This document shows positions 1 through 64,000 of a stretch of DNA of 64,000 nucleotides, piece after piece. Position 1 is the first letter of the stretch. Every line of letters starts with the position of its first letter. A program made the position numbers and the translations under genes. Source of the DNA: Deltaproteobacteria bacterium (GTDB lineage Bacteria; Desulfobacterota; Binatia; Binatales; Binataceae); the NCBI GenBank assembly GCA_021794015.1, contig JAJYRQ010000018.1, forward strand, positions 1-64,000, in the 5' to 3' direction. The notes beneath the pieces were generated by a model. That model searched no databases. It was not told the DNA's origin and saw only the letters and a program-made list of their open reading frames with translations.

Positions 1-78
1 GCTATGGGTGCGCAACCACGCCTCCAGTTGCTCGCGGTCTGCCGCCCTCACTTCCACTCCACCTGCTTTTACGCCCAT
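1..78 (-). CDS. Partial transposase N-terminus, possibly IS630 family
   Basis: An open frame starts at ATG (positions 78-76, minus strand) and runs off the left edge, giving 26 residues that begin MGVKAGGVEVRAADREQLEA. The short basic start followed by a valine-rich strand and an acidic DREQLE helix resembles the first helix of IS630-type transposases. This is recognition from a short stretch, so the family call is tentative. Positions 79-140 upstream are AT-richer and contain a GACGGGACACTAG motif that could be the element end next to a TA target. If so, a mobile element borders the defence-like cassette starting at 847. Confidence 0.4.
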   Translation of the reverse strand, partial: MGVKAGGVEVRAADREQLEAWLRTHS

Positions 79-846
79 GCTGCATAGACGAACAAACCCA
101 TATTTAATTCAGAGACGGGACACTAGAACGGCTTCCATAAACCCGTGAGCGGATCTTGAGCGGTGCTCACCTGCCTTGTCCTTTGTATCTTGGATTCGTC
201 GGTCGAGTATGAAGTAAGCCCTGGACGCGCCAGGCCGTTGGTCGCTCTTCCGGTTTGGTGATTTGGCCCTCCCTCTGTTTCGGGAAGCGGCCTGCCTGTG
301 CGTTGCACGCAGACAGGCACGGGGCGCGGCAGGCAGGCGGCTGGTGAAAACCGGCGGGCGTTTGGTTAAAGATGCCCGCTGCTACCGGTTGCTGCTGGCG
401 GAGAGTCACCTGACCCGGTGGCTGTTTGGCGGCGTGCTGGAGAAGGTCGTGCTGCTGCCCCGCTCTGGGGCTAAGTCGAGGTGCGGAGCGGAGCGGATTT
501 CGGTCGCTGGCCGCACCGAGGGAGAATTCTCGCAGGAAGCGAAGGAGAAAACGGCATGCCCGGGTGTTACCTGGCCGCCAGGCGCCGCGCAGACCCCTCG
601 CGGCCGCCCCGGCCGCCCCGGCCGGCCCGTGTGGACGAATCCCGGAGTGGGGCCTTGCAAACGGAGCCTCTTTAACCTATTTAACCCATACGGGAGCCCA
701 AAGTCGGGGAGTCATAATGGAAACCCTCGGATGAAGCGCCTTCGGATGCTTGCCAACAAACCCGAATCAAGCCCATTCCACCGGTCGGATGGCGCGTCCC
801 GCCGACCAGGGGGCATGCCATCTCGTCATTGGGTAAAGGTAATGTA
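79..846. other. Long non-coding stretch upstream of the four-gene cassette
   Basis: No convincing gene is present. Open frames exist on both strands but are Pro/Arg/Gly-rich products of high GC and show no family signature. At 290-338 there is a GCCTGCCTG / CAGGCAGGC palindrome of the type found elsewhere in this window, and 600-630 is a run of CCGGCCGCC-type triplets. The cassette promoter should lie near the right end of this stretch, but I could not identify clear -35 and -10 boxes. Confidence 0.5.
290..338. repeat. GCCTGCCTG palindrome, REP-like
   Basis: GCCTGCCTG at 290-298 pairs with CAGGCAGGC at 330-338. The intervening bases contain a second partly complementary pair (CTGTGCG and CGCAGACAG), so the segment can fold into a long imperfect hairpin. 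It is the least perfect member of the palindrome family also seen at 46260-46285 and 57287-57314. Confidence 0.55.
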
Positions 847-1644
847 ATGGATTCGAGTCTTGAACAGGAATTGAATGCTCTCGAGAACCAGCTTGCGGCG
901 GCCTCCAGGGCCGCCGCATCTGCATTGGCTGAGCTCAAAAAGGCCCGGCGTAGCGCGAAGGCCGGCCAACTTCGCGATTTGAGTAGGAGCCTTGCCGAGG
1001 GACGTCGCGCTGCCAAGCGATTCTCGGAAGAATTGGCAACCGCCGACTCCTCGTGGAAGTTCGAACTCGAACCTTACTTTGCGGACGGGCGATATCTCAA
1101 AGAGCTGCTGCAGGAAGCCGAGCGCGCCGGCCTGGAACTGTTCGAGCGGGACGGCCGCCTTTATTGTTTCCCGATGTTGCTAGCCCTCTCGGCCAAAGAC
1201 GTGGCTGTGATGGTGGACCGTAAACCGGAACGCCGTCTGAGGCCGCGCGAATTGGTTAGGCTGCTGCTGGCACGCCAAAAGCGGCCACAGCGCTTTAACG
1301 GGCAGAAGCTGCTGGACACTCTATTCGACGCATACCGCCGGCTCGACCGCCGAGTGCTGCGTGATTGGACGCCGGAGGTCCGAGGCAATGGTCCCGTCGC
1401 GCCGCTAATCAAGATATATGAACTACTGACGCTCTTGCCGGGCTCTGAGCGCGAATATCCGAAGGAGGAATTCGCACGCGATATCCACCTGCTCGACAAG
1501 CAGCCCGATCTCCGTACCAAAGACGGGCGGCGGTTTGCCCTACCGGCCGCCACGGGTACGAAGGTCACTGGTCAGCGCCTAACCGTAGTCGATCAGCAGG
1601 GCTGCGAGAAGATTTACGTCGGCATCAGGTTCGACAAGGAGTGA
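847..1644 (+). CDS. Hypothetical protein with N-terminal coiled coil, first gene of ATPase/SNF2 cassette
   Basis: 265-residue protein of unknown function. I chose ATG 847 (MDSSLEQELN) over an upstream in-frame start at 829 because AAAGGT lies just before it and the coiled coil begins immediately. Residues 1 to about 70 are a Leu/Ala/Glu/Lys-rich helix typical of a coiled coil. The remainder is mixed alpha/beta with no motif I recognise. No signal peptide or membrane segment is visible. It ends 3 bp before the next gene, so it is very probably co-transcribed and co-functional with the three DNA-acting proteins downstream. Inference: a structural or targeting subunit of the cassette. Confidence 0.75.
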   Translation: MDSSLEQELNALENQLAAASRAAASALAELKKARRSAKAGQLRDLSRSLAEGRRAAKRFSEELATADSSWKFELEPYFADGRYLKELLQEAERAGLELFERDGRLYCFPMLLALSAKDVAVMVDRKPERRLRPRELVRLLLARQKRPQRFNGQKLLDTLFDAYRRLDRRVLRDWTPEVRGNGPVAPLIKIYELLTLLPGSEREYPKEEFARDIHLLDKQPDLRTKDGRRFALPAATGTKVTGQRLTVVDQQGCEKIYVGIRFDKE

Positions 1645-1647
1645 ACC

Positions 1648-2601
1648 ATGGCCGTGAAACTCAAAGAGTGGCTCGAACTGATCGACAAGGAATATCTCCG
1701 CGATTTCATAGTTAACGGTGGAGCGGCGGTCAAGTTTGTGGTCGCGCATGAGGCTAGCATTGGCGCCCTCCAGGCGCGCTTGATCGGTCAGGCCGCCGAG
1801 CACGGCCTTGTCTTTGCCGGTGTCAGCAGCGCCAACGTGAAGCTGCACATGATTCAGGACGTGTTCTTCGCGGTATCTCGCGGGGTCACCTGGGAGGCGG
1901 ATGCGCAGCGTTTCGTGGAACGGCTATTCCAACGCCAAGGATACGAGTGGCCCAGTCCGGGCGCTCCGGTCGCACTGACGGAGATTGCCGAGTCCAACAA
2001 GGTGGACGCTACTATCCTGCGCCGCGAATTCAACAGCTGGCTGACTGCCGACTTGATGAATGATCCCAGCATGGCGCAGGACTTTCGCATCGCCGTCATG
2101 CAGCTATGCCTCAATCGCCTGGCCCCGGCAGGGCATGGGGCTGAAGAAGTAGCACCAATCCTGGAATGGCTGCGGGGCGAGCTCCGGGTGCTCAGCCCGC
2201 TCAAGGCCGCGAACATCTACTCGCGGATCACTAGGCATAACGCGCGGGCGATGTTGCGGTCGCTGTGCCGATGGCTCTGGCTCGCCGGCCACAAGGGCCT
2301 TTTGCTGGCGGTCGATATTCGGCAGTTGACGCGGACTGCCGCGCTGGCGGCTGATGGTATGCGCTATACGTCGGGTGCGGTGATGGACGCTTACGAGGTG
2401 TTGCGCCAGTTGGTCGACGACGCCGATCTGTTTGAGCGCGTGTTGGTGGTGGTACTGGCCGACGATGTTTTCATTGGCGATGATCGCAAGCGGAGCGTCG
2501 ATGCCTATAGCGCCCTGAAAATGCGCATCTGGGACGATGTTCGAGCCCGGGCGCAGGCGAATCCTCTGGCGCCGATGGTGAGCATCGAAGCGGAGCATTG
2601 A
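1648..2601 (+). CDS. BREX-type (DUF2791-like) ATPase homologue lacking a P-loop
   Basis: 317 residues with a good ribosome site (AAGGAG) before ATG 1648. The C-terminal half resembles BrxC/BrxD-like (DUF2791) ATPases: residues about 190-260 run IYSRITRHNARAMLRSL, then a hydrophobic strand GLLLAVDIRQL where Walker B should be, then a DAYEVLRQLVDDAD helix, and near 270-295 VLADDVFIGDD and SALKMRIWDDV. The N-terminus has no GxxGxGK(S/T); the closest stretch is NGGAAVKFVV at 23-32. The Walker B glutamate is also replaced (VDI for DE). This suggests a catalytically inactive ATPase-fold partner of the intact ATPase encoded next. The fold assignment is inference from motif layout. Confidence 0.65.
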   Translation: MAVKLKEWLELIDKEYLRDFIVNGGAAVKFVVAHEASIGALQARLIGQAAEHGLVFAGVSSANVKLHMIQDVFFAVSRGVTWEADAQRFVERLFQRQGYEWPSPGAPVALTEIAESNKVDATILRREFNSWLTADLMNDPSMAQDFRIAVMQLCLNRLAPAGHGAEEVAPILEWLRGELRVLSPLKAANIYSRITRHNARAMLRSLCRWLWLAGHKGLLLAVDIRQLTRTAALAADGMRYTSGAVMDAYEVLRQLVDDADLFERVLVVVLADDVFIGDDRKRSVDAYSALKMRIWDDVRARAQANPLAPMVSIEAEH

Positions 2602-2622
2602 GGCGAAGGGGAGGATCCGGCC

Positions 2623-3867
2623 ATGAGCGACGAACGTAGGGCCATCGAGGCATTGCGTGCAGGCGTGCCTAATCGTGCAGCAATTCGACTGCTCGGTACC
2701 ACGGAAAATGAAATCAGCGAGCGCTTCGTGGAGAATCTCCAATTCTGCCGGCAGCGGCTCAAAGATGGGGAGCAGCCGACTGGCCAAGTCATCGCGGGCG
2801 GCTTCGGCGCCGGCAAGTCGCATCTGCTCGGATACCTGAAGGAACTCGCGCTGACCGAGAATTGTGTCGTCAGTTGGGTGGTCATCAGCAAAGAGACTCC
2901 GCTGTTTGATCTCAGGAAGCTCTATGTCTCCGCTGTTCGGAACGCCAGCGTGCCGGGCCTCAATGACGATGCGATGACGGCGGTTCTGGCGAAGCTCCGA
3001 CCTAAGAGCGAGGCGTATGATGACCTCTGCCAGTGGGCGCAAAGTGCGGAGGCCGGGCTTTCGCCGCTGTTCCCCGCCCTGCTTCATCTGTTTCCGCATC
3101 GATACACAAACCCGGAGCGGATACAGCAAATGGCCCGGTTTTTCTCAGGGGGCAAGCTCAGCTTTGCCAACGTCAGGCAATGGCTACGTGAGGTGGGGGC
3201 GGTGAAGCTCTTCGCGCTCAAGACTATTAGGCAGCCGGAGCTGACTCGCCAGCGGTTGCGGTTTGCGCCGCGCCTTATCGCGGCGGCGGGCTATAGCGGC
3301 TGGGTGCTATTGCTCGATGAGGTCGAGCTGATCGGCCGCTACAGTGTTCTGCAACGCGGGCGCAGTTATGCCGAGCTGGCTCGCTGGCTGGGCCTGGATG
3401 CTGAGGAAAGAGTGCCGGGCGTGGTCACCGTGGCGGCCGTTACCGATGACTTCACCGGCGAGGTAATCGGCAAGCGGCGCGACGATGAACAAGTGCCGCT
3501 TAAGCTGGCAAGCAGGAACGAGCGGAAAACCGCCGAGCGGGCCCAGCTTGGGATGGAAGTGCTGGAAAAGAAGCAGGTGTTGTTGCAGGCCCCAAATGCC
3601 GCGTCGTTGGAGGTCAGCCTCAACAAGATACGCGGGTTCTATCGCGACGCATATGGCTGGGATGCTGCCGGCGCTGACGTCGGTGAAATCACAGCAGCGA
3701 AGTCGATGCGCCAGTATATCAAGTCGTGGATCACGACCTGGGACCTTGAGCGGTTGTACAATAGCCGGCCCGAGATCGAAACGGAGAAGGTCGCTGCTGA
3801 CTACGAAGAGAACAAAGACATGGAGCTGATGGCCGCGCCGAGCGGCGACGACCCGGACGACGAATGA
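2623..3867 (+). CDS. BREX-type (BrxC/BrxD-like, DUF2791) P-loop ATPase
   Basis: 414-residue ATP-binding protein. Walker A is GGFGAGKS at about residues 59-66. Walker B is WVLLLDEVELIG at about 227-238, with D232 and E233. The spacing of about 165 residues and the following YAELARWLG helix fit the BREX-associated DUF2791 family, which supplies ATPase subunits to several phage-defence and DNA-processing systems. The C-terminal 20 residues are acidic. Ribosome site GGGGAGG precedes ATG 2623. It overlaps the SNF2 gene by 4 bp (ATGA at 3864-3867), indicating translational coupling. No BREX hallmark partners (PglZ, methylase, Lon-like protease) are in the cassette, so this is not a standard BREX locus. 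Confidence 0.8.
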   Translation: MSDERRAIEALRAGVPNRAAIRLLGTTENEISERFVENLQFCRQRLKDGEQPTGQVIAGGFGAGKSHLLGYLKELALTENCVVSWVVISKETPLFDLRKLYVSAVRNASVPGLNDDAMTAVLAKLRPKSEAYDDLCQWAQSAEAGLSPLFPALLHLFPHRYTNPERIQQMARFFSGGKLSFANVRQWLREVGAVKLFALKTIRQPELTRQRLRFAPRLIAAAGYSGWVLLLDEVELIGRYSVLQRGRSYAELARWLGLDAEERVPGVVTVAAVTDDFTGEVIGKRRDDEQVPLKLASRNERKTAERAQLGMEVLEKKQVLLQAPNAASLEVSLNKIRGFYRDAYGWDAAGADVGEITAAKSMRQYIKSWITTWDLERLYNSRPEIETEKVAADYEENKDMELMAAPSGDDPDDE

Positions 3868-5246
3868 GCGGTGCCACACAGACGGTCAGCAGCGCCGGGG
3901 AGTTCGGGATGGCGTGGCCGCACCCGCTTTTCCCGTACCAGCAGGCGGGCGTCCGTGCCCTGCTCGGTAATCCGTCGTTGTTGCTTGCCGACGAAATGGG
4001 GCTCGGCAAGACGATTCAAGCCATTGCCGCGCTACGCTGCCTGTTCGCCGCCGGTGCGGCTCGCGCGGCGCTGGTAGTGGCGCCCGCCGGCCTGATCCTG
4101 CAATGGCGGCGCGAATTTCGGCTCTGGGCGCCCGAGCTTCGTCTGCTCACCGTGCTTGGAACTTCCGGTGCAAGAGACGCAATATGGCGCGGCAAGGCCC
4201 AGGTGTACATCGCGAGTTACGAGACCGTACGGGCCGATCTTGGCGATCGTGGTCACGTCAATCGCGACTGGGATGTCGTGATAATCGACGAGGCGCAGCG
4301 AATCAAGAATCCGGACGCCGACATTTCTCGGGCAGTCAAGCGGCTCCCCCGCCGGCGCGGATGGGCGCTGAGCGGGACACCGCTCGAAAATAGTCTGGAT
4401 GACTTGGTTTCGGTCCTTGAGTTTGTCGCGCCAGGCCGCTTCCGTCCAGGCACTTTCGCCCGGGGGCTACGTCGCTTATTAGGTGAGGTGCAATTGCGCC
4501 GCCGGCGTGCCGACGTGCTGCCCGAGCTGCCTCCTAAGCTTCCGGTAGGGGTGCTGCTCGACCTCGAGGCGCGACAGCGGGCCGCTTACGACCGCGCCGA
4601 GCGGGAGGGCATCATCCGACTCACCGCGCTCGGGAGCGATCTCCGCATCAACCACGTGCTGGAACTTATCCTGCGGCTAAAGCAGATATGCAATTTCTGC
4701 CCGGAGACCGGCGCCTCAGCCAAGCTAATCGACCTTCGCGCCCGTCTGCACCAACTGGCGGCCAATGGAGAGCGCGCGCTGGTCTTTTCACAATTCGCCG
4801 CCGAGCCGTTCGGAGTCAAGCGACTTGCTCGAGAACTAGAGGAGTTACATCCACTGGTGCTTTCGGGTGACCTGGCCCTTGAAACCCGTGCCGCAGTGAT
4901 AAAGCAGTTCGAGGCGGAACATGAGCGCAAATTGCTGCTGCTGTCACTTCGCGTCGGCGGGGTCGGCTTGAATCTTACCGCAGCATCCTACGTGTTCCAC
5001 TTTGACCGTTGGTGGAACCCGGCAGTTGAAACGCAGGCGGAAGACCGCACCCACCGCATAGGGCAGGTGAGACCCGTTCATGTATACTCCTATCTCTGTT
5101 CCAACACGGTGGAGGAGCGAGTCGCAGATATCTTGGAGCAAAAGCGGCAATTGTTCGCTGATGTGGTGGATGGCGTGTCGCTGCGCCATATTCGGCGACT
5201 CGAGTTGGCAGATCTTCTCTGGGCGGTCTCGTTGCAGGCTGCGTGA
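3864..5246 (+). CDS. SNF2-family DEAD/DEAH-box helicase/translocase
   Basis: 460 residues, essentially a bare SNF2 motor. Visible motifs: Q-motif region FPYQQAGVRALL, motif I LADEMGLGKTIQAIA, motif II VIIDEAQRIKN, motif III LSGTPLEN, and in the second RecA lobe LVFSQFAAEPF, GGVGLNLTAASYVFHFD, WWNPAVETQAEDRTHRIGQ. All catalytic positions look intact. There is no SWIM, HNH or other accessory domain, so targeting is presumably supplied by the three upstream proteins. The family translocates on double-stranded DNA. This is the last gene of the cassette; about 590 bp without a recognisable gene follows. Confidence 0.93.
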   Translation: MSGATQTVSSAGEFGMAWPHPLFPYQQAGVRALLGNPSLLLADEMGLGKTIQAIAALRCLFAAGAARAALVVAPAGLILQWRREFRLWAPELRLLTVLGTSGARDAIWRGKAQVYIASYETVRADLGDRGHVNRDWDVVIIDEAQRIKNPDADISRAVKRLPRRRGWALSGTPLENSLDDLVSVLEFVAPGRFRPGTFARGLRRLLGEVQLRRRRADVLPELPPKLPVGVLLDLEARQRAAYDRAEREGIIRLTALGSDLRINHVLELILRLKQICNFCPETGASAKLIDLRARLHQLAANGERALVFSQFAAEPFGVKRLARELEELHPLVLSGDLALETRAAVIKQFEAEHERKLLLLSLRVGGVGLNLTAASYVFHFDRWWNPAVETQAEDRTHRIGQVRPVHVYSYLCSNTVEERVADILEQKRQLFADVVDGVSLRHIRRLELADLLWAVSLQAA

Positions 5247-5840
5247 CGGGGTGGCGCTGGAAGTAGTCTGAAAAACGACCGCAGAGCGTGGACGTCATTC
5301 TGAGGCGAGTCTGCGCAGTGGAGCGTGACGGCGAAGACGGGCATCACGGAGGAATTGAGGGCTGCATATCAGGATGACGGTTCGGCGGTTGCCGGATTCT
5401 TTAGTGGGAATTTGGTTGCCTCCGGCGACGGCGCGAGTAGCCGCGCGGCGGCCGCCCGGACAATGCCGGGTCAAGAGTCGTGGCGTTTGATGCGGATCGG
5501 CTGTTCAGTTATGCGCGCACAGCGCAGTGAACAAAAATACTCTGGGGGAGCGGCAATTGCACCTTCACGAAGCACACTGGGCAGCGGCTGTCGCAAAGAC
5601 GCTTTAGCAGCTTGCCCCGCCTTGCAATCCGGGAATTTCTTCCCATACAACCGTTCGGGCTAGGCGCTAGCGGTGGAGCGGCGACCCTCGCTGCTAAACA
5701 GGATCTTGCTCCCAAGGTTGCACGGGCCTGGCGCTCCAGCAACCCCGATTCTTCTACCAAATCGTCAACATACAAGGTCGCGGAAGAGGGCTTTGGGGGC
5801 GGCTTGAGGCTGACCCTATCGGGCGCCACACTATCTTAAG
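5247..5840. other. Non-coding stretch after SNF2 gene
   Basis: No supported gene. A 112-codon frame at 5325-5663 (+) has no recognisable motif and an Ala/Ser/Gly-rich composition typical of chance frames at this GC. The stretch may contain the decayed 5' part of the following antitoxin-like gene, which lacks the N-terminal half usual for its family. Confidence 0.4.
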
Positions 5841-6203
5841 GTGAGTGACGACAACCAAGTAATAGGCGTTGACAGTAGTTTTTCGGCAGCCTGCTATCGG
5901 TGCCCGAAATGCCGCTTCGAGGCTCCAGTCATTCCGAAGGCGGAGGAGTTGCATCGGGTGATTGCACTCGAGCTCATCAAGCGGTGGCGCCGGCTGAGCG
6001 GCAGCGAGGTGCGTTTTCTCCGCAAGCATGCGGGGCTGCCGGCCCGGCAGTTTGCCCGCCTGCCGGGCGTTACGCCGGAGCATCTCTCCCGCTTGGAAGA
6101 CGGCCATACGCAAGCGTTCGGCGAGGCTACCGACCGCTTGATTCGAACCGTCACCCTGAGCGCGGTCGATGGTCCGAAGGGCCGCGAGCTGCCTCGGATA
6201 TAG
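5841..6203 (+). CDS. MqsA-like zinc-knuckle/HTH antitoxin or regulator
   Basis: 120 residues from a GTG start (MSDDNQVIG). A CYRCPKC cysteine cluster near residues 18-24 is followed by the MqsA-type linker (IPKAEELHRVIALEL) and a C-terminal Cro/C1 helix-turn-helix (LRKHAGLPARQFARLPGVT, then HLSRLEDGHT). MqsA-family antitoxins bind zinc with the N-terminal half and operator DNA with the C-terminal half. Here only the second half of the zinc site is present, so the protein is N-terminally short. No RelE/MqsR-type toxin is adjacent; it is an orphan antitoxin or a stand-alone regulator. The ribosome site is weak (TTAAGG). Confidence 0.6.
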   Translation: MSDDNQVIGVDSSFSAACYRCPKCRFEAPVIPKAEELHRVIALELIKRWRRLSGSEVRFLRKHAGLPARQFARLPGVTPEHLSRLEDGHTQAFGEATDRLIRTVTLSAVDGPKGRELPRI

Positions 6204-6331
6204 CCGAGAAAATCGGAGAGCGTCCGGCCTCTGGAACGCGGCAGCGAACTTCTCTGGTCTACCGGCTTGAAAAGAGGACCTGGCGGCGCGCTGCCCGAGC
6301 GCTCCTTTGAAACGTCAGGGAGCGGGCGCGG

Positions 6332-6997
6332 CTAGTTGCAGGCGCACTCCGAGCAGAGCCGAAGTACCCTAAGACGCGCGGGAGAGCTGAAGACCGAGAA
6401 ACCCGACACGCCCGGGGCCTGCAATTGCGGCAGTCCCGGCTCGGCTTCGACCGCGGCCAGCGGCGGCTGCGGTGTGGGGAAGAACTCGAAGACCGGCGGA
6501 GGCATGAAGGAATTGACCGGGCGACGGTTGAAATTGTACGCGATGCACTGGTTGACCGCATTCTCGCGCGCGGTGAAATAGCTGCTCGCCGCAACGTGAC
6601 CCATCCAGCGTGAATAGGTGCCTGGGCCGAAGCAGGCGCAGCGAAAGAGCCGCGGCGTCGCCGCTGGCGCCGGCGCCGGCAAGAGCGCCGGCGCCGGCGC
6701 CAGCGGCGGGAGCGCTCCGAGCACCGGCGACGGCCCGGTAAGCGGCACTCCCGCTGGCGGCAGAAAACCCGGCGCCGGCGGCAGCGCCCCCGGCACAATA
6801 GCGCCCGGCGTCACTTCGCCCCCGGGAGGCAGCGGCGGGGCGGAAAGCGGCGGGGGCGGCGCCGCTCCCTGAAGCTGCGCCCAGGCGCTGTCTTTGGGCG
6901 CGGGCTGGTGGATCACCAGCGCGCCAAACAGCGCGCCCAGCAAAGTCAACGCTAAAAAACGCAGCGCGCGCCGCGTCGTGAACGCCTCGTTTCGCAT
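6332..6997 (-). CDS. Proline-rich exported or membrane-anchored protein, unknown function
   Basis: 221 residues. Residues about 9-31 (RRALRFLALTLLGALFGALV) form a signal peptide or anchor. Residues 38-110 are a Pro/Ala/Gly-rich low-complexity linker with PAP repeats. The C-terminal 100 residues form a small domain with cysteines (RCACFGPGTYSRWMGHVAA, then NQCIAYNFNRRP), and the protein ends CSECACN, a possible disulphide-bonded or metal-binding region. I do not recognise the family. It is divergent from the tolC pair, sharing the 6998-7175 promoter region. A perfect long inverted repeat lies inside the linker coding sequence (6659-6708). Confidence 0.6.
   Translation of the reverse strand: MRNEAFTTRRALRFLALTLLGALFGALVIHQPAPKDSAWAQLQGAAPPPPLSAPPLPPGGEVTPGAIVPGALPPAPGFLPPAGVPLTGPSPVLGALPPLAPAPALLPAPAPAATPRLFRCACFGPGTYSRWMGHVAASSYFTARENAVNQCIAYNFNRRPVNSFMPPPVFEFFPTPQPPLAAVEAEPGLPQLQAPGVSGFSVFSSPARLRVLRLCSECACN
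6659..6708. repeat. 22-bp perfect inverted repeat inside a coding region
   Basis: Positions 6659-6680 are exactly complementary to 6687-6708, with a 6-base AAGAGC loop. The arms are built from GGCGCC/GCCGGC units and encode the Ala-Pro repeats of the proline-rich protein. Such a hairpin would be very stable in mRNA. Confidence 0.85.
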
Positions 6998-7047
6998 CGC
7001 AGTTGGCCGCCCCGTTGCGCGCGGCTGTTCGTCTCCCTACCGTTTGG

Positions 7048-7053
7048 TATAAT
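7048..7053 (+). promoter_or_regulatory. Candidate -10 box for the tolC pair
   Basis: A perfect TATAAT at 7048-7053 stands out in otherwise GC-rich DNA, about 120 bp before the first tolC start. No good -35 is visible 16-18 bp upstream (best CTGTTC at 7025-7030), so strength is uncertain. Confidence 0.4.
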
Positions 7054-7175
7054 CACCGACGAACCTGAGTGTTGCAAGCCGAGAATCGCAAAGCGCGGGC
7101 CAGGCGGCCGCACGGCGCGGCCCGGCCCGGCGCGCAGTCACACCCGGTTGCGCAACTGGCAAGGGAGGTCGTTCC

Positions 7176-9041
7176 ATGTTTGCGAAGCGACTGGCGATAA
7201 GGGCCTGCGCGCTCCTTGTTCCGTTGGTTTTGGCGCTCGCCGCGCCGCCGGCTAAAGCGCAGGTTGGCGCGCCGCCGGCCGCCGGCCAGACCGCAAGCGT
7301 GCCGATGATCACGCTCCAGGCGCCCAACTTGAACGTGCCGGCCAGCGCGGCCAATCAATTCGAGCACGGCGACAGCATCAAGTCGCTCCCGCAAATCCTG
7401 ATGCGCCAGTTTCGGCCGTTCGACGAGGTCGCCCCGGAAAGCATCATCAACCCCGCCTACCTGCGCACGCGCGACGGCACCGCCGAGCGGCTTACGCTCA
7501 AGCAGGTGATCTACCTGGCGCTGGCCAATAACCCCGGGGTCAAGGCGGCATGGCTGGGGCCGGTAATCGCGCAGGAAGGGGTGCGGCAGCAAAACGGCGT
7601 TTTTGACCTCGACCTTCAGAGCACGCTTGACAACATCAAGACCGTCACCCCGATAACGACGTCGATCGAGACCACCCAGGGCTTGGGGCTTTCTGACAAC
7701 GAGTTTGACTGGAACTTTTCCCTGGTGAAAATTCTCGCCTCGACCAACGGCACGCTTTCGCTCACCTTCAACAACGATTACCAGGCGACCAACAACCTGA
7801 CCCAGACGATAAATCCGTTTTACACGCCGACCATGGCGGTCTCGCTGGCGCAGCCGCTTTTGCGCAACTTCGGCTGGAAGTTTGCCGTGATCAACGTGCT
7901 GCTGGCCGAGTCGGCGCAAAAGCAGTCGCAAGCGGCGCTGGCGCAGCAGCTTTTCGATTTTACCCAGCGCGTGGCGCAGGAGTACTGGGCGGTGGTGCAG
8001 GCCGAGGAGAATCTGCGGGTTGCGCGCGAGGCGCTGCGCTTCAACCAGGACCTGGTGCGGCAAAACGAAATCAGCGTGCGGGTGGGCACGATGGCGCCGC
8101 TTGACCTGCTCGAGGCGCAGTCGGCCGCGGCCGCGGCCGAGGCCAACGTCTACACCGCCGAGGCGCAGGTGCACAACAGCCGCGCCGCGCTGCGCGAGGA
8201 CGTCATGCTCAACCCGCGCCATACCTTCATCCCGGCCGAGATCGTGCCTGCCGAAGAGCCCAACCCGGCGGCACCGGTCGACTTGAACGAGCAGCAAGCG
8301 CTCGAGCACGCCGTGCTCTACCGGCCTTCCCTTTCCGGGATGCGCGAGGCGATCCGCGGCGCGCTGCTCCAGGTGCGTTTCCAGGAGAACCAAACGCTGC
8401 CGCAGGTGAACATCCAGGGGCAGTATTCGATAAACTCGATGGCCGGGGGCGTACAGTGCGGTCCGACCTTCGGCGTCAAGCCGGGCAACTGCTTCAACCC
8501 GGCCCTGGGTTCGACCTCGCCCAACGGCTACGCCTTACCTTTTGCCGGCGGTTATGGGACCGCCCTCGACCAGCTTTTCGGCTTCAGCTACTACAATTAC
8601 GCGGCCGTTTTGAGCTATGAGCGGCCGATCGCGAACGCCGCTGCTCGAGCGGCGCTCGCCCAGTCGCGCATCGAGTACGAGCAGTTGCGCCTCCAGTACC
8701 GCTCGGGGCTTTCCCAGGCGGTCACCGAGGTGCAGAGCGCGCTTGCCAACCTGCGCGCCGACGCCGCCCGGGTCAAAGCCACGCATGAGGCGGCCGGCTA
8801 CGCCCGGCACGCGCTGCATGACGAGCAGCTTCGCTTCCGCGTCGGCATGGCGACCACTCACGACCTTCTCCAGTACCAGAGCGAGATGGTTTCCGCCGAA
8901 GGCAACGAGGTGCAGACCGGGATTGACCTGGAGAATGCGCGGGTCGCGCTTCGTCACGCGGACGGAACGCTGCTCAAGGAATTCGGCGTCGATTTCCAGC
9001 TTCAAGACCCGCACGAAAATCCCTGGTACGCCCGGTTCTGA
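7176..9041 (+). CDS. TolC-family outer membrane efflux protein (copy 1)
   Basis: 621 residues. Residues 1-29 are a classical signal peptide ending AKAQ. The mature protein has the two structural repeats of outer-membrane efflux proteins: a beta-barrel strand region with QPLLRNFGWK near residue 225, a long helical part (QRVAQEYWAVVQAEENLRVA), and a second repeat ending in AVTEVQSALANLRADAARV and RVGMATTHDLLQYQSEM. TolC trimers form the channel through which RND, ABC or MFS pumps expel substrates. Ribosome site GGGAGG precedes ATG 7176. No inner-membrane pump gene is adjacent. The paralogue follows 17 bp downstream. Confidence 0.92.
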   Translation: MFAKRLAIRACALLVPLVLALAAPPAKAQVGAPPAAGQTASVPMITLQAPNLNVPASAANQFEHGDSIKSLPQILMRQFRPFDEVAPESIINPAYLRTRDGTAERLTLKQVIYLALANNPGVKAAWLGPVIAQEGVRQQNGVFDLDLQSTLDNIKTVTPITTSIETTQGLGLSDNEFDWNFSLVKILASTNGTLSLTFNNDYQATNNLTQTINPFYTPTMAVSLAQPLLRNFGWKFAVINVLLAESAQKQSQAALAQQLFDFTQRVAQEYWAVVQAEENLRVAREALRFNQDLVRQNEISVRVGTMAPLDLLEAQSAAAAAEANVYTAEAQVHNSRAALREDVMLNPRHTFIPAEIVPAEEPNPAAPVDLNEQQALEHAVLYRPSLSGMREAIRGALLQVRFQENQTLPQVNIQGQYSINSMAGGVQCGPTFGVKPGNCFNPALGSTSPNGYALPFAGGYGTALDQLFGFSYYNYAAVLSYERPIANAAARAALAQSRIEYEQLRLQYRSGLSQAVTEVQSALANLRADAARVKATHEAAGYARHALHDEQLRFRVGMATTHDLLQYQSEMVSAEGNEVQTGIDLENARVALRHADGTLLKEFGVDFQLQDPHENPWYARF

Positions 9042-9058
9042 GGGAGCGTGAAGCGGGG

Positions 9059-11029
9059 ATGAGGATTGCGGCCGTGGCTGGATGGCGTGGCGCAGCGCAA
9101 CCGGCGCGGGCTGCCCGGCGTTGCGAAGCGGGCATTCTCCACGCCGGAACAGGGCGCCGTGCCGCGCGCCTGGCGCTGTTCGCGCTCATTGCATTTTCGG
9201 TTGCGATGCTTGGCGGGCGAGCCTTCGCCCAGAGTCCGGCTGCCACGCCTCAGGCTGCAACTGCTTCGGTCGGGCTTTTGCGCGGGCAGTCCTCACCGCT
9301 GTCGGCGCCGCCGCGGGTCGAGGTCACGACCCAGGACGCCAACCTTTTCGAGTACGGCGACAATCTCCGCTCGCTCCCGTCCATTCTGCGCCATCAGTGG
9401 ACGCCGCCGAGCGACGAGGCGGTGCCCGAAAGTTTCGTCAGCCTGCCCTACGTCCGCACCCGCGACAACCGGGTGGCCAGGCTTACGCTAAAGCAGGTCG
9501 TCTACCTGGCGCTGCTCAATAATCCGCAGGTGGAGCAGGCTCGGCTGGGGCCGCTGGCCGGAACCGAAGGCGTCAGGATGGTGAACGGCCAGTTCGACGT
9601 CGACTTTCTGGCCAACACGGGCGTGATCAACACGGTCGTTCCGATTCAGGCGATCTTCGACGTTTTTTCCGGTGTGGCGCTGCAGACCGAGACCTACGAC
9701 TGGGATTTCACCCTGAACAAGGTGCTGTCCACGACCAACGGCAGGATAACGCTCTTCTTCGACAACGCCCACGTTAACACGAACAACCTTTTTGTCGATG
9801 TGAATCCCGTCTATGAGCCCAACCTCGGCATCACGCTGTTTCAGCCGCTGTTGCGCAATTTCGGCTGGAATTTCTCCCAGATTTTCGTAAAGTTCCTGGA
9901 ATCCTCGCAGAAAGAGTCGCAGTGGGTCTACGCCCAGGCGCTGACCGACACCATCCAGCGCGTCGGCAACGATTACTGGAACGCCGTTCTGGCCCGGGAG
10001 AATCTGCGCGTCTACCAGGAGACGCTCAAGTTCGACCGTGACCTGGTGCGCCAGGATGAGGCCGCGCTGCGCGTCGGTACGATTGCGCCCATCGACCTCG
10101 AGGAGGCCCGGGCCGCAGCCGCCACCGCCGAAGCTAACGTCGCTTCGGCCCGCGCCGGCGTGGAAATCGCCGGCTCGATCCTGACCCAGGACGTGGTGCT
10201 CAACCCTGACAAGACATTTCTGCCGCGTACTGTTCAACCGGCAGATCTGCCCACGCCCAACGAACCGCTCAACCAGGAGGAAGAGCGCTCGATTGAGGAC
10301 GCTATCGTCTATCGTCCGTCGCTCAACGCCATGCGCGAGGCGGTACGCAACGCGCTCCTGGAGGTCAAGTACCAGACCAACCAGCTCCTGCCCGACCTCG
10401 ATATTGTGGTGCAACTCGGGGTCAACGCGATGGCCGGGCCGCCCATCTGCCTGCCGCCTTTCGGCAGCGCCGGCAAGCAACAGACCAACTGCACGGTCGC
10501 CGGAGGGCCGGGCTTCGCGCTGGCGCCCTTTGCCGGCGCCTATGGCGCGGCCCTGAACAACATGTTCGGCCTGCACTATTACGAGTACTCGGCACTGCTC
10601 TTCTTCGAGATGCCGCTCGACCTCGCCTACATCAAGGCGAACGTAGGACAGGCCAAGGCCTATTACGAGCAGCTACGGGTGCAGTACCGCCAGAGCGTCG
10701 AACAGGCGATCGTCGAGGTGCAGACGGCGCTTAGCGATCTCGGCGCCGATCTCCAGGCGGTCAAGGCCGCGCGCGCAAGCGTCCGCTACGCCCGCCGCGC
10801 GCTGCAGGACGAGCAGGCCAGGTTTAGGGTCGGGATGGCAACCTCGCACGACCTCCTGCAGTACGAAAACCAGCTCGTCGCCGCTGAAGGCAACCTGCTG
10901 CAAACCGAAGTCGCCTTGGAAAACGCCAAGCTTGCCCTGCGCCACGCTGACGGAACGTTGTTGCGCAGCCTCCAAATCGACTTCCAGGTGCAGAGCCCGC
11001 GCGAGCGGCCGTGGTACAGCCGCTTCTGA
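9059..11029 (+). CDS. TolC-family outer membrane efflux protein (copy 2)
   Basis: 656 residues, a clear paralogue of the preceding gene: the same landmarks recur in order (EYGDNLRSLPSIL, LTLKQVVYLALLNNPQVE, LFQPLLRNFGWN, RVGTIAPIDLEEARAAA, RVGMATSHDLLQYENQL, and a C-terminus ending RPWYSRF against NPWYARF in copy 1). The signal peptide is internal to the predicted start: the hydrophobic core lies at about 38-54, before GGRAFAQ, after an unusual 35-residue Arg/Ala-rich leader, so the true start may be further in. Tandem duplication of tolC with no pump suggests partners encoded elsewhere. Confidence 0.9.
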   Translation: MRIAAVAGWRGAAQPARAARRCEAGILHAGTGRRAARLALFALIAFSVAMLGGRAFAQSPAATPQAATASVGLLRGQSSPLSAPPRVEVTTQDANLFEYGDNLRSLPSILRHQWTPPSDEAVPESFVSLPYVRTRDNRVARLTLKQVVYLALLNNPQVEQARLGPLAGTEGVRMVNGQFDVDFLANTGVINTVVPIQAIFDVFSGVALQTETYDWDFTLNKVLSTTNGRITLFFDNAHVNTNNLFVDVNPVYEPNLGITLFQPLLRNFGWNFSQIFVKFLESSQKESQWVYAQALTDTIQRVGNDYWNAVLARENLRVYQETLKFDRDLVRQDEAALRVGTIAPIDLEEARAAAATAEANVASARAGVEIAGSILTQDVVLNPDKTFLPRTVQPADLPTPNEPLNQEEERSIEDAIVYRPSLNAMREAVRNALLEVKYQTNQLLPDLDIVVQLGVNAMAGPPICLPPFGSAGKQQTNCTVAGGPGFALAPFAGAYGAALNNMFGLHYYEYSALLFFEMPLDLAYIKANVGQAKAYYEQLRVQYRQSVEQAIVEVQTALSDLGADLQAVKAARASVRYARRALQDEQARFRVGMATSHDLLQYENQLVAAEGNLLQTEVALENAKLALRHADGTLLRSLQIDFQVQSPRERPWYSRF

Positions 11030-11090
11030 GCCGGCCAGCAGCGTCCCGCCCGCGATGCGCGACCGCCGACAAGAGCAGCGTGCCGCCGCC

Positions 11091-11423
11091 TCAGCCCTTG
11101 GCCGTCTCGGCCGACGTCATGGCGATCGCACTGTGGGTGTAGGCGCCTCCCGCCCGCATCTCCATCGCCACGAAAATCGCCTCGGCGATCTCCTCGTCAG
11201 TGGCGCCCAGTTCCTTGGCCCGGCGGGTATGGCCGTCGATACACCAGGGACACTGGGTGCTATGGGCCACGGCGACGGCGATCAGGTTTTTGACCTTGGA
11301 AGAAAGCGCCGCGTCTTTGAAAACGAGCTGGCTGAACTCGGCAAAAGCCTTGGCCAGCTCCGGCTTGAGTTCGCGCATCCGCTGGCGCTTCTTGATTACT
11401 TCGTGGCTGTAAAAATCTGCCAT
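11091..11423 (-). CDS. Carboxymuconolactone decarboxylase/AhpD-family protein
   Basis: 110 residues from ATG 11423 (MADFYSHEVI), chosen because AAGGAG sits just upstream; a longer in-frame extension to 11468 lacks a ribosome site. The AhpD-like active-site pattern is present: TQCPWCIDGH, with a CxxC and a nearby histidine, preceded by KNLIAVAVAHS. CxxC members are alkylhydroperoxidase-type peroxidases or reductases; others are decarboxylases. The redox type is favoured by the CxxC. It is convergent with the tolC pair and probably monocistronic. The substrate cannot be told. Confidence 0.85.
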   Translation of the reverse strand: MADFYSHEVIKKRQRMRELKPELAKAFAEFSQLVFKDAALSSKVKNLIAVAVAHSTQCPWCIDGHTRRAKELGATDEEIAEAIFVAMEMRAGGAYTHSAIAMTSAETAKG

Positions 11424-11608
11424 CGTTTGCTCCTTGAAAAACTTGAAAGACGCGCCCGGGCCGCGCACACTCCGGCTCCGGAGGCCCGCACCTCGGCCCC
11501 GCCCGCGCCCGGGCAGGCTGACGGTCTCCCTTTAGCATTAGTGGTAAGCTGGATGCAACTTCAACTGCTAAAGCGTCCCGAGAAAAGCGCGCGTGCCGGA
11601 GGAGAGTC

Positions 11609-12949
11609 TTGACTGAACAGCTACCGTCGAACCATGGCCAGCCCCGCGCCAGCGCTGCGGGCCAGGCCGCGGCAAAAACGGCGCGCCTGCCGATCTGGTA
11701 CTTCGTGGTGGCGGAGGTTTCGTTCGCCGTTGGTATGGTGCTGACGCCGATGGCTGCGCGGCAGGCGCTGCGGTTTTTTTACGGACCGGCGATCTTGGCC
11801 GTGGTGCACACCTTCACGCTCGGTTTCATCAGTTCGACGATAATGGGCGTGATGTACCGCTACCTGCCCGGCCTGGCGCATCGAGAGCTTCCCTACCCGC
11901 GTCTGGCATGGGCGCAGCTTTGGGTCTACGTGGTGGGCGCGGTTGGTTTGCCGGCGCACATGTGGTTTGGCGATTGGACCGGCACCTGGATGACGGCTGC
12001 GGTTGTTCTGGCGAGCGCTGTGATGCTCGGGATAAATCTTTGGCCTCTGCTGCGGCCCGGCTTTGGCCGAGGTGCGGCCGAGACGGGCATGTTTCTTTCC
12101 ATTGTTTGCTTCGTGCTGGCGGCGTTTTTGGGAATGTTGATGGCCCTGGAGGAGGTCCACGGCTTTCTTTGGGGCACGGTGCTGAGCAGTATTGGGAGCC
12201 ACTTTGCGTTTGCGGTTCTTGGCTGGGTTACGCTGACGATCTGTGCTGCCTCGTATCGGTTTATCCCGGCCTTTATTCTGCCCGAGGTGCGCCTGCCGAA
12301 GGCGGCGCTCTGGCAGCTCTGGCTTTTGTTTGCGGGAGCGGGTGGGCTTGGGCTGGCGCTCTTGCCGGGGGCCCGCCTGGCGGTCTTTTTGGCCGTGCTG
12401 GTAGCCGCGGCGCTGGCACTCTATCTCGGCGTGATGGCGCGACTTCTTATGAGCCGGCGGATGGCTTTGGGATGGCCGGTAGGTCACGCCATTGCCGCGA
12501 TGGTATGGCTGGTGGTTGGGGTGGCGTTGGGGATGGTGCTGGCGGTGCGGTCCGGGGTGTTTGTTGGCAGCCACGCGCGGTTGGTGGCGGCCTTTGGTTG
12601 TGCTGCTCTTTTTGGCTGGATCGCCAATTTCATTATGGGGATGTCGTACCATTTGTTCCCCGGCTTTGTGGCGCGCGTTAGAAGCGCGTTTGGATGGCCG
12701 GGGGCAACCGCCGCCGAGCTTTCGCCAAGCCGGCTGCGGGGACCGCTGATGGTCGGCTTCAACCTTGGGCTGGCGTTCCTGGCAGCAGGGATGCTCTACA
12801 GCGCGGCGCCAGCGGTGCTGGGCGGCGCCTTGGTGATGGCGCTTGCCGCGATTATCCATGCGGCCACGGCGCTGCGGACGCTCAGCTATGCCTTTCGCCG
12901 CGCGCTGCCGCCATCAGCCCGGCATCCGCTGCGGATACTGCCCGGCTAG
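11609..12949 (+). CDS. Heme-copper-oxidase-like or NnrS-like polytopic membrane protein
   Basis: 446 residues from a TTG start at 11609 preceded by GGAGGAG. About 12 hydrophobic segments are visible. Histidines sit in conserved-looking transmembrane contexts: VVHTFTLGF, EEVHGFLWG, GSHFAFAVLGW, ANFIMGMSYHLFPGF. This layout resembles subunit I of cbb3/NorB-type oxidoreductases and the related NnrS family, which bind heme. No subunit II, cytochrome c or assembly gene is adjacent, so it is unlikely to be a complete oxidase. NO or metal-stress-related NnrS-like function is plausible. The C-terminal 20 residues are basic and cytoplasmic. Confidence 0.65.
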   Translation: MTEQLPSNHGQPRASAAGQAAAKTARLPIWYFVVAEVSFAVGMVLTPMAARQALRFFYGPAILAVVHTFTLGFISSTIMGVMYRYLPGLAHRELPYPRLAWAQLWVYVVGAVGLPAHMWFGDWTGTWMTAAVVLASAVMLGINLWPLLRPGFGRGAAETGMFLSIVCFVLAAFLGMLMALEEVHGFLWGTVLSSIGSHFAFAVLGWVTLTICAASYRFIPAFILPEVRLPKAALWQLWLLFAGAGGLGLALLPGARLAVFLAVLVAAALALYLGVMARLLMSRRMALGWPVGHAIAAMVWLVVGVALGMVLAVRSGVFVGSHARLVAAFGCAALFGWIANFIMGMSYHLFPGFVARVRSAFGWPGATAAELSPSRLRGPLMVGFNLGLAFLAAGMLYSAAPAVLGGALVMALAAIIHAATALRTLSYAFRRALPPSARHPLRILPG

Positions 12950-12979
12950 CCTGTGTGCCGGCGCGGCTGGCGCTGCCGC

Positions 12980-13759
12980 TTATGCCGGCAGGCCAAAAAA
13001 GCGCAGCGCGTTCTCCCGCGTCTGGGCGGCAAGCCGGCCCGGTTCGATGCCCCGGACGGCGGCCGCCGCCTCCAGAGTATGGCGCAGGTAGGAGGGCTCG
13101 TTGCGCCTGCCGCGCAACGGATGGGGCGCCAGGTAGGGCGCGTCGGTCTCGATCAGCAGGCGGTCCGCCGGCACAAGCTTGAGGCTCTCGCGCACCGGCG
13201 CGGCATCCCTGAAGGTTACGATTCCGGAAAAGGAAAGGTGGAAGCCGAGACCGAGCAGCGCCCGGGCGGCGGCGCCGTCTCCCGTAAAGCAGTGGGCCAC
13301 GGCACCGCGGCCGGGCAGGCCGGTCTCGCCGACGATTTCCGCCAGCCGCCGCTCTGCCTTGCGGCAGTGTACGACCAGGGGAAGGCCCAGCTCGGCGGCC
13401 AGCGCCAGATGGGCGCGCAGGGCGCTTTCCTGGACCTCTTGCGGCGCCTTCAGGTAGTGGAAATCAAGCCCGGTTTCTCCGATCGCCACGACCTTGGGGC
13501 AAGCCGCCAGCCGGCGCAGTTCGCCGATCCGCGCCGCGTCGCACGCGCCCGCGTCATGGGGATGAACTGCGATTGCAGCGAAGACGCGGTCGCAACGCTC
13601 GGCGATGGCCACGGTCAGGCGGTCGGCCTCGACGCTTCCCAAGGCCCCGACCGAAACGATAAATCCCACCCCGCTGGCTCGGCTGCGTGCAAGTACGCCC
13701 TCGAGGTCGGCGTAGAGCCTTGGGTCGGCCAGATGGCAGTGGCTGTCGAAAAGCTCCAT
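12980..13759 (-). CDS. tatD: TatD-family metal-dependent deoxyribonuclease
   Basis: 259 residues with all TatD metal-site motifs: DSHCHLADP at the N-terminus (HxH), GETGLDFHY near residue 92, PLVVHCRKAE near 130, AHCFTGD near 155 and ETDAPYLAPHP near 203. TatD enzymes are TIM-barrel 3'-5' exonucleases or deoxyribonucleases acting in DNA repair and degradation. It is the last gene of the minus-strand housekeeping operon, 85 bp after metG, an order common in many bacteria. Confidence 0.95.
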   Translation of the reverse strand: MELFDSHCHLADPRLYADLEGVLARSRASGVGFIVSVGALGSVEADRLTVAIAERCDRVFAAIAVHPHDAGACDAARIGELRRLAACPKVVAIGETGLDFHYLKAPQEVQESALRAHLALAAELGLPLVVHCRKAERRLAEIVGETGLPGRGAVAHCFTGDGAAARALLGLGFHLSFSGIVTFRDAAPVRESLKLVPADRLLIETDAPYLAPHPLRGRRNEPSYLRHTLEAAAAVRGIEPGRLAAQTRENALRFFGLPA

Positions 13760-13844
13760 GGTCTGACGTCCAGCCCGTAACGATAAACTTGCAGCGGCTC
13801 GCTCCGAGGCCGGAGAAACGTAGGGTGAGCCTCGCGCGCCCCGC

Positions 13845-15389
13845 TCAGGAGGCCAACTTCTCGAGCCGTGGAAACAGAGCCACCGGCGGCTTGACCAGAT
13901 GACCAGGCCCGATGACCTGGCCGAAGGGAGCGCACGCGTCGGCCTCGGCCACGCTCAGCAGCTCGAGCATCCGGCGCGCCATGACCGGCATGAACGGCTC
14001 CAAAAGGCCGGCCGTCAGGCGCAGGACTTCCAGCAGGTCGGCCAGAATTTGGGCCACCGTTCCCCTGTTGGCCGGGTCCTTAATCAGGGTGAACGGAGCC
14101 GTGGCAACGATATATTCGTTGGCGCGGCGCACAAGCCGCCAGACCCGCAGCAGAGCGCCGGGAAAATCGAGCTGGTCCAGGCAGGCGTCAACCTCGGCCA
14201 GGACCGTGGCGGCGGCGGCGTAGAGTTGGCCGGCCTGCGCGGCGTTGCCAAGCCCCGGGCGCGCTTCGACGCGTCCTTCAAAGTAGCGCTCGACCATCGC
14301 CAGCACCCGGCTGGTCAGGTTGCCCAGATCGTTGGCGAGGTCGGCGTTGTAACGGGTCCTTAACCGCTCCTCGGTAAAATCGCCGTCCAGGCCGTATACC
14401 ACCTCGCGCATCAGGTAGTAGCGCAGCGCGTCGGGGCCGAACGCCTTTTCGTAGGAGACCGGGTCTTTGACGTTGCCCGAACTTTTGGACATGCGGGCGC
14501 CGGCAAAGTTGAGCCAGCCGTGGACGTTGAGCCGATGGAACAACGGCAGGCCGGCCGCCAGCAGGATCGGCGGCCAGTAGACGGCGTGCGTCTTCAGGAT
14601 GTCCTTGCCGATGAAATGCTCGGTATGAGGCCAGCGCTCGGTCAGGAAGCCGGGGTCTTCGGTCGCCGGCCGGCTGAGGTAAGCCCAGAAGGCGTCATAC
14701 CAGACGTAAGTTACGAAGTTCGAGTCGAACGGGAGATCGATTCCCCAGTCAAGCCGCGCACGGGGGCGCGAGATGCAAAGATCGGCCAGCGGTTCGGCAA
14801 GCATGTTGAGCGCCTCGGCCCGGTAGGAGGCGGGCCGGATGAAGTCGGGATTGCGACGGATGTGCTCGAGCACTTGCTCCCGGTACTTTTCGATGCGCAG
14901 GAAATAGTTGCCTTCGCTTATCGCTTCGACCGGCTTAAGGTGGGTCGGGCAGCGGCCGCCCGCCAGCAGCTCCTTGTCGGTGTAGAAGCGCTCGCAGTCA
15001 ACGCAGTAGAGCCCCTGGTAGGTGGAGAAGTAGATGTCGCCCCGCTCATAGGTGCGCGCCAGCATCTGCTGGACGAACTTCTCATGCACCGGGTCGGTGG
15101 TGCGGGTGAAGTAATCGAAACTGACGTTGAGGCCGGCAAAGGCCTGACGGAAAAGCGCGCTCATCGCGTCGCAGTAGGCCTTGGGTGCGCTTGCCTGGGC
15201 GCGCGCGGCGCGGCGGATTTTGTCGCCATGTTCGTCGGTGCCGGTAAGCAGGCTTACCTGGGCGCGGCCCAGGCGCCGGCGCAGCGCGCGGGTGAACACG
15301 TCGGCCGCCAGCGCCTCGTACGCGCTGCCCACGTGCGGCGCTCCGTTGCAGTAAAAGATAGCGGTGGTAACGTGCACCGGGCCGGTCAT
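13845..15389 (-). CDS. metG: Methionyl-tRNA synthetase
   Basis: 514 residues, the compact form without a C-terminal tRNA-binding extension. Class I motifs: the HIGH equivalent APHVGSAYE near residue 18 and the KMSKS loop ARMSKSSGNV near 300. The zinc-finger insert CVDCERFYTDKELLAGGRCP near 127-148 has paired ligands. It charges tRNA-Met and initiator tRNA in the cytoplasm. It starts 52 bp after ricT, in the tmk-holB-ricT-metG-tatD cluster. Confidence 0.97.
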   Translation of the reverse strand: MTGPVHVTTAIFYCNGAPHVGSAYEALAADVFTRALRRRLGRAQVSLLTGTDEHGDKIRRAARAQASAPKAYCDAMSALFRQAFAGLNVSFDYFTRTTDPVHEKFVQQMLARTYERGDIYFSTYQGLYCVDCERFYTDKELLAGGRCPTHLKPVEAISEGNYFLRIEKYREQVLEHIRRNPDFIRPASYRAEALNMLAEPLADLCISRPRARLDWGIDLPFDSNFVTYVWYDAFWAYLSRPATEDPGFLTERWPHTEHFIGKDILKTHAVYWPPILLAAGLPLFHRLNVHGWLNFAGARMSKSSGNVKDPVSYEKAFGPDALRYYLMREVVYGLDGDFTEERLRTRYNADLANDLGNLTSRVLAMVERYFEGRVEARPGLGNAAQAGQLYAAAATVLAEVDACLDQLDFPGALLRVWRLVRRANEYIVATAPFTLIKDPANRGTVAQILADLLEVLRLTAGLLEPFMPVMARRMLELLSVAEADACAPFGQVIGPGHLVKPPVALFPRLEKLAS

Positions 15390-15441
15390 CGCTTAGCCCA
15401 CGTCGGTTGCCTGTCGGGCGGTCTCTCGGTTTGCGGCGCGG

Positions 15442-16287
15442 CTAGTGCGGGCGCGCGGCAACCAGCTCTGCCAGCCCGACCTCGAACATGCCGCCGTTGT
15501 CGCCCTGGACGAGAACCGCTTGCTTGAGGATTTCCTGGCGCATGACCTTGCCGGCGCCTTTGACGGTGTCGACGCGTTTGCCGGCAGCGGGCAGGCTTTT
15601 GCGCAGCTCGAGGTAGGTGGCGTACTCGTAGCGCAGGCAGCATTTGAGCCGACCGCACATCCCGGCGAGTTTCGAGGGATTGAGCGCCAAGCCCTGTTCC
15701 CGGGCAAGCTTGATCGTCACCGGCTCGAAGTCGCGCAGCCACGACGAGCAGCACAACTCCCGCCCGCACGGCGAGACGGCGCCGAGTTGCTTGGCCTCGT
15801 CGCGGGCGCCGACCTGGATCGTCTCGACGCGCAGGCGCAGGACGTTGGCCAGCTCACGTCCCAGTTCGCGGCAGTCGCAGCGCTGTTCGCCGGCGAAAAA
15901 GACCGTGGCCCGCCGCCCGTCGTGACTCAGCTCGACGTCGACCAGCTTGATCGGCAGGCCGTAGCAGCGAATCCGGTCGAAGCAGAGGCGGCGCACCTCG
16001 GTGCTGCGCGCCAGATTGCGGGCTTCGGCCTCGAGGTCGCGCGGCTCGGCCTCCCGCAAGACCGGCCGCAACGATCCCGGGTCGAGGCCGGGCGCGGCCG
16101 GGCATGGCTCGGCCGCCACGGTTCCCAGGCGCGGCCCGCGCTGGGTCTCGACCACGACGCGTGCGCCCCGCTTGAGTGCCAGCGGCCCGCAAAGGAACGC
16201 CTCCAGCTTGCCTGCGGGCTGGAAGCCGACGTGAACTACCTTCGGCGTTGCCTGGGGTTCGCTGGATTGCCCAATCTGGCTGTTCAC
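15442..16287 (-). CDS. ricT: PSP1-domain protein, RicT/YaaT-like
   Basis: 281 residues from GTG 16287, chosen because it overlaps the holB stop as GTGA and follows GGAGGA. Typical RicT features: an N-terminal beta domain (RGARVVVETQRGPRLGTV), a central RCDCRELGRELANVLRLRVE, and the cysteine pairs SPCGRELCCSSW and GMCGRLKCCLRYE. In Bacillus the Ric complex binds iron-sulphur clusters and affects RNase Y; in diderms the PSP1 protein co-occurs with holB and metG and its role is less clear. Confidence 0.92.
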   Translation of the reverse strand: MNSQIGQSSEPQATPKVVHVGFQPAGKLEAFLCGPLALKRGARVVVETQRGPRLGTVAAEPCPAAPGLDPGSLRPVLREAEPRDLEAEARNLARSTEVRRLCFDRIRCYGLPIKLVDVELSHDGRRATVFFAGEQRCDCRELGRELANVLRLRVETIQVGARDEAKQLGAVSPCGRELCCSSWLRDFEPVTIKLAREQGLALNPSKLAGMCGRLKCCLRYEYATYLELRKSLPAAGKRVDTVKGAGKVMRQEILKQAVLVQGDNGGMFEVGLAELVAARPH

Positions 16288-17363
16288 TTGTCCTCCTGGG
16301 CGGCCTGGCCCACGGCCATCCACCACTGCTCGGCCTGCAGGCGCGGATTGGCCATGCGGTCGACCGCGTCGGCCGCTCTGAGCGCCGCCTCGGCGCAGGC
16401 AAGCAGAGCGGGCGTGTCGAGCTGCTTTGCAGTAAGGGCTAACAGGGCGGAACTTTCCTCGTCCAGGGCGGGCAGCGCGCTGCCCGCCAGTTTACTGGAA
16501 ACTATTTCCTTAAGCAGCCGGGCGATCAATTCGAAGTGTTCGGCCGCCTGCTCGCGGTCGGCGAAGTGTTGCTGGGCCAGCGCGCGCGCCTTAGCGTAAT
16601 CAAGCCTGGGCGCCTCGGACAGCGCCTCGAGCAGGGCGCCGACGGGAGGCATCCGGCCTTCGGCCATGCGCATCGCGCGTCCCAGGCTGCCGCGCGCCAG
16701 GCGCGCCAGGGCGCCAGCCTCGGCGCGGTCGAGTCCGGCGCGCCGGGCAAGAGCGGCGGCGACCTGCTCTGTGTCCAGCGAGGGGAAGCGGACCGGCCGC
16801 AGGCGCGAACGCACCGTGTCGAGCAAGAGTCCCGCGTCCTGAGCCACCAGCACGATCAAGGCGCCGCCGGGCGGTTCCTCCAAGGTCTTGAGCAGGGCGT
16901 TTTGCGCGGCAGGACCCAGCGTGTCCGCGTCGTCAATAACCGCCACTTTGGCGGCTCTGCGTAGCGCTTTGGTGTGCAGCCGGGCGATGAAATCGCGTAC
17001 CTGTTCGATTAAAATCTCGGTCCGGTCGGCGGATTTTTCAACCCAGACCAGGTCCGGATGGACTCGAAGGGCCGCCTGAACGCACCCGGCGCAGCACTGG
17101 CAGCGAATGCCGCCCTGCCGCGACGGCACGGGAGCGCTCGAGGCCTTGGCCTGCTCGGCCGCAGCGCAAGGTGCCAGCGTGCAGCAAAAGCCGTGCCCCG
17201 GCGCGCGCTCGCAGAGCAATGCCTGGGCCAAGGCGCCGGCCACCGTTGCCTTGCCCACCCCTTGCGGTCCGACAAAGAGATAGCCGCGCGCAGGCTTAAG
17301 CCGGATGTCGTTCCAAAGCCGCTCGGCCAGCAGGCCGTGGCCGCAAATCGCCTCGAAACCCAT
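16284..17363 (-). CDS. holB: DNA polymerase III subunit delta prime
   Basis: 359 residues. The clamp-loader AAA+ layout is present: GPQGVGKATVAGAL (Walker A) near residue 32, a cysteine-rich zinc module (CCTLAPC, CQCCAGC), VIDDADTLGPAAQNALLKTLEEPP with SRC-like ending DTVRSRLRPVRF. Delta prime is the stator of the clamp loader that places the sliding clamp on DNA. It overlaps tmk upstream (shared ATGA region at 17363) and ricT downstream, indicating tight coupling. The C-terminal helical collar is poorly conserved, as usual. Confidence 0.93.
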   Translation of the reverse strand: MGFEAICGHGLLAERLWNDIRLKPARGYLFVGPQGVGKATVAGALAQALLCERAPGHGFCCTLAPCAAAEQAKASSAPVPSRQGGIRCQCCAGCVQAALRVHPDLVWVEKSADRTEILIEQVRDFIARLHTKALRRAAKVAVIDDADTLGPAAQNALLKTLEEPPGGALIVLVAQDAGLLLDTVRSRLRPVRFPSLDTEQVAAALARRAGLDRAEAGALARLARGSLGRAMRMAEGRMPPVGALLEALSEAPRLDYAKARALAQQHFADREQAAEHFELIARLLKEIVSSKLAGSALPALDEESSALLALTAKQLDTPALLACAEAALRAADAVDRMANPRLQAEQWWMAVGQAAQEDK

Positions 17364-18025
17364 CAGCTCGCCAGCCTCGCCTCGACCGCACGCAACACGT
17401 CGCGCCGCACCGCTTCCAGGTCGCGCGACGAATCCACCAGCACGACGCGCCCAGGCTCGGCGTGCGCAATGGCCAGAAATCCTTCCCGCACCTTGCTGTG
17501 AAACGCCGCGGCTTCTGTCTCAAACCGGTCGGGGCCGCCAGCGCCCTCCTTACCCGCGGCCAATTCCGATAGTTCGTGCCGCCTGCGAGTGCGCGCCAGA
17601 CCGACCTCTACCGAACAGTCGAGCAGCACCGTAAGGTCGGGGCCAAGCCCTAGCGTGACGAAGCGGTTGAGGCCTCCAAGCAGCTTGAGATCGAATCCTC
17701 GGCCGTAGCCCTGATAGGCCAGGGTCGAGTCAGAGAAGCGGTCGGAAATGACCACGCGTCCCGCCGCCAGCGCCGGTTTGAGCACCTGGCTTACGTGCTG
17801 GGAGCGGTCGGCCAGAACGAGCATCAGCTCGGCCTCAGGCACCAGCGCATAGGCGGGGTCGAGGAAGATGGTGCGGATTGTTTGGCCTGCCCGCGTGTCC
17901 CCCGGCTCGTGAGTCACCAGCGTTTCAAGGCCGCGCCTTTGAAGGGTTTCCGCCAAAAGGCGCGCCTGCGTCGTCTTGCCCGAGCCTTCGATTCCTTCCA
18001 GCGTAATGAAGGCGCCACGCTTCAT
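17363..18025 (-). CDS. tmk: Thymidylate kinase
   Basis: 220 residues. P-loop EGIEGSGKTTQARLL near the N-terminus, DRFSDSTLAYQGYGRG with the DR(Y/F) nucleotide motif near 96, TVLLDCSVEVGLARTRRR before the lid, and a C-terminal SRDLEAVRRDVLRAVE helix. It phosphorylates dTMP to dTDP. It overlaps the prepilin peptidase stop upstream and the holB start downstream by a few bases, so the operon is translationally coupled. Confidence 0.97.
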   Translation of the reverse strand: MKRGAFITLEGIEGSGKTTQARLLAETLQRRGLETLVTHEPGDTRAGQTIRTIFLDPAYALVPEAELMLVLADRSQHVSQVLKPALAAGRVVISDRFSDSTLAYQGYGRGFDLKLLGGLNRFVTLGLGPDLTVLLDCSVEVGLARTRRRHELSELAAGKEGAGGPDRFETEAAAFHSKVREGFLAIAHAEPGRVVLVDSSRDLEAVRRDVLRAVEARLAS

Positions 18026-18885
18026 TGCCAGAGCCCCTTAGCGCCCATCAGCGGGCCGAACAGGGCGTACCATCCGGCCGCCAGCGAAAGAAAAGGCCCA
18101 AAAGGCAGTTCCGTGCCGAGAATCGATGCAGCACTGGGGGTGGAACTCCCAGAGGCCGGCACTGCGGTCTCTGCCGTCTCTTCGGAGCCGGGTTGCGGAG
18201 CGCGGGCGAAGGCGAAAATTAAGCCAAAAAGGGTGCCCAGGAGCGAACCTGCCACCAAGGTAAAAAACGCGCCGCGCCATCCCAGAAACGCCCCCGCCAT
18301 CCCCGTCAGGAAGACGTCGCCCAGCCCCACGCCCTCCCGTCTTCGGACCAGCCGATACGCTTCTCCCGTCAGGTAGAGCACGCCCGCGCCCACGCCCAAG
18401 CCGATCAGGCTTTCTTTCCAGCCGACTTCCGGCATCATCCAGCTCCCCGCAGCGACCCCGACCACCATCCCGGGCATCGTTACGGCGTTGGGAATCAGCC
18501 GCCAATCGTAATCGACCAGCGAGCAAACCAAAAGCGCGCTCACCAGCACGAAACGCGCCAGCGCCGAGGAGGCCGGAAACGCCCAGAACAGATAAACCGC
18601 GGCTGCGCCCAGTCCCAGTTCCGCCACAAGATGGCGCACCCCAATCGGCCCGCCGCACATCGCGCAGCGCCCCCGAAGCGCCAGATATGAAACGACCGGT
18701 ATCTTGGCCCAGAGCCCCAGCGGCTTGCCGCACAGCGGGCAGAGCGATCCGGGCCTGACTACGGAAAGGCCGCGGGGCAAGCGGTAGGCCGCCAGCGTTG
18801 CAAAGCTTGCCACGCTGGCACCGGCGAAGAAGATCACGACGGCCACGGCAGTCCCTGGCGCCCCTTGCGTGAGCACTGATCTCAA
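18022..18885 (-). CDS. pilD: Prepilin peptidase, A24 family
   Basis: 287 residues with about 7 membrane segments. The cytoplasmic zinc loop carries CPLCGKPLG and CAMCGGPIG, the usual N-methylation domain mark. The two catalytic aspartates lie in LVDYDWRLIPNAV near 150 and GVGLGDVFLTGMAG near 205 (GxGD motif). It cleaves and N-methylates type IV pilin-like leader peptides for pili or type II secretion. No pilin or secretin gene is in this window. It is embedded in the DNA-replication operon between yjbQ and tmk. Confidence 0.93.
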   Translation of the reverse strand: MRSVLTQGAPGTAVAVVIFFAGASVASFATLAAYRLPRGLSVVRPGSLCPLCGKPLGLWAKIPVVSYLALRGRCAMCGGPIGVRHLVAELGLGAAAVYLFWAFPASSALARFVLVSALLVCSLVDYDWRLIPNAVTMPGMVVGVAAGSWMMPEVGWKESLIGLGVGAGVLYLTGEAYRLVRRREGVGLGDVFLTGMAGAFLGWRGAFFTLVAGSLLGTLFGLIFAFARAPQPGSEETAETAVPASGSSTPSAASILGTELPFGPFLSLAAGWYALFGPLMGAKGLWQ

Positions 18886-18900
18886 CGGCCCAAGCCTCTT

Positions 18901-19311
18901 CTACCGCACTTTGGGGCTGAAACTTACCACGACGCTGCGCCGGCGCGGTCCGTCGAATTCCGCCAGCATCACGCCCTGCCAGCGTCCCAGCCAGAGTCGC
19001 CGCTCTTTGACCGGAATGTTCAGCGACGTTCCCAAAAGTGCCGACAGGATGTGTGCCTGGGAGTTGCCCTCGGCGTGGCGGTAGCCGGCCTGCTGAGGCA
19101 CGAGCTTTTGCAAATGCGCCAACAGATCGCGCACCACGTCCAGGTCCCAGTTTTCGCTTACGATTACCGCAGCCGTTGTATGCCGGACGAAGATGTTGCA
19201 GAGACCCTCAACCAACCCGCTCTCCTGCACCGCACCGTTCACCTGGCTGGTGATATCGACCGCAGCTATCCGCTCGCCGGTCGTTATCTGCAGCTCGACC
19301 ATGGGATCCAT
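18901..19311 (-). CDS. yjbQ: YjbQ/UPF0047 family protein
   Basis: 136 residues. Family signatures are clear: FVRHTTAAVIVSENWDLDV, HAEGNSQAHILSALLGTS and LWLGRWQGVMLAEFDGPRRR. Members are small beta-rich trimers; some have weak thiamine-phosphate synthase activity, but the physiological role is unsettled. An inner start (MVELQITTGE, 9 bases in) is equally possible. It ends 15 bp before pilD and probably heads the operon; its start faces the acetoacetyl-CoA synthetase gene across a 112-bp divergent promoter region. Confidence 0.92.
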   Translation of the reverse strand: MDPMVELQITTGERIAAVDITSQVNGAVQESGLVEGLCNIFVRHTTAAVIVSENWDLDVVRDLLAHLQKLVPQQAGYRHAEGNSQAHILSALLGTSLNIPVKERRLWLGRWQGVMLAEFDGPRRRSVVVSFSPKVR

Positions 19312-19343
19312 GCTACGACGGACTGACCTTTGCTGCTACCGCG

Positions 19344-19361
19344 CCCTGCGTTTGCGCAGGG
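19344..19361. promoter_or_regulatory. Small inverted repeat in divergent promoter region
   Basis: CCCTGCG at 19344-19350 and CGCAGGG at 19355-19361 flank a 4-base loop. The repeat lies between yjbQ and the acetoacetyl-CoA synthetase gene, and a -10-like TAAAAT sits 22 bases further at 19383-19388. It could be an operator for either gene; no regulator gene is nearby. Confidence 0.3.
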
Positions 19362-19423
19362 GCAGGCGGGCCCAAGCCATGCTAAAATCACGTTTGTCAT
19401 TAGGCTATGCCGAGGAGTAAGCC

Positions 19424-21376
<1,953 letters not shown>

Positions 21377-21453
21377 GGTCGGCGATGCTCTCGGGCGCTC
21401 GGCCGGGAGGCCGATACAGGGGTGAAGGACGGTTGGAATCCGGCCGTGCGTCT

Positions 21454-22164
21454 ATGAGGCGGGTTCTCGTGCTGCAGCATCACGGCTGCGAAACGCCGGG
21501 GTTAATCGGCGACGCGTTGGCGCGTGCCTCGATCGGAACAACGCCGCTCTTGCTTGGTGATGCGGCTGCGGCGATTCCCGAGATGCGCGGTTTCGACGGC
21601 CTGCTGGTGCTGGGCGGCCCGTTCAGCGTCTACCATGACGAGCGTTATCCCTTCTTGCGCGCCGAGATGAGGCTCATCGAAGGGGCGCTCAAGCTTGGCA
21701 AGCCGGTGCTGGGCGTTTGTCTGGGCAGCCAGATGCTGGCGCAGGTCCTGGGCGGCCCGGTTCGGCCGGCGGCGCAGCCGGAGATCGGATGGCTGTCGAT
21801 TAGGCTTGAGCCGGCGGCGCGCGAGGACCGTTTGTTTGGCGATCTGCCGCAGGAATTTGTCGCCTGCGTCTGGCACGGCGACGTCTTCGATCTTCCTGCC
21901 GGGGCCGTTTCCCTGGCGCGTTCGGAGCTGACTGAATGCCAGGCTTACCGCTTTGGCGGGAATGTCTACGGTCTGCTGTTTCACCTGGAGATGAGGGCCG
22001 ATATGGTTGCGGCCTGCGTGGGGTCCTTCGAGCCGCGCCTGCAGGCCGCTGGGATCGCTCCCGCCGACTGCATCGCCGAGGCCGCGCAGCACTTAAGCCG
22101 GCTTGCGCCGCTGGCGGCGCAAGTCTTCGACCGCTGGGCATCCCTCGTGCGCGCCGCCCCTTGA
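21454..22164 (+). CDS. Class I glutamine amidotransferase domain protein
   Basis: 236 residues from ATG 21454 (MRRVLVLQHHGCETPG); an upstream extension to 21385 is unlikely. The triad elements are visible: nucleophile in LGVCLGSQMLAQVLGG, histidine in LLFHLEMRADM. The intermediate WHGDVFDLPAGAV is typical of the YfeJ/GuaA-like stand-alone amidotransferases. These release ammonia from glutamine or hydrolyse gamma-glutamyl compounds; the acceptor is unknown. It follows the ligase gene by about 80 bp on the same strand. Confidence 0.88.
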   Translation: MRRVLVLQHHGCETPGLIGDALARASIGTTPLLLGDAAAAIPEMRGFDGLLVLGGPFSVYHDERYPFLRAEMRLIEGALKLGKPVLGVCLGSQMLAQVLGGPVRPAAQPEIGWLSIRLEPAAREDRLFGDLPQEFVACVWHGDVFDLPAGAVSLARSELTECQAYRFGGNVYGLLFHLEMRADMVAACVGSFEPRLQAAGIAPADCIAEAAQHLSRLAPLAAQVFDRWASLVRAAP

Positions 22165-22284
22165 CCCCGGCGCCTCGTTCACCGCCATCCGGGCCATATC
22201 GTCATCCCTGGAGCCCAGGCAATTCTTTGTGTGGCTGCTTCACCGGAAGGCATCTCGCCCACGTCACCGCGCTTGACCCGAGCT

Positions 22285-22824
22285 CTACCCGCCATAGCCG
22301 AACACCTTCAGGGCATTGCATAGCTCATCCGTCCATGCCTCGGCACACTTGCCGGCCTGGTAGAGTTCCAGCTTATCCGCTCCATTCGAGTCCAGGGAGA
22401 GAAACAGGCCGTATCGGTACCTGTAGCATCCCTCCGGTCTCGTAAACCTCTCAAGCTTCTCGATATCCTCAGTCTCTTCTTGTCCCCCCGCCTTCTTTAC
22501 CTCGATGACGATCAGGTTCTGCTTTGTGCCCCGCCGATGGACGATTATATCGGGGATTACGGTCTTCGCTTCAAGGTCGTTATGCCGGCATTGCGAATTG
22601 GTGTTCAGTCGTTTGGTGTCATGACCTCTGCGGTTGTACTCGCAGTCGACGTGCCAGTATGGAAACTCGCGCTGCAAGTGCTCCGCAAGCTTGTGAGTGA
22701 TCGACCGCTCGTTCGCGCCGATATCGAGCAGCTCTCTGTCATGCCGATATAGCGCGAGAACCGCCGCGATAACCCGTTTCTTCACGTCTTCCGGCGGGAA
22801 TCTTTTGCTCAGTTCATCACACAT
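22285..22824 (-). CDS. PD-(D/E)XK nuclease-like protein
   Basis: 179 residues. A restriction-endonuclease-fold signature is present: VIPDIIVHRRG (P91, D92) followed by NLIVIEVKKAGG (E108, K110), with an upstream conserved-looking ELLDIGANERSITHKLAEHL helix. No methylase-specific or DNA-binding domain is seen. It could be a stand-alone nuclease or an accessory of the adjacent restriction/toxin remnants. It begins immediately where the broken hepT reading frame ends. Whether it is active or toxic cannot be judged. Confidence 0.7.
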   Translation of the reverse strand: MCDELSKRFPPEDVKKRVIAAVLALYRHDRELLDIGANERSITHKLAEHLQREFPYWHVDCEYNRRGHDTKRLNTNSQCRHNDLEAKTVIPDIIVHRRGTKQNLIVIEVKKAGGQEETEDIEKLERFTRPEGCYRYRYGLFLSLDSNGADKLELYQAGKCAEAWTDELCNALKVFGYGG

Positions 22825-23005
22825 GGCGGTCGCGAGCCTCCTGCGGTCTGGGGTGAACTATCGCCGCGAATGGTGTGCCGGTGGCGGACAAGCCAGTTCT
22901 GGAGCAACTGGTCCGATAAGAGGCAGCTCGGTGCCGGTCGGCGTAGCGCTCGATCGCGGCGATGGCCTCCAGGATGTCTTGCAGACGCTCTTTGGGGTCC
23001 CTCAT
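22825..23005 (-). pseudogene. hepT: hepT-like HEPN toxin remnant, frameshifted and truncated
   Basis: The frame starts at 23005 as [20 protein letters not shown], typical of HepT (DUF86), then loses frame near 22925. In another frame the sequence continues DQLLQNWLVRHRHTI, matching the next HepT segment. The C-terminal half with the catalytic RX4-6H motif is absent because the PD-(D/E)XK gene begins at 22824. HepT is a HEPN-fold RNase toxin of the MntA/HepT pair. Its start overlaps the mntA stop (23002-23005), the normal arrangement, so this is decay of a once complete pair. Confidence 0.75.
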
Positions 23006-23292
23006 ACCGGCACGGCCTCCCGAAGAACGCGGTCACGGATGCGCCGTTTGAGTCCCCGCTCCGTAACGATATCGACGCGGCAGCCAAGCAGACGTTCCAG
23101 TTCGTATTGGAGTCCGCCGAGATCGAGCAGCGAGCGTCCAGGCTCCATCTCCACCAGGAAGTCGAGGTCGCTGTGCTCGTCGGCTTCGCCCCGGGTGACA
23201 GAACCGAAAACACGGACATTGCGGGCGCCGCACGCGGCGGCAATACGGAGAATATCCGCGCGCTTTTCCCGCAAGAGGTCTTCAGTGGCCAT
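23002..23292 (-). CDS. mntA: MntA-like minimal nucleotidyltransferase antitoxin
   Basis: 96 residues, full length for the family. The nucleotidyltransferase motif is intact: [20 protein letters not shown] with G30, S31, D42 and D44. MntA-type antitoxins neutralise HepT by AMPylating it. The partner toxin gene downstream is disrupted, so the antitoxin appears to persist alone. About 190 bp separates it from the upstream ygiT-type gene, so it may have its own promoter. Confidence 0.9.
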
Positions 23293-23483
23293 GTTTCAGC
23301 CCCCCGCCCGAAGGACAGCCGATTCGGGCCCGGCGGCGAGTGATGGTATCGTCGGGGCGGCGCGCGTCGGTAACCGCTTTGTTGCAGAAGCCGGAAACAT
23401 CTTTTTACTCGCTCACCCCGGTTGGCCAACGGCAATCACTTCTGCTCATCGGTCCCCTGTGCCGCGTCTACAAGCGCTGGCCG

Positions 23484-23708
23484 TCACGCGGCGTAGCGCA
23501 GAATCTCGATTTCCGCTTGCCGATCGGCGGCTACCTGCGCCTTGGCGTAGACCTTCGCCGCGACCGCCTCATCGAGGTAGTATTCGCCGCAGTTTTGACA
23601 GACCTCCGCGGGCGTGCCCTTGACCAAGACGGTCGTTTCTCCGCGGGCCAGCGTCACCGTGACGACGCCCGGCCGGGTCTCACCGGTCTTGCAGATTACG
23701 CACTTCAT
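23484..23708 (-). CDS. YgiT-type zinc-finger protein
   Basis: 74 residues from ATG 23708 (MKCVICKTGETRPG); a 33-base longer frame to 23741 is less likely. Two CxxC pairs (CVIC, CQNC) with the ARGETTVLVKGTPAEVCQNC pattern identify the YgiT-type zinc domain found in MqsA-like antitoxins. It lacks the C-terminal HTH and ends AEIEILRYAA. Such short forms usually sit next to a small toxin; none is adjacent here. It starts 62 bp after hsdM and may be co-transcribed with it. Confidence 0.8.
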   Translation of the reverse strand: MKCVICKTGETRPGVVTVTLARGETTVLVKGTPAEVCQNCGEYYLDEAVAAKVYAKAQVAADRQAEIEILRYAA

Positions 23709-23770
23709 CAGCTTCTCCGCCTTTTGCGGTTCTCCCTCCAAATAGCCGGATAGGACGGTACCGGACGGCG

Positions 23771-25363
23771 CTACAGTCCATAGCCGAGCGCCTTCAGGTT
23801 CCTGCGGATCGCCTCCTCAAGCTTGCGCCCCTCGGCCATCTGCCCGGCAAGCGTGCTTACGAGCCGGCGCATCTTTTCGTCGAACGGCTCGCCGTCATCC
23901 AGGACCGCCTCGGCGCCGACGTAGCGCCCCGGCGTCAGCACGTGTCCGTGCCCGGCGATCTCCTCGGTCGTCGCGCTTTTGCAGAAGCCCGGAGCGTCCT
24001 TGTATTCGTCCGCGCCCTTCTCGCCGCGCCAGGCATGGTAGGTCGCGGCGATACGCGCGATCTCCTCGTCGGCAAGCTCGCGATGGACCCGGTCGATCAG
24101 GACGCCCATCTTGCGCGCGTCGATAAAGAGCGTCTCGCCGCGCCGGTCGCGCAGGCGCCGGTCGTGCTTGTTGCGCGCGAGAAACCACAGGCAGGCCGGA
24201 ATCTGGGTCGCGTAGAAGAGCTGCGCGGGAAGCGCCACCATGCAATCGACCAGGTCGGCCTCGATAATCCGCTTGCGAATCTCGCCCTCGCCCGAGGTAT
24301 TGGACGACATGCTGCCGTTGGCCAGCACGAAGCCGGCGACGCCGTTGGGCGCCAGATGATGGATGATGTGCTGCACCCAGGCGAAGTTGGCGTTGCCGGC
24401 GGGCGGCGCGCCGTGTTTCCATCGCACGTCGTCGCGCAGCCGCTCGCCGCCCCAGTCGCTCATGTTGAAGGGTGGATTGGCCATCACGAAGTCCGCCTTC
24501 AGGTCCTTATGAAGGTCGCGATGGAAACTGTCGGCAGGCTCGGGGCCAAGGTTGGCGTCGATGCCGCGAATCGCAAGGTTCATCTTGGCGAGCCGCCAGG
24601 TGGTCGGGTTGGACTCCTGCCCGTAAATGCTTAACGCAGTTTTTGCCTTGCCGCCGTTTCCGTTCCCGGTGCTGTGCGCCTCGATGAATCTCACCGACTG
24701 CACGAACATTCCGCCCGCCCCGCAGCACGGGTCGTAAACCCGGCCCTTGAACGGCTCGATCATCTCGACAATCAGGCGAACGACGCATCGCGGGGTATAG
24801 AACTGGCCGCCCTTTTTGCCCTCGGCGCTGGCGAACTGGCCGAGGAAGTATTCGTAGACGCGGCCGAGGATGTCCTTCGAGCGATGCTCGGCGTCGCCCA
24901 TGCTGATAGTGCCGATGAGGTCAATCAGCTCGCCAAGCCGCTGTTTGTCGAAGGCGGGGCGATTGTACTCCTTGGCGAGAACGCCCTTGAGGGAGGGGTT
25001 GTCGCGCTCGATCGCGACCATCGCGTCGTCGATCAACTTGCCGATGGTCGGCTGCTTGGCGTTGGCGCGAAGATTGGACCATCGCGCCTCCTTCGGAACC
25101 CAGAAGACGTTCTCGGCGCGGTATTCGTCGGGGTCCTCGGGATCGGCGCCCTGGGCCTGCTGGGCCGCCAGCGCGGCGTGCTTTTCCTCGAAAGCGTCGG
25201 AAATGTACTTGAGGAAGATAAGGCCGAGCACGACGTGCTTGTACTCGGCCGCGTCCATGTTGTTGCGCAGCTTGTCGGCCGCCTGCCATAGCGTCTGCTC
25301 GAAGCCGAGCGTGGCGCCGTTGTTGCCGCCCTGGCCGTTGGCCCGTGATTTCGCCATCGTCAA
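23771..25363 (-). CDS. hsdM: Type I restriction-modification DNA methyltransferase subunit
   Basis: 530 residues. The N-terminal helical domain ([20 protein letters not shown]) is followed by the SAM-binding motif [16 protein letters not shown] near 217 and the catalytic [15 protein letters not shown] near 300, as in N6-adenine HsdM. The length is normal. The gene overlaps the preceding hypothetical by ATGA at 25360-25363. No hsdS or hsdR gene is within the window on either side; downstream lie toxin-antitoxin pieces. Without a specificity subunit the methylase is not expected to act alone. Confidence 0.95.
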
Positions 25364-25779
25364 CCCTGCGCCCCTTGCTCGCTGGCGGGGTTCGCGAGCG
25401 CGTTCGACAGGAAGTCGCGAATCGTCACGATCGTGTCCGGCCGTTCCCGATGTGGGTAGGTGTCGCCAACCGCCCCAGGCGTCGGCCTCACAACGAGCGC
25501 GGGGACCTGCAGGCCGAACAAACAGGCCGAACGGCGGTTCGTTCCGAAGATCGTTCTTACCTCGTACTTTTTGTAGATGGCCGGAATGGTGGCCTTGGTA
25601 TATTCCTCAATGCGCTGCTCGGCGCTGAGCTTTAGAGGGTCGATTCGGCGAACGCGGGCACCTCGCCGTTCCAACTCTTCGAGCAGGTGCGGAACAGCAT
25701 CAATGCCCCGATTCCGGTCGTCTTGGAAAAGCATCGCGGGGTCGGACGGGAAATAGAACGTTAACTCCATGTTGCGCAC
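25360..25779 (-). CDS. Hypothetical protein preceding hsdM
   Basis: 139 residues (or 136 from the inner start at 25770, [10 protein letters not shown]). The sequence looks like an alpha/beta cytosolic protein: [20 protein letters not shown], then a helix [14 protein letters not shown], a strand VRTIFGTN and LQVPALVV. I do not recognise the family. The four-base overlap with hsdM implies joint expression and perhaps a function in the same restriction locus. A perfect 18-bp palindrome lies 17-26 bp upstream of the possible starts. Confidence 0.65.
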
Positions 25780-25795
25780 ATTAGCACGGAGCGAA

Positions 25796-25813
25796 ACCCC
25801 CTGTACAGGGGGT
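25796..25813. promoter_or_regulatory. Perfect 18-bp palindrome, candidate operator of the hsdM operon
   Basis: ACCCCCTGTACAGGGGGT at 25796-25813 is exactly self-complementary. It lies just upstream of the gene that precedes hsdM, in the expected promoter window. Position and symmetry suggest a dimeric repressor site controlling the operon. The cognate regulator is not identified. Confidence 0.55.
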
Positions 25814-25900
25814 CGGCGGCAAGCTGCCCGGGGAAGCGTTGTCGGCGCAGCAGCGGAAGGCTTCGGGGTGAGGCGAGAGGCGCGGTGCGGTGGGGACGAG

Positions 25901-27100
25901 TCAGGCGGGGTGCTGGAGAACGGCGCCAGCGGCCTTTAGCGCAGCGATCTGGGCGGCGTCGTAGCCGGCAAAGCTGAGCGTCTCGTCGGTATGCTCGCCC
26001 AGGCGCGGCGGCGGCGCGCCGACGTGGGCCTTTTCGCCGTTAAACCTGAGCCCGATATCGACCACCTCGAACTTCTCCTCGCCGGGGCGGTCAATGGTGC
26101 GCAGCATCTTGAGTGCGCGCACCTGCTCGTCGCGGTAGACCTCGTCCAGGGTGTGCAGCGGGCTTGCCGGCACGCCGGCTAAGGCTAGGCGCTCAAACCA
26201 GTTCGCCGTGGTGTGGCGCTTTAAGCGCGGCTCGAGCAACTCATGCAGCGCAGCGCGGTTGGCCACGCGCAGGCTGTTGGTGGAAAAGCGGGAATCCTCC
26301 AGCAACTCGGGAGCCTCGAGCAGCTCGCAAAGCCTGCGGTAAAGCCGGTCGTTGCCGGCGGCGACCATCAACCATCCGTCAGCCGTGCGAAACGCCTCGT
26401 AGGGCGCGGCCGCAGGCGAGGCCGAGCCGCTGCGTTCGGGTACCTTTCCGGTTGCCACGAAGCCGGCCATGTGGAGCGTGGTCCAGGCAACCGCGGTCTC
26501 GACCAGGCTGGTCTCGATGCGCGCGCCGCGGCCGGTGGAGATGCGCTCGAGCAGGCCGGCCATGATGCCGCCAAACGCCCATAGCGCGCATCCCATGTCC
26601 ACCACCGGCGGCGCCAGCCTCACCGGGTCGCCGTGCGGATGGCCGGTTAAGGTCACCAGGCCGCTGTAAGCCTGGCTCAAGGGATCGTAGGCGGCCAGGT
26701 CGCCGCGCGGACCGACGGCGCCAAAGCCGCTAATCGCGCAGTAGATGATTCGCGAATTGACCGCGGCGGTTTCCTCGTAGCCGAGGCGGCGCTCGCGCGC
26801 GCTGGAGGGCTTGAGCGAGTGGATGAAAACGTCGGCGCGCGCGGCCAGCCGGCGCACCGCCTCGAGGCCATCGGGGTGCGTGATGTCGATGGCGGCGCTC
26901 TTCTTGTTGCGGTTAAAGGCAAAGTAGGCGGCCGAGGTGCCGTCGCGCATCGGAGCAAACCGCCGCACGTCGTCGCCGCCCTGCGGCCGCTCGATCTTGT
27001 AGACGGCGGCGCCGAAATCGCCGAGAAGCTGCGCGCAGTAAGGACCGGCAATGTTTTGGCTGAGATCAACGACGACCGTATCCTTAAGCGTAAGCGGCAT
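25901..27100 (-). CDS. CaiB/BaiF-family (type III) CoA transferase
   Basis: 399 residues. Family marks: DLSQNIAGPYCAQLLGDFGAAVYKIERP at the N-terminus, FNRNKKSAAIDITHPDG, and the catalytic aspartate region YDPLSQAYSGLVTLTGHP near 140-157. C-terminal SPLHTLDEVYRDEQVRALKML and PPPRLGEHTDETL are typical. These enzymes move CoA between carboxylic acids (formyl-, carnitine-, bile-acid- or benzylsuccinate-CoA types). The substrate cannot be assigned; no dehydrogenase or ligase partner is adjacent. Confidence 0.92.
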   Translation of the reverse strand: MPLTLKDTVVVDLSQNIAGPYCAQLLGDFGAAVYKIERPQGGDDVRRFAPMRDGTSAAYFAFNRNKKSAAIDITHPDGLEAVRRLAARADVFIHSLKPSSARERRLGYEETAAVNSRIIYCAISGFGAVGPRGDLAAYDPLSQAYSGLVTLTGHPHGDPVRLAPPVVDMGCALWAFGGIMAGLLERISTGRGARIETSLVETAVAWTTLHMAGFVATGKVPERSGSASPAAAPYEAFRTADGWLMVAAGNDRLYRRLCELLEAPELLEDSRFSTNSLRVANRAALHELLEPRLKRHTTANWFERLALAGVPASPLHTLDEVYRDEQVRALKMLRTIDRPGEEKFEVVDIGLRFNGEKAHVGAPPPRLGEHTDETLSFAGYDAAQIAALKAAGAVLQHPA

Positions 27101-27141
27101 CCAATCCCTCCCTGGTCTCCCGCGCTGCTCGGCAATACCCG

Positions 27142-28287
27142 CTACCGGTTGGCGAGCATCACCGGCCTTACCTGCTCGCCGTCGCGCGCTGCCTGGCCGA
27201 CGTTGAGCGCCACCAGCTCGCCCGGCTCTATCCCGCGGCTGACCTCGACCGTGCGGCCGTCGTCGTAGCCCAACTCGACAGGTACCACGTGAAGCACGTT
27301 GTTGCGGACGACCGCGACGTAAGGCGCGCCGGCGCGAAAGACCAGCGCGTCGTCCGGCACCAGCGGCGGCCGGCGCGGGGTTTTGACCGCCAGCTTGACC
27401 GTCGCGTACATCCCCGGGTAGAGCGCCTGGTCGCGGTTGGGCAAGTCCACCTCGACCAGCATCGTGCGCGTGCTGCTGTCCAACGCCTTGGGATGGCGGG
27501 TCACGGTGCCGGTAAACTCCCGGCCGGGATACTCCGAAACGGCTACCACAGCCGCGTCCCCGTCATGGAGAAAAGGCGCCGCGCTTTGCGGCGCCTGGGT
27601 GTAAATCCGCAGCGGCGACAGCGTGGCCAGCGCAACAATCGGAGTTGCGCCGTTAGCCGGGGCCGTTACCTGGGGAATCAGCGTTCCCGGGTCAACGTAG
27701 CGGGCGGTCACGATTCCGGCAAACGGCGCGGTCACAACCTTGTAGGCTTGCATCGCCTTGAGTTGCTCGAAGGTGGCCAGCGCCTGGAGCATCTGGGCGT
27801 GTGAGACGTCGGCCGTCTGCTGGGGCACTACGCCCTCTCTGACAAGCTGCTGGTTGCGATTGTCGGTGACCTGCTCAATCCAGTAATTGGCCTTCGCGTC
27901 GGCCACTTGTTTGTCAAGTTCGGGCGATTCCAGGACGGCCAGCACCTGGTCCTTTTTGACCCGGTCGCCCTTGTCGACCCGGATTGCCTTCAGGTAGCCG
28001 GAAATCTTGGCGTAAACCGGGGTTTCGATGTAACCATGGACGCTTGCCGGCAATTCAAGTTGACGCTCCGCCGGCGCGGAAAGCGCCCGGGCGACCAGCA
28101 CGCGCCGGCCTTGCGCCAGCCGTTGCGCAAGCTGGGAGGTCTGACGGCCGATCCAGCGCTCGCGCGCCAGGACCAAGCCGCCGGTTGCGACCAGTCCCAG
28201 GATTACGGCAACGATCCATCCGAGGTAGAAGAACCTTCCCGGTTCGTCGAGCTTCGGGCCCTTCTGCTGAATTTCCTCGAGTGCCAC
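27142..28287 (-). CDS. Periplasmic adaptor (HlyD/RND MFP family) of an efflux pump
   Basis: 381 residues. One membrane anchor at about 24-43 (WIVAVILGLVATGGLVLARE). The biotinyl-lipoyl half-domains PVYAKISGYLKAIRVDKGDRV and VVTAPFAGIVTARYVDPGTL flank a short helical hairpin, followed by the beta-barrel and membrane-proximal domains (LYPGMYATVKLAV). It would bridge an inner-membrane RND pump and a TolC channel. Neither a pump nor a tolC gene is adjacent; two tolC paralogues lie about 16 kb away. Confidence 0.9.
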   Translation of the reverse strand: MALEEIQQKGPKLDEPGRFFYLGWIVAVILGLVATGGLVLARERWIGRQTSQLAQRLAQGRRVLVARALSAPAERQLELPASVHGYIETPVYAKISGYLKAIRVDKGDRVKKDQVLAVLESPELDKQVADAKANYWIEQVTDNRNQQLVREGVVPQQTADVSHAQMLQALATFEQLKAMQAYKVVTAPFAGIVTARYVDPGTLIPQVTAPANGATPIVALATLSPLRIYTQAPQSAAPFLHDGDAAVVAVSEYPGREFTGTVTRHPKALDSSTRTMLVEVDLPNRDQALYPGMYATVKLAVKTPRRPPLVPDDALVFRAGAPYVAVVRNNVLHVVPVELGYDDGRTVEVSRGIEPGELVALNVGQAARDGEQVRPVMLANR

Positions 28288-28777
28288 GATGCTAACCCGT
28301 TCCCGGCTGCGCCAAGGGTCGCGCTGCCGTCTGCGGTGCCCGCCAGAGCCGTCGTCCTAACAGCCGACCGTATGCGCGAAAGGCCGCACTATCCCAAGGC
28401 GCGGCCTGTTTCTCCCCGGCTCAGGAGGCGAAGGGGCTTACGCTTACTTCTGACACCCTCCCTCGAGTGCTCCCGTCCAAGGACGCCTGGTACATGCCGG
28501 CTGGGCCGGCGCCTGTGATGCTGCTCGCGGTGGCACAAGCACTCGGCCTTGCTGAGGGTGCCGCGAACGTTGCCCGCATCCCCGTATCTTGCCGCAAGGT
28601 TATTATACGGTATAGTATTCAGACAAGTTTAGCGGCTTGTCGTGACCCCAAACGGGAGTCCCGAGCCGGTAGTGAGGGGTTGCGCAAAGCCGGCGAACGG
28701 GGTTCTACGTCCAGGCCATCGGCAAAGGGCGCCAAGGCGTCCTGCCGCGGCGCGCAACCAGTTTGGCAGCCTTGGGC
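28288..28777. other. Non-coding stretch upstream of tRNA-Asp and rplM
   Basis: No supported gene. It contains a sigma-70-like promoter candidate near 28589-28616. Open frames here have no family signature. Confidence 0.45.
28589..28616 (+). promoter_or_regulatory. Sigma-70-like promoter candidate
   Basis: TTGCCG at 28589-28594 and TATAGT at 28611-28616 are separated by 16 bp in an AT-rich pocket. It is placed to transcribe the tRNA-Asp gene and possibly the rplM-rpsI operon. Confidence 0.45.
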
Positions 28778-28855
28778 GGGGTCGTAGTTCAGCCCGGTTA
28801 GAACGCCGGCCTGTCACGTCGGAAGTCGTGGGTTCAAATCCCATCGGCCCCGCCA
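28778..28855 (+). tRNA. tRNA-Asp (anticodon GTC)
   Basis: A complete cloverleaf: acceptor strand GGGGTCG pairs with CGGCCCC, discriminator G and encoded CCA. The anticodon loop CTGTCAC gives GTC at 28813-28815, and the T-arm GGGTTCAAATCCC is canonical. G at the discriminator position is an aspartate identity element. Confidence 0.96.
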
Positions 28856-28922
28856 TCACAGCCAGGCAGCGCAAGGCGACGGCGGCGGGCAACGGCAGGA
28901 CCGCCCGACAAGGGTAGAAAAA

Positions 28923-29369
28923 TTGAAGCTCAGCGAGCAGACCAAAAGCCTTTCCCACCTGCAGGCCCTAGAGGGGCGGGATTGGGTCTTAATCGACGCG
29001 GCCGGCGTTCCCCTGGGACGCCTGGCGTCCCGCGCCGCCGGCATCCTTAGGGGCAAGCACCTGCCGCAGTTCACGCCCAATCAGGACGCGGGAGGCTTCG
29101 TGGTGGTGATCAACGCTGAGCGGGTACGGCTGACCGGCTCCAAAGCGGACCAGAAGGTGTATCATCGGCATTCCGAATACCCGGGAGGTATCCGCAGCGT
29201 CAGCGCGGGGCAGCTCCTGCTAAGCCGCCCGGAGCGGCTGGTCGAGATGGCGGTAAAGGGCATGCTGCCGAGAAACCGGCTCGGCCGCCGCCTGGCAACC
29301 AAGCTCAAGGTCTACCGCGGTGCCGACCATCCGCACACCGCGCAGCAACCGCAGCCGGTTTCGGTCTAA
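28923..29369 (+). CDS. rplM: Large ribosomal subunit protein uL13
   Basis: 148 residues from TTG 28923 with AAGGG 8-9 bp upstream. Conserved L13 sequence is clear: WVLIDAAGVPLGRLASRAA, LRGKHLPQFTPNQDAG, VYHRHSEYPGG, MAVKGMLPRNRLGRR and YRGADHPHTAQQP. An early 50S assembly protein. Paired with rpsI as in most bacteria; 3-bp gap to the next start. Confidence 0.98.
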   Translation: MKLSEQTKSLSHLQALEGRDWVLIDAAGVPLGRLASRAAGILRGKHLPQFTPNQDAGGFVVVINAERVRLTGSKADQKVYHRHSEYPGGIRSVSAGQLLLSRPERLVEMAVKGMLPRNRLGRRLATKLKVYRGADHPHTAQQPQPVSV

Positions 29370-29372
29370 GGG

Positions 29373-29780
29373 ATGGCGACGATGGCTGAAAAGCAAAAAA
29401 TAATCCGCGCTACGGGCAGGCGTAAAACGGCAGCAGCACAGATCCGCCTCTTACCCGGCAGCGGCGTCATCACGATCAACGAGCGGCCGTTGGAGGACTA
29501 CTTCCCGCGGCCGACCTCGCGGATGCGCATTGTCGAGCCCTTCCAAACCACCCAGACCGAGTCGCAGTACGACGTGATCGTTGCGGTCAGGGGCGGCGGC
29601 ATCTCGGCGCAGGCCGACGCGGTGCGGCTGGGCATCTCCCGCGCTCTGCTGGCCACCTCGGAGGCGCTGCGCGCGCCGCTTAGAGAAGCCGGGCTGCTCA
29701 CGCGCGACCCGCGCAAGGTCGAGCGCAAGAAGTACGGACGCCACAAGGCGCGCAAGCGGCCCCAGTACTCCAAGCGCTAG
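29373..29780 (+). CDS. rpsI: Small ribosomal subunit protein uS9
   Basis: 135 residues; an inner start at 29382 (MAEKQK) is also possible. S9 signatures: RATGRRKTAAAQIRLLPG, ITINERPLEDYF, GGGISAQADAVRLGISRAL, and the basic tail ERKKYGRHKARKRPQYSKR whose terminal Arg contacts P-site tRNA. Second gene of the rplM operon. Confidence 0.98.
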   Translation: MATMAEKQKIIRATGRRKTAAAQIRLLPGSGVITINERPLEDYFPRPTSRMRIVEPFQTTQTESQYDVIVAVRGGGISAQADAVRLGISRALLATSEALRAPLREAGLLTRDPRKVERKKYGRHKARKRPQYSKR

Positions 29781-29996
29781 GCCGACGCCGCAGCCGGCGA
29801 GGCCGGCGGCATCCCGGCCCGCAACGCCGGGCGTTGCCGCTTTGGGCCGGTCAGAGGCGGGCACTTTGGGGAGAACCGGCCGTGAGCCGCTTCAGGTCGG
29901 CGCCTGCCCCACGGTGGCGCTTCGCTTGCCGTCGCCGGCCAGGACGACGCGGCCGCCTTTAGCTTGGCGGCCGCCAAGGCGCAGGAGCTTGCCGGG

Positions 29997-31058
29997 ATGG
30001 GACAAACCGGGGACAAGATTTTGCGGGTTGCGGTGCTGGGCGCCTCGGGCTATTCAGGGATCGAGGCGCTGCGGCTTCTCGCTCTGCGTCCCGAAATCCG
30101 GCTCACTGCACTTACCTCGGAGCACTATGTCGGCCGGGCGGTCGAAGAGGTTCATCGTCACCTGTCCGGGCTTGGATTGCCGCGCTTCGAGGGTCTGGAC
30201 GCAGACCAGCTTCGAGGTCGGGCCGACGCGGTGGTCTCGTGCCTACCCTCCCGGGTGGGAGCGCCAACTGTAGCCCGGCTGGTGAACGCGGGAGTTCGCG
30301 TGCTCGATCTCTCGCCCGATTTTCGGCTGCGCGACCCTGAAGCCTACCGCCGAGTCTACGGGGCCGAGCATCCGGCACCCGGGCTTCTGGCCGAGGCGGT
30401 CTACGGGCTGACCGAGTTTCAGCGCGAGGAGATAAGGGGCGCACGCCTGGTGGCCGTGCCGGGATGCTACCCCACCGGGGCGTTGCTCGGCCTTTTGCCG
30501 CTGGTGCGCCGCCGGCTAATCGAACTCGAGGGAATCTGCGTTGACGCCAAGTCGGGCACCAGCGGGGCGCGCCGGGCTCCCGAGTTGGCGCAGCTCTTCG
30601 CCGAGGTGAACGAGAACTTGCGGCCTTACAGCGTCGGCAGCCATCGCCACGGACCGGAAATCGAGCAGGAGCTGGCGCGGGCGGCCGGCGGCGCGGCCGC
30701 GGTTACCTTTGTGCCGCACCTGCTGCCGGCGACGCGCGGGATTCTCACGTCGATTTTCGCCCGCCCGCGGCCCTCGGCCAATGACGAAGCGATCCGCGAG
30801 GCTTACCGGGCAGAGCTGGGCGGCTCGCCTTTCGTAAGGCTGCTGGCACCCGGCCAATGGCCCGAGCTGCGCAACGTCCGGGCAACCAACGGGTGCGAGC
30901 TGAGCTTTTTCCTCGACCGCCGCACCGGTACGCTTGCCGTCTTCACCGCGATCGACAATCTGGGCAAGGGCGCGGCGGGGCAGGCGGTGCAAAACCTGAA
31001 CCTGATGTTCGGCTTCGACGAACGCGCCGGTCTGGCACAAGTGGCACCGGTGCCGTGA
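29997..31058 (+). CDS. argC: N-acetyl-gamma-glutamyl-phosphate reductase
   Basis: 353 residues from ATG 29997 (MGQTGDKILRVAVLGASGYS); a TTG 33 bases upstream is less likely. NADP-binding GASGYSGIEALRLL, catalytic cysteine in VAVPGCYPTGALLGLLPL near 152, SGTSGARRAPELAQLF, and the C-terminal IDNLGKGAAGQAVQNLN. Third step of arginine synthesis. It follows rpsI by 216 bp, a known neighbourhood in deltaproteobacteria. Confidence 0.96.
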   Translation: MGQTGDKILRVAVLGASGYSGIEALRLLALRPEIRLTALTSEHYVGRAVEEVHRHLSGLGLPRFEGLDADQLRGRADAVVSCLPSRVGAPTVARLVNAGVRVLDLSPDFRLRDPEAYRRVYGAEHPAPGLLAEAVYGLTEFQREEIRGARLVAVPGCYPTGALLGLLPLVRRRLIELEGICVDAKSGTSGARRAPELAQLFAEVNENLRPYSVGSHRHGPEIEQELARAAGGAAAVTFVPHLLPATRGILTSIFARPRPSANDEAIREAYRAELGGSPFVRLLAPGQWPELRNVRATNGCELSFFLDRRTGTLAVFTAIDNLGKGAAGQAVQNLNLMFGFDERAGLAQVAPVP

Positions 31059-31154
31059 AGCGCCGCTCGCGGCGCGCCATCTCCCCTCGCCTCGCCCGCG
31101 CCGGACATGCGCTTTTCCTGCCCCTCGCCCGCGCCAGTGGGAGAGAGCCTGCCC

Positions 31155-32630
31155 TGAGAGGCTGTGATCTTTTGAGGTGTTGGTGGTGAAGAACTGAATC
31201 TAATGGAGGGCACTGAGGCAGTGGTGAGGAGGGCGCGATGGCGGCAATGGAGAGAGCGCGGCTGCGGGTTGCGGAGCGCCGGCAGCTTCGCTTGGAAGCG
31301 ATTGATCTTGATGCGCTGATCGGCGCGCGGAGCATCCGGCGCGGGCGATATGGCGCGTGCCGGAGCGGATGGATTTTCCCCGGTTCTATGCGCGCATCAA
31401 GGCGGTGGAGGGCGGAGCGGGCCAGGACGCCACCGACCCCAAGATTCTGATCGGGCTGTGGCTGTATGCGATCAGCGAGGGGGTGGCCAGCGCACGCGAG
31501 ATCGACCGGCTGTGCACAACGCACAGCGCCTATCGCTGGATATGCGGCGGGGTTTCGCTCAACTACCACCTGATGAGCGACTTTCGCAGCGCGCACGGCG
31601 CGGCGCTGGACGATTTGTTCAGCCAACTGCTGGCGGTGCTGATGCACCAGCAGTTGGTTAGCCTTAAGCGGGTGGCGCAGGACGGGACCCGGGTCCGGGC
31701 CAGCGCCGGGGCGGCGTCGTTTCGGCGCCAGCCGCGGCTGTAACAATGCCTGGCGCGGGCCCGGCTGCATATCCAAGCGCTCCGGTTGGCGGCCGAGCAG
31801 CCCGACCCGCAACGCAGCGCGCGGGAAGAGGCCGCCCAGGAGCGCGCGGCGCGTGAGCGTGAGGCCCGGCTGGAGCAGGCGCTGGCCGAGCTGCCCAAAG
31901 TTGCGGCGCACAAGCACCAGCAGGAGGGCGCGGCCGAGCCGCGGGTTTCCAGCACCGACCCCGAGGCGCGGGTAATGAAGATGGGCGATGGGGGTTTTCG
32001 TCCGGCCTATAACCGGCAATTCGCCGCTGACACCGAAAGCCGGATTATCGTGGGGGTAGGCGCGTGCAACGCCGGCACTGACAGCAAGCAGTTGGAGCCG
32101 ATGCTCGACCAGCTTGAGCGGCGCACCCAGCGGCTGCCGGCCCAGCTCCTGGTCGACGGCGGGTTTACCAACCTGGCGAGCTTTGCGCGCGCGGCACAAC
32201 GTGGGGTGGAGGTATTTGCGCCGCTGCGCAAGCACCATCAGAGCTATAAGCTCGACCCGGCCGAGCCGCATCGCGCCGACCCTCCCGCCATCGCCGCTTA
32301 CCGTCAACGGATGGCTTGCGCCGAAGGCAAACAGGTTTACAAGCAGCGCACCGCTACCATCGAGACCGTCAACGCCGACTTGAAAACTTACCGCGGCCTC
32401 GACCGCCTGCTGGTGCGTGGCGCAGCCAAGGTGCTCAGCGTCGCGCTGTGGGCGGCCCTCACCTATAACCTCATGCGAGGTATCACCATGGGCTGGCTCT
32501 GAGTAATTAAACCGCGCCCACCGCCCCGGCGCGGACCAGCCACGCCAGCAACTTGAACTCCAATCCAACCCCACTCGCCTACTGCCGGGTGTAATCGGAA
32601 CCCAAAAGCCAATTCGCTCACAACCTCTGA
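31155..32630 (+). mobile_element. Decayed IS1182-type insertion sequence
   Basis: A 1.48-kb element bounded by imperfect 13-bp inverted repeats: TGAGAGGCTGTGA at 31155-31167 and, in reverse complement, TCAGAGGTTGTGA at 32618-32630 (11 of 13 match). It carries a single transposase reading frame broken by a frameshift and a stop. The 5' end (about 190 bp) recurs at 37678-37866, which confirms the left boundary. No clear target duplication was seen. Confidence 0.85.
31238..32502 (+). pseudogene. IS1182-family transposase, frameshifted and interrupted
   Basis: The start MAAMERARLRVAERRQLRLE is the same as in the second copy. A 2-bp CG excess near 31325-31330 (GGCGCGCGG against GGCGCGG in the copy at 37849) shifts the frame after DALIGA. 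The frame that resumes at 31357 (VPERMDFPRFYARIK) runs to an in-frame TAA at 31741 and then continues to 32502. Later parts hold the DDE-type signature regions (DPEARVMKMGDGGFRPAYN, LLVDGGFTNLASF) and the KVLSVALWAALTYNLMRG end. Both lesions make it inactive. Confidence 0.88.
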
Positions 32631-32654
32631 GCCTGTCGAAGGGGCAAGCGGCGC

Positions 32655-32753
32655 GGCGGTTGCGCTCTCTTGCGCAACCGCCGTGACGCGCGGGTGAGGG
32701 TGCAGGCAGGCGCAACCTGCACCCTCACCCCGAGCCTCTCCCAAAGGGAGAGG
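32655..32753. repeat. Three consecutive perfect hairpins beside the IS
   Basis: Hairpin 1: 32655-32665 with 32672-32682 (11 bp). Hairpin 2: 32692-32706 with 32716-32730 (15 bp, GGGTGAGGGTGCAGG arm). Hairpin 3: 32735-32742 with 32746-32753 (8 bp, CCTCTCCC/GGGAGAGG). There is no T-run, so these are not classic terminators. They lie between the IS right end and the 3' end of the GST-like gene and resemble dispersed REP-type repeats. Confidence 0.85.
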
Positions 32754-32852
32754 GCGCGAGAAGGCACGAACCGGCAGGATGGGAGCGCCCTGGTGCTGCT
32801 GCTCTTTGGCCGGATTAGGTCCTCGATGGCTCCAGGCTGATTCCCGCCAGAA

Positions 32853-33383
32853 TCACCCGGTGGCATCGGCAAGGGAGGAAGACAGGCGGTCCATCCTGAA
32901 GAAAAAGGCGCTAAGACTTTTAAGCTCCTCGAAAAGCTTGGCCGCTCCGCTTAGCTTGAGCCGGTAAAGCTGGCCGTAAAGCACGAAGTCTGCAAACCCG
33001 ATCCGGTCGAGCAGAAAAGCCCTCTCGGCCAGCGCTTCATCCAGGTCTTCGAGCTGACAGGCCAGCCCCTGGGCAAAGCAGGCGGCGAGCACGCGATGCA
33101 AGCCGCCGAGCCCGGGCGGAAAGATCGTCGGCTCGGGAAAAAGTGCTTCGAGACGCCCGGCGATCGCGGCAAGGCCGACCGCTACTTCCCCCGGTGAAAG
33201 CGCGAGCGCCGGCACTTCCGCCCTGCCGGCCATCGCCAGCAACGCTTGCCGCTCTTGCTCGCCCAACTCGACTTCCTCGGCTTCGACTCCCTTGTAGGCG
33301 AGCAGCTTGCGCGCCGCGGCGGATTCGCCGCTGGACGCCGATTGGTATAAACGGGGCTTTGCCGCCGGCGCATCCATAGTCAT
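32853..33383 (-). CDS. Glutathione S-transferase-like protein
   Basis: 176 residues. The N-terminal thioredoxin-like half (PRLYQSASSGESAAARKLLAYKGVEAEEVEL) and the C-terminal helical part (ALAERAFLLDRIGFADFVLYGQL) match the GST fold, where IGFADFVLYG corresponds to the usual SxADxxL helix. It is shorter than typical GSTs and lacks the conserved cis-proline region in clear form, so it may be a divergent member. It overlaps the DUF72 gene by ATGA at 33380-33383 and is translated from the same transcript. Confidence 0.65.
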   Translation of the reverse strand: MTMDAPAAKPRLYQSASSGESAAARKLLAYKGVEAEEVELGEQERQALLAMAGRAEVPALALSPGEVAVGLAAIAGRLEALFPEPTIFPPGLGGLHRVLAACFAQGLACQLEDLDEALAERAFLLDRIGFADFVLYGQLYRLKLSGAAKLFEELKSLSAFFFRMDRLSSSLADATG

Positions 33384-34363
33384 TCGGCCAGCATCGCGGC
33401 CATCATCCGCGCGTTCGTCACGCCGTAATCGCGGTAGCAGTTGTTAAATATGACGAATGCCCGATCGCTTCCGGAAAGCCGCTTGAGCTTCGCCGCCCAA
33501 GGCCGAAGCTCGTCCTGCGCGTATAGATATTTGTAGCGTTCCGCGACCGAGCCGCCGCGCCGAAACCAGTTTTCGCGGTTACGGCCGTGAAAACGAACAT
33601 AGACCTGTGTCGTGCTGCGTTCCAGGATGGACGGCACCACGCCGGCCGGCGCGTCAACCGACACAAAAGCCAGGCGGTGCTCGCGCAAGAAGTCGAGCGT
33701 AGCCTTGCACCGGCCCTCTTCGGCCGTCCAACTCGGATGCCTGAACTCAACCGCGATAGGCGCATCGCTTAGCCGCCGGCGCACCTCGGCCAGGTATTCC
33801 AAGCTCTTCTCCCCGTGAACGAAGTAGGGCGGAAACTGAAACAGCAGCATCCCGAGCTTGCCGCTTTGGCGAAGCGGCCTAAGCGCCGACCAGAACATCT
33901 CGAAGGCCAGATCGAGCAGCGGCGCAGCCGGCCGGGAAAGCCGCGGCTCCCGGCGCTGGTCCGCCGACAGCATCGCTTGCATCGCCGCCGGCAGCCGGGC
34001 GGTATCGGCGGCATGGCCGGTGAGCAGCGCAAACGCTTTGACGTTGAAAAGGAAGCCGGGTGGTGTCCGCTCGGCCCAAAGGCGCGCGTTGCGCTCGGCC
34101 GGCAGCGCGTAATAGGTCGAGTCCACTTCAACGGTAGAGAAGCAGGCGGCATAGAATTTCAGCCGCGCCTCCGCCGTGCGCGCCTGCCGGGGATAAAACG
34201 TTGCCGCCTCGATCAATGTCGGGTCGGTCCACGACGCGGTGCCGACGAAAAACCGCCCGGCTGCGCTGCCGCCCTCGGGTAAGGCAACCGAGTTTGCCGC
34301 GCCGGTTTGGCCGGCGACCAGATGCCGGTTCGCCCCGCCCTCGGCGGACGCACGCTCCGTCAC
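33380..34363 (-). CDS. DUF72 (YecE-like) family protein
   Basis: 327 residues, TIM-barrel-like. Family marks: FFVGTASWTDPTLIEA, TFYPRQARTAEARLKFYA, FSTVEVDSTYYALPAERNAR, GFLFNVKAFALLTGH, LLFQFPPYFVHGEKSLEYL, and PIAVEFRHPSW, with YVRFHGRNRENW and a late VIFNNCYRDYGVTNA. The function of DUF72 is not established. It lies between a TPR gene (6 bp upstream) and a GST-like gene, all on the minus strand. Confidence 0.93.
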   Translation of the reverse strand: MTERASAEGGANRHLVAGQTGAANSVALPEGGSAAGRFFVGTASWTDPTLIEAATFYPRQARTAEARLKFYAACFSTVEVDSTYYALPAERNARLWAERTPPGFLFNVKAFALLTGHAADTARLPAAMQAMLSADQRREPRLSRPAAPLLDLAFEMFWSALRPLRQSGKLGMLLFQFPPYFVHGEKSLEYLAEVRRRLSDAPIAVEFRHPSWTAEEGRCKATLDFLREHRLAFVSVDAPAGVVPSILERSTTQVYVRFHGRNRENWFRRGGSVAERYKYLYAQDELRPWAAKLKRLSGSDRAFVIFNNCYRDYGVTNARMMAAMLAE

Positions 34364-34368
34364 TGCTT

Positions 34369-34707
34369 CTATTTTCGACCTTCTTTGAGCTGGCGTTTCC
34401 AGTCAAGGCGGCGCGCCTCGGCCGCCGCCGCTTCGGCTTCTTTGATCATTCCCTTGCGCTGGTAGAACATGCTCAGGTTGGTGAAAGCCAGGATGTCCCC
34501 GGGCTGGCGCTCGATATAGCGGCGGGTCATCTCGATGGCCGTATCGAGATCGCCTTTGGCCTGGTAACACATGACCAGCCCGTGCAGGGCGTCGGCGTAG
34601 TCGGGGTCCAGCTTGAGGGCGCGGTCGAACAGTTCGATCGCCGCGTCGAAGCGTTGTTCGGCGTAAAGGTCGGTGGCCTGGTCGTAAAGGTCGTCCTTCT
34701 CGGACAT
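34369..34707 (-). CDS. TPR-repeat protein
   Basis: 112 residues composed almost wholly of tetratricopeptide repeats: DLYAEQRFDAAIELFDRALKLDPDYADALHGL, then VMCYQAKGDLDTAIEMTRRY, then DILAFTNLSMFYQRKGMIKEAEAAAAEA. No signal peptide. TPR arrays mediate protein-protein contacts; a partner is not indicated. First gene of a likely operon with the DUF72 and GST-like genes. Confidence 0.9.
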   Translation of the reverse strand: MSEKDDLYDQATDLYAEQRFDAAIELFDRALKLDPDYADALHGLVMCYQAKGDLDTAIEMTRRYIERQPGDILAFTNLSMFYQRKGMIKEAEAAAAEARRLDWKRQLKEGRK

Positions 34708-34779
34708 CGTCCACCTCTCAGGGCCGCGCGAGCCGCCTACGGGTTTTGTAGCGCCCCGCTCGGGCAGCGGCGCTCGGGG

Positions 34780-36387
34780 TCAAGTCTCCGGGTCAACGAG
34801 CACGCCCGGATTAAGTATGCCATTGGGGTCGAGCGCACGCTTGGCCGCCTTGAGTGCCCGCAGAAAGCCCTGTGGCAGCTCGCGGTCGTACCATGGCCGG
34901 TGGTCGCGTCCCACGGAATGATGGTGCGTTATCGTACCGCCGAGCTTTATCAGGAGGTCCGAGACTTCGCGCTTGATCGCGTCCCACTGTTCGAGCTCGG
35001 CGCCTTTCCTGCCTAGGGCGAGCACCGTGTAGTAGGGCGCCGCGCCGTCGGGATAGGCGTGGGTCAGGCGGCAGGTGACGAAACCTTTGCCGCAGATGCG
35101 CGCAACCGCCTGCTGAGCCGCCTGCATCAACTGGCCGTGAAACTCGGCGAAGCGGTCCCAGGTTATCGCCGTCTCGAAGGTCTCGCTCACCAGCCCCATC
35201 GAGACGACAACGTCGTGCAGGTAGGGCGCGCTCAGGAAAGCCTGCCGCCACGCTCCGGCGGCCCCTTCATGGGTGGCGCCCGGGTCGGCCCTGGTTTGAC
35301 CGGCGTCGGCCGGGAGACGGCCGCCGCAGTCGGCGCAGCATTCCAGCGCCCGTTTCATCCAGGCCTCCAAGGCATGGTCGGCCGACTCAAAGGCGAGCAC
35401 CAGCACCGCCGCCTCGCCGTTATTAACCCGGGCGTTGGCCGCCTCGCCGGGATCGAGCAGTCGGCAGTTGGAAGGGTAAAGCCCCGTCTGGGCGATCGCC
35501 CGCACCGCACGCGCCCCGCTTAGAAAATCGTCAAAGAAAACCGAAGCGCCGGCCCGCAGCGTCGGACGGTCCTGAAGCCGCATCCAAGCCTCGGTGATGA
35601 TCCCCAGAATACCCTCCGAGCCGATGAACAGCCGGTCGGGACTGGGACCGGCCCCGGAACCAGGCAACCGGCGCGTCTGGACCACGCCGGTCGGCGTTAT
35701 CACCCGCACCGCCTCGACGAACTCGTCGATATGGGTGTAGAGCGTGGCGAAATGGCCGCCCGAACGGGTGGCGATCCACCCGCCGAGCGTCGAGAACTCG
35801 AACGACTGCGGAAAATGGCGCAGGGTGAGCCCGTGCGGCTTAAGCTGCTCTTCGAGGGCAGGCCCGAGAACGCCCGCCTGGATGCGCGCCGCCCGCGATG
35901 CGCGGTCGACCTCCAGCACCCGGTCGAGTCGGCCGAGGTCGATCGAGACCGCGGCACGGCAGGCGCTCGGAGGCTCGACGCCGCCGACCACGCTGGAGCC
36001 GCCGCCGTAGGCAAGCGCGGCGATCTTTTCCCGGTCACACCACTCGAGCAGGCGCGCCAATTCTTCCTCGCTGCGCGGAAAGGCAACCAAGTCGGGCGGA
36101 TTGGCGTAGTCGCGGCGAAAAGCGCGCACCAGATCGCGAAAGCCCTTGCCGTAACTGTGGCCCGCCCGGTCGTAGGCGCTGCTCGAGCAGATTTCGCCAA
36201 GCGATCCGGGCGGCGAGATGCGCGGCGCTCGCAGCGCCAGCTCCGCCTCGGTGGGCGGCGGCGTCAGCGCCAGCTCGGAGACGCCAAACCGCTCGGCCAT
36301 GCGGCGCGCCATTCGCCGCTGCTGCTCCGAGTCCGGTCCCTGGTCTTCGTAACCCCATCCCCAAAACTTGCGTCTTCGCTGGCTCAT
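34780..36387 (-). CDS. FAD-linked oxidase, alkyldihydroxyacetonephosphate-synthase-like
   Basis: 535 residues. The N-terminal tag (RRRKFWGWGYEDQGPD) and following segment resemble AGPS-type proteins. The PP-loop FAD domain includes IAALAYGGGSSVVGGVEP near 130 and STLGGWIATRSGGHFATLY near 205. The C-terminus has the diagnostic histidine triad GGTITHHHSVGRDHRPWYDRE near 485 and ALDPNGILNPGVL. AGPS makes ether lipids; bacterial relatives are also generic FAD/FMN dehydrogenases of unknown substrate. Divergent from the enoyl-CoA hydratase gene. Confidence 0.88.
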   Translation of the reverse strand: MSQRRRKFWGWGYEDQGPDSEQQRRMARRMAERFGVSELALTPPPTEAELALRAPRISPPGSLGEICSSSAYDRAGHSYGKGFRDLVRAFRRDYANPPDLVAFPRSEEELARLLEWCDREKIAALAYGGGSSVVGGVEPPSACRAAVSIDLGRLDRVLEVDRASRAARIQAGVLGPALEEQLKPHGLTLRHFPQSFEFSTLGGWIATRSGGHFATLYTHIDEFVEAVRVITPTGVVQTRRLPGSGAGPSPDRLFIGSEGILGIITEAWMRLQDRPTLRAGASVFFDDFLSGARAVRAIAQTGLYPSNCRLLDPGEAANARVNNGEAAVLVLAFESADHALEAWMKRALECCADCGGRLPADAGQTRADPGATHEGAAGAWRQAFLSAPYLHDVVVSMGLVSETFETAITWDRFAEFHGQLMQAAQQAVARICGKGFVTCRLTHAYPDGAAPYYTVLALGRKGAELEQWDAIKREVSDLLIKLGGTITHHHSVGRDHRPWYDRELPQGFLRALKAAKRALDPNGILNPGVLVDPET

Positions 36388-36628
36388 GGTCGTTGCCGAC
36401 TCCCTTCGAGGCTTCGGCTATTGTTGCGCCAGCGGCCAAAGGGCGCAACCGCGCCGTCCGGGGTCCCGGCGCCGGGCGGTGGGCGAATGCCGCCGCTGGG
36501 CGGCCTTAAGCGGCGGCCCTGGCGCGCCTTAAGCGGCGCGCGGCCAGGCTACGGTCTTGCGCCCGCGCGGCCAAGGCCGTATCTCTCGAATTTGAACCGG
36601 GATACCGCCGGTCAAAAGGAGGCCCGCC

Positions 36629-37438
36629 ATGGCAGCAGACTACAAGTGTCTCATCTTCGAACGGCGCGGCGATGTCGCGCGTATAACGCTTAACCGGCCG
36701 CAAGCGTTCAACGCGCTAAACGTCGACGCGGCGCGCGAGCTTGACGCGGCCGCCCGCGCGGTCGAGCACGATTTGAGCGTACGCTGCGTCCTGCTGCGCG
36801 GCGCCGGCAAATCCTTCTGCGCCGGCGGCGACGTCAAGAGCTTCCACGCACACGCCGTCCAAGGCGGCGAGCAAGGCATCGAGGCATATATCGAAGAAGT
36901 CACCGTCTACCTGCACCGGGCGATCGCCCGCCTGGTCCGATGCGCGACGCCCACGGTCGCCGCGATCCAAGGCAGCGCCGCCGGCGGCGGGATGAGCCTC
37001 GGCCTGTCATGCGATTTCGTGCTGGCGGCGGAGTCGGCGCGTTTCACGATGGCCTACACGCGGATCGGCCTGGCTCCCGACGGCTCTTCGACTTACTTCC
37101 TGCCGCGGATAATCGGCATGCGCAAAACGCTCGAGCTGGCGCTGACCAATCGGGGTTTGAGCGCGCAGGAAGCCGAGGCGCTCGGCCTCATCAACCGGGT
37201 CGTGCCCGACGATCGACTCGCGGCCGAAGCCGAGGCGCTGGCCGCCGAGCTGGCGGCGGGACCGACCGCGTCCTTCAGAAAAACCAAGCAACTCCTGCAT
37301 GCCAGCGTCAGCAACACGCTGGAAGCGCAACTTGACCTGGAATGCCGGACCATCTCGGGCCTTGGCCGCACGCACGACGGACAGGAGGGAATCGCGGCGT
37401 TCGTCGAAAAGCGCAAGCCGGCCTTCACCGGCGTTTGA
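36629..37438 (+). CDS. Enoyl-CoA hydratase/isomerase family protein
   Basis: 269 residues, strong ribosome site AAAGGAGG. Crotonase fold: NRPQAFNALNVDAARELDAA, oxyanion-hole strands GKSFCAGGDVKSF near 64 and IQGSAAGGGMSLGLSCDFVLA near 115. The active-site loop reads RIGLAPDGSSTYFLPR, with Asp rather than Glu at the second catalytic position, a pattern of PaaG/PaaB-type isomerases and hydratases. The substrate is unknown. Monocistronic in this context. Confidence 0.92.
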   Translation: MAADYKCLIFERRGDVARITLNRPQAFNALNVDAARELDAAARAVEHDLSVRCVLLRGAGKSFCAGGDVKSFHAHAVQGGEQGIEAYIEEVTVYLHRAIARLVRCATPTVAAIQGSAAGGGMSLGLSCDFVLAAESARFTMAYTRIGLAPDGSSTYFLPRIIGMRKTLELALTNRGLSAQEAEALGLINRVVPDDRLAAEAEALAAELAAGPTASFRKTKQLLHASVSNTLEAQLDLECRTISGLGRTHDGQEGIAAFVEKRKPAFTGV

Positions 37439-37677
37439 CGCGCCCGAGGCTTGGCAGAGAAACTTTGCCGCTGCGCCTTCGGCGATCTCGCGTTAGCTCC
37501 GATAGTCGCAACAGCGCCCGTCAAGACACGGCCTGACACGGCGCGCCCGCCTACCGACTCTTGCAAAATCTAGTTACACAGGCTGAACCGCTCGGGCGCA
37601 CCGCTGTCATTCCCGCGCGCGGCCGCCGCGCGCAGGCGCCCCTGCCTCTGTCACCCTGCGCCTCCCTTCCTGTCACC
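37439..37677. other. Non-coding gap before IS fragment
   Basis: No gene seen. GC-rich, with the bases just before the IS fragment reading CTGTCACCCTG twice (near 37648 and 37671), a short direct repeat. Confidence 0.4.
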
Positions 37678-37866
37678 CTGAGAGGCTGTGATCTTTTGAG
37701 GTGTTGGTGGTGAAGAACTGAATCTAATGGAGGGCACTGAGGCAGTGGTGAGGAGGGCGCGATGGCGGCAATGGAGAGAGCGCGGCTGCGGGTTGCGGAG
37801 CGCCGGCAGCTTCGCTTGGAGGCGATTGATCTTGATGCGCTGATCGGCGCGGAGCATCCGGCGCGG
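37678..37866 (+). mobile_element. Truncated 5' fragment of the IS1182-type element
   Basis: Nearly identical to the first 190 bp of the element at 31155: the left inverted repeat, the leader and the transposase start (MAAMERARLRVAERRQLRLE) are all present. The reading frame here lacks the 2-bp insertion seen in the larger copy. Identity stops after GCGCGG at 37866; the rest of the element is missing. Confidence 0.9.
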
Positions 37867-37957
37867 CCCTGGGTGGCTGACTAATCACCCGCATACGTTG
37901 CTCCTGGCGCAGCCCCAGTCCGGGCGATTTCTCCGACCCGCGGCGGGGAGCTTAGGC

Positions 37958-38611
37958 TTAGACGCCGCGGGCGTCGGGCCCCCAGATATGCTTGTGCATC
38001 TGAAGCTGAAGGCGTACCGGGAGCCGGTCGGCCAGAATCCAGGAGGCCAGCTCGGCCGGCGCAAGAAGGCCGAAGGCGCAGCTAAACAGTACTGCGTTGA
38101 CCCGGGCGGCCAGCTCTCTTTCGGTCACCACAGCACGGGCCCATTCGTAATCGCCCCGGTCGGCGATGACGAATTTCACCTCGTCGCAGGGGGCCAGGCG
38201 CTCCAGGTTGGACCAGCGGTTGCGGTGCGACTCGCCGCTGGCCGGGCATTTGAGGTCCATTATCTTGACCACGCGCCGGTCAACGGCGCTTAAGTCGGCG
38301 GCGCCCGAGGTCTCGACCATCACGCTAAAGTCCCGGTCGGCCAGCCCGGCCATCAGAGGAAAAACCGCCGGCTGGATTAGCGGCTCGCCGCCGGTGATTT
38401 CGACCAGGCGGCATCGGTAACCGGCGACGGCGGCGATTACTTCCTCCACCCGCATGCGGCGGCCGGCATAGAAAGCATACTGAGTGTCGCACCAGGCGCA
38501 GCGCAGGTGGCATCCGGCAAGCCGCACGAAGACGCAGGGCCGTCCCGCGTGGGTTGATTCGCCCTGGATGCTGAAGAAAATCTCGTTAACCTTTAGGCTC
38601 TCGCGGTTCAT
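37958..38611 (-). CDS. queE: 7-carboxy-7-deazaguanine synthase
   Basis: 217 residues from ATG 38611 (MNRESLKVNEIFFSIQGEST); the longer frame runs through larC coding sequence and is rejected. The radical-SAM cluster motif is CHLRCAWCDTQYAF (CX3CX2C). LVEITGGEPLIQPAV binds SAM, and VMVETSGAADLSAVDRR follows. It makes the 7-deazaguanine core of queuosine precursors. It overlaps the larC 3' end by 26 bp. Other que genes are not in this window. Confidence 0.94.
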   Translation of the reverse strand: MNRESLKVNEIFFSIQGESTHAGRPCVFVRLAGCHLRCAWCDTQYAFYAGRRMRVEEVIAAVAGYRCRLVEITGGEPLIQPAVFPLMAGLADRDFSVMVETSGAADLSAVDRRVVKIMDLKCPASGESHRNRWSNLERLAPCDEVKFVIADRGDYEWARAVVTERELAARVNAVLFSCAFGLLAPAELASWILADRLPVRLQLQMHKHIWGPDARGV

Positions 38612-39785
38612 CACTCCAACGCCCGGCGCGGGCGGCCTCTGCCGCTTCTTCCATGACCTGCCGAAGCGGCACCTGATGCTCGAGCGCCTGGCGTTTGCAA
38701 TCCTCGTATTCGGGCGCAAACTTGGTCTCGGCGGCCGTGGTGCCGGAGACCTTGACCCTGACCTCGCCAAAGCGGGTGGTCACCCGGCCGAGCGCGCGCC
38801 TGAGGGACAGGCGCGACACCGGATGAAAGCGTACTCCGATGGTCGAGGTCTCGTTGAAGATGGTTGCGATGAGGCTCTGGCGCACGGCGGCTTGCGTCAG
38901 CACGGCGACGATCACGCCGGGCCTGCCCTTTTTCATCAGCGTCGGCGTGAGGGTTACGTCGCGCGCGCCTTGGGCGAACAGCCGCTCGGCCAGATGCTCG
39001 TAGAGCTGGGGATTGAGGTCGTCGATGTTGGTCTCGATTTGCACCAGCTCCTCGCCCTGTGTGGCGCCGGCCAAGCGGCCGAGCAGCACCCGAAGCACGT
39101 TGGGCCGGTCGTCGAGCGCGCGCGCGCCGGCGCCGTAGCCAACCCGTTCCACGACAAAATCGCAGGCCTCCGGCGCCGGGCGCGCCAGCGCCTTGAGCAG
39201 CGCCGCGCCGGTGGGCGTGACCATCTCGCCCGCGCCGTCGCCCAGGCGCAGCGAAAAGCCGGACAACAGCTCGGCCGTCGCCGGCGCCGGAACCGGAAGC
39301 ATCCCGTGGCGCGAGGCAACGAAACCGCTGCCCGCCGGCAACGGCGAGACCAGAAGCTCGCTAACCTCGAGCGCGTGAAGACACCAGACGGCCGCGACCA
39401 CGTCAATGATTGAATCGACCGCGCCCACCTCGTGGAAATGGACCTCTTCGGGCTTCACCCGATGCACCTTGGCCTCGGCCTCGGCGAGCAGTTCGATTAC
39501 GTGCCGCGCTTGCTGGGAGACCCCGGCAGGCAGCCGAGCGCCGGCGATGATCTCCAGCACCGCCGCGGCTTTGCGCTCCTGCTGCTTGGCGGTCACCTCG
39601 ACGTTGAACTTGATCGCCGAGATGCCCGATTGGCTTCTGGGCTCAAACGACAGCCGATAGCCGTCAAGCGGCAGCGAGGCAAGCGCAGCCTTGAGCGCCT
39701 CACGATCGGCGCCGAGGTCGACCAGGGCGCCGACCATCATATCGCCGCTCAAGCCCGAGAAGGCATCCAAAAAAGCTGTTGCCAT
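38586..39785 (-). CDS. larC: Nickel-pincer cofactor (nickel insertion) protein LarC
   Basis: 399 residues. Family marks: FLDAFSGLSGDMMVGALVDLG at the N-terminus, VHFHEVGAVDSIIDVVAAVW near 130, GMLPVPAPATAELLSGF near 172, and VTPTGAALLKAL near 200. LarC inserts nickel into the pincer cofactor of lactate racemase and related enzymes. In some bacteria larC is split by a programmed frameshift; here it is a single frame. LarB and LarE genes are not nearby. Located directly upstream of queE. Confidence 0.93.
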   Translation of the reverse strand: MATAFLDAFSGLSGDMMVGALVDLGADREALKAALASLPLDGYRLSFEPRSQSGISAIKFNVEVTAKQQERKAAAVLEIIAGARLPAGVSQQARHVIELLAEAEAKVHRVKPEEVHFHEVGAVDSIIDVVAAVWCLHALEVSELLVSPLPAGSGFVASRHGMLPVPAPATAELLSGFSLRLGDGAGEMVTPTGAALLKALARPAPEACDFVVERVGYGAGARALDDRPNVLRVLLGRLAGATQGEELVQIETNIDDLNPQLYEHLAERLFAQGARDVTLTPTLMKKGRPGVIVAVLTQAAVRQSLIATIFNETSTIGVRFHPVSRLSLRRALGRVTTRFGEVRVKVSGTTAAETKFAPEYEDCKRQALEHQVPLRQVMEEAAEAARAGRWSDEPREPKG

Positions 39786-39944
39786 CGCCTCTGGCCTTTA
39801 CTCGAACGCACCGGCTGTATAGCATCAAACGCCCGTGGTCTTATAGCGTAATTGTTTGGTTGTACGCATGGAACCGTGCCGGCAGGGGCTCAGGCAGGCG
39901 TTCGAGCCGGAGCGCCGGGATCGCACAACCGGCTCGACAGCGCG

Positions 39945-40811
39945 ATGAAGGTAACCAAGGCTGTCATAGTGGCGGCTGGGTGGGGCACGCGGATGTTGCC
40001 CGCCTCCAAGGTCGTGCCCAAGGAGCTGCTGCCGGTGGTCGACGTTCCGGCGATTCAGCTCGTGGTCGAGGAGGTTGCGGCCTGCGGGATCCGCGATGTG
40101 ATCGTGGTGGTCGCGCCGGGCCGCAGCCAGGTGCTGGACCATTTTCGAGCGGCGCCCGAGCTTGAGCGCTACCTCGCAGAGCGCGGCAAGCGGGACCTGC
40201 TTAAGCTGGTGCGCCGGCCAGCCGAGCTGGCCAACGTACGCAGCGTCTTACAAGAAAAGGCGCTGGGACTCGGTCATGCCGTTCTTCAGGCCCGCGAAGC
40301 GGCGGGGGACGAGCCGTTTGCGCTGTTGCTTCCCGACGACATCTTTGCCGCACCCCGGCCCTGCCTGGCGCAAATTCTCGAAACGGCGCAGCAGAAAGGC
40401 GCGCCGGCGGTGGCGCTAACCCGGGTGGCACGCAGCGAGGTCAGCAAGTACGGCATCGTGCGGGCGGAACCGGCCGGGCCGCGCACCTACCGGCTTTCAG
40501 GGATGGTCGAAAAGCCTGAACCCGAGACGGCGCCCAGCGATCTGGCGATCGTCGGCCGCTACATTCTGCCGCCGGAGATTTTCCCGCTCCTGGCAGACGT
40601 CAGGCCGGGGGCCGGCGGGGAAATTCAGTTGACCGACGCGCTGGCGCGGCTGTCCGCAACGCGTCCGGTTTACGGCTGCCAGTTCGAGGGCGAGCGCTTT
40701 GACGTTGGCGACCGTCTGGGGTTCCTGCGGGCGCAGATAGCCTTTGCCCTTCGGCGTCCCGAGCTGGCCGAAGGGTTGCGCGGGATGCTGCGCTCGTTTA
40801 TTTCCTCTTAG
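39945..40811 (+). CDS. galU: UTP-glucose-1-phosphate uridylyltransferase
   Basis: 288 residues from ATG 39945 (MKVTKAVIVAAGWGTRML); a frame extending to 39852 lacks family sequence. The nucleotide-binding signature VIVAAGWGTRMLPASKVVPKELLPVVD is split here as GWGTRML and VPKELLPVVD. Later blocks: FALLLPDDIFA, YGIVRAEPAG, GMVEKPEPETAPSDLAIVGR and LTDALARLSA. It makes UDP-glucose for cell-surface polysaccharide. Divergent from larC; tRNA-Ala follows immediately. Confidence 0.95.
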   Translation: MKVTKAVIVAAGWGTRMLPASKVVPKELLPVVDVPAIQLVVEEVAACGIRDVIVVVAPGRSQVLDHFRAAPELERYLAERGKRDLLKLVRRPAELANVRSVLQEKALGLGHAVLQAREAAGDEPFALLLPDDIFAAPRPCLAQILETAQQKGAPAVALTRVARSEVSKYGIVRAEPAGPRTYRLSGMVEKPEPETAPSDLAIVGRYILPPEIFPLLADVRPGAGGEIQLTDALARLSATRPVYGCQFEGERFDVGDRLGFLRAQIAFALRRPELAEGLRGMLRSFISS

Positions 40812-40814
40812 GGT

Positions 40815-40890
40815 GGGGCAGTAGCTCAGCTGGGAGAGCACTACGTTCGCAACGTAGGGGTCGAGGGTTCAAATCCCTTCTGCTCCACCA
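40815..40890 (+). tRNA. tRNA-Ala (anticodon CGC)
   Basis: Complete cloverleaf with encoded CCA. Acceptor GGGGCAG pairs with CTGCTCC and contains the G3-U70 wobble that specifies alanine. Anticodon stem CTACG/CGTAG encloses TTCGCAA, giving anticodon CGC. It starts 3 bp after the galU stop and may be co-transcribed. Confidence 0.96.
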
Positions 40891-41048
40891 ACCGCCGACC
40901 CCGGCAAGTCAGGCTCCCGAAAGCGTCGGACACCCGGTTCGGGTTGAGCCTCCGGCTTGGAGAGGGCGCTTGCCACGGTTGGAGTGAGAAGCGGCTGGCA
41001 ACGGGCGCGTGCTGGTTCCTAGGCGTCTAAGGAGACTGCTCGCGCGGC

Positions 41049-42104
41049 TCAGGGGGCCCCTTGCCCCTGGGGAGGGCCGGGCGGGGCCGCCGGCGCCTGA
41101 GGAGCGGGAAACGGCCCCGCCGGCTGCATCGTCACCATCTGCGGCTGGGCAATTCTCAGAAAGGCTTTGCCCAAGTGGTTTTCGATAATCTTAACGCTGC
41201 CGGTTCCGTTAAAAGTGTGGGTGACGGCGTGGAACACCGAAAGGACATCGTCCTGGAGGTCTTGGTCTACCTCGAGGTCTTCCACAAGAAGCCCTAACTC
41301 CTTGACCCGGTCTCGGTGAATAAACCTCGTATGACTCTTGAAATTTCCGTGATCCGCGAGCTTCTTGGCAATCTCGAGACCCTTTCGCTTAGCATCCGCG
41401 TGCCCGCTGAACATATACTCTGATAGCCACTCGGCAACAAACGACTCCGAAAGTTCCCGAGCAAGCTTACATTGAACGATGAGGGCCGGCCCATACTGCC
41501 TTAGTATAGGGAGCCAAGCCGGCAGAAGCGCGGGCTGCTTGAGACATTCCTGCTTGGCCAGTTCGAACTGCTCCAAGATAGCGTGCGCCGGTACTGCGGC
41601 ATAGCCCAGCTCCGTCTGTACGATGAACTGCGGGTCGATCGGGCCCAAGAACGAGTGTTTGCCCATTACGATCACGTTGGCAGAGCAGGCAAGCATCGTT
41701 GCCGCGGACATAGCCGCGTGCGGGACGAAGACCCGTACGTCGGAAAACCTGGAGCGGACGTACTTGACGATTGCTTCAGTGGCCTCCGCGGATCCGCCCG
41801 GCGAGTGAACAATCAGATCAATGGCGGGGCCGGCAAGCCCGTGAAGCACCTCCATGAAGCCTTGAAGGTCCTCGGGGCTGATGCTTACGAGATCCGGGGC
41901 GATTCCACCCGGCGTCGGCTGGGTCCACTTGGCCGCGTAGAGAACGACCGGGCGCCTGGTACGCTGGGCAACCTGCGCCAGATACTTGCGCCTAACGACG
42001 TCGAACGCGCTAACGGCCGGTGGCGCTTGGCCGGGCTGAACTGACTGCGCAATTTGCTTGTGAAGCTGTTGGAGCTCCTGCAGGATTTCTCCCCAAGTTG
42101 GCAA
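41049..42104 (-). CDS. ClpP/SppA-like serine protease of the SDH-proteinase (PF01972-type) family
   Basis: 351 residues. The ClpP-like core is visible: PAIDLIVHSPGGSAEATEAIVKYVR near 94-116 and VFVPHAAMSAATMLACSAN with the candidate nucleophile S133, then VMGKHSFLGPIDPQ. A membrane segment is not evident in the core, and the C-terminal 40 residues are Pro/Ala/Gln-rich. This family is related to signal-peptide peptidases and is called serine dehydrogenase proteinase. It is the last gene of a three-gene minus-strand operon. Specific substrates are unknown. Confidence 0.85.
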   Translation of the reverse strand: MPTWGEILQELQQLHKQIAQSVQPGQAPPAVSAFDVVRRKYLAQVAQRTRRPVVLYAAKWTQPTPGGIAPDLVSISPEDLQGFMEVLHGLAGPAIDLIVHSPGGSAEATEAIVKYVRSRFSDVRVFVPHAAMSAATMLACSANVIVMGKHSFLGPIDPQFIVQTELGYAAVPAHAILEQFELAKQECLKQPALLPAWLPILRQYGPALIVQCKLARELSESFVAEWLSEYMFSGHADAKRKGLEIAKKLADHGNFKSHTRFIHRDRVKELGLLVEDLEVDQDLQDDVLSVFHAVTHTFNGTGSVKIIENHLGKAFLRIAQPQMVTMQPAGPFPAPQAPAAPPGPPQGQGAP

Positions 42105-42121
42105 GAGAGCGGCTCCGGCGC

Positions 42122-42328
42122 TCAGCGATTTGATCTGTCGCTGGTGAAGTACAAAGCCTTGGGAGCCAGCAACTGGGTGTAGATGCTCGTCTGCCGAGCA
42201 GCAGCCTCGTAGCTGCCGTAGGCCTCAAGCAAATCCACGATCCCCGGATTGGAAGCCTCAAGCTCTTCTTCCATCCGCCTGAGGTCAGCCTCCACCTCTG
42301 CTCTCACCTTTTCTTCGTCACTGCTCAT
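42122..42328 (-). CDS. Small acidic protein of the protease operon
   Basis: 68 residues: MSSDEEKVRAEVEADLRRME, then a helix-rich EELEASNPGIVDLLEAYGSY. No known family. A good ribosome site (GGAGG) lies upstream of ATG 42328, and the start overlaps the stop of the previous small gene (ATGA at 42325-42328). It ends 17 bp before the protease gene. The arrangement makes a real gene likely despite its size. Function unknown. Confidence 0.6.
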   Translation of the reverse strand: MSSDEEKVRAEVEADLRRMEEELEASNPGIVDLLEAYGSYEAAARQTSIYTQLLAPKALYFTSDRSNR

Positions 42329-42612
42329 GGTGTGCCTCCGACTCCGTGGTCGTTTCCGATCCGCGGCTTCCGTTGTGAGTCGAGGGACTGTCCTATGGCA
42401 AGGCTGGAGTCATTCGTCGGCTCCATAGGTGCTATGCCAGCGCCCAGGGGCGTCCTAATGACCAGCGGGTGCTCGAGGTGCCTGGGTTCTTTTACAGGAT
42501 GTCGAGGCACGGGCGTGCTAACCTCGGCGGGCAGATACTTGGGCTCCCCGGCCGGTCGGGCGGGGTGTGTCACAACCCTGACAAATAGTGGCATCATAAT
42601 GGCGCCCCTCAC
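42325..42612 (-). CDS. Small protein of the protease operon, unknown
   Basis: 95 residues (inner start at 42597, MPLFVRVVTH, possible). Composition is Pro/Val-rich with PAEVSTPVPRHPVKEPRHLE. No recognised domain. It is included because its stop overlaps the next gene by ATGA and the three genes read in one direction without gaps. Confidence 0.45.
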   Translation of the reverse strand: MRGAIMMPLFVRVVTHPARPAGEPKYLPAEVSTPVPRHPVKEPRHLEHPLVIRTPLGAGIAPMEPTNDSSLAIGQSLDSQRKPRIGNDHGVGGTP

Positions 42613-42897
42613 GGTAGTCCAAGGGCCTATCGTGCGTCAACGCTTAGCGCCGCTCGGGAACGACGGCTAGGGTGCAACTTTTCACTCCCCAGCAAGGCAA
42701 TCGTCGTGCCACCTTCTCGCGTTCGATCCTGAAGCGGGCCTGCTCACCCCTCGTTCAATGGCAAGACACGCCCCCTATGCCCCAGCGTGGAGGCTGCTTT
42801 TATGCGTTTGTCTTTTCTTCGTGCGAGCCTCTGAGGTATCAACGTTTCCCCTACGATGGCAGCGTAGATGCGTACCGGGCCCATGCCTGGCGCTCGG

Positions 42898-43215
42898 CTA
42901 GTCCCGGGCCGAGCGGCAGCGCCACGCCACGATGCCTCCGAGCACGATGAGCGCGCCGAGCGCGACGAAGTGCCAGTCATCCCACATGTCCGAAAACGTC
43001 GCTCCGAAGCCCAACCCGCCGCCCGAGACGATTAAAAGCGCGCCCCAGAAAACGCAGATGGCGATAAAGCTGTACTCGACCGCGCGGCTCTCTCGCGCCG
43101 AGCCGGGATTTACCTGGTGGCCGTGGCGATGATGGCTCTCGTCGCGCGGCATCACCGCCGGCGTGTGGAGAGGCCTCGCTGCGCCATCCACGGAGGGTTC
43201 GGAGCTCTGGTCCAT
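42898..43215 (-). CDS. Small two-helix membrane protein, unknown
   Basis: 105 residues. A His-rich N-terminal tail (DESHHRHGHQVN) is followed by two hydrophobic helices, FIAICVFWGALLIVSGGGLG and WHFVALGALIVLGGIVAWRC, giving a hairpin topology. No family recognised. It stands alone between the protease operon and trmFO. The His-rich segment could bind metal, which is speculative. Confidence 0.45.
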   Translation of the reverse strand: MDQSSEPSVDGAARPLHTPAVMPRDESHHRHGHQVNPGSARESRAVEYSFIAICVFWGALLIVSGGGLGFGATFSDMWDDWHFVALGALIVLGGIVAWRCRSARD

Positions 43216-43480
43216 CGGTCGCCTCGCTGGCCAAAGCCGGCAAGCCTGCAGGCCACGGCACGAAAAGCCGCACCCGATGCTCGGCCTCGCAGCCGTAGCT
43301 TATCGTGTGCCGGCGCGCCGGCCCCGTCCGCACCCGGCGGCCCGTGGGTCCGTAGCGCCCAAAACGGCGGCTTGCGGGCCGCCAAGCCGCATCGGCGCGA
43401 CTTACGCGCTCGTCCTGCTATGATTCTAGCCATTGGCCGGTGGGTTTTCACCCGGCCGGCAGCCGGGTTCTAAAGACGTC

Positions 43481-44869
43481 ATGACGACCGTCAATGTGCT
43501 CGGAGCGGGGCTTGCCGGCAGCGAGGCGGCCTATCAGCTTGCGCGGCGCTCGGTGCCGGTGCGGCTTTTCGAGATGCGTCCGGCCTCGATGACGCCGGCG
43601 CATCGCACCGCTTTCTTCGGCGAGCTGGTCTGCTCGAACTCCCTTAAGAGCGTCTCACCCGAGACCGCATCGGGCGTCTTGAAGGAGGAGATGCGGCGCT
43701 TGGGTTCGCTGGTGATGGCCGCCGCCGAGGCCGCCTCGATTCCCGCCGGCAGCGCGCTGGCGGTTGATCGCGAGGAGTTCGGGCGTTTTCTTACCGCGAC
43801 GCTTGAGGGGATGGCCAACGTCGAAATCGTAAGGCGCGAGGTCACGGCAATCCCGGAGGGGCCGACGATCGTGGCCAGCGGGCCGCTCACCAGCCCGGCC
43901 TTGGAGCGCGCGCTGCAAGCGCTCGCCGGTCCGCGCCACCTTTATTTTTACGACGCCGTTTCCCCGGTGGTGACGGCCGAGTCGATCGATATGGCGCGCG
44001 TCTTTCGCGCCTCGCGCTACGGCCAAGGGGGCGACGATTACATCAACTGCCCGCTTTCCCGGCAGGAGTACGAGGCGTTCGTCGAGGCGCTGGTTTCGGC
44101 CGAGGTCGTCGCCCCGCATCCCTTCGAGCGGGCGGTCTACTTCGAAGGATGCGTGCCGATCGAGGAGCTTGCGCGCCGGGGCCGCCTAACGCTGGCCTTT
44201 GGCCCGATGCGGCCGGTGGGATTGGTCGCCCCGCTAACCGGGCGCCGGCCGTTTGCCGTGGTGCAACTGCGCGGCGACGATCGGGCCGGCACGCTCTACA
44301 ATATCGTGGGTTTCCAGACCAAGATGACCTACGGCGCGCAGCGCGCCATCTTGCGCATGATACCCGGGCTGGAAAGGGCGGAGTTCGTCCGTTACGGATC
44401 GCTGCATCGCAACACGTTTCTCAATTCGCCGGCGCTTTTGCGGCCCAGCTTGCAGCTTCGCGGCCGCGACGATCTCTTCGTGGCGGGTCAGCTTACCGGG
44501 GTCGAGGGCTACCTGGAATCGGCGGCCACCGGGCTTGTCGCGGCGCTCAACGCGGCGCGTCTTACAGCCGGCGCGCCGTTGCTTACGGTGCCGGCCGAGA
44601 CCGTTTTGGGCTCCCTGATCGGCTACATCACCGATCCGGCCAGGGGCGACTTTCAGCCGATGAACGCGAATTTCGGCCTGCTGCCGGCGCTGGACGCGGT
44701 TGCGCTTCGAGGGCGCGAAAAAAAGCGCGCCCTTGCCGAACGGGCGCGCGCTGCATTTGAGCGCTGGATCGAGGATTGCGTCCTCGAGGCCGGTGCGCAC
44801 GCGGCTTGGGCGGCGCAAGCGGCCGGTGCCGGGCCCGAGGCGGGCGCTTTGCGGGCTGCCGGCCGATGA
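43481..44869 (+). CDS. trmFO: Folate-dependent tRNA (uracil-54-C5)-methyltransferase
   Basis: 462 residues from ATG 43481 (MTTVNVLGAGLAGSEAAYQL); an upstream extension is not needed. FAD-binding VLGAGLAGSEAAYQLARR, then ELVCSNSLKSVSPETASG, YDAVSPVV, DDYINCPLSRQEYEAF, GCVPIEELARRG and LTGVEGYLESAATGLVAAL. It makes m5U54 in tRNA using methylene-tetrahydrofolate. It overlaps the following gene by ATGA (44866-44869). Confidence 0.96.
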   Translation: MTTVNVLGAGLAGSEAAYQLARRSVPVRLFEMRPASMTPAHRTAFFGELVCSNSLKSVSPETASGVLKEEMRRLGSLVMAAAEAASIPAGSALAVDREEFGRFLTATLEGMANVEIVRREVTAIPEGPTIVASGPLTSPALERALQALAGPRHLYFYDAVSPVVTAESIDMARVFRASRYGQGGDDYINCPLSRQEYEAFVEALVSAEVVAPHPFERAVYFEGCVPIEELARRGRLTLAFGPMRPVGLVAPLTGRRPFAVVQLRGDDRAGTLYNIVGFQTKMTYGAQRAILRMIPGLERAEFVRYGSLHRNTFLNSPALLRPSLQLRGRDDLFVAGQLTGVEGYLESAATGLVAALNAARLTAGAPLLTVPAETVLGSLIGYITDPARGDFQPMNANFGLLPALDAVALRGREKKRALAERARAAFERWIEDCVLEAGAHAAWAAQAAGAGPEAGALRAAGR

Positions 44870-45810
44870 TCGTCGCCGCGCTCGACGTTGGGACCAACTC
44901 GGTTCTGATGCTGCTGGCGCGCTTGGCGGCGGGCAGCGCGCCGGTTGCGCTCGACGATCTTTGTGAGATCACCCGCTTGGGACGCGGCGTAGACCGCACC
45001 GGCCGGCTTGACCCTGAGTCGGCCAGGCGGACGCTGGCGACGATCTCACGCTTTGCCGCACAGGCGCGCGCACGCGGCGCCGAGCGGACCGTCGCCGTCG
45101 CAACGAGCGCAATGCGCGAGGCCGCCGACGGGCCGGAGTTCGTCGCGGCGGTCGCCCGGCAAACCGGAGTGCAGCTCGAGGTCATATCCGGCCGGACCGA
45201 GGCCTCTCTCAACTATGTCAGCGCCGTCAAGGGACTGGGCCTGGACCCGGCGGCCCGCCTGCTCATCCTGGATGTCGGCGGGGGCTCGACCGAGCTTATC
45301 ACGGCGGCGCCCGGCTCGGAGCCCCGGCTGGCAAGCCTCGCGCTCGGTTCGGTCCGGCTGACCGAGCGGCTGGTGCGAAGCGATCCGCCGACGCTAGCCG
45401 ATCAGCGGACGGTTCGCGCCGCGGTCAAGGCCGAGCTGTCGCAGCTTGGATGGACCTTCAAGCCGGAGATCGTGGTAGGCGTCGCCGGCACGGTGACCAC
45501 GCTCTGCGCCGTGAGCCGGAAGCTTGCGGCGTACGACGCCGGGCGTGTGCATGGCCAGCGTCTTTCCCGGGCGGAAATCGAGGCCACCACGCGGCTGCTG
45601 GCTCGTCTGCCGCACGATGCGCGGCTTAAGCTGCCCGGCATGGTGGAAGGCCGGGCCGACGTTATCTTTGCCGGCGCGGCGATCGTCGACTGCGTCATGG
45701 AGGCCTGCGGCGCCGCCGAATTGGTGGTGAGCGACCACGGCGTGCGCTGGGGGCTTGTCTGGCGCGAAGCCGAAAAGCTTTTCCGCGTCGGCGGCGCAGC
45801 CGCCGACTGA
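44866..45810 (+). CDS. Ppx/GppA-family exopolyphosphatase/pppGpp phosphatase
   Basis: 314 residues from ATG 44866 (MIVAALDVGTNSVLMLLARL), chosen for the ATGA overlap with trmFO. Actin-like ATPase blocks: DVGTNSVLML, VAVATSAMREAADGPEF, GRTEASLNYVSAVKGL and LILDVGGGSTELIT. The short length (no C-terminal HD-like domain) is typical of single-domain Ppx. It degrades polyphosphate or pppGpp. Co-transcribed with trmFO. Confidence 0.92.
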   Translation: MIVAALDVGTNSVLMLLARLAAGSAPVALDDLCEITRLGRGVDRTGRLDPESARRTLATISRFAAQARARGAERTVAVATSAMREAADGPEFVAAVARQTGVQLEVISGRTEASLNYVSAVKGLGLDPAARLLILDVGGGSTELITAAPGSEPRLASLALGSVRLTERLVRSDPPTLADQRTVRAAVKAELSQLGWTFKPEIVVGVAGTVTTLCAVSRKLAAYDAGRVHGQRLSRAEIEATTRLLARLPHDARLKLPGMVEGRADVIFAGAAIVDCVMEACGAAELVVSDHGVRWGLVWREAEKLFRVGGAAAD

Positions 45811-47282
45811 ACGGCCCGGCGGCACAAGCGTCCGACGCCGGCGCAACGACGGGTGTGCCCGCCAGGCCGAAGAACGCGTATGTCGAGCGCGGACGTGTGA
45901 CAGTGCGGAAGTTTTCGGGGTGAAGAGCTTCACCCTTATTTTTGAAGTTGCGCTCTGCCATGTCTGGCAGTCTGCCCCGCACAAGGGCGGCCGCAATGCT
46001 CCGTGGGCGCGAATCAACCCTTAGCGGATTTCACCTATTGGAGGCTGGATATCATAGTGGTGATTCGGCCTTTGGTGGGTTTTTTGGCGTGTCACGCTCG
46101 CGCGTGGGTGCCGCGCGGAGAATTTCGGCGTTTTACCCCGCGGGGCCAGCGGAAGCCGGGATTCCCCTCGGCAGGGCTCGGGGCAGGTCTCGCGCGCGCC
46201 AGGCCATTGCATGGCAGCGGGGACGGGGAGCACGGGTATTTAGGCACTGCGCTCCCGTTGGCCTGCCTGCCGGGGCAGGCAGGCCGGGCAAGCTGCCGTG
46301 CGGCGAGCACCGCACGGGAATGACAGAGGCAGCCGCCGTGGTGCGGAACGTGCGGCGCCTTATAGCGCAGTCCTCAATGCAAGGGCTGGGGCTCTCAACG
46401 TTGACTAAGCCGCTTATGCTCGCGTCGGCGCGTCCGCATCGCAAGACCTCCTGCCTCCCGTTATTGCCTCACTTGCGTAGCGCATTATGCTGACGCGGAG
46501 CGGAATCTGCACGCCCAATAACCCAGCCCGCCGGCAGGGTCTCGGGCCGCGCACATGTTTCCCGTGGCCAGGACACCAAGGGGCGCCCTACGTGCCGTGG
46601 ACTACGATCGCCAAGGCGAGGGCGGCCGCTGCCGCTTCCTCGCTGCGACTGCTCACAGAGTGGGGCACCGACCGTTCCGTCTGTAACGGCGTCGTCGATG
46701 GTTCACGATTGCGCCCTTGGCGGCGGAAATATCGAGTTCTTCTGGTGTGTGGAATCGCGGATCCGACCGTCGATATGCTCGCTGATACGCGAATTACCCT
46801 GAGTGCGCCGTTTAACATTCAGCCGCGGCCGATGTCCATCAGCGCACCCTTCAGCCAGGCGATGGCGGCTGCGGCAAAAGCCGCGGTCGAGCGGGCATCC
46901 ACGGACGCCTTGCGAGGAAGCGCCGTAACTCGGCTCATGGTTAGTTGGCATGTTTGGTTCCAGGTCATATTGCTGCCCGTCGGCGCGGACGCATCAGTTG
47001 TGCGTCGGTTGTCGGACGTGCCACTATCCGGCGGCATAGCATTAACCGGCTCCTTGGGGACGAGCACGCTTAGCGTCAGCCTTGTTCCCATCCGTAAGCC
47101 GAGTTGACCAGCCGCCGCGCGAGAGCGTGCGGGGCGAAAAAGGCGCGTCGAAAGCATGATCGATGTCGCCCGACGCGCTTGCGCGCGTGATTGCCCGGCG
47201 GCGACCCGCCGCCGTCCGGGCTCTCTGCGCGGAGCGGCTGGCGCGGAGATGCGTTGGCGCGCTTCAGCGCCGAGCGGCGCGA
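45811..47282. other. Nearly 1.5-kb stretch without a supported gene
   Basis: No reading frame on either strand carries a recognisable signature. A 206-codon frame at 46487-47107 (+) and opposing frames at 46588-46818 and 46819-47157 (-) are ambiguous and could be chance or the remains of one decayed gene. Between 46260 and 46317 are two adjacent hairpins. The rest shows no tRNA or repeat that I could identify. Confidence 0.4.
46260..46317. repeat. Two adjacent hairpins including GCCTGCCTGCC palindrome
   Basis: GGCCTGCCTGCC at 46260-46271 pairs with 46274-46285, leaving a 2-base loop. Just after it, CCGTGCGG at 46296-46303 pairs with CCGCACGG at 46310-46317. The first hairpin is the cleanest copy of a palindrome also found at 57287 and, less perfectly, at 290. 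Confidence 0.85.
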
Positions 47283-47963
47283 TCAGGCTGAAAGCTGGAG
47301 CGCGTCGGCCACCTTGGTGGCCGGACTGATGGCGCGGTAGCTTGGCCGCTGGCGCAGCCGCTCGAGGTAGGCCGAGACCTGCGGGAAGCTATCCAGCGCT
47401 GTCGCGTCGACCTCGAGCACCATGGCCACGACCATTGCCACAACGTCGGCCATCGAGAAGGCGCCGCCCAGGCAGCCGCCGGGCTCCGCTTGCGCCAGAA
47501 CCCGCTCGAGGTAAGGCAAGTCACGCGCGCGCAGGCGCTCGCGGGCTTTCTCCATGCGCTCAAGGTCGCGCTTTTCCGGCGGACTCCAGTAAGGCATCCA
47601 GAGCCCGGGCAGCGTCTCGCCGAGCAGAGCCTCGTCGCCGAACTGTTCGAGCTGGCGCACCCGGGCGCGTGCCGCGGGGTCATTGGCCGGCAGCAGTCTG
47701 GGCGAGCCGTAGCGCTCGTCGAGGTACTCGTTGATTACCGTCGAGTCGAAAATTACCAGCCCGTCGTCGTCGATATAGGGCACCTTGCCCAGGGGATGGC
47801 GGGCGAGCATCTCGGGCGGCTTTTTCCACAGATGGCCGGGCGGGAGGTTTTCCACCCGGTAAGGGAGGCGTTTTTCCTCGAGCACGACCTTGGTCTTGCT
47901 GGCGTGGGTGGAGCGCAGGGTGCCCCAGGGATAATCCCGTTCCGTCGTCCACAGCGTTATCAT
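47283..47963 (-). CDS. Glutathione S-transferase family protein
   Basis: 226 residues. N-terminal thioredoxin fold with KTKVVLEEKRLPYRVENL, the GSH-binding HPLGKVPYIDDDGLVIFDST near 55-75 (cis-Pro and following Asp-Ser), and C-terminal GGAFSMADVVAMVVAMVLEV near 165. Zeta- or maleylpyruvate-isomerase-like GSTs often pair with a fumarylacetoacetase-family hydrolase, as here: the FAH gene lies upstream on the same strand, separated by 205 bp with a strong hairpin. Exact substrate not determinable. Confidence 0.9.
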   Translation of the reverse strand: MITLWTTERDYPWGTLRSTHASKTKVVLEEKRLPYRVENLPPGHLWKKPPEMLARHPLGKVPYIDDDGLVIFDSTVINEYLDERYGSPRLLPANDPAARARVRQLEQFGDEALLGETLPGLWMPYWSPPEKRDLERMEKARERLRARDLPYLERVLAQAEPGGCLGGAFSMADVVAMVVAMVLEVDATALDSFPQVSAYLERLRQRPSYRAISPATKVADALQLSA

Positions 47964-48040
47964 CGGTGTCTCCTGCTTGAGCTGAAGGCTTTGAGCTTGA
48001 GGGCGGCGTGGACCGCCTGGACCGAGGCTCTCGGCCGGGC

Positions 48041-48094
48041 CGCCGACCTGGATGGCTGCGCGTTGCGGGGGCTACGCAGCCATCCAGGTCGGCG
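48041..48094. repeat. Perfect 20-bp stem-loop between FAH and GST genes
   Basis: CGCCGACCTGGATGGCTGCG at 48041-48060 pairs exactly with 48075-48094, leaving a 14-base loop. It lies after the fumarylacetoacetase-family stop and before the GST start. No T-run follows in the minus direction, so it may be an attenuator or RNA-stability element rather than a standard terminator. Confidence 0.9.
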
Positions 48095-48169
48095 CAGCCT
48101 AAAGGCGCGTCGGCGCCATCGCTATGGCGGCCGGCGGCACCCTCCGTGCCCGACCGGGCCGGCTCCAGC

Positions 48170-48934
48170 TTAAGCGGGCGCCGCGATCGTGTTGCGCAAG
48201 CATCCGATCCCCTCGATTTCCACCTCGACGGTGTCTCCGACCTGCATCGGCCCGATTCCGCCCGGCGTGCCGGTGGTGATCACATCGCCGGGCATCAGCG
48301 TCATCACCTGGGAGACGTAGCTGATGAGGTAATCGCAGTCGAAGACCAGGTTCGAGGTGCGCGAGTGCTGGCGCGTTTCGCCGTTTAGCCGGGTCTCGAT
48401 AGCCAGGTCGGACGGGTCGATGCTGGTGACGATCATCGGTCCAATGGGTGCGAAGGTGTCAAAGCTCTTGCCGCGGGTGAACTGTACGTCGTGGTCCTGC
48501 AGGTCGCGGGCGGTCACGTCGTTGAGACAGGTATAGCCCAGGACGTAGCTGCGCGCCTGGGCGCGCGAGACGTTGCGCGCGCGCTTTGCGATCACCACGG
48601 CCAGTTCGCCTTCGTAGTGCAGATTGGAGGTCTGGGGCGGGTAAATGATGGCATCGCCGGGCCCGATTACGCAGGTCGAGGGCTTCAGGAAGATGAGCGG
48701 TTCGGTTGGCACCTTGTTGCCTCTTTCCGCCGCGTGGTCGCGGTAGTTAAGGCCGATGGCCACGATTTTGCCGGGCACGACCGGGGCGAGCAGTCGCGCG
48801 GCCTTAAGCGGAGTCGGCTTTGCTCCGGGCACCGGGACGAGCTGGTCCAGCGCTCCCTGCAGGGGTCTGATCTCTTCGCCCTCGAGGACACCGAGTTGTT
48901 CATGGTGGTTGTGGGAGAACCTTACGATCTTCAT
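48170..48934 (-). CDS. Fumarylacetoacetate hydrolase family protein
   Basis: 254 residues from ATG 48934 (MKIVRFSHNHHEQLGVL). Family core: KIVAIGLNYRDHAAE, EPLIFLKPSTCVIGPGDAI, LHYEGELAVVIAKRARNVS with metal ligands E and E, YTCLNDVTARDLQ, and ITTGTPGGIGPMQVGDTVEV. Members hydrolyse or decarboxylate 2-oxo acids such as fumarylpyruvate and 2-oxopent-4-enoate. The GST-type isomerase gene downstream suggests maleyl-to-fumaryl isomerisation then cleavage, as in gentisate or tyrosine breakdown. Confidence 0.93.
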   Translation of the reverse strand: MKIVRFSHNHHEQLGVLEGEEIRPLQGALDQLVPVPGAKPTPLKAARLLAPVVPGKIVAIGLNYRDHAAERGNKVPTEPLIFLKPSTCVIGPGDAIIYPPQTSNLHYEGELAVVIAKRARNVSRAQARSYVLGYTCLNDVTARDLQDHDVQFTRGKSFDTFAPIGPMIVTSIDPSDLAIETRLNGETRQHSRTSNLVFDCDYLISYVSQVMTLMPGDVITTGTPGGIGPMQVGDTVEVEIEGIGCLRNTIAAPA

Positions 48935-49090
48935 GGGCAAATCCCTGGTAAGTGTTGTCAGAATGCTGCGGCGTTGGCGGTGGCGCCGGCAGCGCGCTGC
49001 ACAATGAAGCTTTGCGCGCGGGGCCTTCGCTTGTCAACGTACTTAACATCGGGGCGCAGCTTCCTTACCCTGTGGTCTGGGGTGCGTGTG

Positions 49091-50329
49091 ATGGACAAGC
49101 CGAAGATTCGGCCGGTGGAGGCTTTTCCGGTCGAGCATGACGGGCAGACCTTTGTCTGTCTGCGCGATCCCACCGGGCTGGCGTCGTCGCCGATTCTTCT
49201 CGGCATGGGGGCCTACTTCGTCGCCACGCTTTTTGACGGCCACAACAGCGTGCGCGACGTGGAGGCGGCCTTTGCGGGCCGCTTTGGCGAGGTTCTGCCG
49301 TCGCAACAGCTCGAGGAGCTGATTGCACGGTTGGATGAAGTGGGCTTTCTGGAGTCGCCGGCCATGGCGGAGCGTCGCCGGCGGTTCGAGCAGGAGTTTG
49401 CGTCGGCGCCGCAGCGGGCGGCGGCCCATGCCGGGCTCTGTTACGAGCGCGACCCGGTGCGGCTGCGCGCTGAAATCGAGGGTTTTTTCCGCTTGCCCGA
49501 AGGGCCGGGCAGCTTGCCTGCGGCGGCGGCCGACGGCCGCTTGGCCGCGCCCAGGGGGCTGATTGCGCCGCACATCGACCCGCGCCGCGGCGCAGCCGCC
49601 TATGCCCATGCTTACGGCGAGCTGGCCGGCCGCCAGCCGCCCGAGCTGGTCGTTGTTCTTGGCACCGCGCACTGCGGAGGCGGGCCGGAGTTGTTTGCCG
49701 CCACGCGCAAGGATTACGCCACGCCGCTGGGAGCGGTGATGACCGACCGGCCTCTGGTCGAGCGGCTGGCCAAGCGCTATAGCGGGGGCGACCTTTTCGC
49801 CCAGGAGCTGCTCCATCGCCACGAGCACTCGATCGAGTTCCAGGCCGTTTTCCTTGCCTGGGCTCTGGGCGTCGGAAACTTCCGGACGGTGCCGATCCTG
49901 GTCGGCTCGTTTTACGAGATGGTCGGGCGTGGCCGGCAACCGGCCGAGGACCCGCGGGTCGGCGCCTTCATCGAGGCGCTGCGGGCGGAGCTGGCGGCCG
50001 AGCGTCGGCGTGTTCTGGTGGTTGCCGGGGTAGACTTCGCCCACGTGGGCCGCAAGTTCGGCGATCCGTTTCGGGTCGATGAAGCGCAGGCTGAGAAGGT
50101 GCGTCGCGATGACCGCGAGCTTATCGCTCACATCGAACGGTGCGACCCGGCGGGGTTTTTCGCCGCGGTGGCTCGCGACGGCGACAGCCGCCGAATCTGC
50201 GGGCTGGCGCCGATCTACGTGGCGCTGGAGCTGCTGGCGGGATGCCGGGGCAGGCTGCTCAAGCATGCCATCGCGCTGGAACTTCAGACCGGCTCGGCGG
50301 TTTCATTCGCCAGCATCGTGATCGACTAA
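49091..50329 (+). CDS. MEMO-family protein with N-terminal PqqD-like domain
   Basis: 412 residues from ATG 49091 (MDKPKIRPVEAFPVEHDGQT). Residues about 10-95 resemble a PqqD-like or small winged domain (SPILLGMGAYFVATLFDGHN, then VRDVEAAFAGRFG). Residues about 140-412 are the MEMO domain: GLIAPHIDPRRGAAAYAHAY, VVLGTAHCGGGPELFA, RHEHSIEFQAVFL, and VVAGVDFAHVGRKFGDPF, the metal-site histidines and aspartates. This matches AmmeMemoRadiSam system protein B. The radical-SAM and AMMECR1 partners are not adjacent. Confidence 0.85.
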   Translation: MDKPKIRPVEAFPVEHDGQTFVCLRDPTGLASSPILLGMGAYFVATLFDGHNSVRDVEAAFAGRFGEVLPSQQLEELIARLDEVGFLESPAMAERRRRFEQEFASAPQRAAAHAGLCYERDPVRLRAEIEGFFRLPEGPGSLPAAAADGRLAAPRGLIAPHIDPRRGAAAYAHAYGELAGRQPPELVVVLGTAHCGGGPELFAATRKDYATPLGAVMTDRPLVERLAKRYSGGDLFAQELLHRHEHSIEFQAVFLAWALGVGNFRTVPILVGSFYEMVGRGRQPAEDPRVGAFIEALRAELAAERRRVLVVAGVDFAHVGRKFGDPFRVDEAQAEKVRRDDRELIAHIERCDPAGFFAAVARDGDSRRICGLAPIYVALELLAGCRGRLLKHAIALELQTGSAVSFASIVID

Positions 50330-50470
50330 GTGCCTGTCCGAGTGACGCCATAAGCTGGCTGGCGGCCTTGGGCGAGGTAAAGTTTCCGTTGCGAGGGTTC
50401 GAGGCGCCGGGCTGAGAAGCGCCGGAGGGGGCCGAAGGTGTGATCGCCCGGCAGCGCATGGGGGGGTCGC
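50330..50470. other. Short non-coding gap before transposase remnant
   Basis: No gene. Likely part of the end of the decayed IS whose transposase C-terminus lies at 50471-50680. Confidence 0.35.
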
Positions 50471-50680
50471 TCAGCCGCTCACTAGGGCGAGCCTGCACAG
50501 GTTGCGCGCGGTGCAGACCAGGCTCCCCTCAGCTTTGACCTTGGCCGGCCCGCGCAGCAAGAACTGGCGCAAGCCACGCGCCTGCGTAATCACGCCGAAG
50601 ACCGGCTGGACCGTTTGCTTGCGCGGCGGTAACGGCTAGGTAGCCAGCCCTGCCGTAGCTTGCGCCACATCGCCGGCCCG
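50471..50680 (-). pseudogene. Transposase C-terminal remnant
   Basis: On the minus strand, a frame ending at 50471 encodes RKQTVQPVFGVITQARGLRQ, then FLLRGPAKVKAEGSLVCTAR, the typical C-terminus of IS1182-like transposases. Upstream, a different frame reads MWRKLRQGWLPSRYRR, the usual preceding block, so one frame change separates them. The rest of the gene is missing. It differs from the element at 31155. Confidence 0.75.
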
Positions 50681-50804
50681 CAGCGGTCCCTTGCCCCTAG
50701 TCGGCAGGCGGGTCACTTCTAGCCGCGCTCGGCGCTGGCGTTGCGATCAAGGCGGACCGGTTCATCAACTGCCGGGTCTCGGCCGCAATAACTCCTTGCG
50801 GGCG

Positions 50805-51152
50805 CTAAGTGAGGCCGAGTCGAGGCTTGATCGCCGGCTGGACCCCGGCGAGGTCCTTTGGGTCGAGCTTGCCCAGCCTGCCGCGCAACCGCTGCCTGCT
50901 GGCGGTGGTGAGCTGATCCGCCATCGCCTTGCAGCGCGTGCGGCCCACGGCTGGGGAGGCCTGGGGCCGGCAAAGCCGCTCCACGTTGCTGGTTATCGGT
51001 ACGACTTGGATCCGGCTGAGCAGGCGGTTGGCGGCGTCGTTGCTGACCACGGTGGCGGGGCGAGGTTTTCTGATTTCGCCGCCCGGCGAGGGATCGAACG
51101 CCACCCGCCACACTTCGCCGCGTCGCGGTTCGCCACGCTCACCGGGGCTCAT
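50805..51152 (-). CDS. mazF: MazF/PemK-family toxin
   Basis: 115 residues from ATG 51152 (MSPGERGEPRRGEVW); longer starts lack support. Family blocks: RRGEVWRVAFDPSPGGEIRKPRPATVVSN is read as RGEVWRVAF, RKPRPATVVSNDAAN, VVPITSNVERL and CKAMADQLTTASRQRLRG. The catalytic Arg-rich surface is present. MazF cleaves RNA at specific triplets or quintets. ATGA overlap with the upstream antitoxin (51149-51152). Confidence 0.9.
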   Translation of the reverse strand: MSPGERGEPRRGEVWRVAFDPSPGGEIRKPRPATVVSNDAANRLLSRIQVVPITSNVERLCRPQASPAVGRTRCKAMADQLTTASRQRLRGRLGKLDPKDLAGVQPAIKPRLGLT

Positions 51153-51382
51153 CCGCCACGTTTCCCGCCAGCCCCTCGGCTCCACTCTGCGGCCTCGGCT
51201 TGGCGCCGCTCCTCAGCCGCCATCGCCCGGTAGCCCTCCTCGAGCCGCTCGCGTACCACGTGCGGGCGGGCGAGGTCGTTGAGGAAGCGGCTGATGTCGC
51301 GTGGTCCGGCCACCCGGCACAGCCCCCGACAGACCTCGTCCTCGACGGCAATGGTGAGCCCTTTGCGCGGCTTCAGCGACAT
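51149..51382 (-). CDS. mazE: MazE-like antitoxin with altered C-terminus
   Basis: 77 residues from ATG 51382 (MSLKPRKGLTIAVEDEVCRG). The N-terminal DNA-binding part and ISRFLNDLARPHVVRERLEE are typical of ribbon-helix-helix antitoxins paired with MazF. The end reads WSRGAGGKRGG, but the +1 frame gives EGLAGNVADEPR, which is the usual toxin-binding tail. A single extra base near the end would explain this. The antitoxin may therefore bind MazF poorly, or the pair may be decaying. Confidence 0.75.
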   Translation of the reverse strand: MSLKPRKGLTIAVEDEVCRGLCRVAGPRDISRFLNDLARPHVVRERLEEGYRAMAAEERRQAEAAEWSRGAGGKRGG

Positions 51383-51417
51383 GCACGTATTCTCTATGTG
51401 TTAGCGGGCGGGCCTCA

Positions 51418-51436
51418 AGCCGCGCGGCGCGCGGCT
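51418..51436. promoter_or_regulatory. Palindrome upstream of mazEF, candidate operator
   Basis: AGCCGCGCG at 51418-51426 is complementary to CGCGCGGCT at 51428-51436 with one central base. It lies 36-54 bp upstream of the mazE start, where toxin-antitoxin operators usually sit. Confidence 0.45.
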
Positions 51437-51496
51437 CTCCTTTCGTATAGGATAAAGGAGGTTATCAGATATTAAAGCGGCGGGCAGCGGGCAGGG

Positions 51497-54400
51497 TTAA
51501 TAGGCGAACTTCGCTTGGTGCGACGAGGCTCGCTTGCACGCAAGGCAGTATCGTCCGTACCCGCCTTTTCCCCCCTTTAGGAACTTGTCCCAGAAGGCCT
51601 TTAGCGGTTTGGTCTGGTCGCACTTGCCGCAATACCTCATTTTGCCGTCGGCGAGCGCTTCGGCATCCTTGTGTATCCGCCCGACCACGGCGTTGTCGGT
51701 CTTGCCGTTCTGCTCGATAGCGATCAGCTTCGAAAGCCTGTCGGAAAGTGTGGTCACAGGATCGGCGCCCAGGTTGAAACGGTTCACGCGCAGGAATTTG
51801 TAGCCATATGACTCAAGCGTCATCTGCCGCTCGATGTCCTCTGGCTTATAGTAGAATGCGTAGTTCGCCGCACTCACTTGGGAGGGGCTGGTGAAGTGCC
51901 ATTGGAATCCGTCGTACTCGATAACGACGTTTACCGGGCGCTCGCCATCGCGGAAGATGAGCAGGAAGTCAGCGCGGTAGGCCGGATGCTGATACAAGGG
52001 GTCGAGCTGGCGCAGATAATCGCCGATCGGAAACTGAGCGCGAATCTCCATCCGGTCCCGATTCTTCTGGAAGAACGGGGTTGCCCTCAGCCACCCGAGT
52101 AGCTGCTTCTCCATCGGTGATTTCGGGTCGGTCTGACCCGGTTCGGCCTTCGACCTGTCTTGCAGAAGCCGATGGAAGTGCTGTAGCGCGACCCGGGCCG
52201 ATCCGGAGAAACGTTCAACGGGCTTGGACAGCACGAAATGAATGCATTCCTTGGCGCGTGAGAGGCCTACGTTCAGTCGCTGGTACTTGAGCGCGTCGGC
52301 GGCGCGCTCCTCGGCGTTCCTCAAATCCACTGGAAAGACATAGTTGAGGGCATCGTGGACGGATGTTGCCACCATGCTGTACAGAATTACGTCGCGCTCC
52401 TCACCCTGACAGGTGTCGAAGGTCATGACCTTCAGCTTGAGCACCTCGTGGTAGTCGCGGGCGTTGGGCTGGTCAAGCACCATGCGAGAGAGCAGCGCCA
52501 CCTGCTCACGAAACGGCGAGACCACGCCCACCGTCGGAGACTCGTCCATGTCAAGGAATTTGTCGAGCTGCTCGAGGATGAACCTGGCTTCAAGCGTGTT
52601 GGTGTTACGCAGCTTCTCCCGACTGCCGTCGTGCTCGAGCACCGTGAATTTGATCGCATCCTCGATGGGCTTCCCGCGGAATTTTACGGCCTGAAGCTGG
52701 CCGTTGTAGAATGTCTCCGAGCTAAACGAGATCAGTTCCTGGTAGCCGCGAAAGTGCTTGCGCAGCATAATCCTCAGATTTGCGATCCACTCGAACAATT
52801 CGAGCACCGAGCGCTTTACATCGAATTGGGCCGCGCGCTGAAGTCGGTCTGCGCGGTCGCTGATATTGGACCGGAAATACTGCTGGATTTCCGCTTGCCA
52901 CGCCCTGTTTTGCTCGTTTCCCGCAAATAAGGCTTTAACATTGGAGAACTGCTGGCGGTCGCCCAGCACGAGAGCCTTCCGCGCCCGCAAGAGGGCTGGG
53001 AAGGCCTGTGCGACCGAAACCTGGCTGGCCTCGTCGATTACCACGAGGTCGAACATACCCTGCTCCAGCGGGATGTACTCGGCGTATTCCCGGATGTTCG
53101 CTATGATGCAGGGAAACGCGTCGCGGAGTTCCTGGAACGCCTCGGCGGGAAATTTCTGACGGGAACGAATAACTCCGAGGAGCGCCTTCGCTGTGGCCGC
53201 CTTGTTGCGGACGAAGTTGACGAAACGCGCGTCCATTTCGTAAGTCATCTTGGCGGCGCACAGTTGCTCGAGCTGGCCCCGCTCGGCCACAAAATCGATC
53301 TGCGGTATGCTTGCTTCGCGCGCGGTAAGCGAATTGCACAGCTGCATAAAGTTCGCGAGTGAAATGCAGAAGGCTACGAAGTTGGACGGTTCGGTGAAGC
53401 GCTCTTGCGACCCCAACCGCCAGGCGGAAAGCGAACCCAGCCCGCATCGCGCGAATGCCTTGTCGAGCAGGTCGAGGAGCCGGAGCAGGGGCGAACAATC
53501 GAAGAACTGTTCCTGTCTGTGGACTATGGCTTCGTAGATTTCCGCGAAGTCTTCGTCGGGTACTCCCAGCGCGCGCGCCCGGGCTTCGGCCTTCGGCAGT
53601 TGCTTCGAGATCCGCCTCAGTTCCGGCAGTCGGCGGTGAAGCTGGAGCACGTTTCTGACGGGAAGCAGTTGTGCAACTTCTGCGTTTAGTGCGCGGAGCT
53701 TCTTATGGCGAAAGAGATAAGCGAAAAGCGGCATCCGCAGATCGTCATATCGAGCGAGGGAGGCCTGCAAAGTATGGGAGTCGGGCGGTATAAGCTTTTG
53801 AAATATCGAGAACGCCGCTCGATCGTCCGCGAGCATCGTGAGCTGCGTCGCGAGCGTCGACTTGCGCATCAGGCAAGTCAGATGGGCTACGCTGTCGGGA
53901 GCTGCGGAATCAAGGAAGGCCAAGGCCGCTTCCGCGTGCGGGCCGCGCCGCCATGCAAGGACATCGTCCAACTGAGGCTTAGGATCGGGGCAAGGGCCTC
54001 TTTCGAGCGCCGCGATAACCTCTGCCGCACGCTGACGAAGTGATTGTTCAAGCTTATGAAAAGTCTCGATGTCAGCCAGCTTCATTCCGGAAAGCTGTTC
54101 GATCGAGGCGGCAACGCTTTGTATGATCCGATCCCTCACCTGCCCGATGTTGGCGTCGATCTCGTCGCGGCGAGGGCGTGCCGCCTGGTACTGGCTCTGG
54201 ATGCTAGTTATTGCGCCCGTCGACAGCAGCCTGCCGAAGTTTGCGCCCACTCGCCCAAGTCGGAGGATCGGGTTTTGAAACGACGCGTTGGGACGTGCGC
54301 GGTTAATCGCGGACGTGAGCTTGTCCCCAACCACGTCGAGCGCCTCGTTTTTGTCCGAAAGTACGAGCACCGTGCGACCTTTGAGAATGCATTCGAAGGC

Positions 54401-55873
54401 GATCGCGGTAATCGTGTGCGATTTGCCAGTGCCGGGCGGTCCTTGGACCAGAACATACCGTACATTGGGATCCTCCAGGGCCGCGAGAATCTTTCTTTGC
54501 TCTTCGTTCAGCGGAATCGGTGTTTCAGTTACAAGTCGCGCCGGTACTTCCAGCCGGTCCCAAAAGCGTTCGATCTGATCAGTGACGTTGACTGGGTTCT
54601 CGAGAAGCAATCCTTGGATGATGTTCTCGAACAACGCGCCCACGGCGGGCTCCTTGGAGGCGAGGTCCTTTAGCAGCGCTTCGTAATCGTTAAGGAGCGC
54701 CTCATCCGAGCGGTCGAAGACGGCGAAATAGAGCGCGGTGCCGAGCCTTACGCGTGAGGATTGCGCAACGTCGATGCCCGTAGCGGGGTCCAGCTTTGGC
54801 ACGTGGTCGAGGTCGAAAAGCGAATGCAGACGCCCCAGAGTACGGTTGATTTCCTGAGCCGGGGGCTCGCCGGGCTTCAGGTAGACGATTCGGTCATCGA
54901 TCCCGAACAGGGTCCGGTGCGCGGCCGGGAGCTGAAGTTCCTGTGCGACATAGTCAATGGCTCGCTTGTTCACATAAAGGTTGGAGTCGAGCTCAAGGTG
55001 GAATTCGGTTGACTGCTCGGGCTGCTTCACCGTGACCGGAACATACGCTACCGGGTAGAGAAAGTTGCCGAACCGAAGGTCGCATATGTAGAGATAGAGC
55101 TGGAGATTTTCGCCCATCCGGGTGAGCCCGTGAAGGTCGCGCAATTCGTGCCAGGCGTCTGAAGTCGCAAGACTGGCGAAGAAATCCTTGAGTCGCTGGC
55201 GCGCGTCTGCTTCTGGGAAAAATTCTCCTAAAGCGGCCTGTAGCGGCTCTTCTCTGCCGCTTACCGCGAGCGTGTTGAGCGCGGCGGGCAACTGGAGCGC
55301 GATTGCTTGGGTCAATGCGGCAACAAGATCGGTCTCAATTTCGAAGATCGATTCAACGGCTGAATAAGCGCTGTCCCGGATTGGCTTATCGAGCAGCGCC
55401 AGCAGGGGATGCACGAGCGCGCTTGCGACTTTGTCCTCAAGGACATGCGTGATTTCGCTGATGTATTTTTGAGGGTCGGACGCGGCCTGCCCGCGCTTGC
55501 TGCGAGCGGCCTCGACAACGCCTTGGGTTATCGCTGTGAACTTCTGCGGCTCAATTGCGTCGATGTACTGTCCGATGAGGTTTTTCAGCGCGGGCGGTAT
55601 GGGCGCCTTATAGCGGCCCCTTGGGACCGTTAGCTCGCGTCGCCCGTTCCCTGTCAGGTTCTTGGCGAGAAGCGCGACTACCGCATGGTACAGGGCTTCG
55701 TATTTCCTCAGCGGAACACCGGTGGTCTGATTGGCTTCGTTCCTGAGTTGGATACGCCGCCGCGGTGCCTGCTGGCGCTTAAAGTCTGTCTCAAGGAAGT
55801 CGAGGAAATAGCGGCTGACCTTGAATCCAAACTGTCGGAGGGCGTCGTTGCTCGCGTTCGTGTCTGGCTGCAT
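51497..55873 (-). CDS. Giant SF1 helicase with C-terminal nuclease and zinc ribbon
   Basis: 1458 residues from ATG 55873 (MQPDTNASNDALRQFGFKVS); an upstream extension to 56035 is Arg/Pro-rich and rejected. Residues 1-430 are mostly alpha-helical with no motif I recognise. Motif I VQGPPGTGKSHTITAIAFEC is near 475, motif II DLVVIDEASQVSVAQ near 943, with LVLGDRQQFSN following. Then DTCQGEERDVILYSM and NVGLSRAKECIHFVL. Near 1300-1325 is a DUF559/Vsr-like nuclease: YRADFLLIF and VNVVIEYDGFQWHF. A terminal zinc ribbon has YCGKCDQTKPL and YCLACKRASS. Probably a defence helicase-nuclease; flanked by two toxin-antitoxin pairs. Confidence 0.88.
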   Translation of the reverse strand: MQPDTNASNDALRQFGFKVSRYFLDFLETDFKRQQAPRRRIQLRNEANQTTGVPLRKYEALYHAVVALLAKNLTGNGRRELTVPRGRYKAPIPPALKNLIGQYIDAIEPQKFTAITQGVVEAARSKRGQAASDPQKYISEITHVLEDKVASALVHPLLALLDKPIRDSAYSAVESIFEIETDLVAALTQAIALQLPAALNTLAVSGREEPLQAALGEFFPEADARQRLKDFFASLATSDAWHELRDLHGLTRMGENLQLYLYICDLRFGNFLYPVAYVPVTVKQPEQSTEFHLELDSNLYVNKRAIDYVAQELQLPAAHRTLFGIDDRIVYLKPGEPPAQEINRTLGRLHSLFDLDHVPKLDPATGIDVAQSSRVRLGTALYFAVFDRSDEALLNDYEALLKDLASKEPAVGALFENIIQGLLLENPVNVTDQIERFWDRLEVPARLVTETPIPLNEEQRKILAALEDPNVRYVLVQGPPGTGKSHTITAIAFECILKGRTVLVLSDKNEALDVVGDKLTSAINRARPNASFQNPILRLGRVGANFGRLLSTGAITSIQSQYQAARPRRDEIDANIGQVRDRIIQSVAASIEQLSGMKLADIETFHKLEQSLRQRAAEVIAALERGPCPDPKPQLDDVLAWRRGPHAEAALAFLDSAAPDSVAHLTCLMRKSTLATQLTMLADDRAAFSIFQKLIPPDSHTLQASLARYDDLRMPLFAYLFRHKKLRALNAEVAQLLPVRNVLQLHRRLPELRRISKQLPKAEARARALGVPDEDFAEIYEAIVHRQEQFFDCSPLLRLLDLLDKAFARCGLGSLSAWRLGSQERFTEPSNFVAFCISLANFMQLCNSLTAREASIPQIDFVAERGQLEQLCAAKMTYEMDARFVNFVRNKAATAKALLGVIRSRQKFPAEAFQELRDAFPCIIANIREYAEYIPLEQGMFDLVVIDEASQVSVAQAFPALLRARKALVLGDRQQFSNVKALFAGNEQNRAWQAEIQQYFRSNISDRADRLQRAAQFDVKRSVLELFEWIANLRIMLRKHFRGYQELISFSSETFYNGQLQAVKFRGKPIEDAIKFTVLEHDGSREKLRNTNTLEARFILEQLDKFLDMDESPTVGVVSPFREQVALLSRMVLDQPNARDYHEVLKLKVMTFDTCQGEERDVILYSMVATSVHDALNYVFPVDLRNAEERAADALKYQRLNVGLSRAKECIHFVLSKPVERFSGSARVALQHFHRLLQDRSKAEPGQTDPKSPMEKQLLGWLRATPFFQKNRDRMEIRAQFPIGDYLRQLDPLYQHPAYRADFLLIFRDGERPVNVVIEYDGFQWHFTSPSQVSAANYAFYYKPEDIERQMTLESYGYKFLRVNRFNLGADPVTTLSDRLSKLIAIEQNGKTDNAVVGRIHKDAEALADGKMRYCGKCDQTKPLKAFWDKFLKGGKGGYGRYCLACKRASSHQAKFAY

Positions 55874-56197
55874 TCCCAGGATGGCCCCGGTTGTTCGCTT
55901 AGCGCGGGCTTTTGGGCCGGCGTCTCCTTTGCGGGAGTTGAGACAGCCGATCGCCGGGGAGCGGAGCGTTGCCCACGCCGAGCCGATCCAGAACTGTCGG
56001 CGCTCCGGGGAAATCCGGCCGCGCGGCACGCTCACAGAAGTAGGCTTCGCTCCGTAGCGCCGCGAGTTTCCCGGTGGCGGCGACGTTGATGCGCCTATTG
56101 AGCGCAGCTTGCTTCGCGCCGGCGTCGCTGCGCGGGTTTGTAGCGGGCGATGGTTGAGGAAGCGCGGCGGGCTTCGGCCTTTTCGTGGACACTGAGG
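55874..56197. other. Gap between giant helicase and TumA-type gene
   Basis: No supported gene; the region presumably contains the helicase promoter. Open frames are Arg/Pro-rich with no signature. Confidence 0.4.
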
Positions 56198-56575
56198 TCA
56201 GATCGCGATCTTCAGCGCGATCTCCTCAAAAGGCACGCTGGGCACTTTCACTTTGCGGCTGCCGCGCGGACGCCGGGCGATTCGCACAAGGCCGTGGCGT
56301 TCCAGGAGGCGGACGTCCTCCTGGACGTTCTTCAGATCGCGCCCCGTCATCTTGGCCAGGTCGTAGATCGAGTTCGGCCGCCGGTTCTTGATGGCGTGAA
56401 GCAGCGCCAGTCGCTCGCGCGTCAGAAAGTTGCGGGCTGCCTCGATGCTGGTGAAGCCCACCTCCTCGCGCGCTCCCTTTGGGACTTGCCGGCCGCTGCG
56501 AACGGCCTCGAAAGTTCTGGCGTCGTCGTCCATCAGGTCGCTGAGTGGTCTGATAGAAAAGCTGACGGTCTTCAT
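56198..56575 (-). CDS. tumA: Winged-HTH antitoxin, TumA-like
   Basis: 125 residues. The C-terminal winged helix is visible: LALLHAIKNRRPNSIYDLAK, then MTGRDLKNVQEDVRLLERHG and LVRIARRPRGSRKVK. This matches the HTH antitoxin found with TumE-type (DUF6516) toxins. Its start overlaps the toxin stop by ATGA at 56572-56575. Such proteins repress their own operon and bind the toxin. Confidence 0.75.
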   Translation of the reverse strand: MKTVSFSIRPLSDLMDDDARTFEAVRSGRQVPKGAREEVGFTSIEAARNFLTRERLALLHAIKNRRPNSIYDLAKMTGRDLKNVQEDVRLLERHGLVRIARRPRGSRKVKVPSVPFEEIALKIAI

Positions 56576-56922
56576 TTCGTCTCCCGGCCAAGGCTGGTCG
56601 CCTCGGTCGTGAAATCCGCGAGGAGCTGCTTCACAGTGGTGAAGCGATACGTTTCTTCTGGCTCTTCGACATGACGATGGTGCCCCTTTGGATGATGGTT
56701 GTCGTACAACAGCGCTGTTTTCTTTTCTCCCGAGCGGATGAATGCGAGGCGATACCGTACCCCTTCGGGATGTCGAGCGCTTCGCTCAGCGTGCCAAAGG
56801 GCAACCTCGTAGAGATTGCCGCGTTCGTCGGTCCACTTCCGATGCCTCAATAACGTGGCCCGCGCCACCAGCGCCGCTCCTCTACATGGCACAGCGTACC
56901 ACGTAGACATCGCGTCGTCCAA
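56572..56922 (-). CDS. tumE: TumE-like (DUF6516) toxin
   Basis: 116 residues. Family features: ARATLLRHRKWTDERGNLYE, HPEGVRYRLAFIRSGEKKTA, LLYDNHHPKGHHRHVEEPEE and YRFTTVKQLLADFTTE. The DNHHPKGHHRH box is diagnostic. The first 15 residues may be too long; the true start could lie further in. The family is a type II toxin whose target is not known to me. Toxin gene precedes antitoxin gene, as usual for this pair. Confidence 0.8.
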   Translation of the reverse strand: MDDAMSTWYAVPCRGAALVARATLLRHRKWTDERGNLYEVALWHAERSARHPEGVRYRLAFIRSGEKKTALLYDNHHPKGHHRHVEEPEETYRFTTVKQLLADFTTEATSLGRETK

Positions 56923-57019
56923 ACCGCCGGCTCCATCGGAATTTCAGGCTTGCCGCCCAAGCCCCTCGTTGCCGCTGAGTCCCTTGCCCCTCCCGCGCCC
57001 GCGTTCGCGTTCGGCCCGG

Positions 57020-57260
57020 CGGGTCTCCAACCTGCTCGACGCAAGCTTCTGCGTCGCGGCCCTGGAGGAGGCGCTAAGCCGGGAGCGGCCCGAAATCTTC
57101 AACACCGACCAGAGAAGCCAGTTCACCGACGACAATTTCAGCGGCGTGCTGCGGGCTCATGTAATAGCTATAAGCTTCGACAACCATGAGCGGCCCCACC
57201 AAGCGCTGGGCTACCGCACCCCGCGCCAAGTTTCCGGGCTAGCTCCCTTCAGCCACGCCC
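57020..57260 (+). pseudogene. IS3-family transposase (orfB) with internal deletion
   Basis: The frame encodes VSNLLDASFCVAALEEALSR, PEIFNTDQRSQFTDDNFSGV and then jumps to FDNHERPHQALGYRTPRQV. In intact IS3 OrfB about 50-60 residues containing the final catalytic glutamate and its surroundings lie between these blocks; here they are lost. The first DDE aspartate block is also missing. Left- and right-hand parts of the IS are not recognisable. Confidence 0.85.
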
Positions 57261-57286
57261 AGAGCGAAAATCGCTGTCCGCCTCCC

Positions 57287-57314
57287 GGCCTGCCTGCCGC
57301 GCAGCAGGCAGGCC
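57287..57314. repeat. GGCCTGCCTGC palindrome
   Basis: GGCCTGCCTGC at 57287-57297 pairs with 57304-57314 across a 6-base loop. A partial second copy of the right arm (GGCAGGCAGG) follows near 57322-57331. Same family as 46260 and 290. Confidence 0.85.
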
Positions 57315-57647
57315 CCCCTGGGGCAGGCAGGCGTAACCGGAGAACTGTTGGCACAACGAGGTCTCCACACCGGGGGGATTTCTACCTTGAAATCTGCTGT
57401 CCGCTGTCGCAAAGATCGGGTCTACCGCAGGCGTTAACCCGCATGCGCTCGATTTGGGCAGCTTGGATTCCGAGCAATAGCCGGCATCGGTTGCGTACTC
57501 TTGGGCGTGATGGCCGGAGTTCGCCTCTCTACCGTCGCTTCCCTCCCATCCCCAGCCCTGACATTTGTCGGACAGGCTCCGGGCCGGCGCGGCGCGCGGC
57601 TGCGCCGCAAGTGTAGGGCGAGCCGCCCCTTGCCGGAGCGGGCGGGC
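57315..57647. other. Gap between IS3 remnant and cysC
   Basis: No supported gene. Probably the decayed remainder of the IS3 element; no clear inverted repeat was found. Confidence 0.4.
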
Positions 57648-58214
57648 TCAACGATGCGGCGGGCCGCTGTTCAGGTAGCTGCCCAGTTCGAGTGCCTGCA
57701 AGAGCCGGGCGAGGCTCTCGTCCTCTGACTCCCGGTCGGTGTGCAGCACAAGCTCCGGGTTTGCCGGCTCCTCGTAGGGGTCCGAGATGCCGGTAAAGCC
57801 GCTAAGCTGGCCGGCGAGCGCTTTTCGATAGAGTCCCTTTACGTCGCGTTCGATAAGCTTTGCGACCGGGCAGCAAACGTAAACCTCGAAAAAACGCCCG
57901 TTCATCCGCCGCACCTCGTCGCGGACCGCCCGGTAGGGCGAGATCGCTGCGGCAATGGCTACCACGCCGTTGCGGGAGAGCAGATGGCAGACGTACCCAA
58001 TCCGCCGGATGTTCGTGTCCCGGTCTTCCTTGGAAAAACCGAGCCCTTTGGAAAGGTTCTGGCGTACCTCGTCTCCGTCGAGCACCTCGACCGGCGATCC
58101 CCGCGCTCGAAGCTCATGTGCCACGCGCTGCGCCAGGGTTGACTTCCCGGCCCCCGATAGGCCGGTGAACCAGAGGGTGAATCCCCGCGGTGTCGGGTTT
58201 GCAACGTTTGCCAC
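57648..58214 (-). CDS. cysC: Adenylylsulfate kinase (APS kinase)
   Basis: 188 residues. P-loop [20 protein letters not shown] near 14-33, [20 protein letters not shown] (APS site) near 48-67, [20 protein letters not shown] and [20 protein letters not shown] near 120. The LID segment [20 protein letters not shown] follows. It converts APS to PAPS. No cysND is adjacent. It is divergent from the grpE operon. Confidence 0.96.
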
Positions 58215-58551
58215 TCAGTTCGGCTCCTTGCTTGGCAATAGCGGCCTCAATTGACGGCGCAGGGCGCCCTGCGTTCGACCAGCCGCCGCTGACATTTTGC
58301 ACAAAGCCTCGGCCCGATGCTAGCCGGCGCCGGAGGGTGCGCAGGTTAAGGGCTTGGCCGTTGGCCGAAGCCGAAACCGTGCTTAGATTTAATTTTGGCG
58401 CAGTCGGCGCGCTGCCAGCCGCACCCAGAGGGATGGCCGCGGTCAGTTTGGGGCGCTTGGGAGCAGCCGCCACGGTCCGGCAGTGGCAGCCTGGCACGGC
58501 CCGGCGGCGGCCGATGTGGCGCCGGCAGGCGGGAAAATATAGCTTGGCGGA
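58215..58551. other. Divergent promoter region of cysC and grpE
   Basis: No gene supported. No inverted repeat like the CIRCE element was identified, and no hrcA gene precedes grpE here, so heat-shock control is not evident. AT-rich pockets lie at 58383-58395 and 58533-58541. Confidence 0.4.
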
Positions 58552-59232
58552 GTGAGCAGGCTTTTGAAGCACGGGGAAAAAAAGCAGGATTCAACAGAAC
58601 AAGCTCAAGTCGGCGAATCGACGGCCGAAGCTGCCGCGTCAACCGAGGCGGTCGAGACTTCGGGGCTGAGCGAGATTGCAAGAGCCGAGGCGGCCGAAAT
58701 AGCCCAACTCAAGGCCGCCCTGGCCGAGAAAGACGACGAGATCAACCGGCTCCAGGACAGATACCTGCGGACGCTGGCCGACTCGGAAAACATGCGCAAG
58801 CGCCTGCGCCAACAGGCGGAGGAGATGTGCCGGCTGGAACGGGAAAATCTGCTCCGGCTGCTCCTGCCCGTCATCGACGATCTCGAGCGCGCCGTACAGG
58901 CGGCCAGCGGCGGGGGCAACGGCAAGTCGATCGTCGAAGGCGTCGAAATGGTGGTGCGCGCCCTTTTCGATTTCCTGCGCGCCCAGGGCGTGACGCCGCA
59001 GCAGGCGCTCGGCAAGCCCTTCGATCCCCAGCTTCACGAGGCGGTCGAACAATTGGAAAGCGAGGAGCATCCGCCCAATACCGTGGTCAAAGAGTTTCAC
59101 CGCGGCTACCACATCGGCGACCGGGTGCTCAGACCGGCCCGGGTGGCCGTAGCCAGGACCGCCGCGCATCAGCCGCCGGCCCCGCCCGCGCAACCTCGGG
59201 GCCGGGGCAACGGCTCCGATAAGCAAGCTTGA
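58552..59232 (+). CDS. grpE: GrpE nucleotide-exchange factor
   Basis: 226 residues. The GTG start at 58552 has a GGCGGA almost touching it, so the TTG at 58564 could be the real start. A Glu/Ala-rich N-terminus is followed by the long coiled coil (EIAQLKAALAEKDDEINRL), the hallmark RYLRTLADSENMRKRLRQQA near 77, LLRLLLPVIDDLERAVQAA, and the C-terminal beta domain ending with HIGDRVLRPARVAVAR. It releases ADP from DnaK. First gene of grpE-dnaK-dnaJ. Confidence 0.95.
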   Translation: MSRLLKHGEKKQDSTEQAQVGESTAEAAASTEAVETSGLSEIARAEAAEIAQLKAALAEKDDEINRLQDRYLRTLADSENMRKRLRQQAEEMCRLERENLLRLLLPVIDDLERAVQAASGGGNGKSIVEGVEMVVRALFDFLRAQGVTPQQALGKPFDPQLHEAVEQLESEEHPPNTVVKEFHRGYHIGDRVLRPARVAVARTAAHQPPAPPAQPRGRGNGSDKQA

Positions 59233-59278
59233 AAACGGTCGAAGAATAGTTAGGTTACCCTAAGAGGTTTTCCAGACC

Positions 59279-61207
59279 ATGCCCAAAGTAATAGGAATCG
59301 ATCTCGGCACGACCAATAGCTGCGTGGCGGTGATGGAGGGCGGAGAGCCGGTTGTCATCGCCAATTCCGAGGGCAGCCGGACAACGCCTTCGGTCGTCGC
59401 AGTAGCCGACTCGGGCGAGTTGCTGGTCGGGCAGATTGCCAAGCGGCAAGGGATTACCAATCCTGCCAACACGCTTTTCGCGATTAAGCGCCTGATGGGC
59501 CGGCGCTATGACGAGCCCGAGGTCCAGAAGGCGCTTAAGGTGCTGCCCTACAACGTGGTGAAGCACGAGGACGGTGCCGCCTGGGTGGAAGTCCGCGGCA
59601 AGCGTTACAGCCCGCCCGAAATCTCGGCCTACATCCTGCAAAAAATGAGGCAGACCGCCGAGGACTACCTGGGCGAAAAAGTGACCGAAGCGGTCATCAC
59701 CGTGCCGGCCTACTTCAACGACAGCCAGCGCCAGGCCACCAAGGATGCCGGCCGCATCGCCGGGCTCAACGTCTTGCGGATCATCAACGAGCCAACGGCT
59801 GCCTCCCTGGCCTACGGTCTCGACAAGAAAAAGGAGCAGAAGATAGCGGTCTTTGACCTGGGCGGAGGCACTTTCGACATCTCGATCCTCGAACTGGGCG
59901 AGGGAGTGTTCGAGGTCAAGGCGACCAACGGCGACACCTTCCTGGGCGGCGAAGACTTCGACCAGCGGATAATCGACTACCTGGCCGACGAGTTCAAGAA
60001 GGACCAGGGTATCGACCTGCGCAAGGATCGCATGGCGCTGCAGCGGCTCAAGGAGGCGGCGGAGAAGGCCAAGTGCGAGCTTTCCACCGTGATGGAGACC
60101 GACATCAACCTGCCCTTCATAACGGCCGACCAGGCGGGTCCCAAGCACCTCACCATGAAGCTTACCCGGGCCAAGCTCGAGGCGCTGTGCGCGGACCTGC
60201 TGGACAAGCTCGAAAGTCCCTGCATCACCGCGCTTAAGGACGCAGGGCTGCGCTCCAGCGATATCAATGAAGTCGTGCTGGTGGGCGGGATGACGCGGAT
60301 GCCGGCGGTGCAGGAAAGGGTGCGCCGGCTGTTCGGCCGCGAAGGCCACAAAGGCGTCAACCCGGACGAGGTGGTGGCGGTGGGCGCGGCGATCCAGGCC
60401 GGCGTGCTCAAGGGCGAGGTCAAGGACGTCCTGCTGCTGGACGTGACGCCGCTGTCGCTGGGAATCGAGACGCTGGGGGGCGTCTTCACCAAACTCATCG
60501 AGCGCAACACCACGATCCCGACGCGCAAGACCCAGGTCTTCTCGACCGCCCAGGATAACCAGACCGCGGTCACGATTCGGGTCTTCCAGGGCGAGCGCGA
60601 GATGGCCAGCGACAACAAGCTGCTCGGCCAATTCGACCTGGTCGGCATCCCGCCCGCTCCGCGCGGCCTGCCCCAGATCGAGGTCACCTTCGACATCGAC
60701 GCCAACGGCATCCTGAACGTGCATGCCAAGGACCTTGCCACCAACAAGGAGCAGTCGATCCGAATCACCGCCTCTTCCGGCCTGAACGAGCAGGAGATCA
60801 AGCGGATGGTTGACGAGGCCGGGCGGCACGCCGACGAAGACCGCACGCGCCGGGCGTTGGCCGAGGCCCGCAACAAGCTGGATAACCTGGCTTACACCAC
60901 CGAGCGAACGCTCAAGGAGTACGCCGGCCAGATCGACGAAGCGGCGCGCCGCTCGGTCGAGGAGGCGCTGGGCGAGGCCAAGGCCAAGCTCGAATCCAAG
61001 GACGTCGACGAACTTAACCGTGCCGCCGACAAGCTCGCTGCCGCCTCGCACCGGTTGGCCGAGCTGATGTACAGCAAGACCCGCCAGGCACAGCCGGACG
61101 CCGCAGCGCAGCAGACCGGGCAGTCTGCCTCGGGCGACGGTCGGAGCGCCGGCCCGGCCCCCGGCAAGGAGGAGGTTGTTGACGCCGATTTCAAAGAAGT
61201 CAAGTAG
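59279..61207 (+). CDS. dnaK: Hsp70 chaperone DnaK
   Basis: 642 residues. [20 protein letters not shown] (signature 1), [20 protein letters not shown] (signature 2) and [20 protein letters not shown] (signature 3), with ATPase residues intact. The substrate domain has [20 protein letters not shown], and the C-terminus ends [12 protein letters not shown], typical of DnaK. Folds nascent and stress-damaged proteins with DnaJ and GrpE. 46 bp after grpE. Confidence 0.98.
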
Positions 61208-61279
61208 GCCGGGCGCTCCGGCCTAGCGCCGGCCGGTCCGCTTACCTGGCCGCCGCCGTTCGGGTAGAGTTCCCTACTG

Positions 61280-62410
61280 ATGCCTGCGCAGAAAAAGCGG
61301 GACTATTACGAGGTGCTCGGGGTCGGGCGCGGTGCCGCCGAAGAGGAGATAAAGAAGGCTTACCGGCGCCTGGCGATCCAGTACCATCCGGACCGCAATC
61401 CGGGGAACCGGGAAGCCGAGGAACGCTTCAAGGAGATAAACGAAGCCTACCAAATCCTGTCGGATGCCGGGCGACGCGCCCAGTACGACCGCTTCGGCCA
61501 CGACGCCTTTCAGGGTCCCAACGCGGCGGGCGGCTTTGGCTTCGAGTTCAGCCAGGGATTCGAGGAAGTTTTTTCCGACATTTTCGGCGATTTCTTCGGT
61601 ACCGGCCGCAGCCGGTCGCGCTCGCGCAGCCGGCGCGGCGACGACCTGCGCTACGACCTCGAGGTGGACTTCGAGGAGGCGGCGCGGGGAGTCGAGAAGA
61701 CGCTCAAGTTCCAGCGCTTGTCCCAGTGCGAGAGCTGCGCCGGCACCGGCGCCCGCGGCGGCGTTCAGGGCGTGCGGACCTGCCCCAACTGCCGCGGCAC
61801 CGGCCAGGTCAGGACGCAGCAGGGTTTCTTTTCCATTTCCACCACCTGCGGCCAGTGCCGCGGCGAAGGCACGATCGTTGCTGAGCCCTGCCCCAAGTGC
61901 CAGGGGCAGGGACGGGTGCGCCGCCAGCAGTCACTGGTGGTCACCATTCCTGCGGGTGTCGACAGCGGCTCGCGGCTCAAGCTTCGCGGCGAGGGCGACG
62001 CCGGGATCGGCGCCGGGCCGGCAGGCGACTTGTACGTGGTCGTCCACCTGCGCGAGCATGCGCTTTTCACCCGCCAGGACAACGACGTCGTGGTCGAGGT
62101 GCCGATAAGCTTTCCGCAGGCGGCGCTGGGCACGGAAATGGATGTCCCCACACTGGAAGGCAAGGTCAAGGTCAGAGTTCCTCCGGGGACCCAGTCGGGG
62201 AAAGTCTTTCGCCTCAAGGGAAAGGGGTTTCCCGACCTTCACGGTCACGGCCGGGGCGACGAGCTGGTGAAGTTTGTGGTCGAGACTCCGCGCCGGCTCA
62301 CCGCGCGTCAGCGCGAGCTGCTCGAGGAGTTTGCCCGGATCGACGGCGAGGAAGTGAACCATCCGCTCTCGCGCGGCTTTGTCGACAAGCTAAAACAGAT
62401 GTTCGGCTAG
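61280..62410 (+). CDS. dnaJ: Hsp40 co-chaperone DnaJ
   Basis: 376 residues. J-domain with HPD in [20 protein letters not shown] near 35. The Gly/Phe linker [20 protein letters not shown] and four zinc-binding repeats [27 protein letters not shown] and CPKCQGQGR near 145-200 identify a class I DnaJ. The C-terminal domains include [20 protein letters not shown]. Third gene of the chaperone operon, 72 bp after dnaK. Confidence 0.98.
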
Positions 62411-62498
62411 GGTCGCGCCGGCGCCGCTCGGCAGGCGCGCGAGCCTGGCGGTTTGGCGCCTGAGCCAGGGGCGGAGGCGACCGTCAGGCTGCCGGCGC

Positions 62499-64000
62499 TT
62501 AGGCGTAGGGTAGGCTCTTTTCCGGCAGCACGGCGACCGCGACGTTGCCCTTGGCGCGGCGCAACAGCCACTCGATCTTGGGGCCGAAGTAAAGATGCTC
62601 TTTGACGGAGCGCGAGAGCGCGCCCAGGAAGAGCAGGTCGAAGCCGCCCTGTTCGGCCAAGCGCAGGATCGCCCGTTCCACCCGCGCGCTTTCGGCGAGT
62701 TGCGTTGAAACCTCGACTCCCAACTGGGTGCCCACCGCGCTCATCTGGTCGAGCACCGCCCGGCCCAGGGCCAGGCTGGCGCAGCTCTTTTTGGCGAGGC
62801 CGAGGGTCCAGCTCGGCCGTTCGGCGACGTACAGCACTGTCACCGCGGCGCCCATCGCGTGGGCGCATAGCATCGCCAGCGTGGCGCCCAGGCGCGAGTA
62901 GGCGGTGCCGGTTACCGGCGCCAGCACTTTTCTGAAAGTGAGCGGGCCGCCGGCGTAGCGCGTCACGACCACCGGAACGCCGGATGCGCCGATCACCTCG
63001 CGCAACAGCTCGCCCCCGAGCGTGCCGTGGCGGGCGTATTCCGTGGCGCCCATGAACAGGCTGGTATAGGCGCGCCGGCTTTCCTGGACGATTGCCTCGG
63101 CCACCGCGTCGGCCGCAATCTCGCGCTGGTAGACGTGCGGTGCCTGGAAGGAGCCGGCAATCTTGCCCAGTCGCGCCAGTAGCGCCTCGACCTCGGCGCT
63201 TGACGGGCCGGCGGCGCGCCGGACATGGAGAATTGTGATGCTTGCCTCATGGTGGTTGCCCAGTGCCGCCGCTAGCTGCGCCGCGAGTTCCGCGTTCGGC
63301 CCTCCTCCGGCAAGCACCAGCAGCTTGGTTCCTTCCTTGGAGAAGGGCAGGCCGGCCAGCAGCCGTTCCCGCTCCAGCCGCTCGATCTCCTCGGGGTTGC
63401 GTTCCACGCCGCGCAGCATCCGACTTAGCAGCGGCGGGCTCAGGATGGAAGTTGCAACTGCGACCACGACCAGCAAGGCGTACATCTGGGCCGACAGCAC
63501 GCCGTGGCTCAAGCCGAGGAGGGCGGCCACCACCCCCATCCCGCCGCGCGCATTCATGCCTGCGGCCACGACCAGCGCCTCGCGCCAGCCCAGCCCGCTT
63601 AACAGGCCGCCGCCGGCGCATCCGGCAATCTTGCTTGCCGAGGCCCCGAGCAGCACCAGCAGCACGAGCCCCGGGCTCGAGATTGCCCACAGGTCGACTT
63701 TGAGGCCGGAGTAGGCAAAGAAGAGCGGCGCGCAAAAGCCGCTCACCAGTGCCGACAGCTCGTTGCGGTCCACTCCCCGCACGCGCGCCGAGCGGCCGAG
63801 CATCAGCCCTCCCAGCAAGGCGCCAAACACCAGATTTGTCCCGAGGGCCTGCGCCATTGCCGCGGCGCCGAGACCCACCACCAGCACCACGCTGAGCGTT
63901 GAGTGCTCGATCACCGAACGATCGTTCACCCAACGCAAAAGGCTGACCACCAGCCTGAAACCCGCCAGCCAGCAGAAGACCACGAAGGAAACGGCTGCTC
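62499..64000 (-). CDS. Partial KefB-type cation:proton antiporter with USP domains
   Basis: About 500 residues visible; the N-terminus lies beyond the right edge. The upstream part is a polytopic Na+/H+ exchanger-type domain (LGTNLVFGALLGGLMLGRSA, then GWREALVVAAGMNARGGMGV). From about 200 residues in, two universal-stress-protein-like domains follow (TKLLVLAGGGPNAELAAQLA and FRKVLAPVTGTAYSRLGATL, with DLLFLGALSRSVKEHLYFGP). Such fusions resemble CPA2 antiporters with cytosolic ATP-binding sensory domains. Convergent with dnaJ; only 88 bp separate them. Confidence 0.88.
   Translation of the reverse strand, partial: AAVSFVVFCWLAGFRLVVSLLRWVNDRSVIEHSTLSVVLVVGLGAAAMAQALGTNLVFGALLGGLMLGRSARVRGVDRNELSALVSGFCAPLFFAYSGLKVDLWAISSPGLVLLVLLGASASKIAGCAGGGLLSGLGWREALVVAAGMNARGGMGVVAALLGLSHGVLSAQMYALLVVVAVATSILSPPLLSRMLRGVERNPEEIERLERERLLAGLPFSKEGTKLLVLAGGGPNAELAAQLAAALGNHHEASITILHVRRAAGPSSAEVEALLARLGKIAGSFQAPHVYQREIAADAVAEAIVQESRRAYTSLFMGATEYARHGTLGGELLREVIGASGVPVVVTRYAGGPLTFRKVLAPVTGTAYSRLGATLAMLCAHAMGAAVTVLYVAERPSWTLGLAKKSCASLALGRAVLDQMSAVGTQLGVEVSTQLAESARVERAILRLAEQGGFDLLFLGALSRSVKEHLYFGPKIEWLLRRAKGNVAVAVLPEKSLPYA

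What the first reader, a model, noticed from the sequence alone, without database searches (positions are those of the whole stretch)
847..5246. Compact four-gene cassette: coiled-coil protein, P-loop-less ATPase, BREX-type ATPase, SNF2 helicase
Seen: four co-directional genes with gaps of 3 and 21 bp and one ATGA overlap. Known: DUF2791-type ATPases occur in BREX and other defence or DNA-processing loci, and SNF2 motors occur in several anti-phage systems; I recall tellurite-resistance-linked operons pairing such ATPases with SNF2 helicases. Inference: the combination without PglZ, methylase, nuclease or Ter genes is a minimal DNA-translocating complex, possibly an undescribed defence module. 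No effector nuclease is visible, so the 265-residue protein would have to recruit or act as one.
Basis: partly seen in the sequence, partly recalled or inferred. Interest (0 to 1): 0.8.

Follow-up and report, generated by a model that had tools for sequence, protein, structure and literature searches.

The report
Mobile ATPase-SNF2 operon, probably phage defence
A four-gene operon that moves between bacteria pairs one working and one dead ORC-like ATPase subunit with a DNA motor; its closest relatives carry a DNA-cutting domain on the same motor, so it is probably an undescribed anti-virus system, although no activity has been shown.

Summary
Genes A (847-1644), B (1648-2601), C (2623-3867) and D (3864-5246) have the stated gaps and ATGA overlap. 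Nineteen other loci carry the same operon, in the order A-B-C-(E)-D. B and C are both PF10923 (BrxC/BrxD, ORC/Cdc6-type AAA+). B lost Walker A (17 of 17) and the C-terminal lid but keeps a YxALxxR motif at the expected arginine-finger position. C has Walker A (19 of 19) and never that motif. B and C are fused in one locus. They look like obligate partners sharing one ATP site (inferred). D is an intact, bare SNF2 motor; in six sister loci it continues into an Mrr restriction nuclease with catalytic residues in place. The operon is sporadic, horizontally transferred, low in GC3, under purifying selection, and beside defence genes in at least three loci. More distant cousins (homologous A, two live ATPases, DEAD helicase) resemble Shango and BREX BrxD-BrxHI, but the cassette is neither. 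Best reading: a reduced, nuclease-free member of an undescribed AAA+/motor defence family. Defence itself is inferred.

The parts
847..1644 (+). Gene A, 265 aa adaptor: N-terminal helical hairpin (res. 5-69) plus conserved alpha/beta C-terminal half
   Evidence: no Pfam/NCBIfam/PADLOC family; no PDB fold match better than E 2; C-terminal part homologous to the A protein of tandem-ATPase operons (hhalign 97.7%, E 2e-12)
1648..2601 (+). Gene B, 317 aa degenerate BrxD/ORC-Cdc6-type AAA+ subunit without Walker A/B and without the C-terminal helical lid
   Evidence: PF10923 9e-11; 0 of 17 B proteins have Walker A; B clade 100/99 grouping with active ATPase-1 proteins; AF2 pLDDT 81, pTM 0.83
1717..1770 (+). 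Stretch of B (res. 24-41, GGAAVKFVVAHEASIGAL) that aligns with GGAKVRFINGDYGDGKTHF of the active ATPase-1 cousins: P-loop lost in place, preceding GGAxVKF motif kept
   Evidence: Alignment
2488..2526 (+). B residues 281-293, KRSVDAYSALKMR: conserved YxALxxR motif between strands 4 and 5 (putative arginine finger)
   Evidence: 16/16 complete B, 15/15 ATPase-1, 3/3 Shango SngB-like; 0/19 C, 0/16 ATPase-2. BrxD's arginine finger lies at the base of strand 5 (PMC12839542). Role inferred
2623..3867 (+). Gene C, 414 aa active BrxD/ORC-Cdc6-type AAA+ ATPase
   Evidence: PF10923 6e-20; far below the curated BrxD equivalog cut-off (NF033438 55 bits vs 350)
2797..2820 (+). Walker A of C, GGFGAGKS (res. 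59-66)
   Evidence: Present in 19/19 C proteins
3307..3327 (+). Walker B of C, LLLDEVE (res. 229-235)
   Evidence: D232 and E233 invariant
3864..5246 (+). Gene D, 460 aa bare SNF2 translocase core; ATGA overlap with C; lacks the C-terminal Mrr nuclease of sister loci
   Evidence: PF00176 1e-47, PF00271 3e-18; motifs I, II, III, VI intact; only SNF2 of this type found in the genome at E 1e-20
3990..4013 (+). SNF2 motif I, DEMGLGKT

Best explanation
The cassette is a horizontally transferred four-gene operon that encodes a DNA-handling complex of ORC/helicase-loader type. C binds ATP. B, a paralogue that has lost its own P-loop, Walker B and lid, supplies the arginine finger that completes C's ATP site, so B and C act only as a heteromer. 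A is the adaptor or sensor that brings this AAA+ pair to its target. ATP turnover by B-C loads or activates the SNF2 motor D on invading DNA. In the sister subtype the same motor carries an Mrr restriction nuclease and restriction is direct. In the window's subtype the nuclease is absent, and the motor would act by translocating on, stripping or blocking foreign DNA, or would recruit a nuclease from elsewhere. SHOWN by sequence: conserved operon; shared ancestry of B and C with BrxD-like ATPases; complementary motif loss in B and C; B-C and E-D gene fusions; intact SNF2 motor; SNF2-Mrr in sister loci; horizontal transfer; purifying selection. INFERRED: the shared ATP site, motor loading, and the defence role.
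For: Operon conserved in order and strand in the window and 19 other loci. B and D co-occur in the class: 7 genomes with both, 2 B only, 1 D only, 133 neither; Fisher p 1.4e-9, genomes treated as independent. B and C are each one clade, 100/99, with complementary motifs in all members. B-C fused as one 740-aa ORF in L007. E fused to D in L063/L061 (hhalign 96%, E 4e-9). SNF2 fused to Mrr_cat (E down to 5e-25) in L040, L042 and L043, with homologous Mrr ends in L044, L060 and L065, all with GxD...QCK in place. Cousin operons with homologous A, two live ATPases and a DEAD helicase of the BrxHI/SngC group, one type with a weak Cas4-like segment and an SF1 helicase. Horizontal transfer: cassettes of the window's own family are not one clade (AU p 7e-104) and the window copy nests with Alphaproteobacteria; relatives have an rluD-like gene directly beside the gene next to the cassette; GC3 0.68-0.74 against a window median of 0.81. 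Defence genes adjacent: TIR-APAZ/short pAgo plus PDC-S24 Fic (L009), Hhe/PDC-S37 (L007), SLOG/TIR/ThsB_TIR (L064). Selection: dN/dS 0.06-0.31. Nearest tested relative, Shango, is antiphage (PMC10250203).
Against: No functional data. D is dead or missing in L006, L008, L041, L062 and L064 while A-B-C persist, so the motor is not always needed. The window has no nuclease and its genome has no Mrr domain. Several cassettes sit among ordinary housekeeping genes, and enrichment of defence neighbours was not tested statistically. No hit in the phage, plasmid or viral-contig collections (one query each). The arginine-finger assignment rests on position and conservation, not on a structure of the complex. 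AF2 models used only 5-6 sequences, and PDB matches for B are weak (best E 0.02).
Confidence: 0.55

Rival explanations
1. A-B-C is a self-sufficient AAA+ machine (remodeller or sensor), and D is an optional attachment that comes and goes like other auxiliary effectors.
For: A-B-C without an intact D in L006, L008, L041, L062 and L064; genomes G431 and G395 hold A-B-C and have no SNF2 match at E 1e-20; A-B-C of L006/L008 still under purifying selection, dN/dS 0.19-0.31. Tandem ATPases without an adjacent helicase in five cousin loci.
Against: Where D is present it is adjacent, in order and itself under purifying selection (0.06-0.17); L006/L008 values are the highest measured, so decay after loss of D is possible.
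Confidence: 0.2
2. A DNA repair, replication-restart or transcription-recycling module (ORC-like loader plus RapA-like motor) with a housekeeping role.
For: ORC/Cdc6-type ATPases and SNF2 motors serve such roles; some cassettes lie between housekeeping genes (murA/hisG-like in L006/L008, ribD/ribE-like in L061/L063, names read from sequence).
Against: Found in only 9 of 148 genomes of the class, horizontally transferred, different sites within one family, Mrr nuclease in the sister subtype.
Confidence: 0.15
3. The window copy is a reduced, non-functional remnant of the SNF2-Mrr system.
For: No Mrr domain on D or elsewhere in the genome, and no E gene.
Against: Four intact ORFs; dN/dS 0.10-0.17 against L009 for B, C and D; the bare SNF2 form recurs in L004, L007 and L009.
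Confidence: 0.08
4. A fragment or subtype of BREX or Shango.
For: PF10923 ATPases; ATPase-helicase pairing as in BrxD-BrxHI and SngB-SngC.
Against: No PglZ in the genome; C and B score 55 and 34 bits against the BrxD cut-off of 350; no TerB domain in A, while true Shango loci of the same phylum are recognised by the same libraries; the helicase is SNF2, not DEAD/Ski2-like.
Confidence: 0.02

Closest known systems
Shango (SngA-SngB-SngC; PMC10250203)
   Same: Adaptor gene, PF10923 BrxD-like ATPase and helicase in one operon; SngB has the same YxALxxR motif as B
   Different: One ATPase carrying both P-loop and YxALxxR; TerB-containing adaptor not detectably related to A (hhalign 0%); DEAD-type helicase instead of SNF2
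BrxD-BrxHI pair of Type-2 BREX (PMC12839542)
   Same: ORC/Cdc6-type ATPase tightly linked to an SF2 helicase, for which a helicase-loader role has been proposed
   Different: Part of a larger methylase/PglZ system; single ATPase; Ski2-like helicase
BrxB / PglW C-terminal inactive STAND domains (PMC12839542)
   Same: Inactive ORC-Cdc6/STAND-like domain with degenerate Walker motifs and no C-terminal helical bundle, like B
   Different: B groups with BrxD-like ATPase-1 proteins and gives no BrxB match in PADLOC
Tandem-BrxD operons with DEAD helicase seen here (L051, L069-L072, L081; L048, L073)
   Same: Homologous A, then two PF10923 ATPases, then a helicase; YxALxxR in ATPase 1 only
   Different: Both ATPases have a P-loop; helicase of BrxHI/SngC type, in one form fused to a weak Cas4-like segment and an SF1 helicase
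Type I Zorya ZorD (SNF2 helicase with Mrr-like nuclease)
   Same: Best PADLOC match of D (2.5e-78); SNF2 plus Mrr parts as in the sister subtype
   Different: D reaches 156 bits of the 1500 required by NF041790; no ZorA, ZorB or ZorC genes seen beside the cassette

Membership tests
BREX | PglZ phosphatase/nuclease present | tested here: not met
   No PF08665 match in the genome (94.9% complete); the control rang in 2 genomes
BREX | BrxD at NCBI equivalog level | tested here: not met
   C 54.8 and B 34.3 bits against 350
BREX | Methyltransferase PglX/BrxX in the locus | tested here: inconclusive
   None recognised by eye among the downstream ORFs to ~12 kb, but no profile search was made for it and the upstream side is cut by the contig end
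Shango | TerB-domain protein SngA | tested here: not met
   A has no TerB or SngA match; hhalign of A against SngA 0%. The genome-wide TerB_N search had no ringing control and is inconclusive by itself
Shango | DEAD/DEAH helicase SngC | tested here: not met
   D is SNF2; SngC is not among its 25 best PADLOC matches
PF10923 (BrxC/BrxD ORC-Cdc6-type AAA+) | Score over the curated cut-off | tested here: met
   B 41.7 and C 72.0 bits against 22.2
PF10923 (BrxC/BrxD ORC-Cdc6-type AAA+) | Walker A/B and arginine-finger motif in the same chain, as in BrxD/SngB | tested here: not met
   Motifs split between C and B
Type I Zorya | ZorD at equivalog level | tested here: not met
   156 bits against 1500
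Type I Zorya | ZorA, ZorB and ZorC in the operon | tested here: not met
   A, B and C match none of them in PADLOC
Anti-phage defence system (general) | Protects cells against phage | not testable with these tools
   Needs a phage challenge
Anti-phage defence system (general) | Sporadic, horizontally transferred, among defence genes | tested here: inconclusive
   Sporadic and transferred: met. Defence neighbours in at least 3 loci, but no statistical control

The most novel reading that the evidence does not exclude
An undescribed family of antiphage systems in which a half-dead heteromeric ORC-like AAA+ (ATP on C, arginine finger on B) loads an SNF2 translocase onto invading DNA. It exists in a restriction form (SNF2-Mrr) and in a nuclease-free form that defends by translocation alone.
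Probability: 0.35. Interest if true: 0.75.

Novelty: new variant of a known kind. Interest (0 to 1): 0.62.

Why it matters
BrxD and SngB are ORC/Cdc6-type ATPases in defence systems whose role is not worked out; a helicase-loader role has only been proposed. This family shows an apparent series from one self-sufficient ATPase (SngB), to two live ATPases with the YxALxxR motif on only one of them, to a pair in which one subunit has lost nucleotide binding altogether, as in eukaryotic ORC and clamp loaders. The split of motifs makes the loader idea directly testable with two point mutants (C K65A, B R293A). The recurrent swap of the motor (DEAD, DEAD plus SF1, SNF2-Mrr, bare SNF2) on a conserved A-ATPase-ATPase base shows which part is the platform and which the effector.

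Tried and rejected
(1) BREX remnant: no PglZ, BrxD scores far below the equivalog cut-off. (2) Shango variant: no TerB, different helicase; real Shango loci (L078, L080) served as positive controls. (3) A as hidden nuclease: no family in three libraries, no PDB fold match better than E 2; the MutH match is noise (prob 0.08). (4) Spread by phages or plasmids: no hit for B in phages or viral contigs, none for C in plasmids. (5) Nuclease in trans in the window genome: no Mrr_cat match; other nuclease families were not searched. (6) Clean empty site: relatives show the rluD-adjacent junction, but in the window genome uvrA-rluD lies on another contig (C47) and the cassette contig starts 846 bp before gene A, so insertion boundaries could not be fixed. 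(7) Literature: five searches found no description of the cassette; the held library lacks most subscription journals, and the classic paper on Ter-linked operons was not read.
Full report
WHAT IS THERE. Pfam puts both B and C in PF10923 (BrxC/BrxD), over the curated cut-off, and D in SNF2 plus Helicase_C; A matches nothing. PADLOC and NCBIfam give only weak BrxD/SngB matches for B and C, and general SNF2 matches (ZorD, DpdE, a pilus-regulator and the SCO1167 helicase) for D, all far below the curated cut-offs where such exist.

IT IS A CONSERVED OPERON. A scan of genome contigs with B gave six loci, and searches of the phylum and class samples gave more. With the window, 20 loci hold the cassette: L004-L009, L040-L045 and L060-L066 (L009 and L067 are the same contig). 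Order and strand are constant as far as the contigs reach. The alphaproteobacterial copies are 39-62% identical to the window and L009 83-91%; the rest are more distant. In the class, B and D co-occur in 7 genomes, with 2 B-only, 1 D-only and 133 neither (Fisher p 1.4e-9, relatedness ignored). In L007 B and C are one 740-aa protein. In L063 and L061 the N-terminus of D is homologous to E, a ~188-aa protein that other loci encode between C and D (hhalign 96%, E 4e-9). Such fusions point to physical partnership.

COMPLEMENTARY ATPASE SUBUNITS. Alignment of 70 PF10923 proteins shows that B has lost the P-loop in place: GGAKVRFINGDYGDGKTHF in active cousins corresponds to GGAAVKFVVAHEASIGAL in B, with the preceding motif kept. 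B also ends before the C-terminal helical lid, at about 317 aa against about 415-445. No B has Walker A (0 of 17); every C has it (19 of 19). Conversely Y-x-A-L-x-x-R between strands 4 and 5 is present in 16 of 16 complete B, 15 of 15 first ATPases of tandem operons and 3 of 3 SngB-like proteins, and absent from 19 of 19 C and 16 of 16 second ATPases. [quoted passage not shown] I infer that B supplies the arginine finger for ATP bound by C. B and C are each a single clade (100/99), B near first ATPases; the deeper branching is weak, with long branches. The AF2 model of B (pLDDT 81, pTM 0.83, five sequences) is alpha/beta; PDB matches are weak but include AAA+ proteins such as HslU, Cdc6, ORC and IstB.

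THE MISSING NUCLEASE IS IN THE SISTERS. In L040, L042 and L043 the D protein continues past the SNF2 core into Mrr_cat (PF04471, E 3e-22 to 5e-25). Homologous ends are present in L044 (whose D is split into two frames), L060 and L065, with TRD(G/R)G(V/I)DLIA...(I/V)QCKN, the Mrr-type GxD...QxK catalytic set. Helicase motifs of the window D are intact. The window's subtype (window, L004, L007, L009) has a bare SNF2 core, and neither the window genome nor G424 (L009) has any Mrr_cat match. D is absent or a remnant in L006, L008, L041, L062 and L064; G431 and G395 have no SNF2 match at E 1e-20. L005 and L066 end before D and cannot be judged.

THE WIDER FAMILY. Loci L051, L069-L072 and L081 hold a homologous A (hhalign 97.7%, E 2e-12), two live ATPases and a large helicase; that of L051 matches BrxHI and SngC and has a weak PD-(D/E)XK match, and that of L081 is a 1955-aa protein with a DEAD helicase, a weak Cas4-like segment and an SF1 helicase. 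L048 and L073 hold a shorter version, and L047, L049, L076, L077 and L083 have the ATPase pair alone. L078 and L080 are true Shango (SngA and SngB at E < 1e-70 in both, SngC in L078; TerB_N and TerB_C in L078), and L079 looks the same, which shows that the tests can recognise it.

MOBILITY AND SELECTION. Concatenated A-B-C places the window and L009 among Alphaproteobacteria, away from L062 of the same family; one clade for that family is rejected (AU p 7e-104). In four relatives (L104-L107) the gene homologous to window 6332-6997 lies directly beside an rluD-like gene with no cassette, and L009's genome G424 has the same arrangement at a locus apart from its own cassette. In the window genome that rluD-like gene is on contig C47, so boundaries are unknown. 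GC3 of the four genes is 0.68-0.74 against a window median of 0.81. dN/dS is 0.06-0.31 in four pairs. Neighbours include TIR-APAZ/short pAgo with a PDC-S24 Fic protein (L009), Hhe/PDC-S37 (L007) and SLOG, TIR and ThsB_TIR genes (L064); other loci show toxin-antitoxin genes or none, and enrichment was not tested.

HOW IT MOST LIKELY WORKS. B-C form a heteromeric ORC-like ATPase, A is the adaptor or sensor, and the ATPase loads or activates D on foreign DNA. With Mrr attached, DNA is cut; without it, the motor must obstruct the DNA or recruit another effector. The operon and motif facts are shown; the heteromer, loading and defence are inferred. Overall confidence is 0.55. A platform (A-B-C) with an exchangeable motor is the strongest rival and partly overlaps.

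STATUS. Not BREX, Shango or Zorya by the tests listed. I found no description of it in the papers I could search, which are incomplete. I call it a new variant of a known kind: PF10923 ATPase plus helicase defence-type modules.

Noticed in passing
L051, L069, L070, L071, L072, L081: Operons with homologous A, two live PF10923 ATPases and a 1109-2034 aa helicase; the L081 helicase combines DEAD helicase, weak Cas4-like segment and SF1 helicase. I found no name for this system.
   Followed up: partly
L047, L049, L076, L077, L083: Tandem PF10923 ATPases with no adjacent helicase; the second ATPase has an extra N-terminal stretch. Possibly a non-defence role.
   Followed up: no
L125:9705-11468: G434 (same family as the window) has a D homologue 84% identical from residue 47 on, in a 587-aa frame with a different N-terminus and without A-B-C; a SIR2-looking gene lies nearby (name from sequence only).
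   Followed up: partly
window 5841-6203: 120-aa protein with CPxC-like and HTH regions resembling an MqsA-type antitoxin, just downstream of the cassette and without an obvious toxin partner.
   Followed up: no
L060:4224-7891: DUF4258/MqsA-type toxin-antitoxin pair and a large cyclase-like protein lie between C and E, interrupting an otherwise compact cassette.
   Followed up: partly
L006:10300-10440 and L008:10400-10640: D survives only as a remnant around helicase motif I, while A, B and C remain intact under selection.
   Followed up: yes
window 7176-11029: Two tandem TolC-like outer-membrane proteins (name from sequence), conserved with the upstream 221-aa gene in the family.
   Followed up: partly
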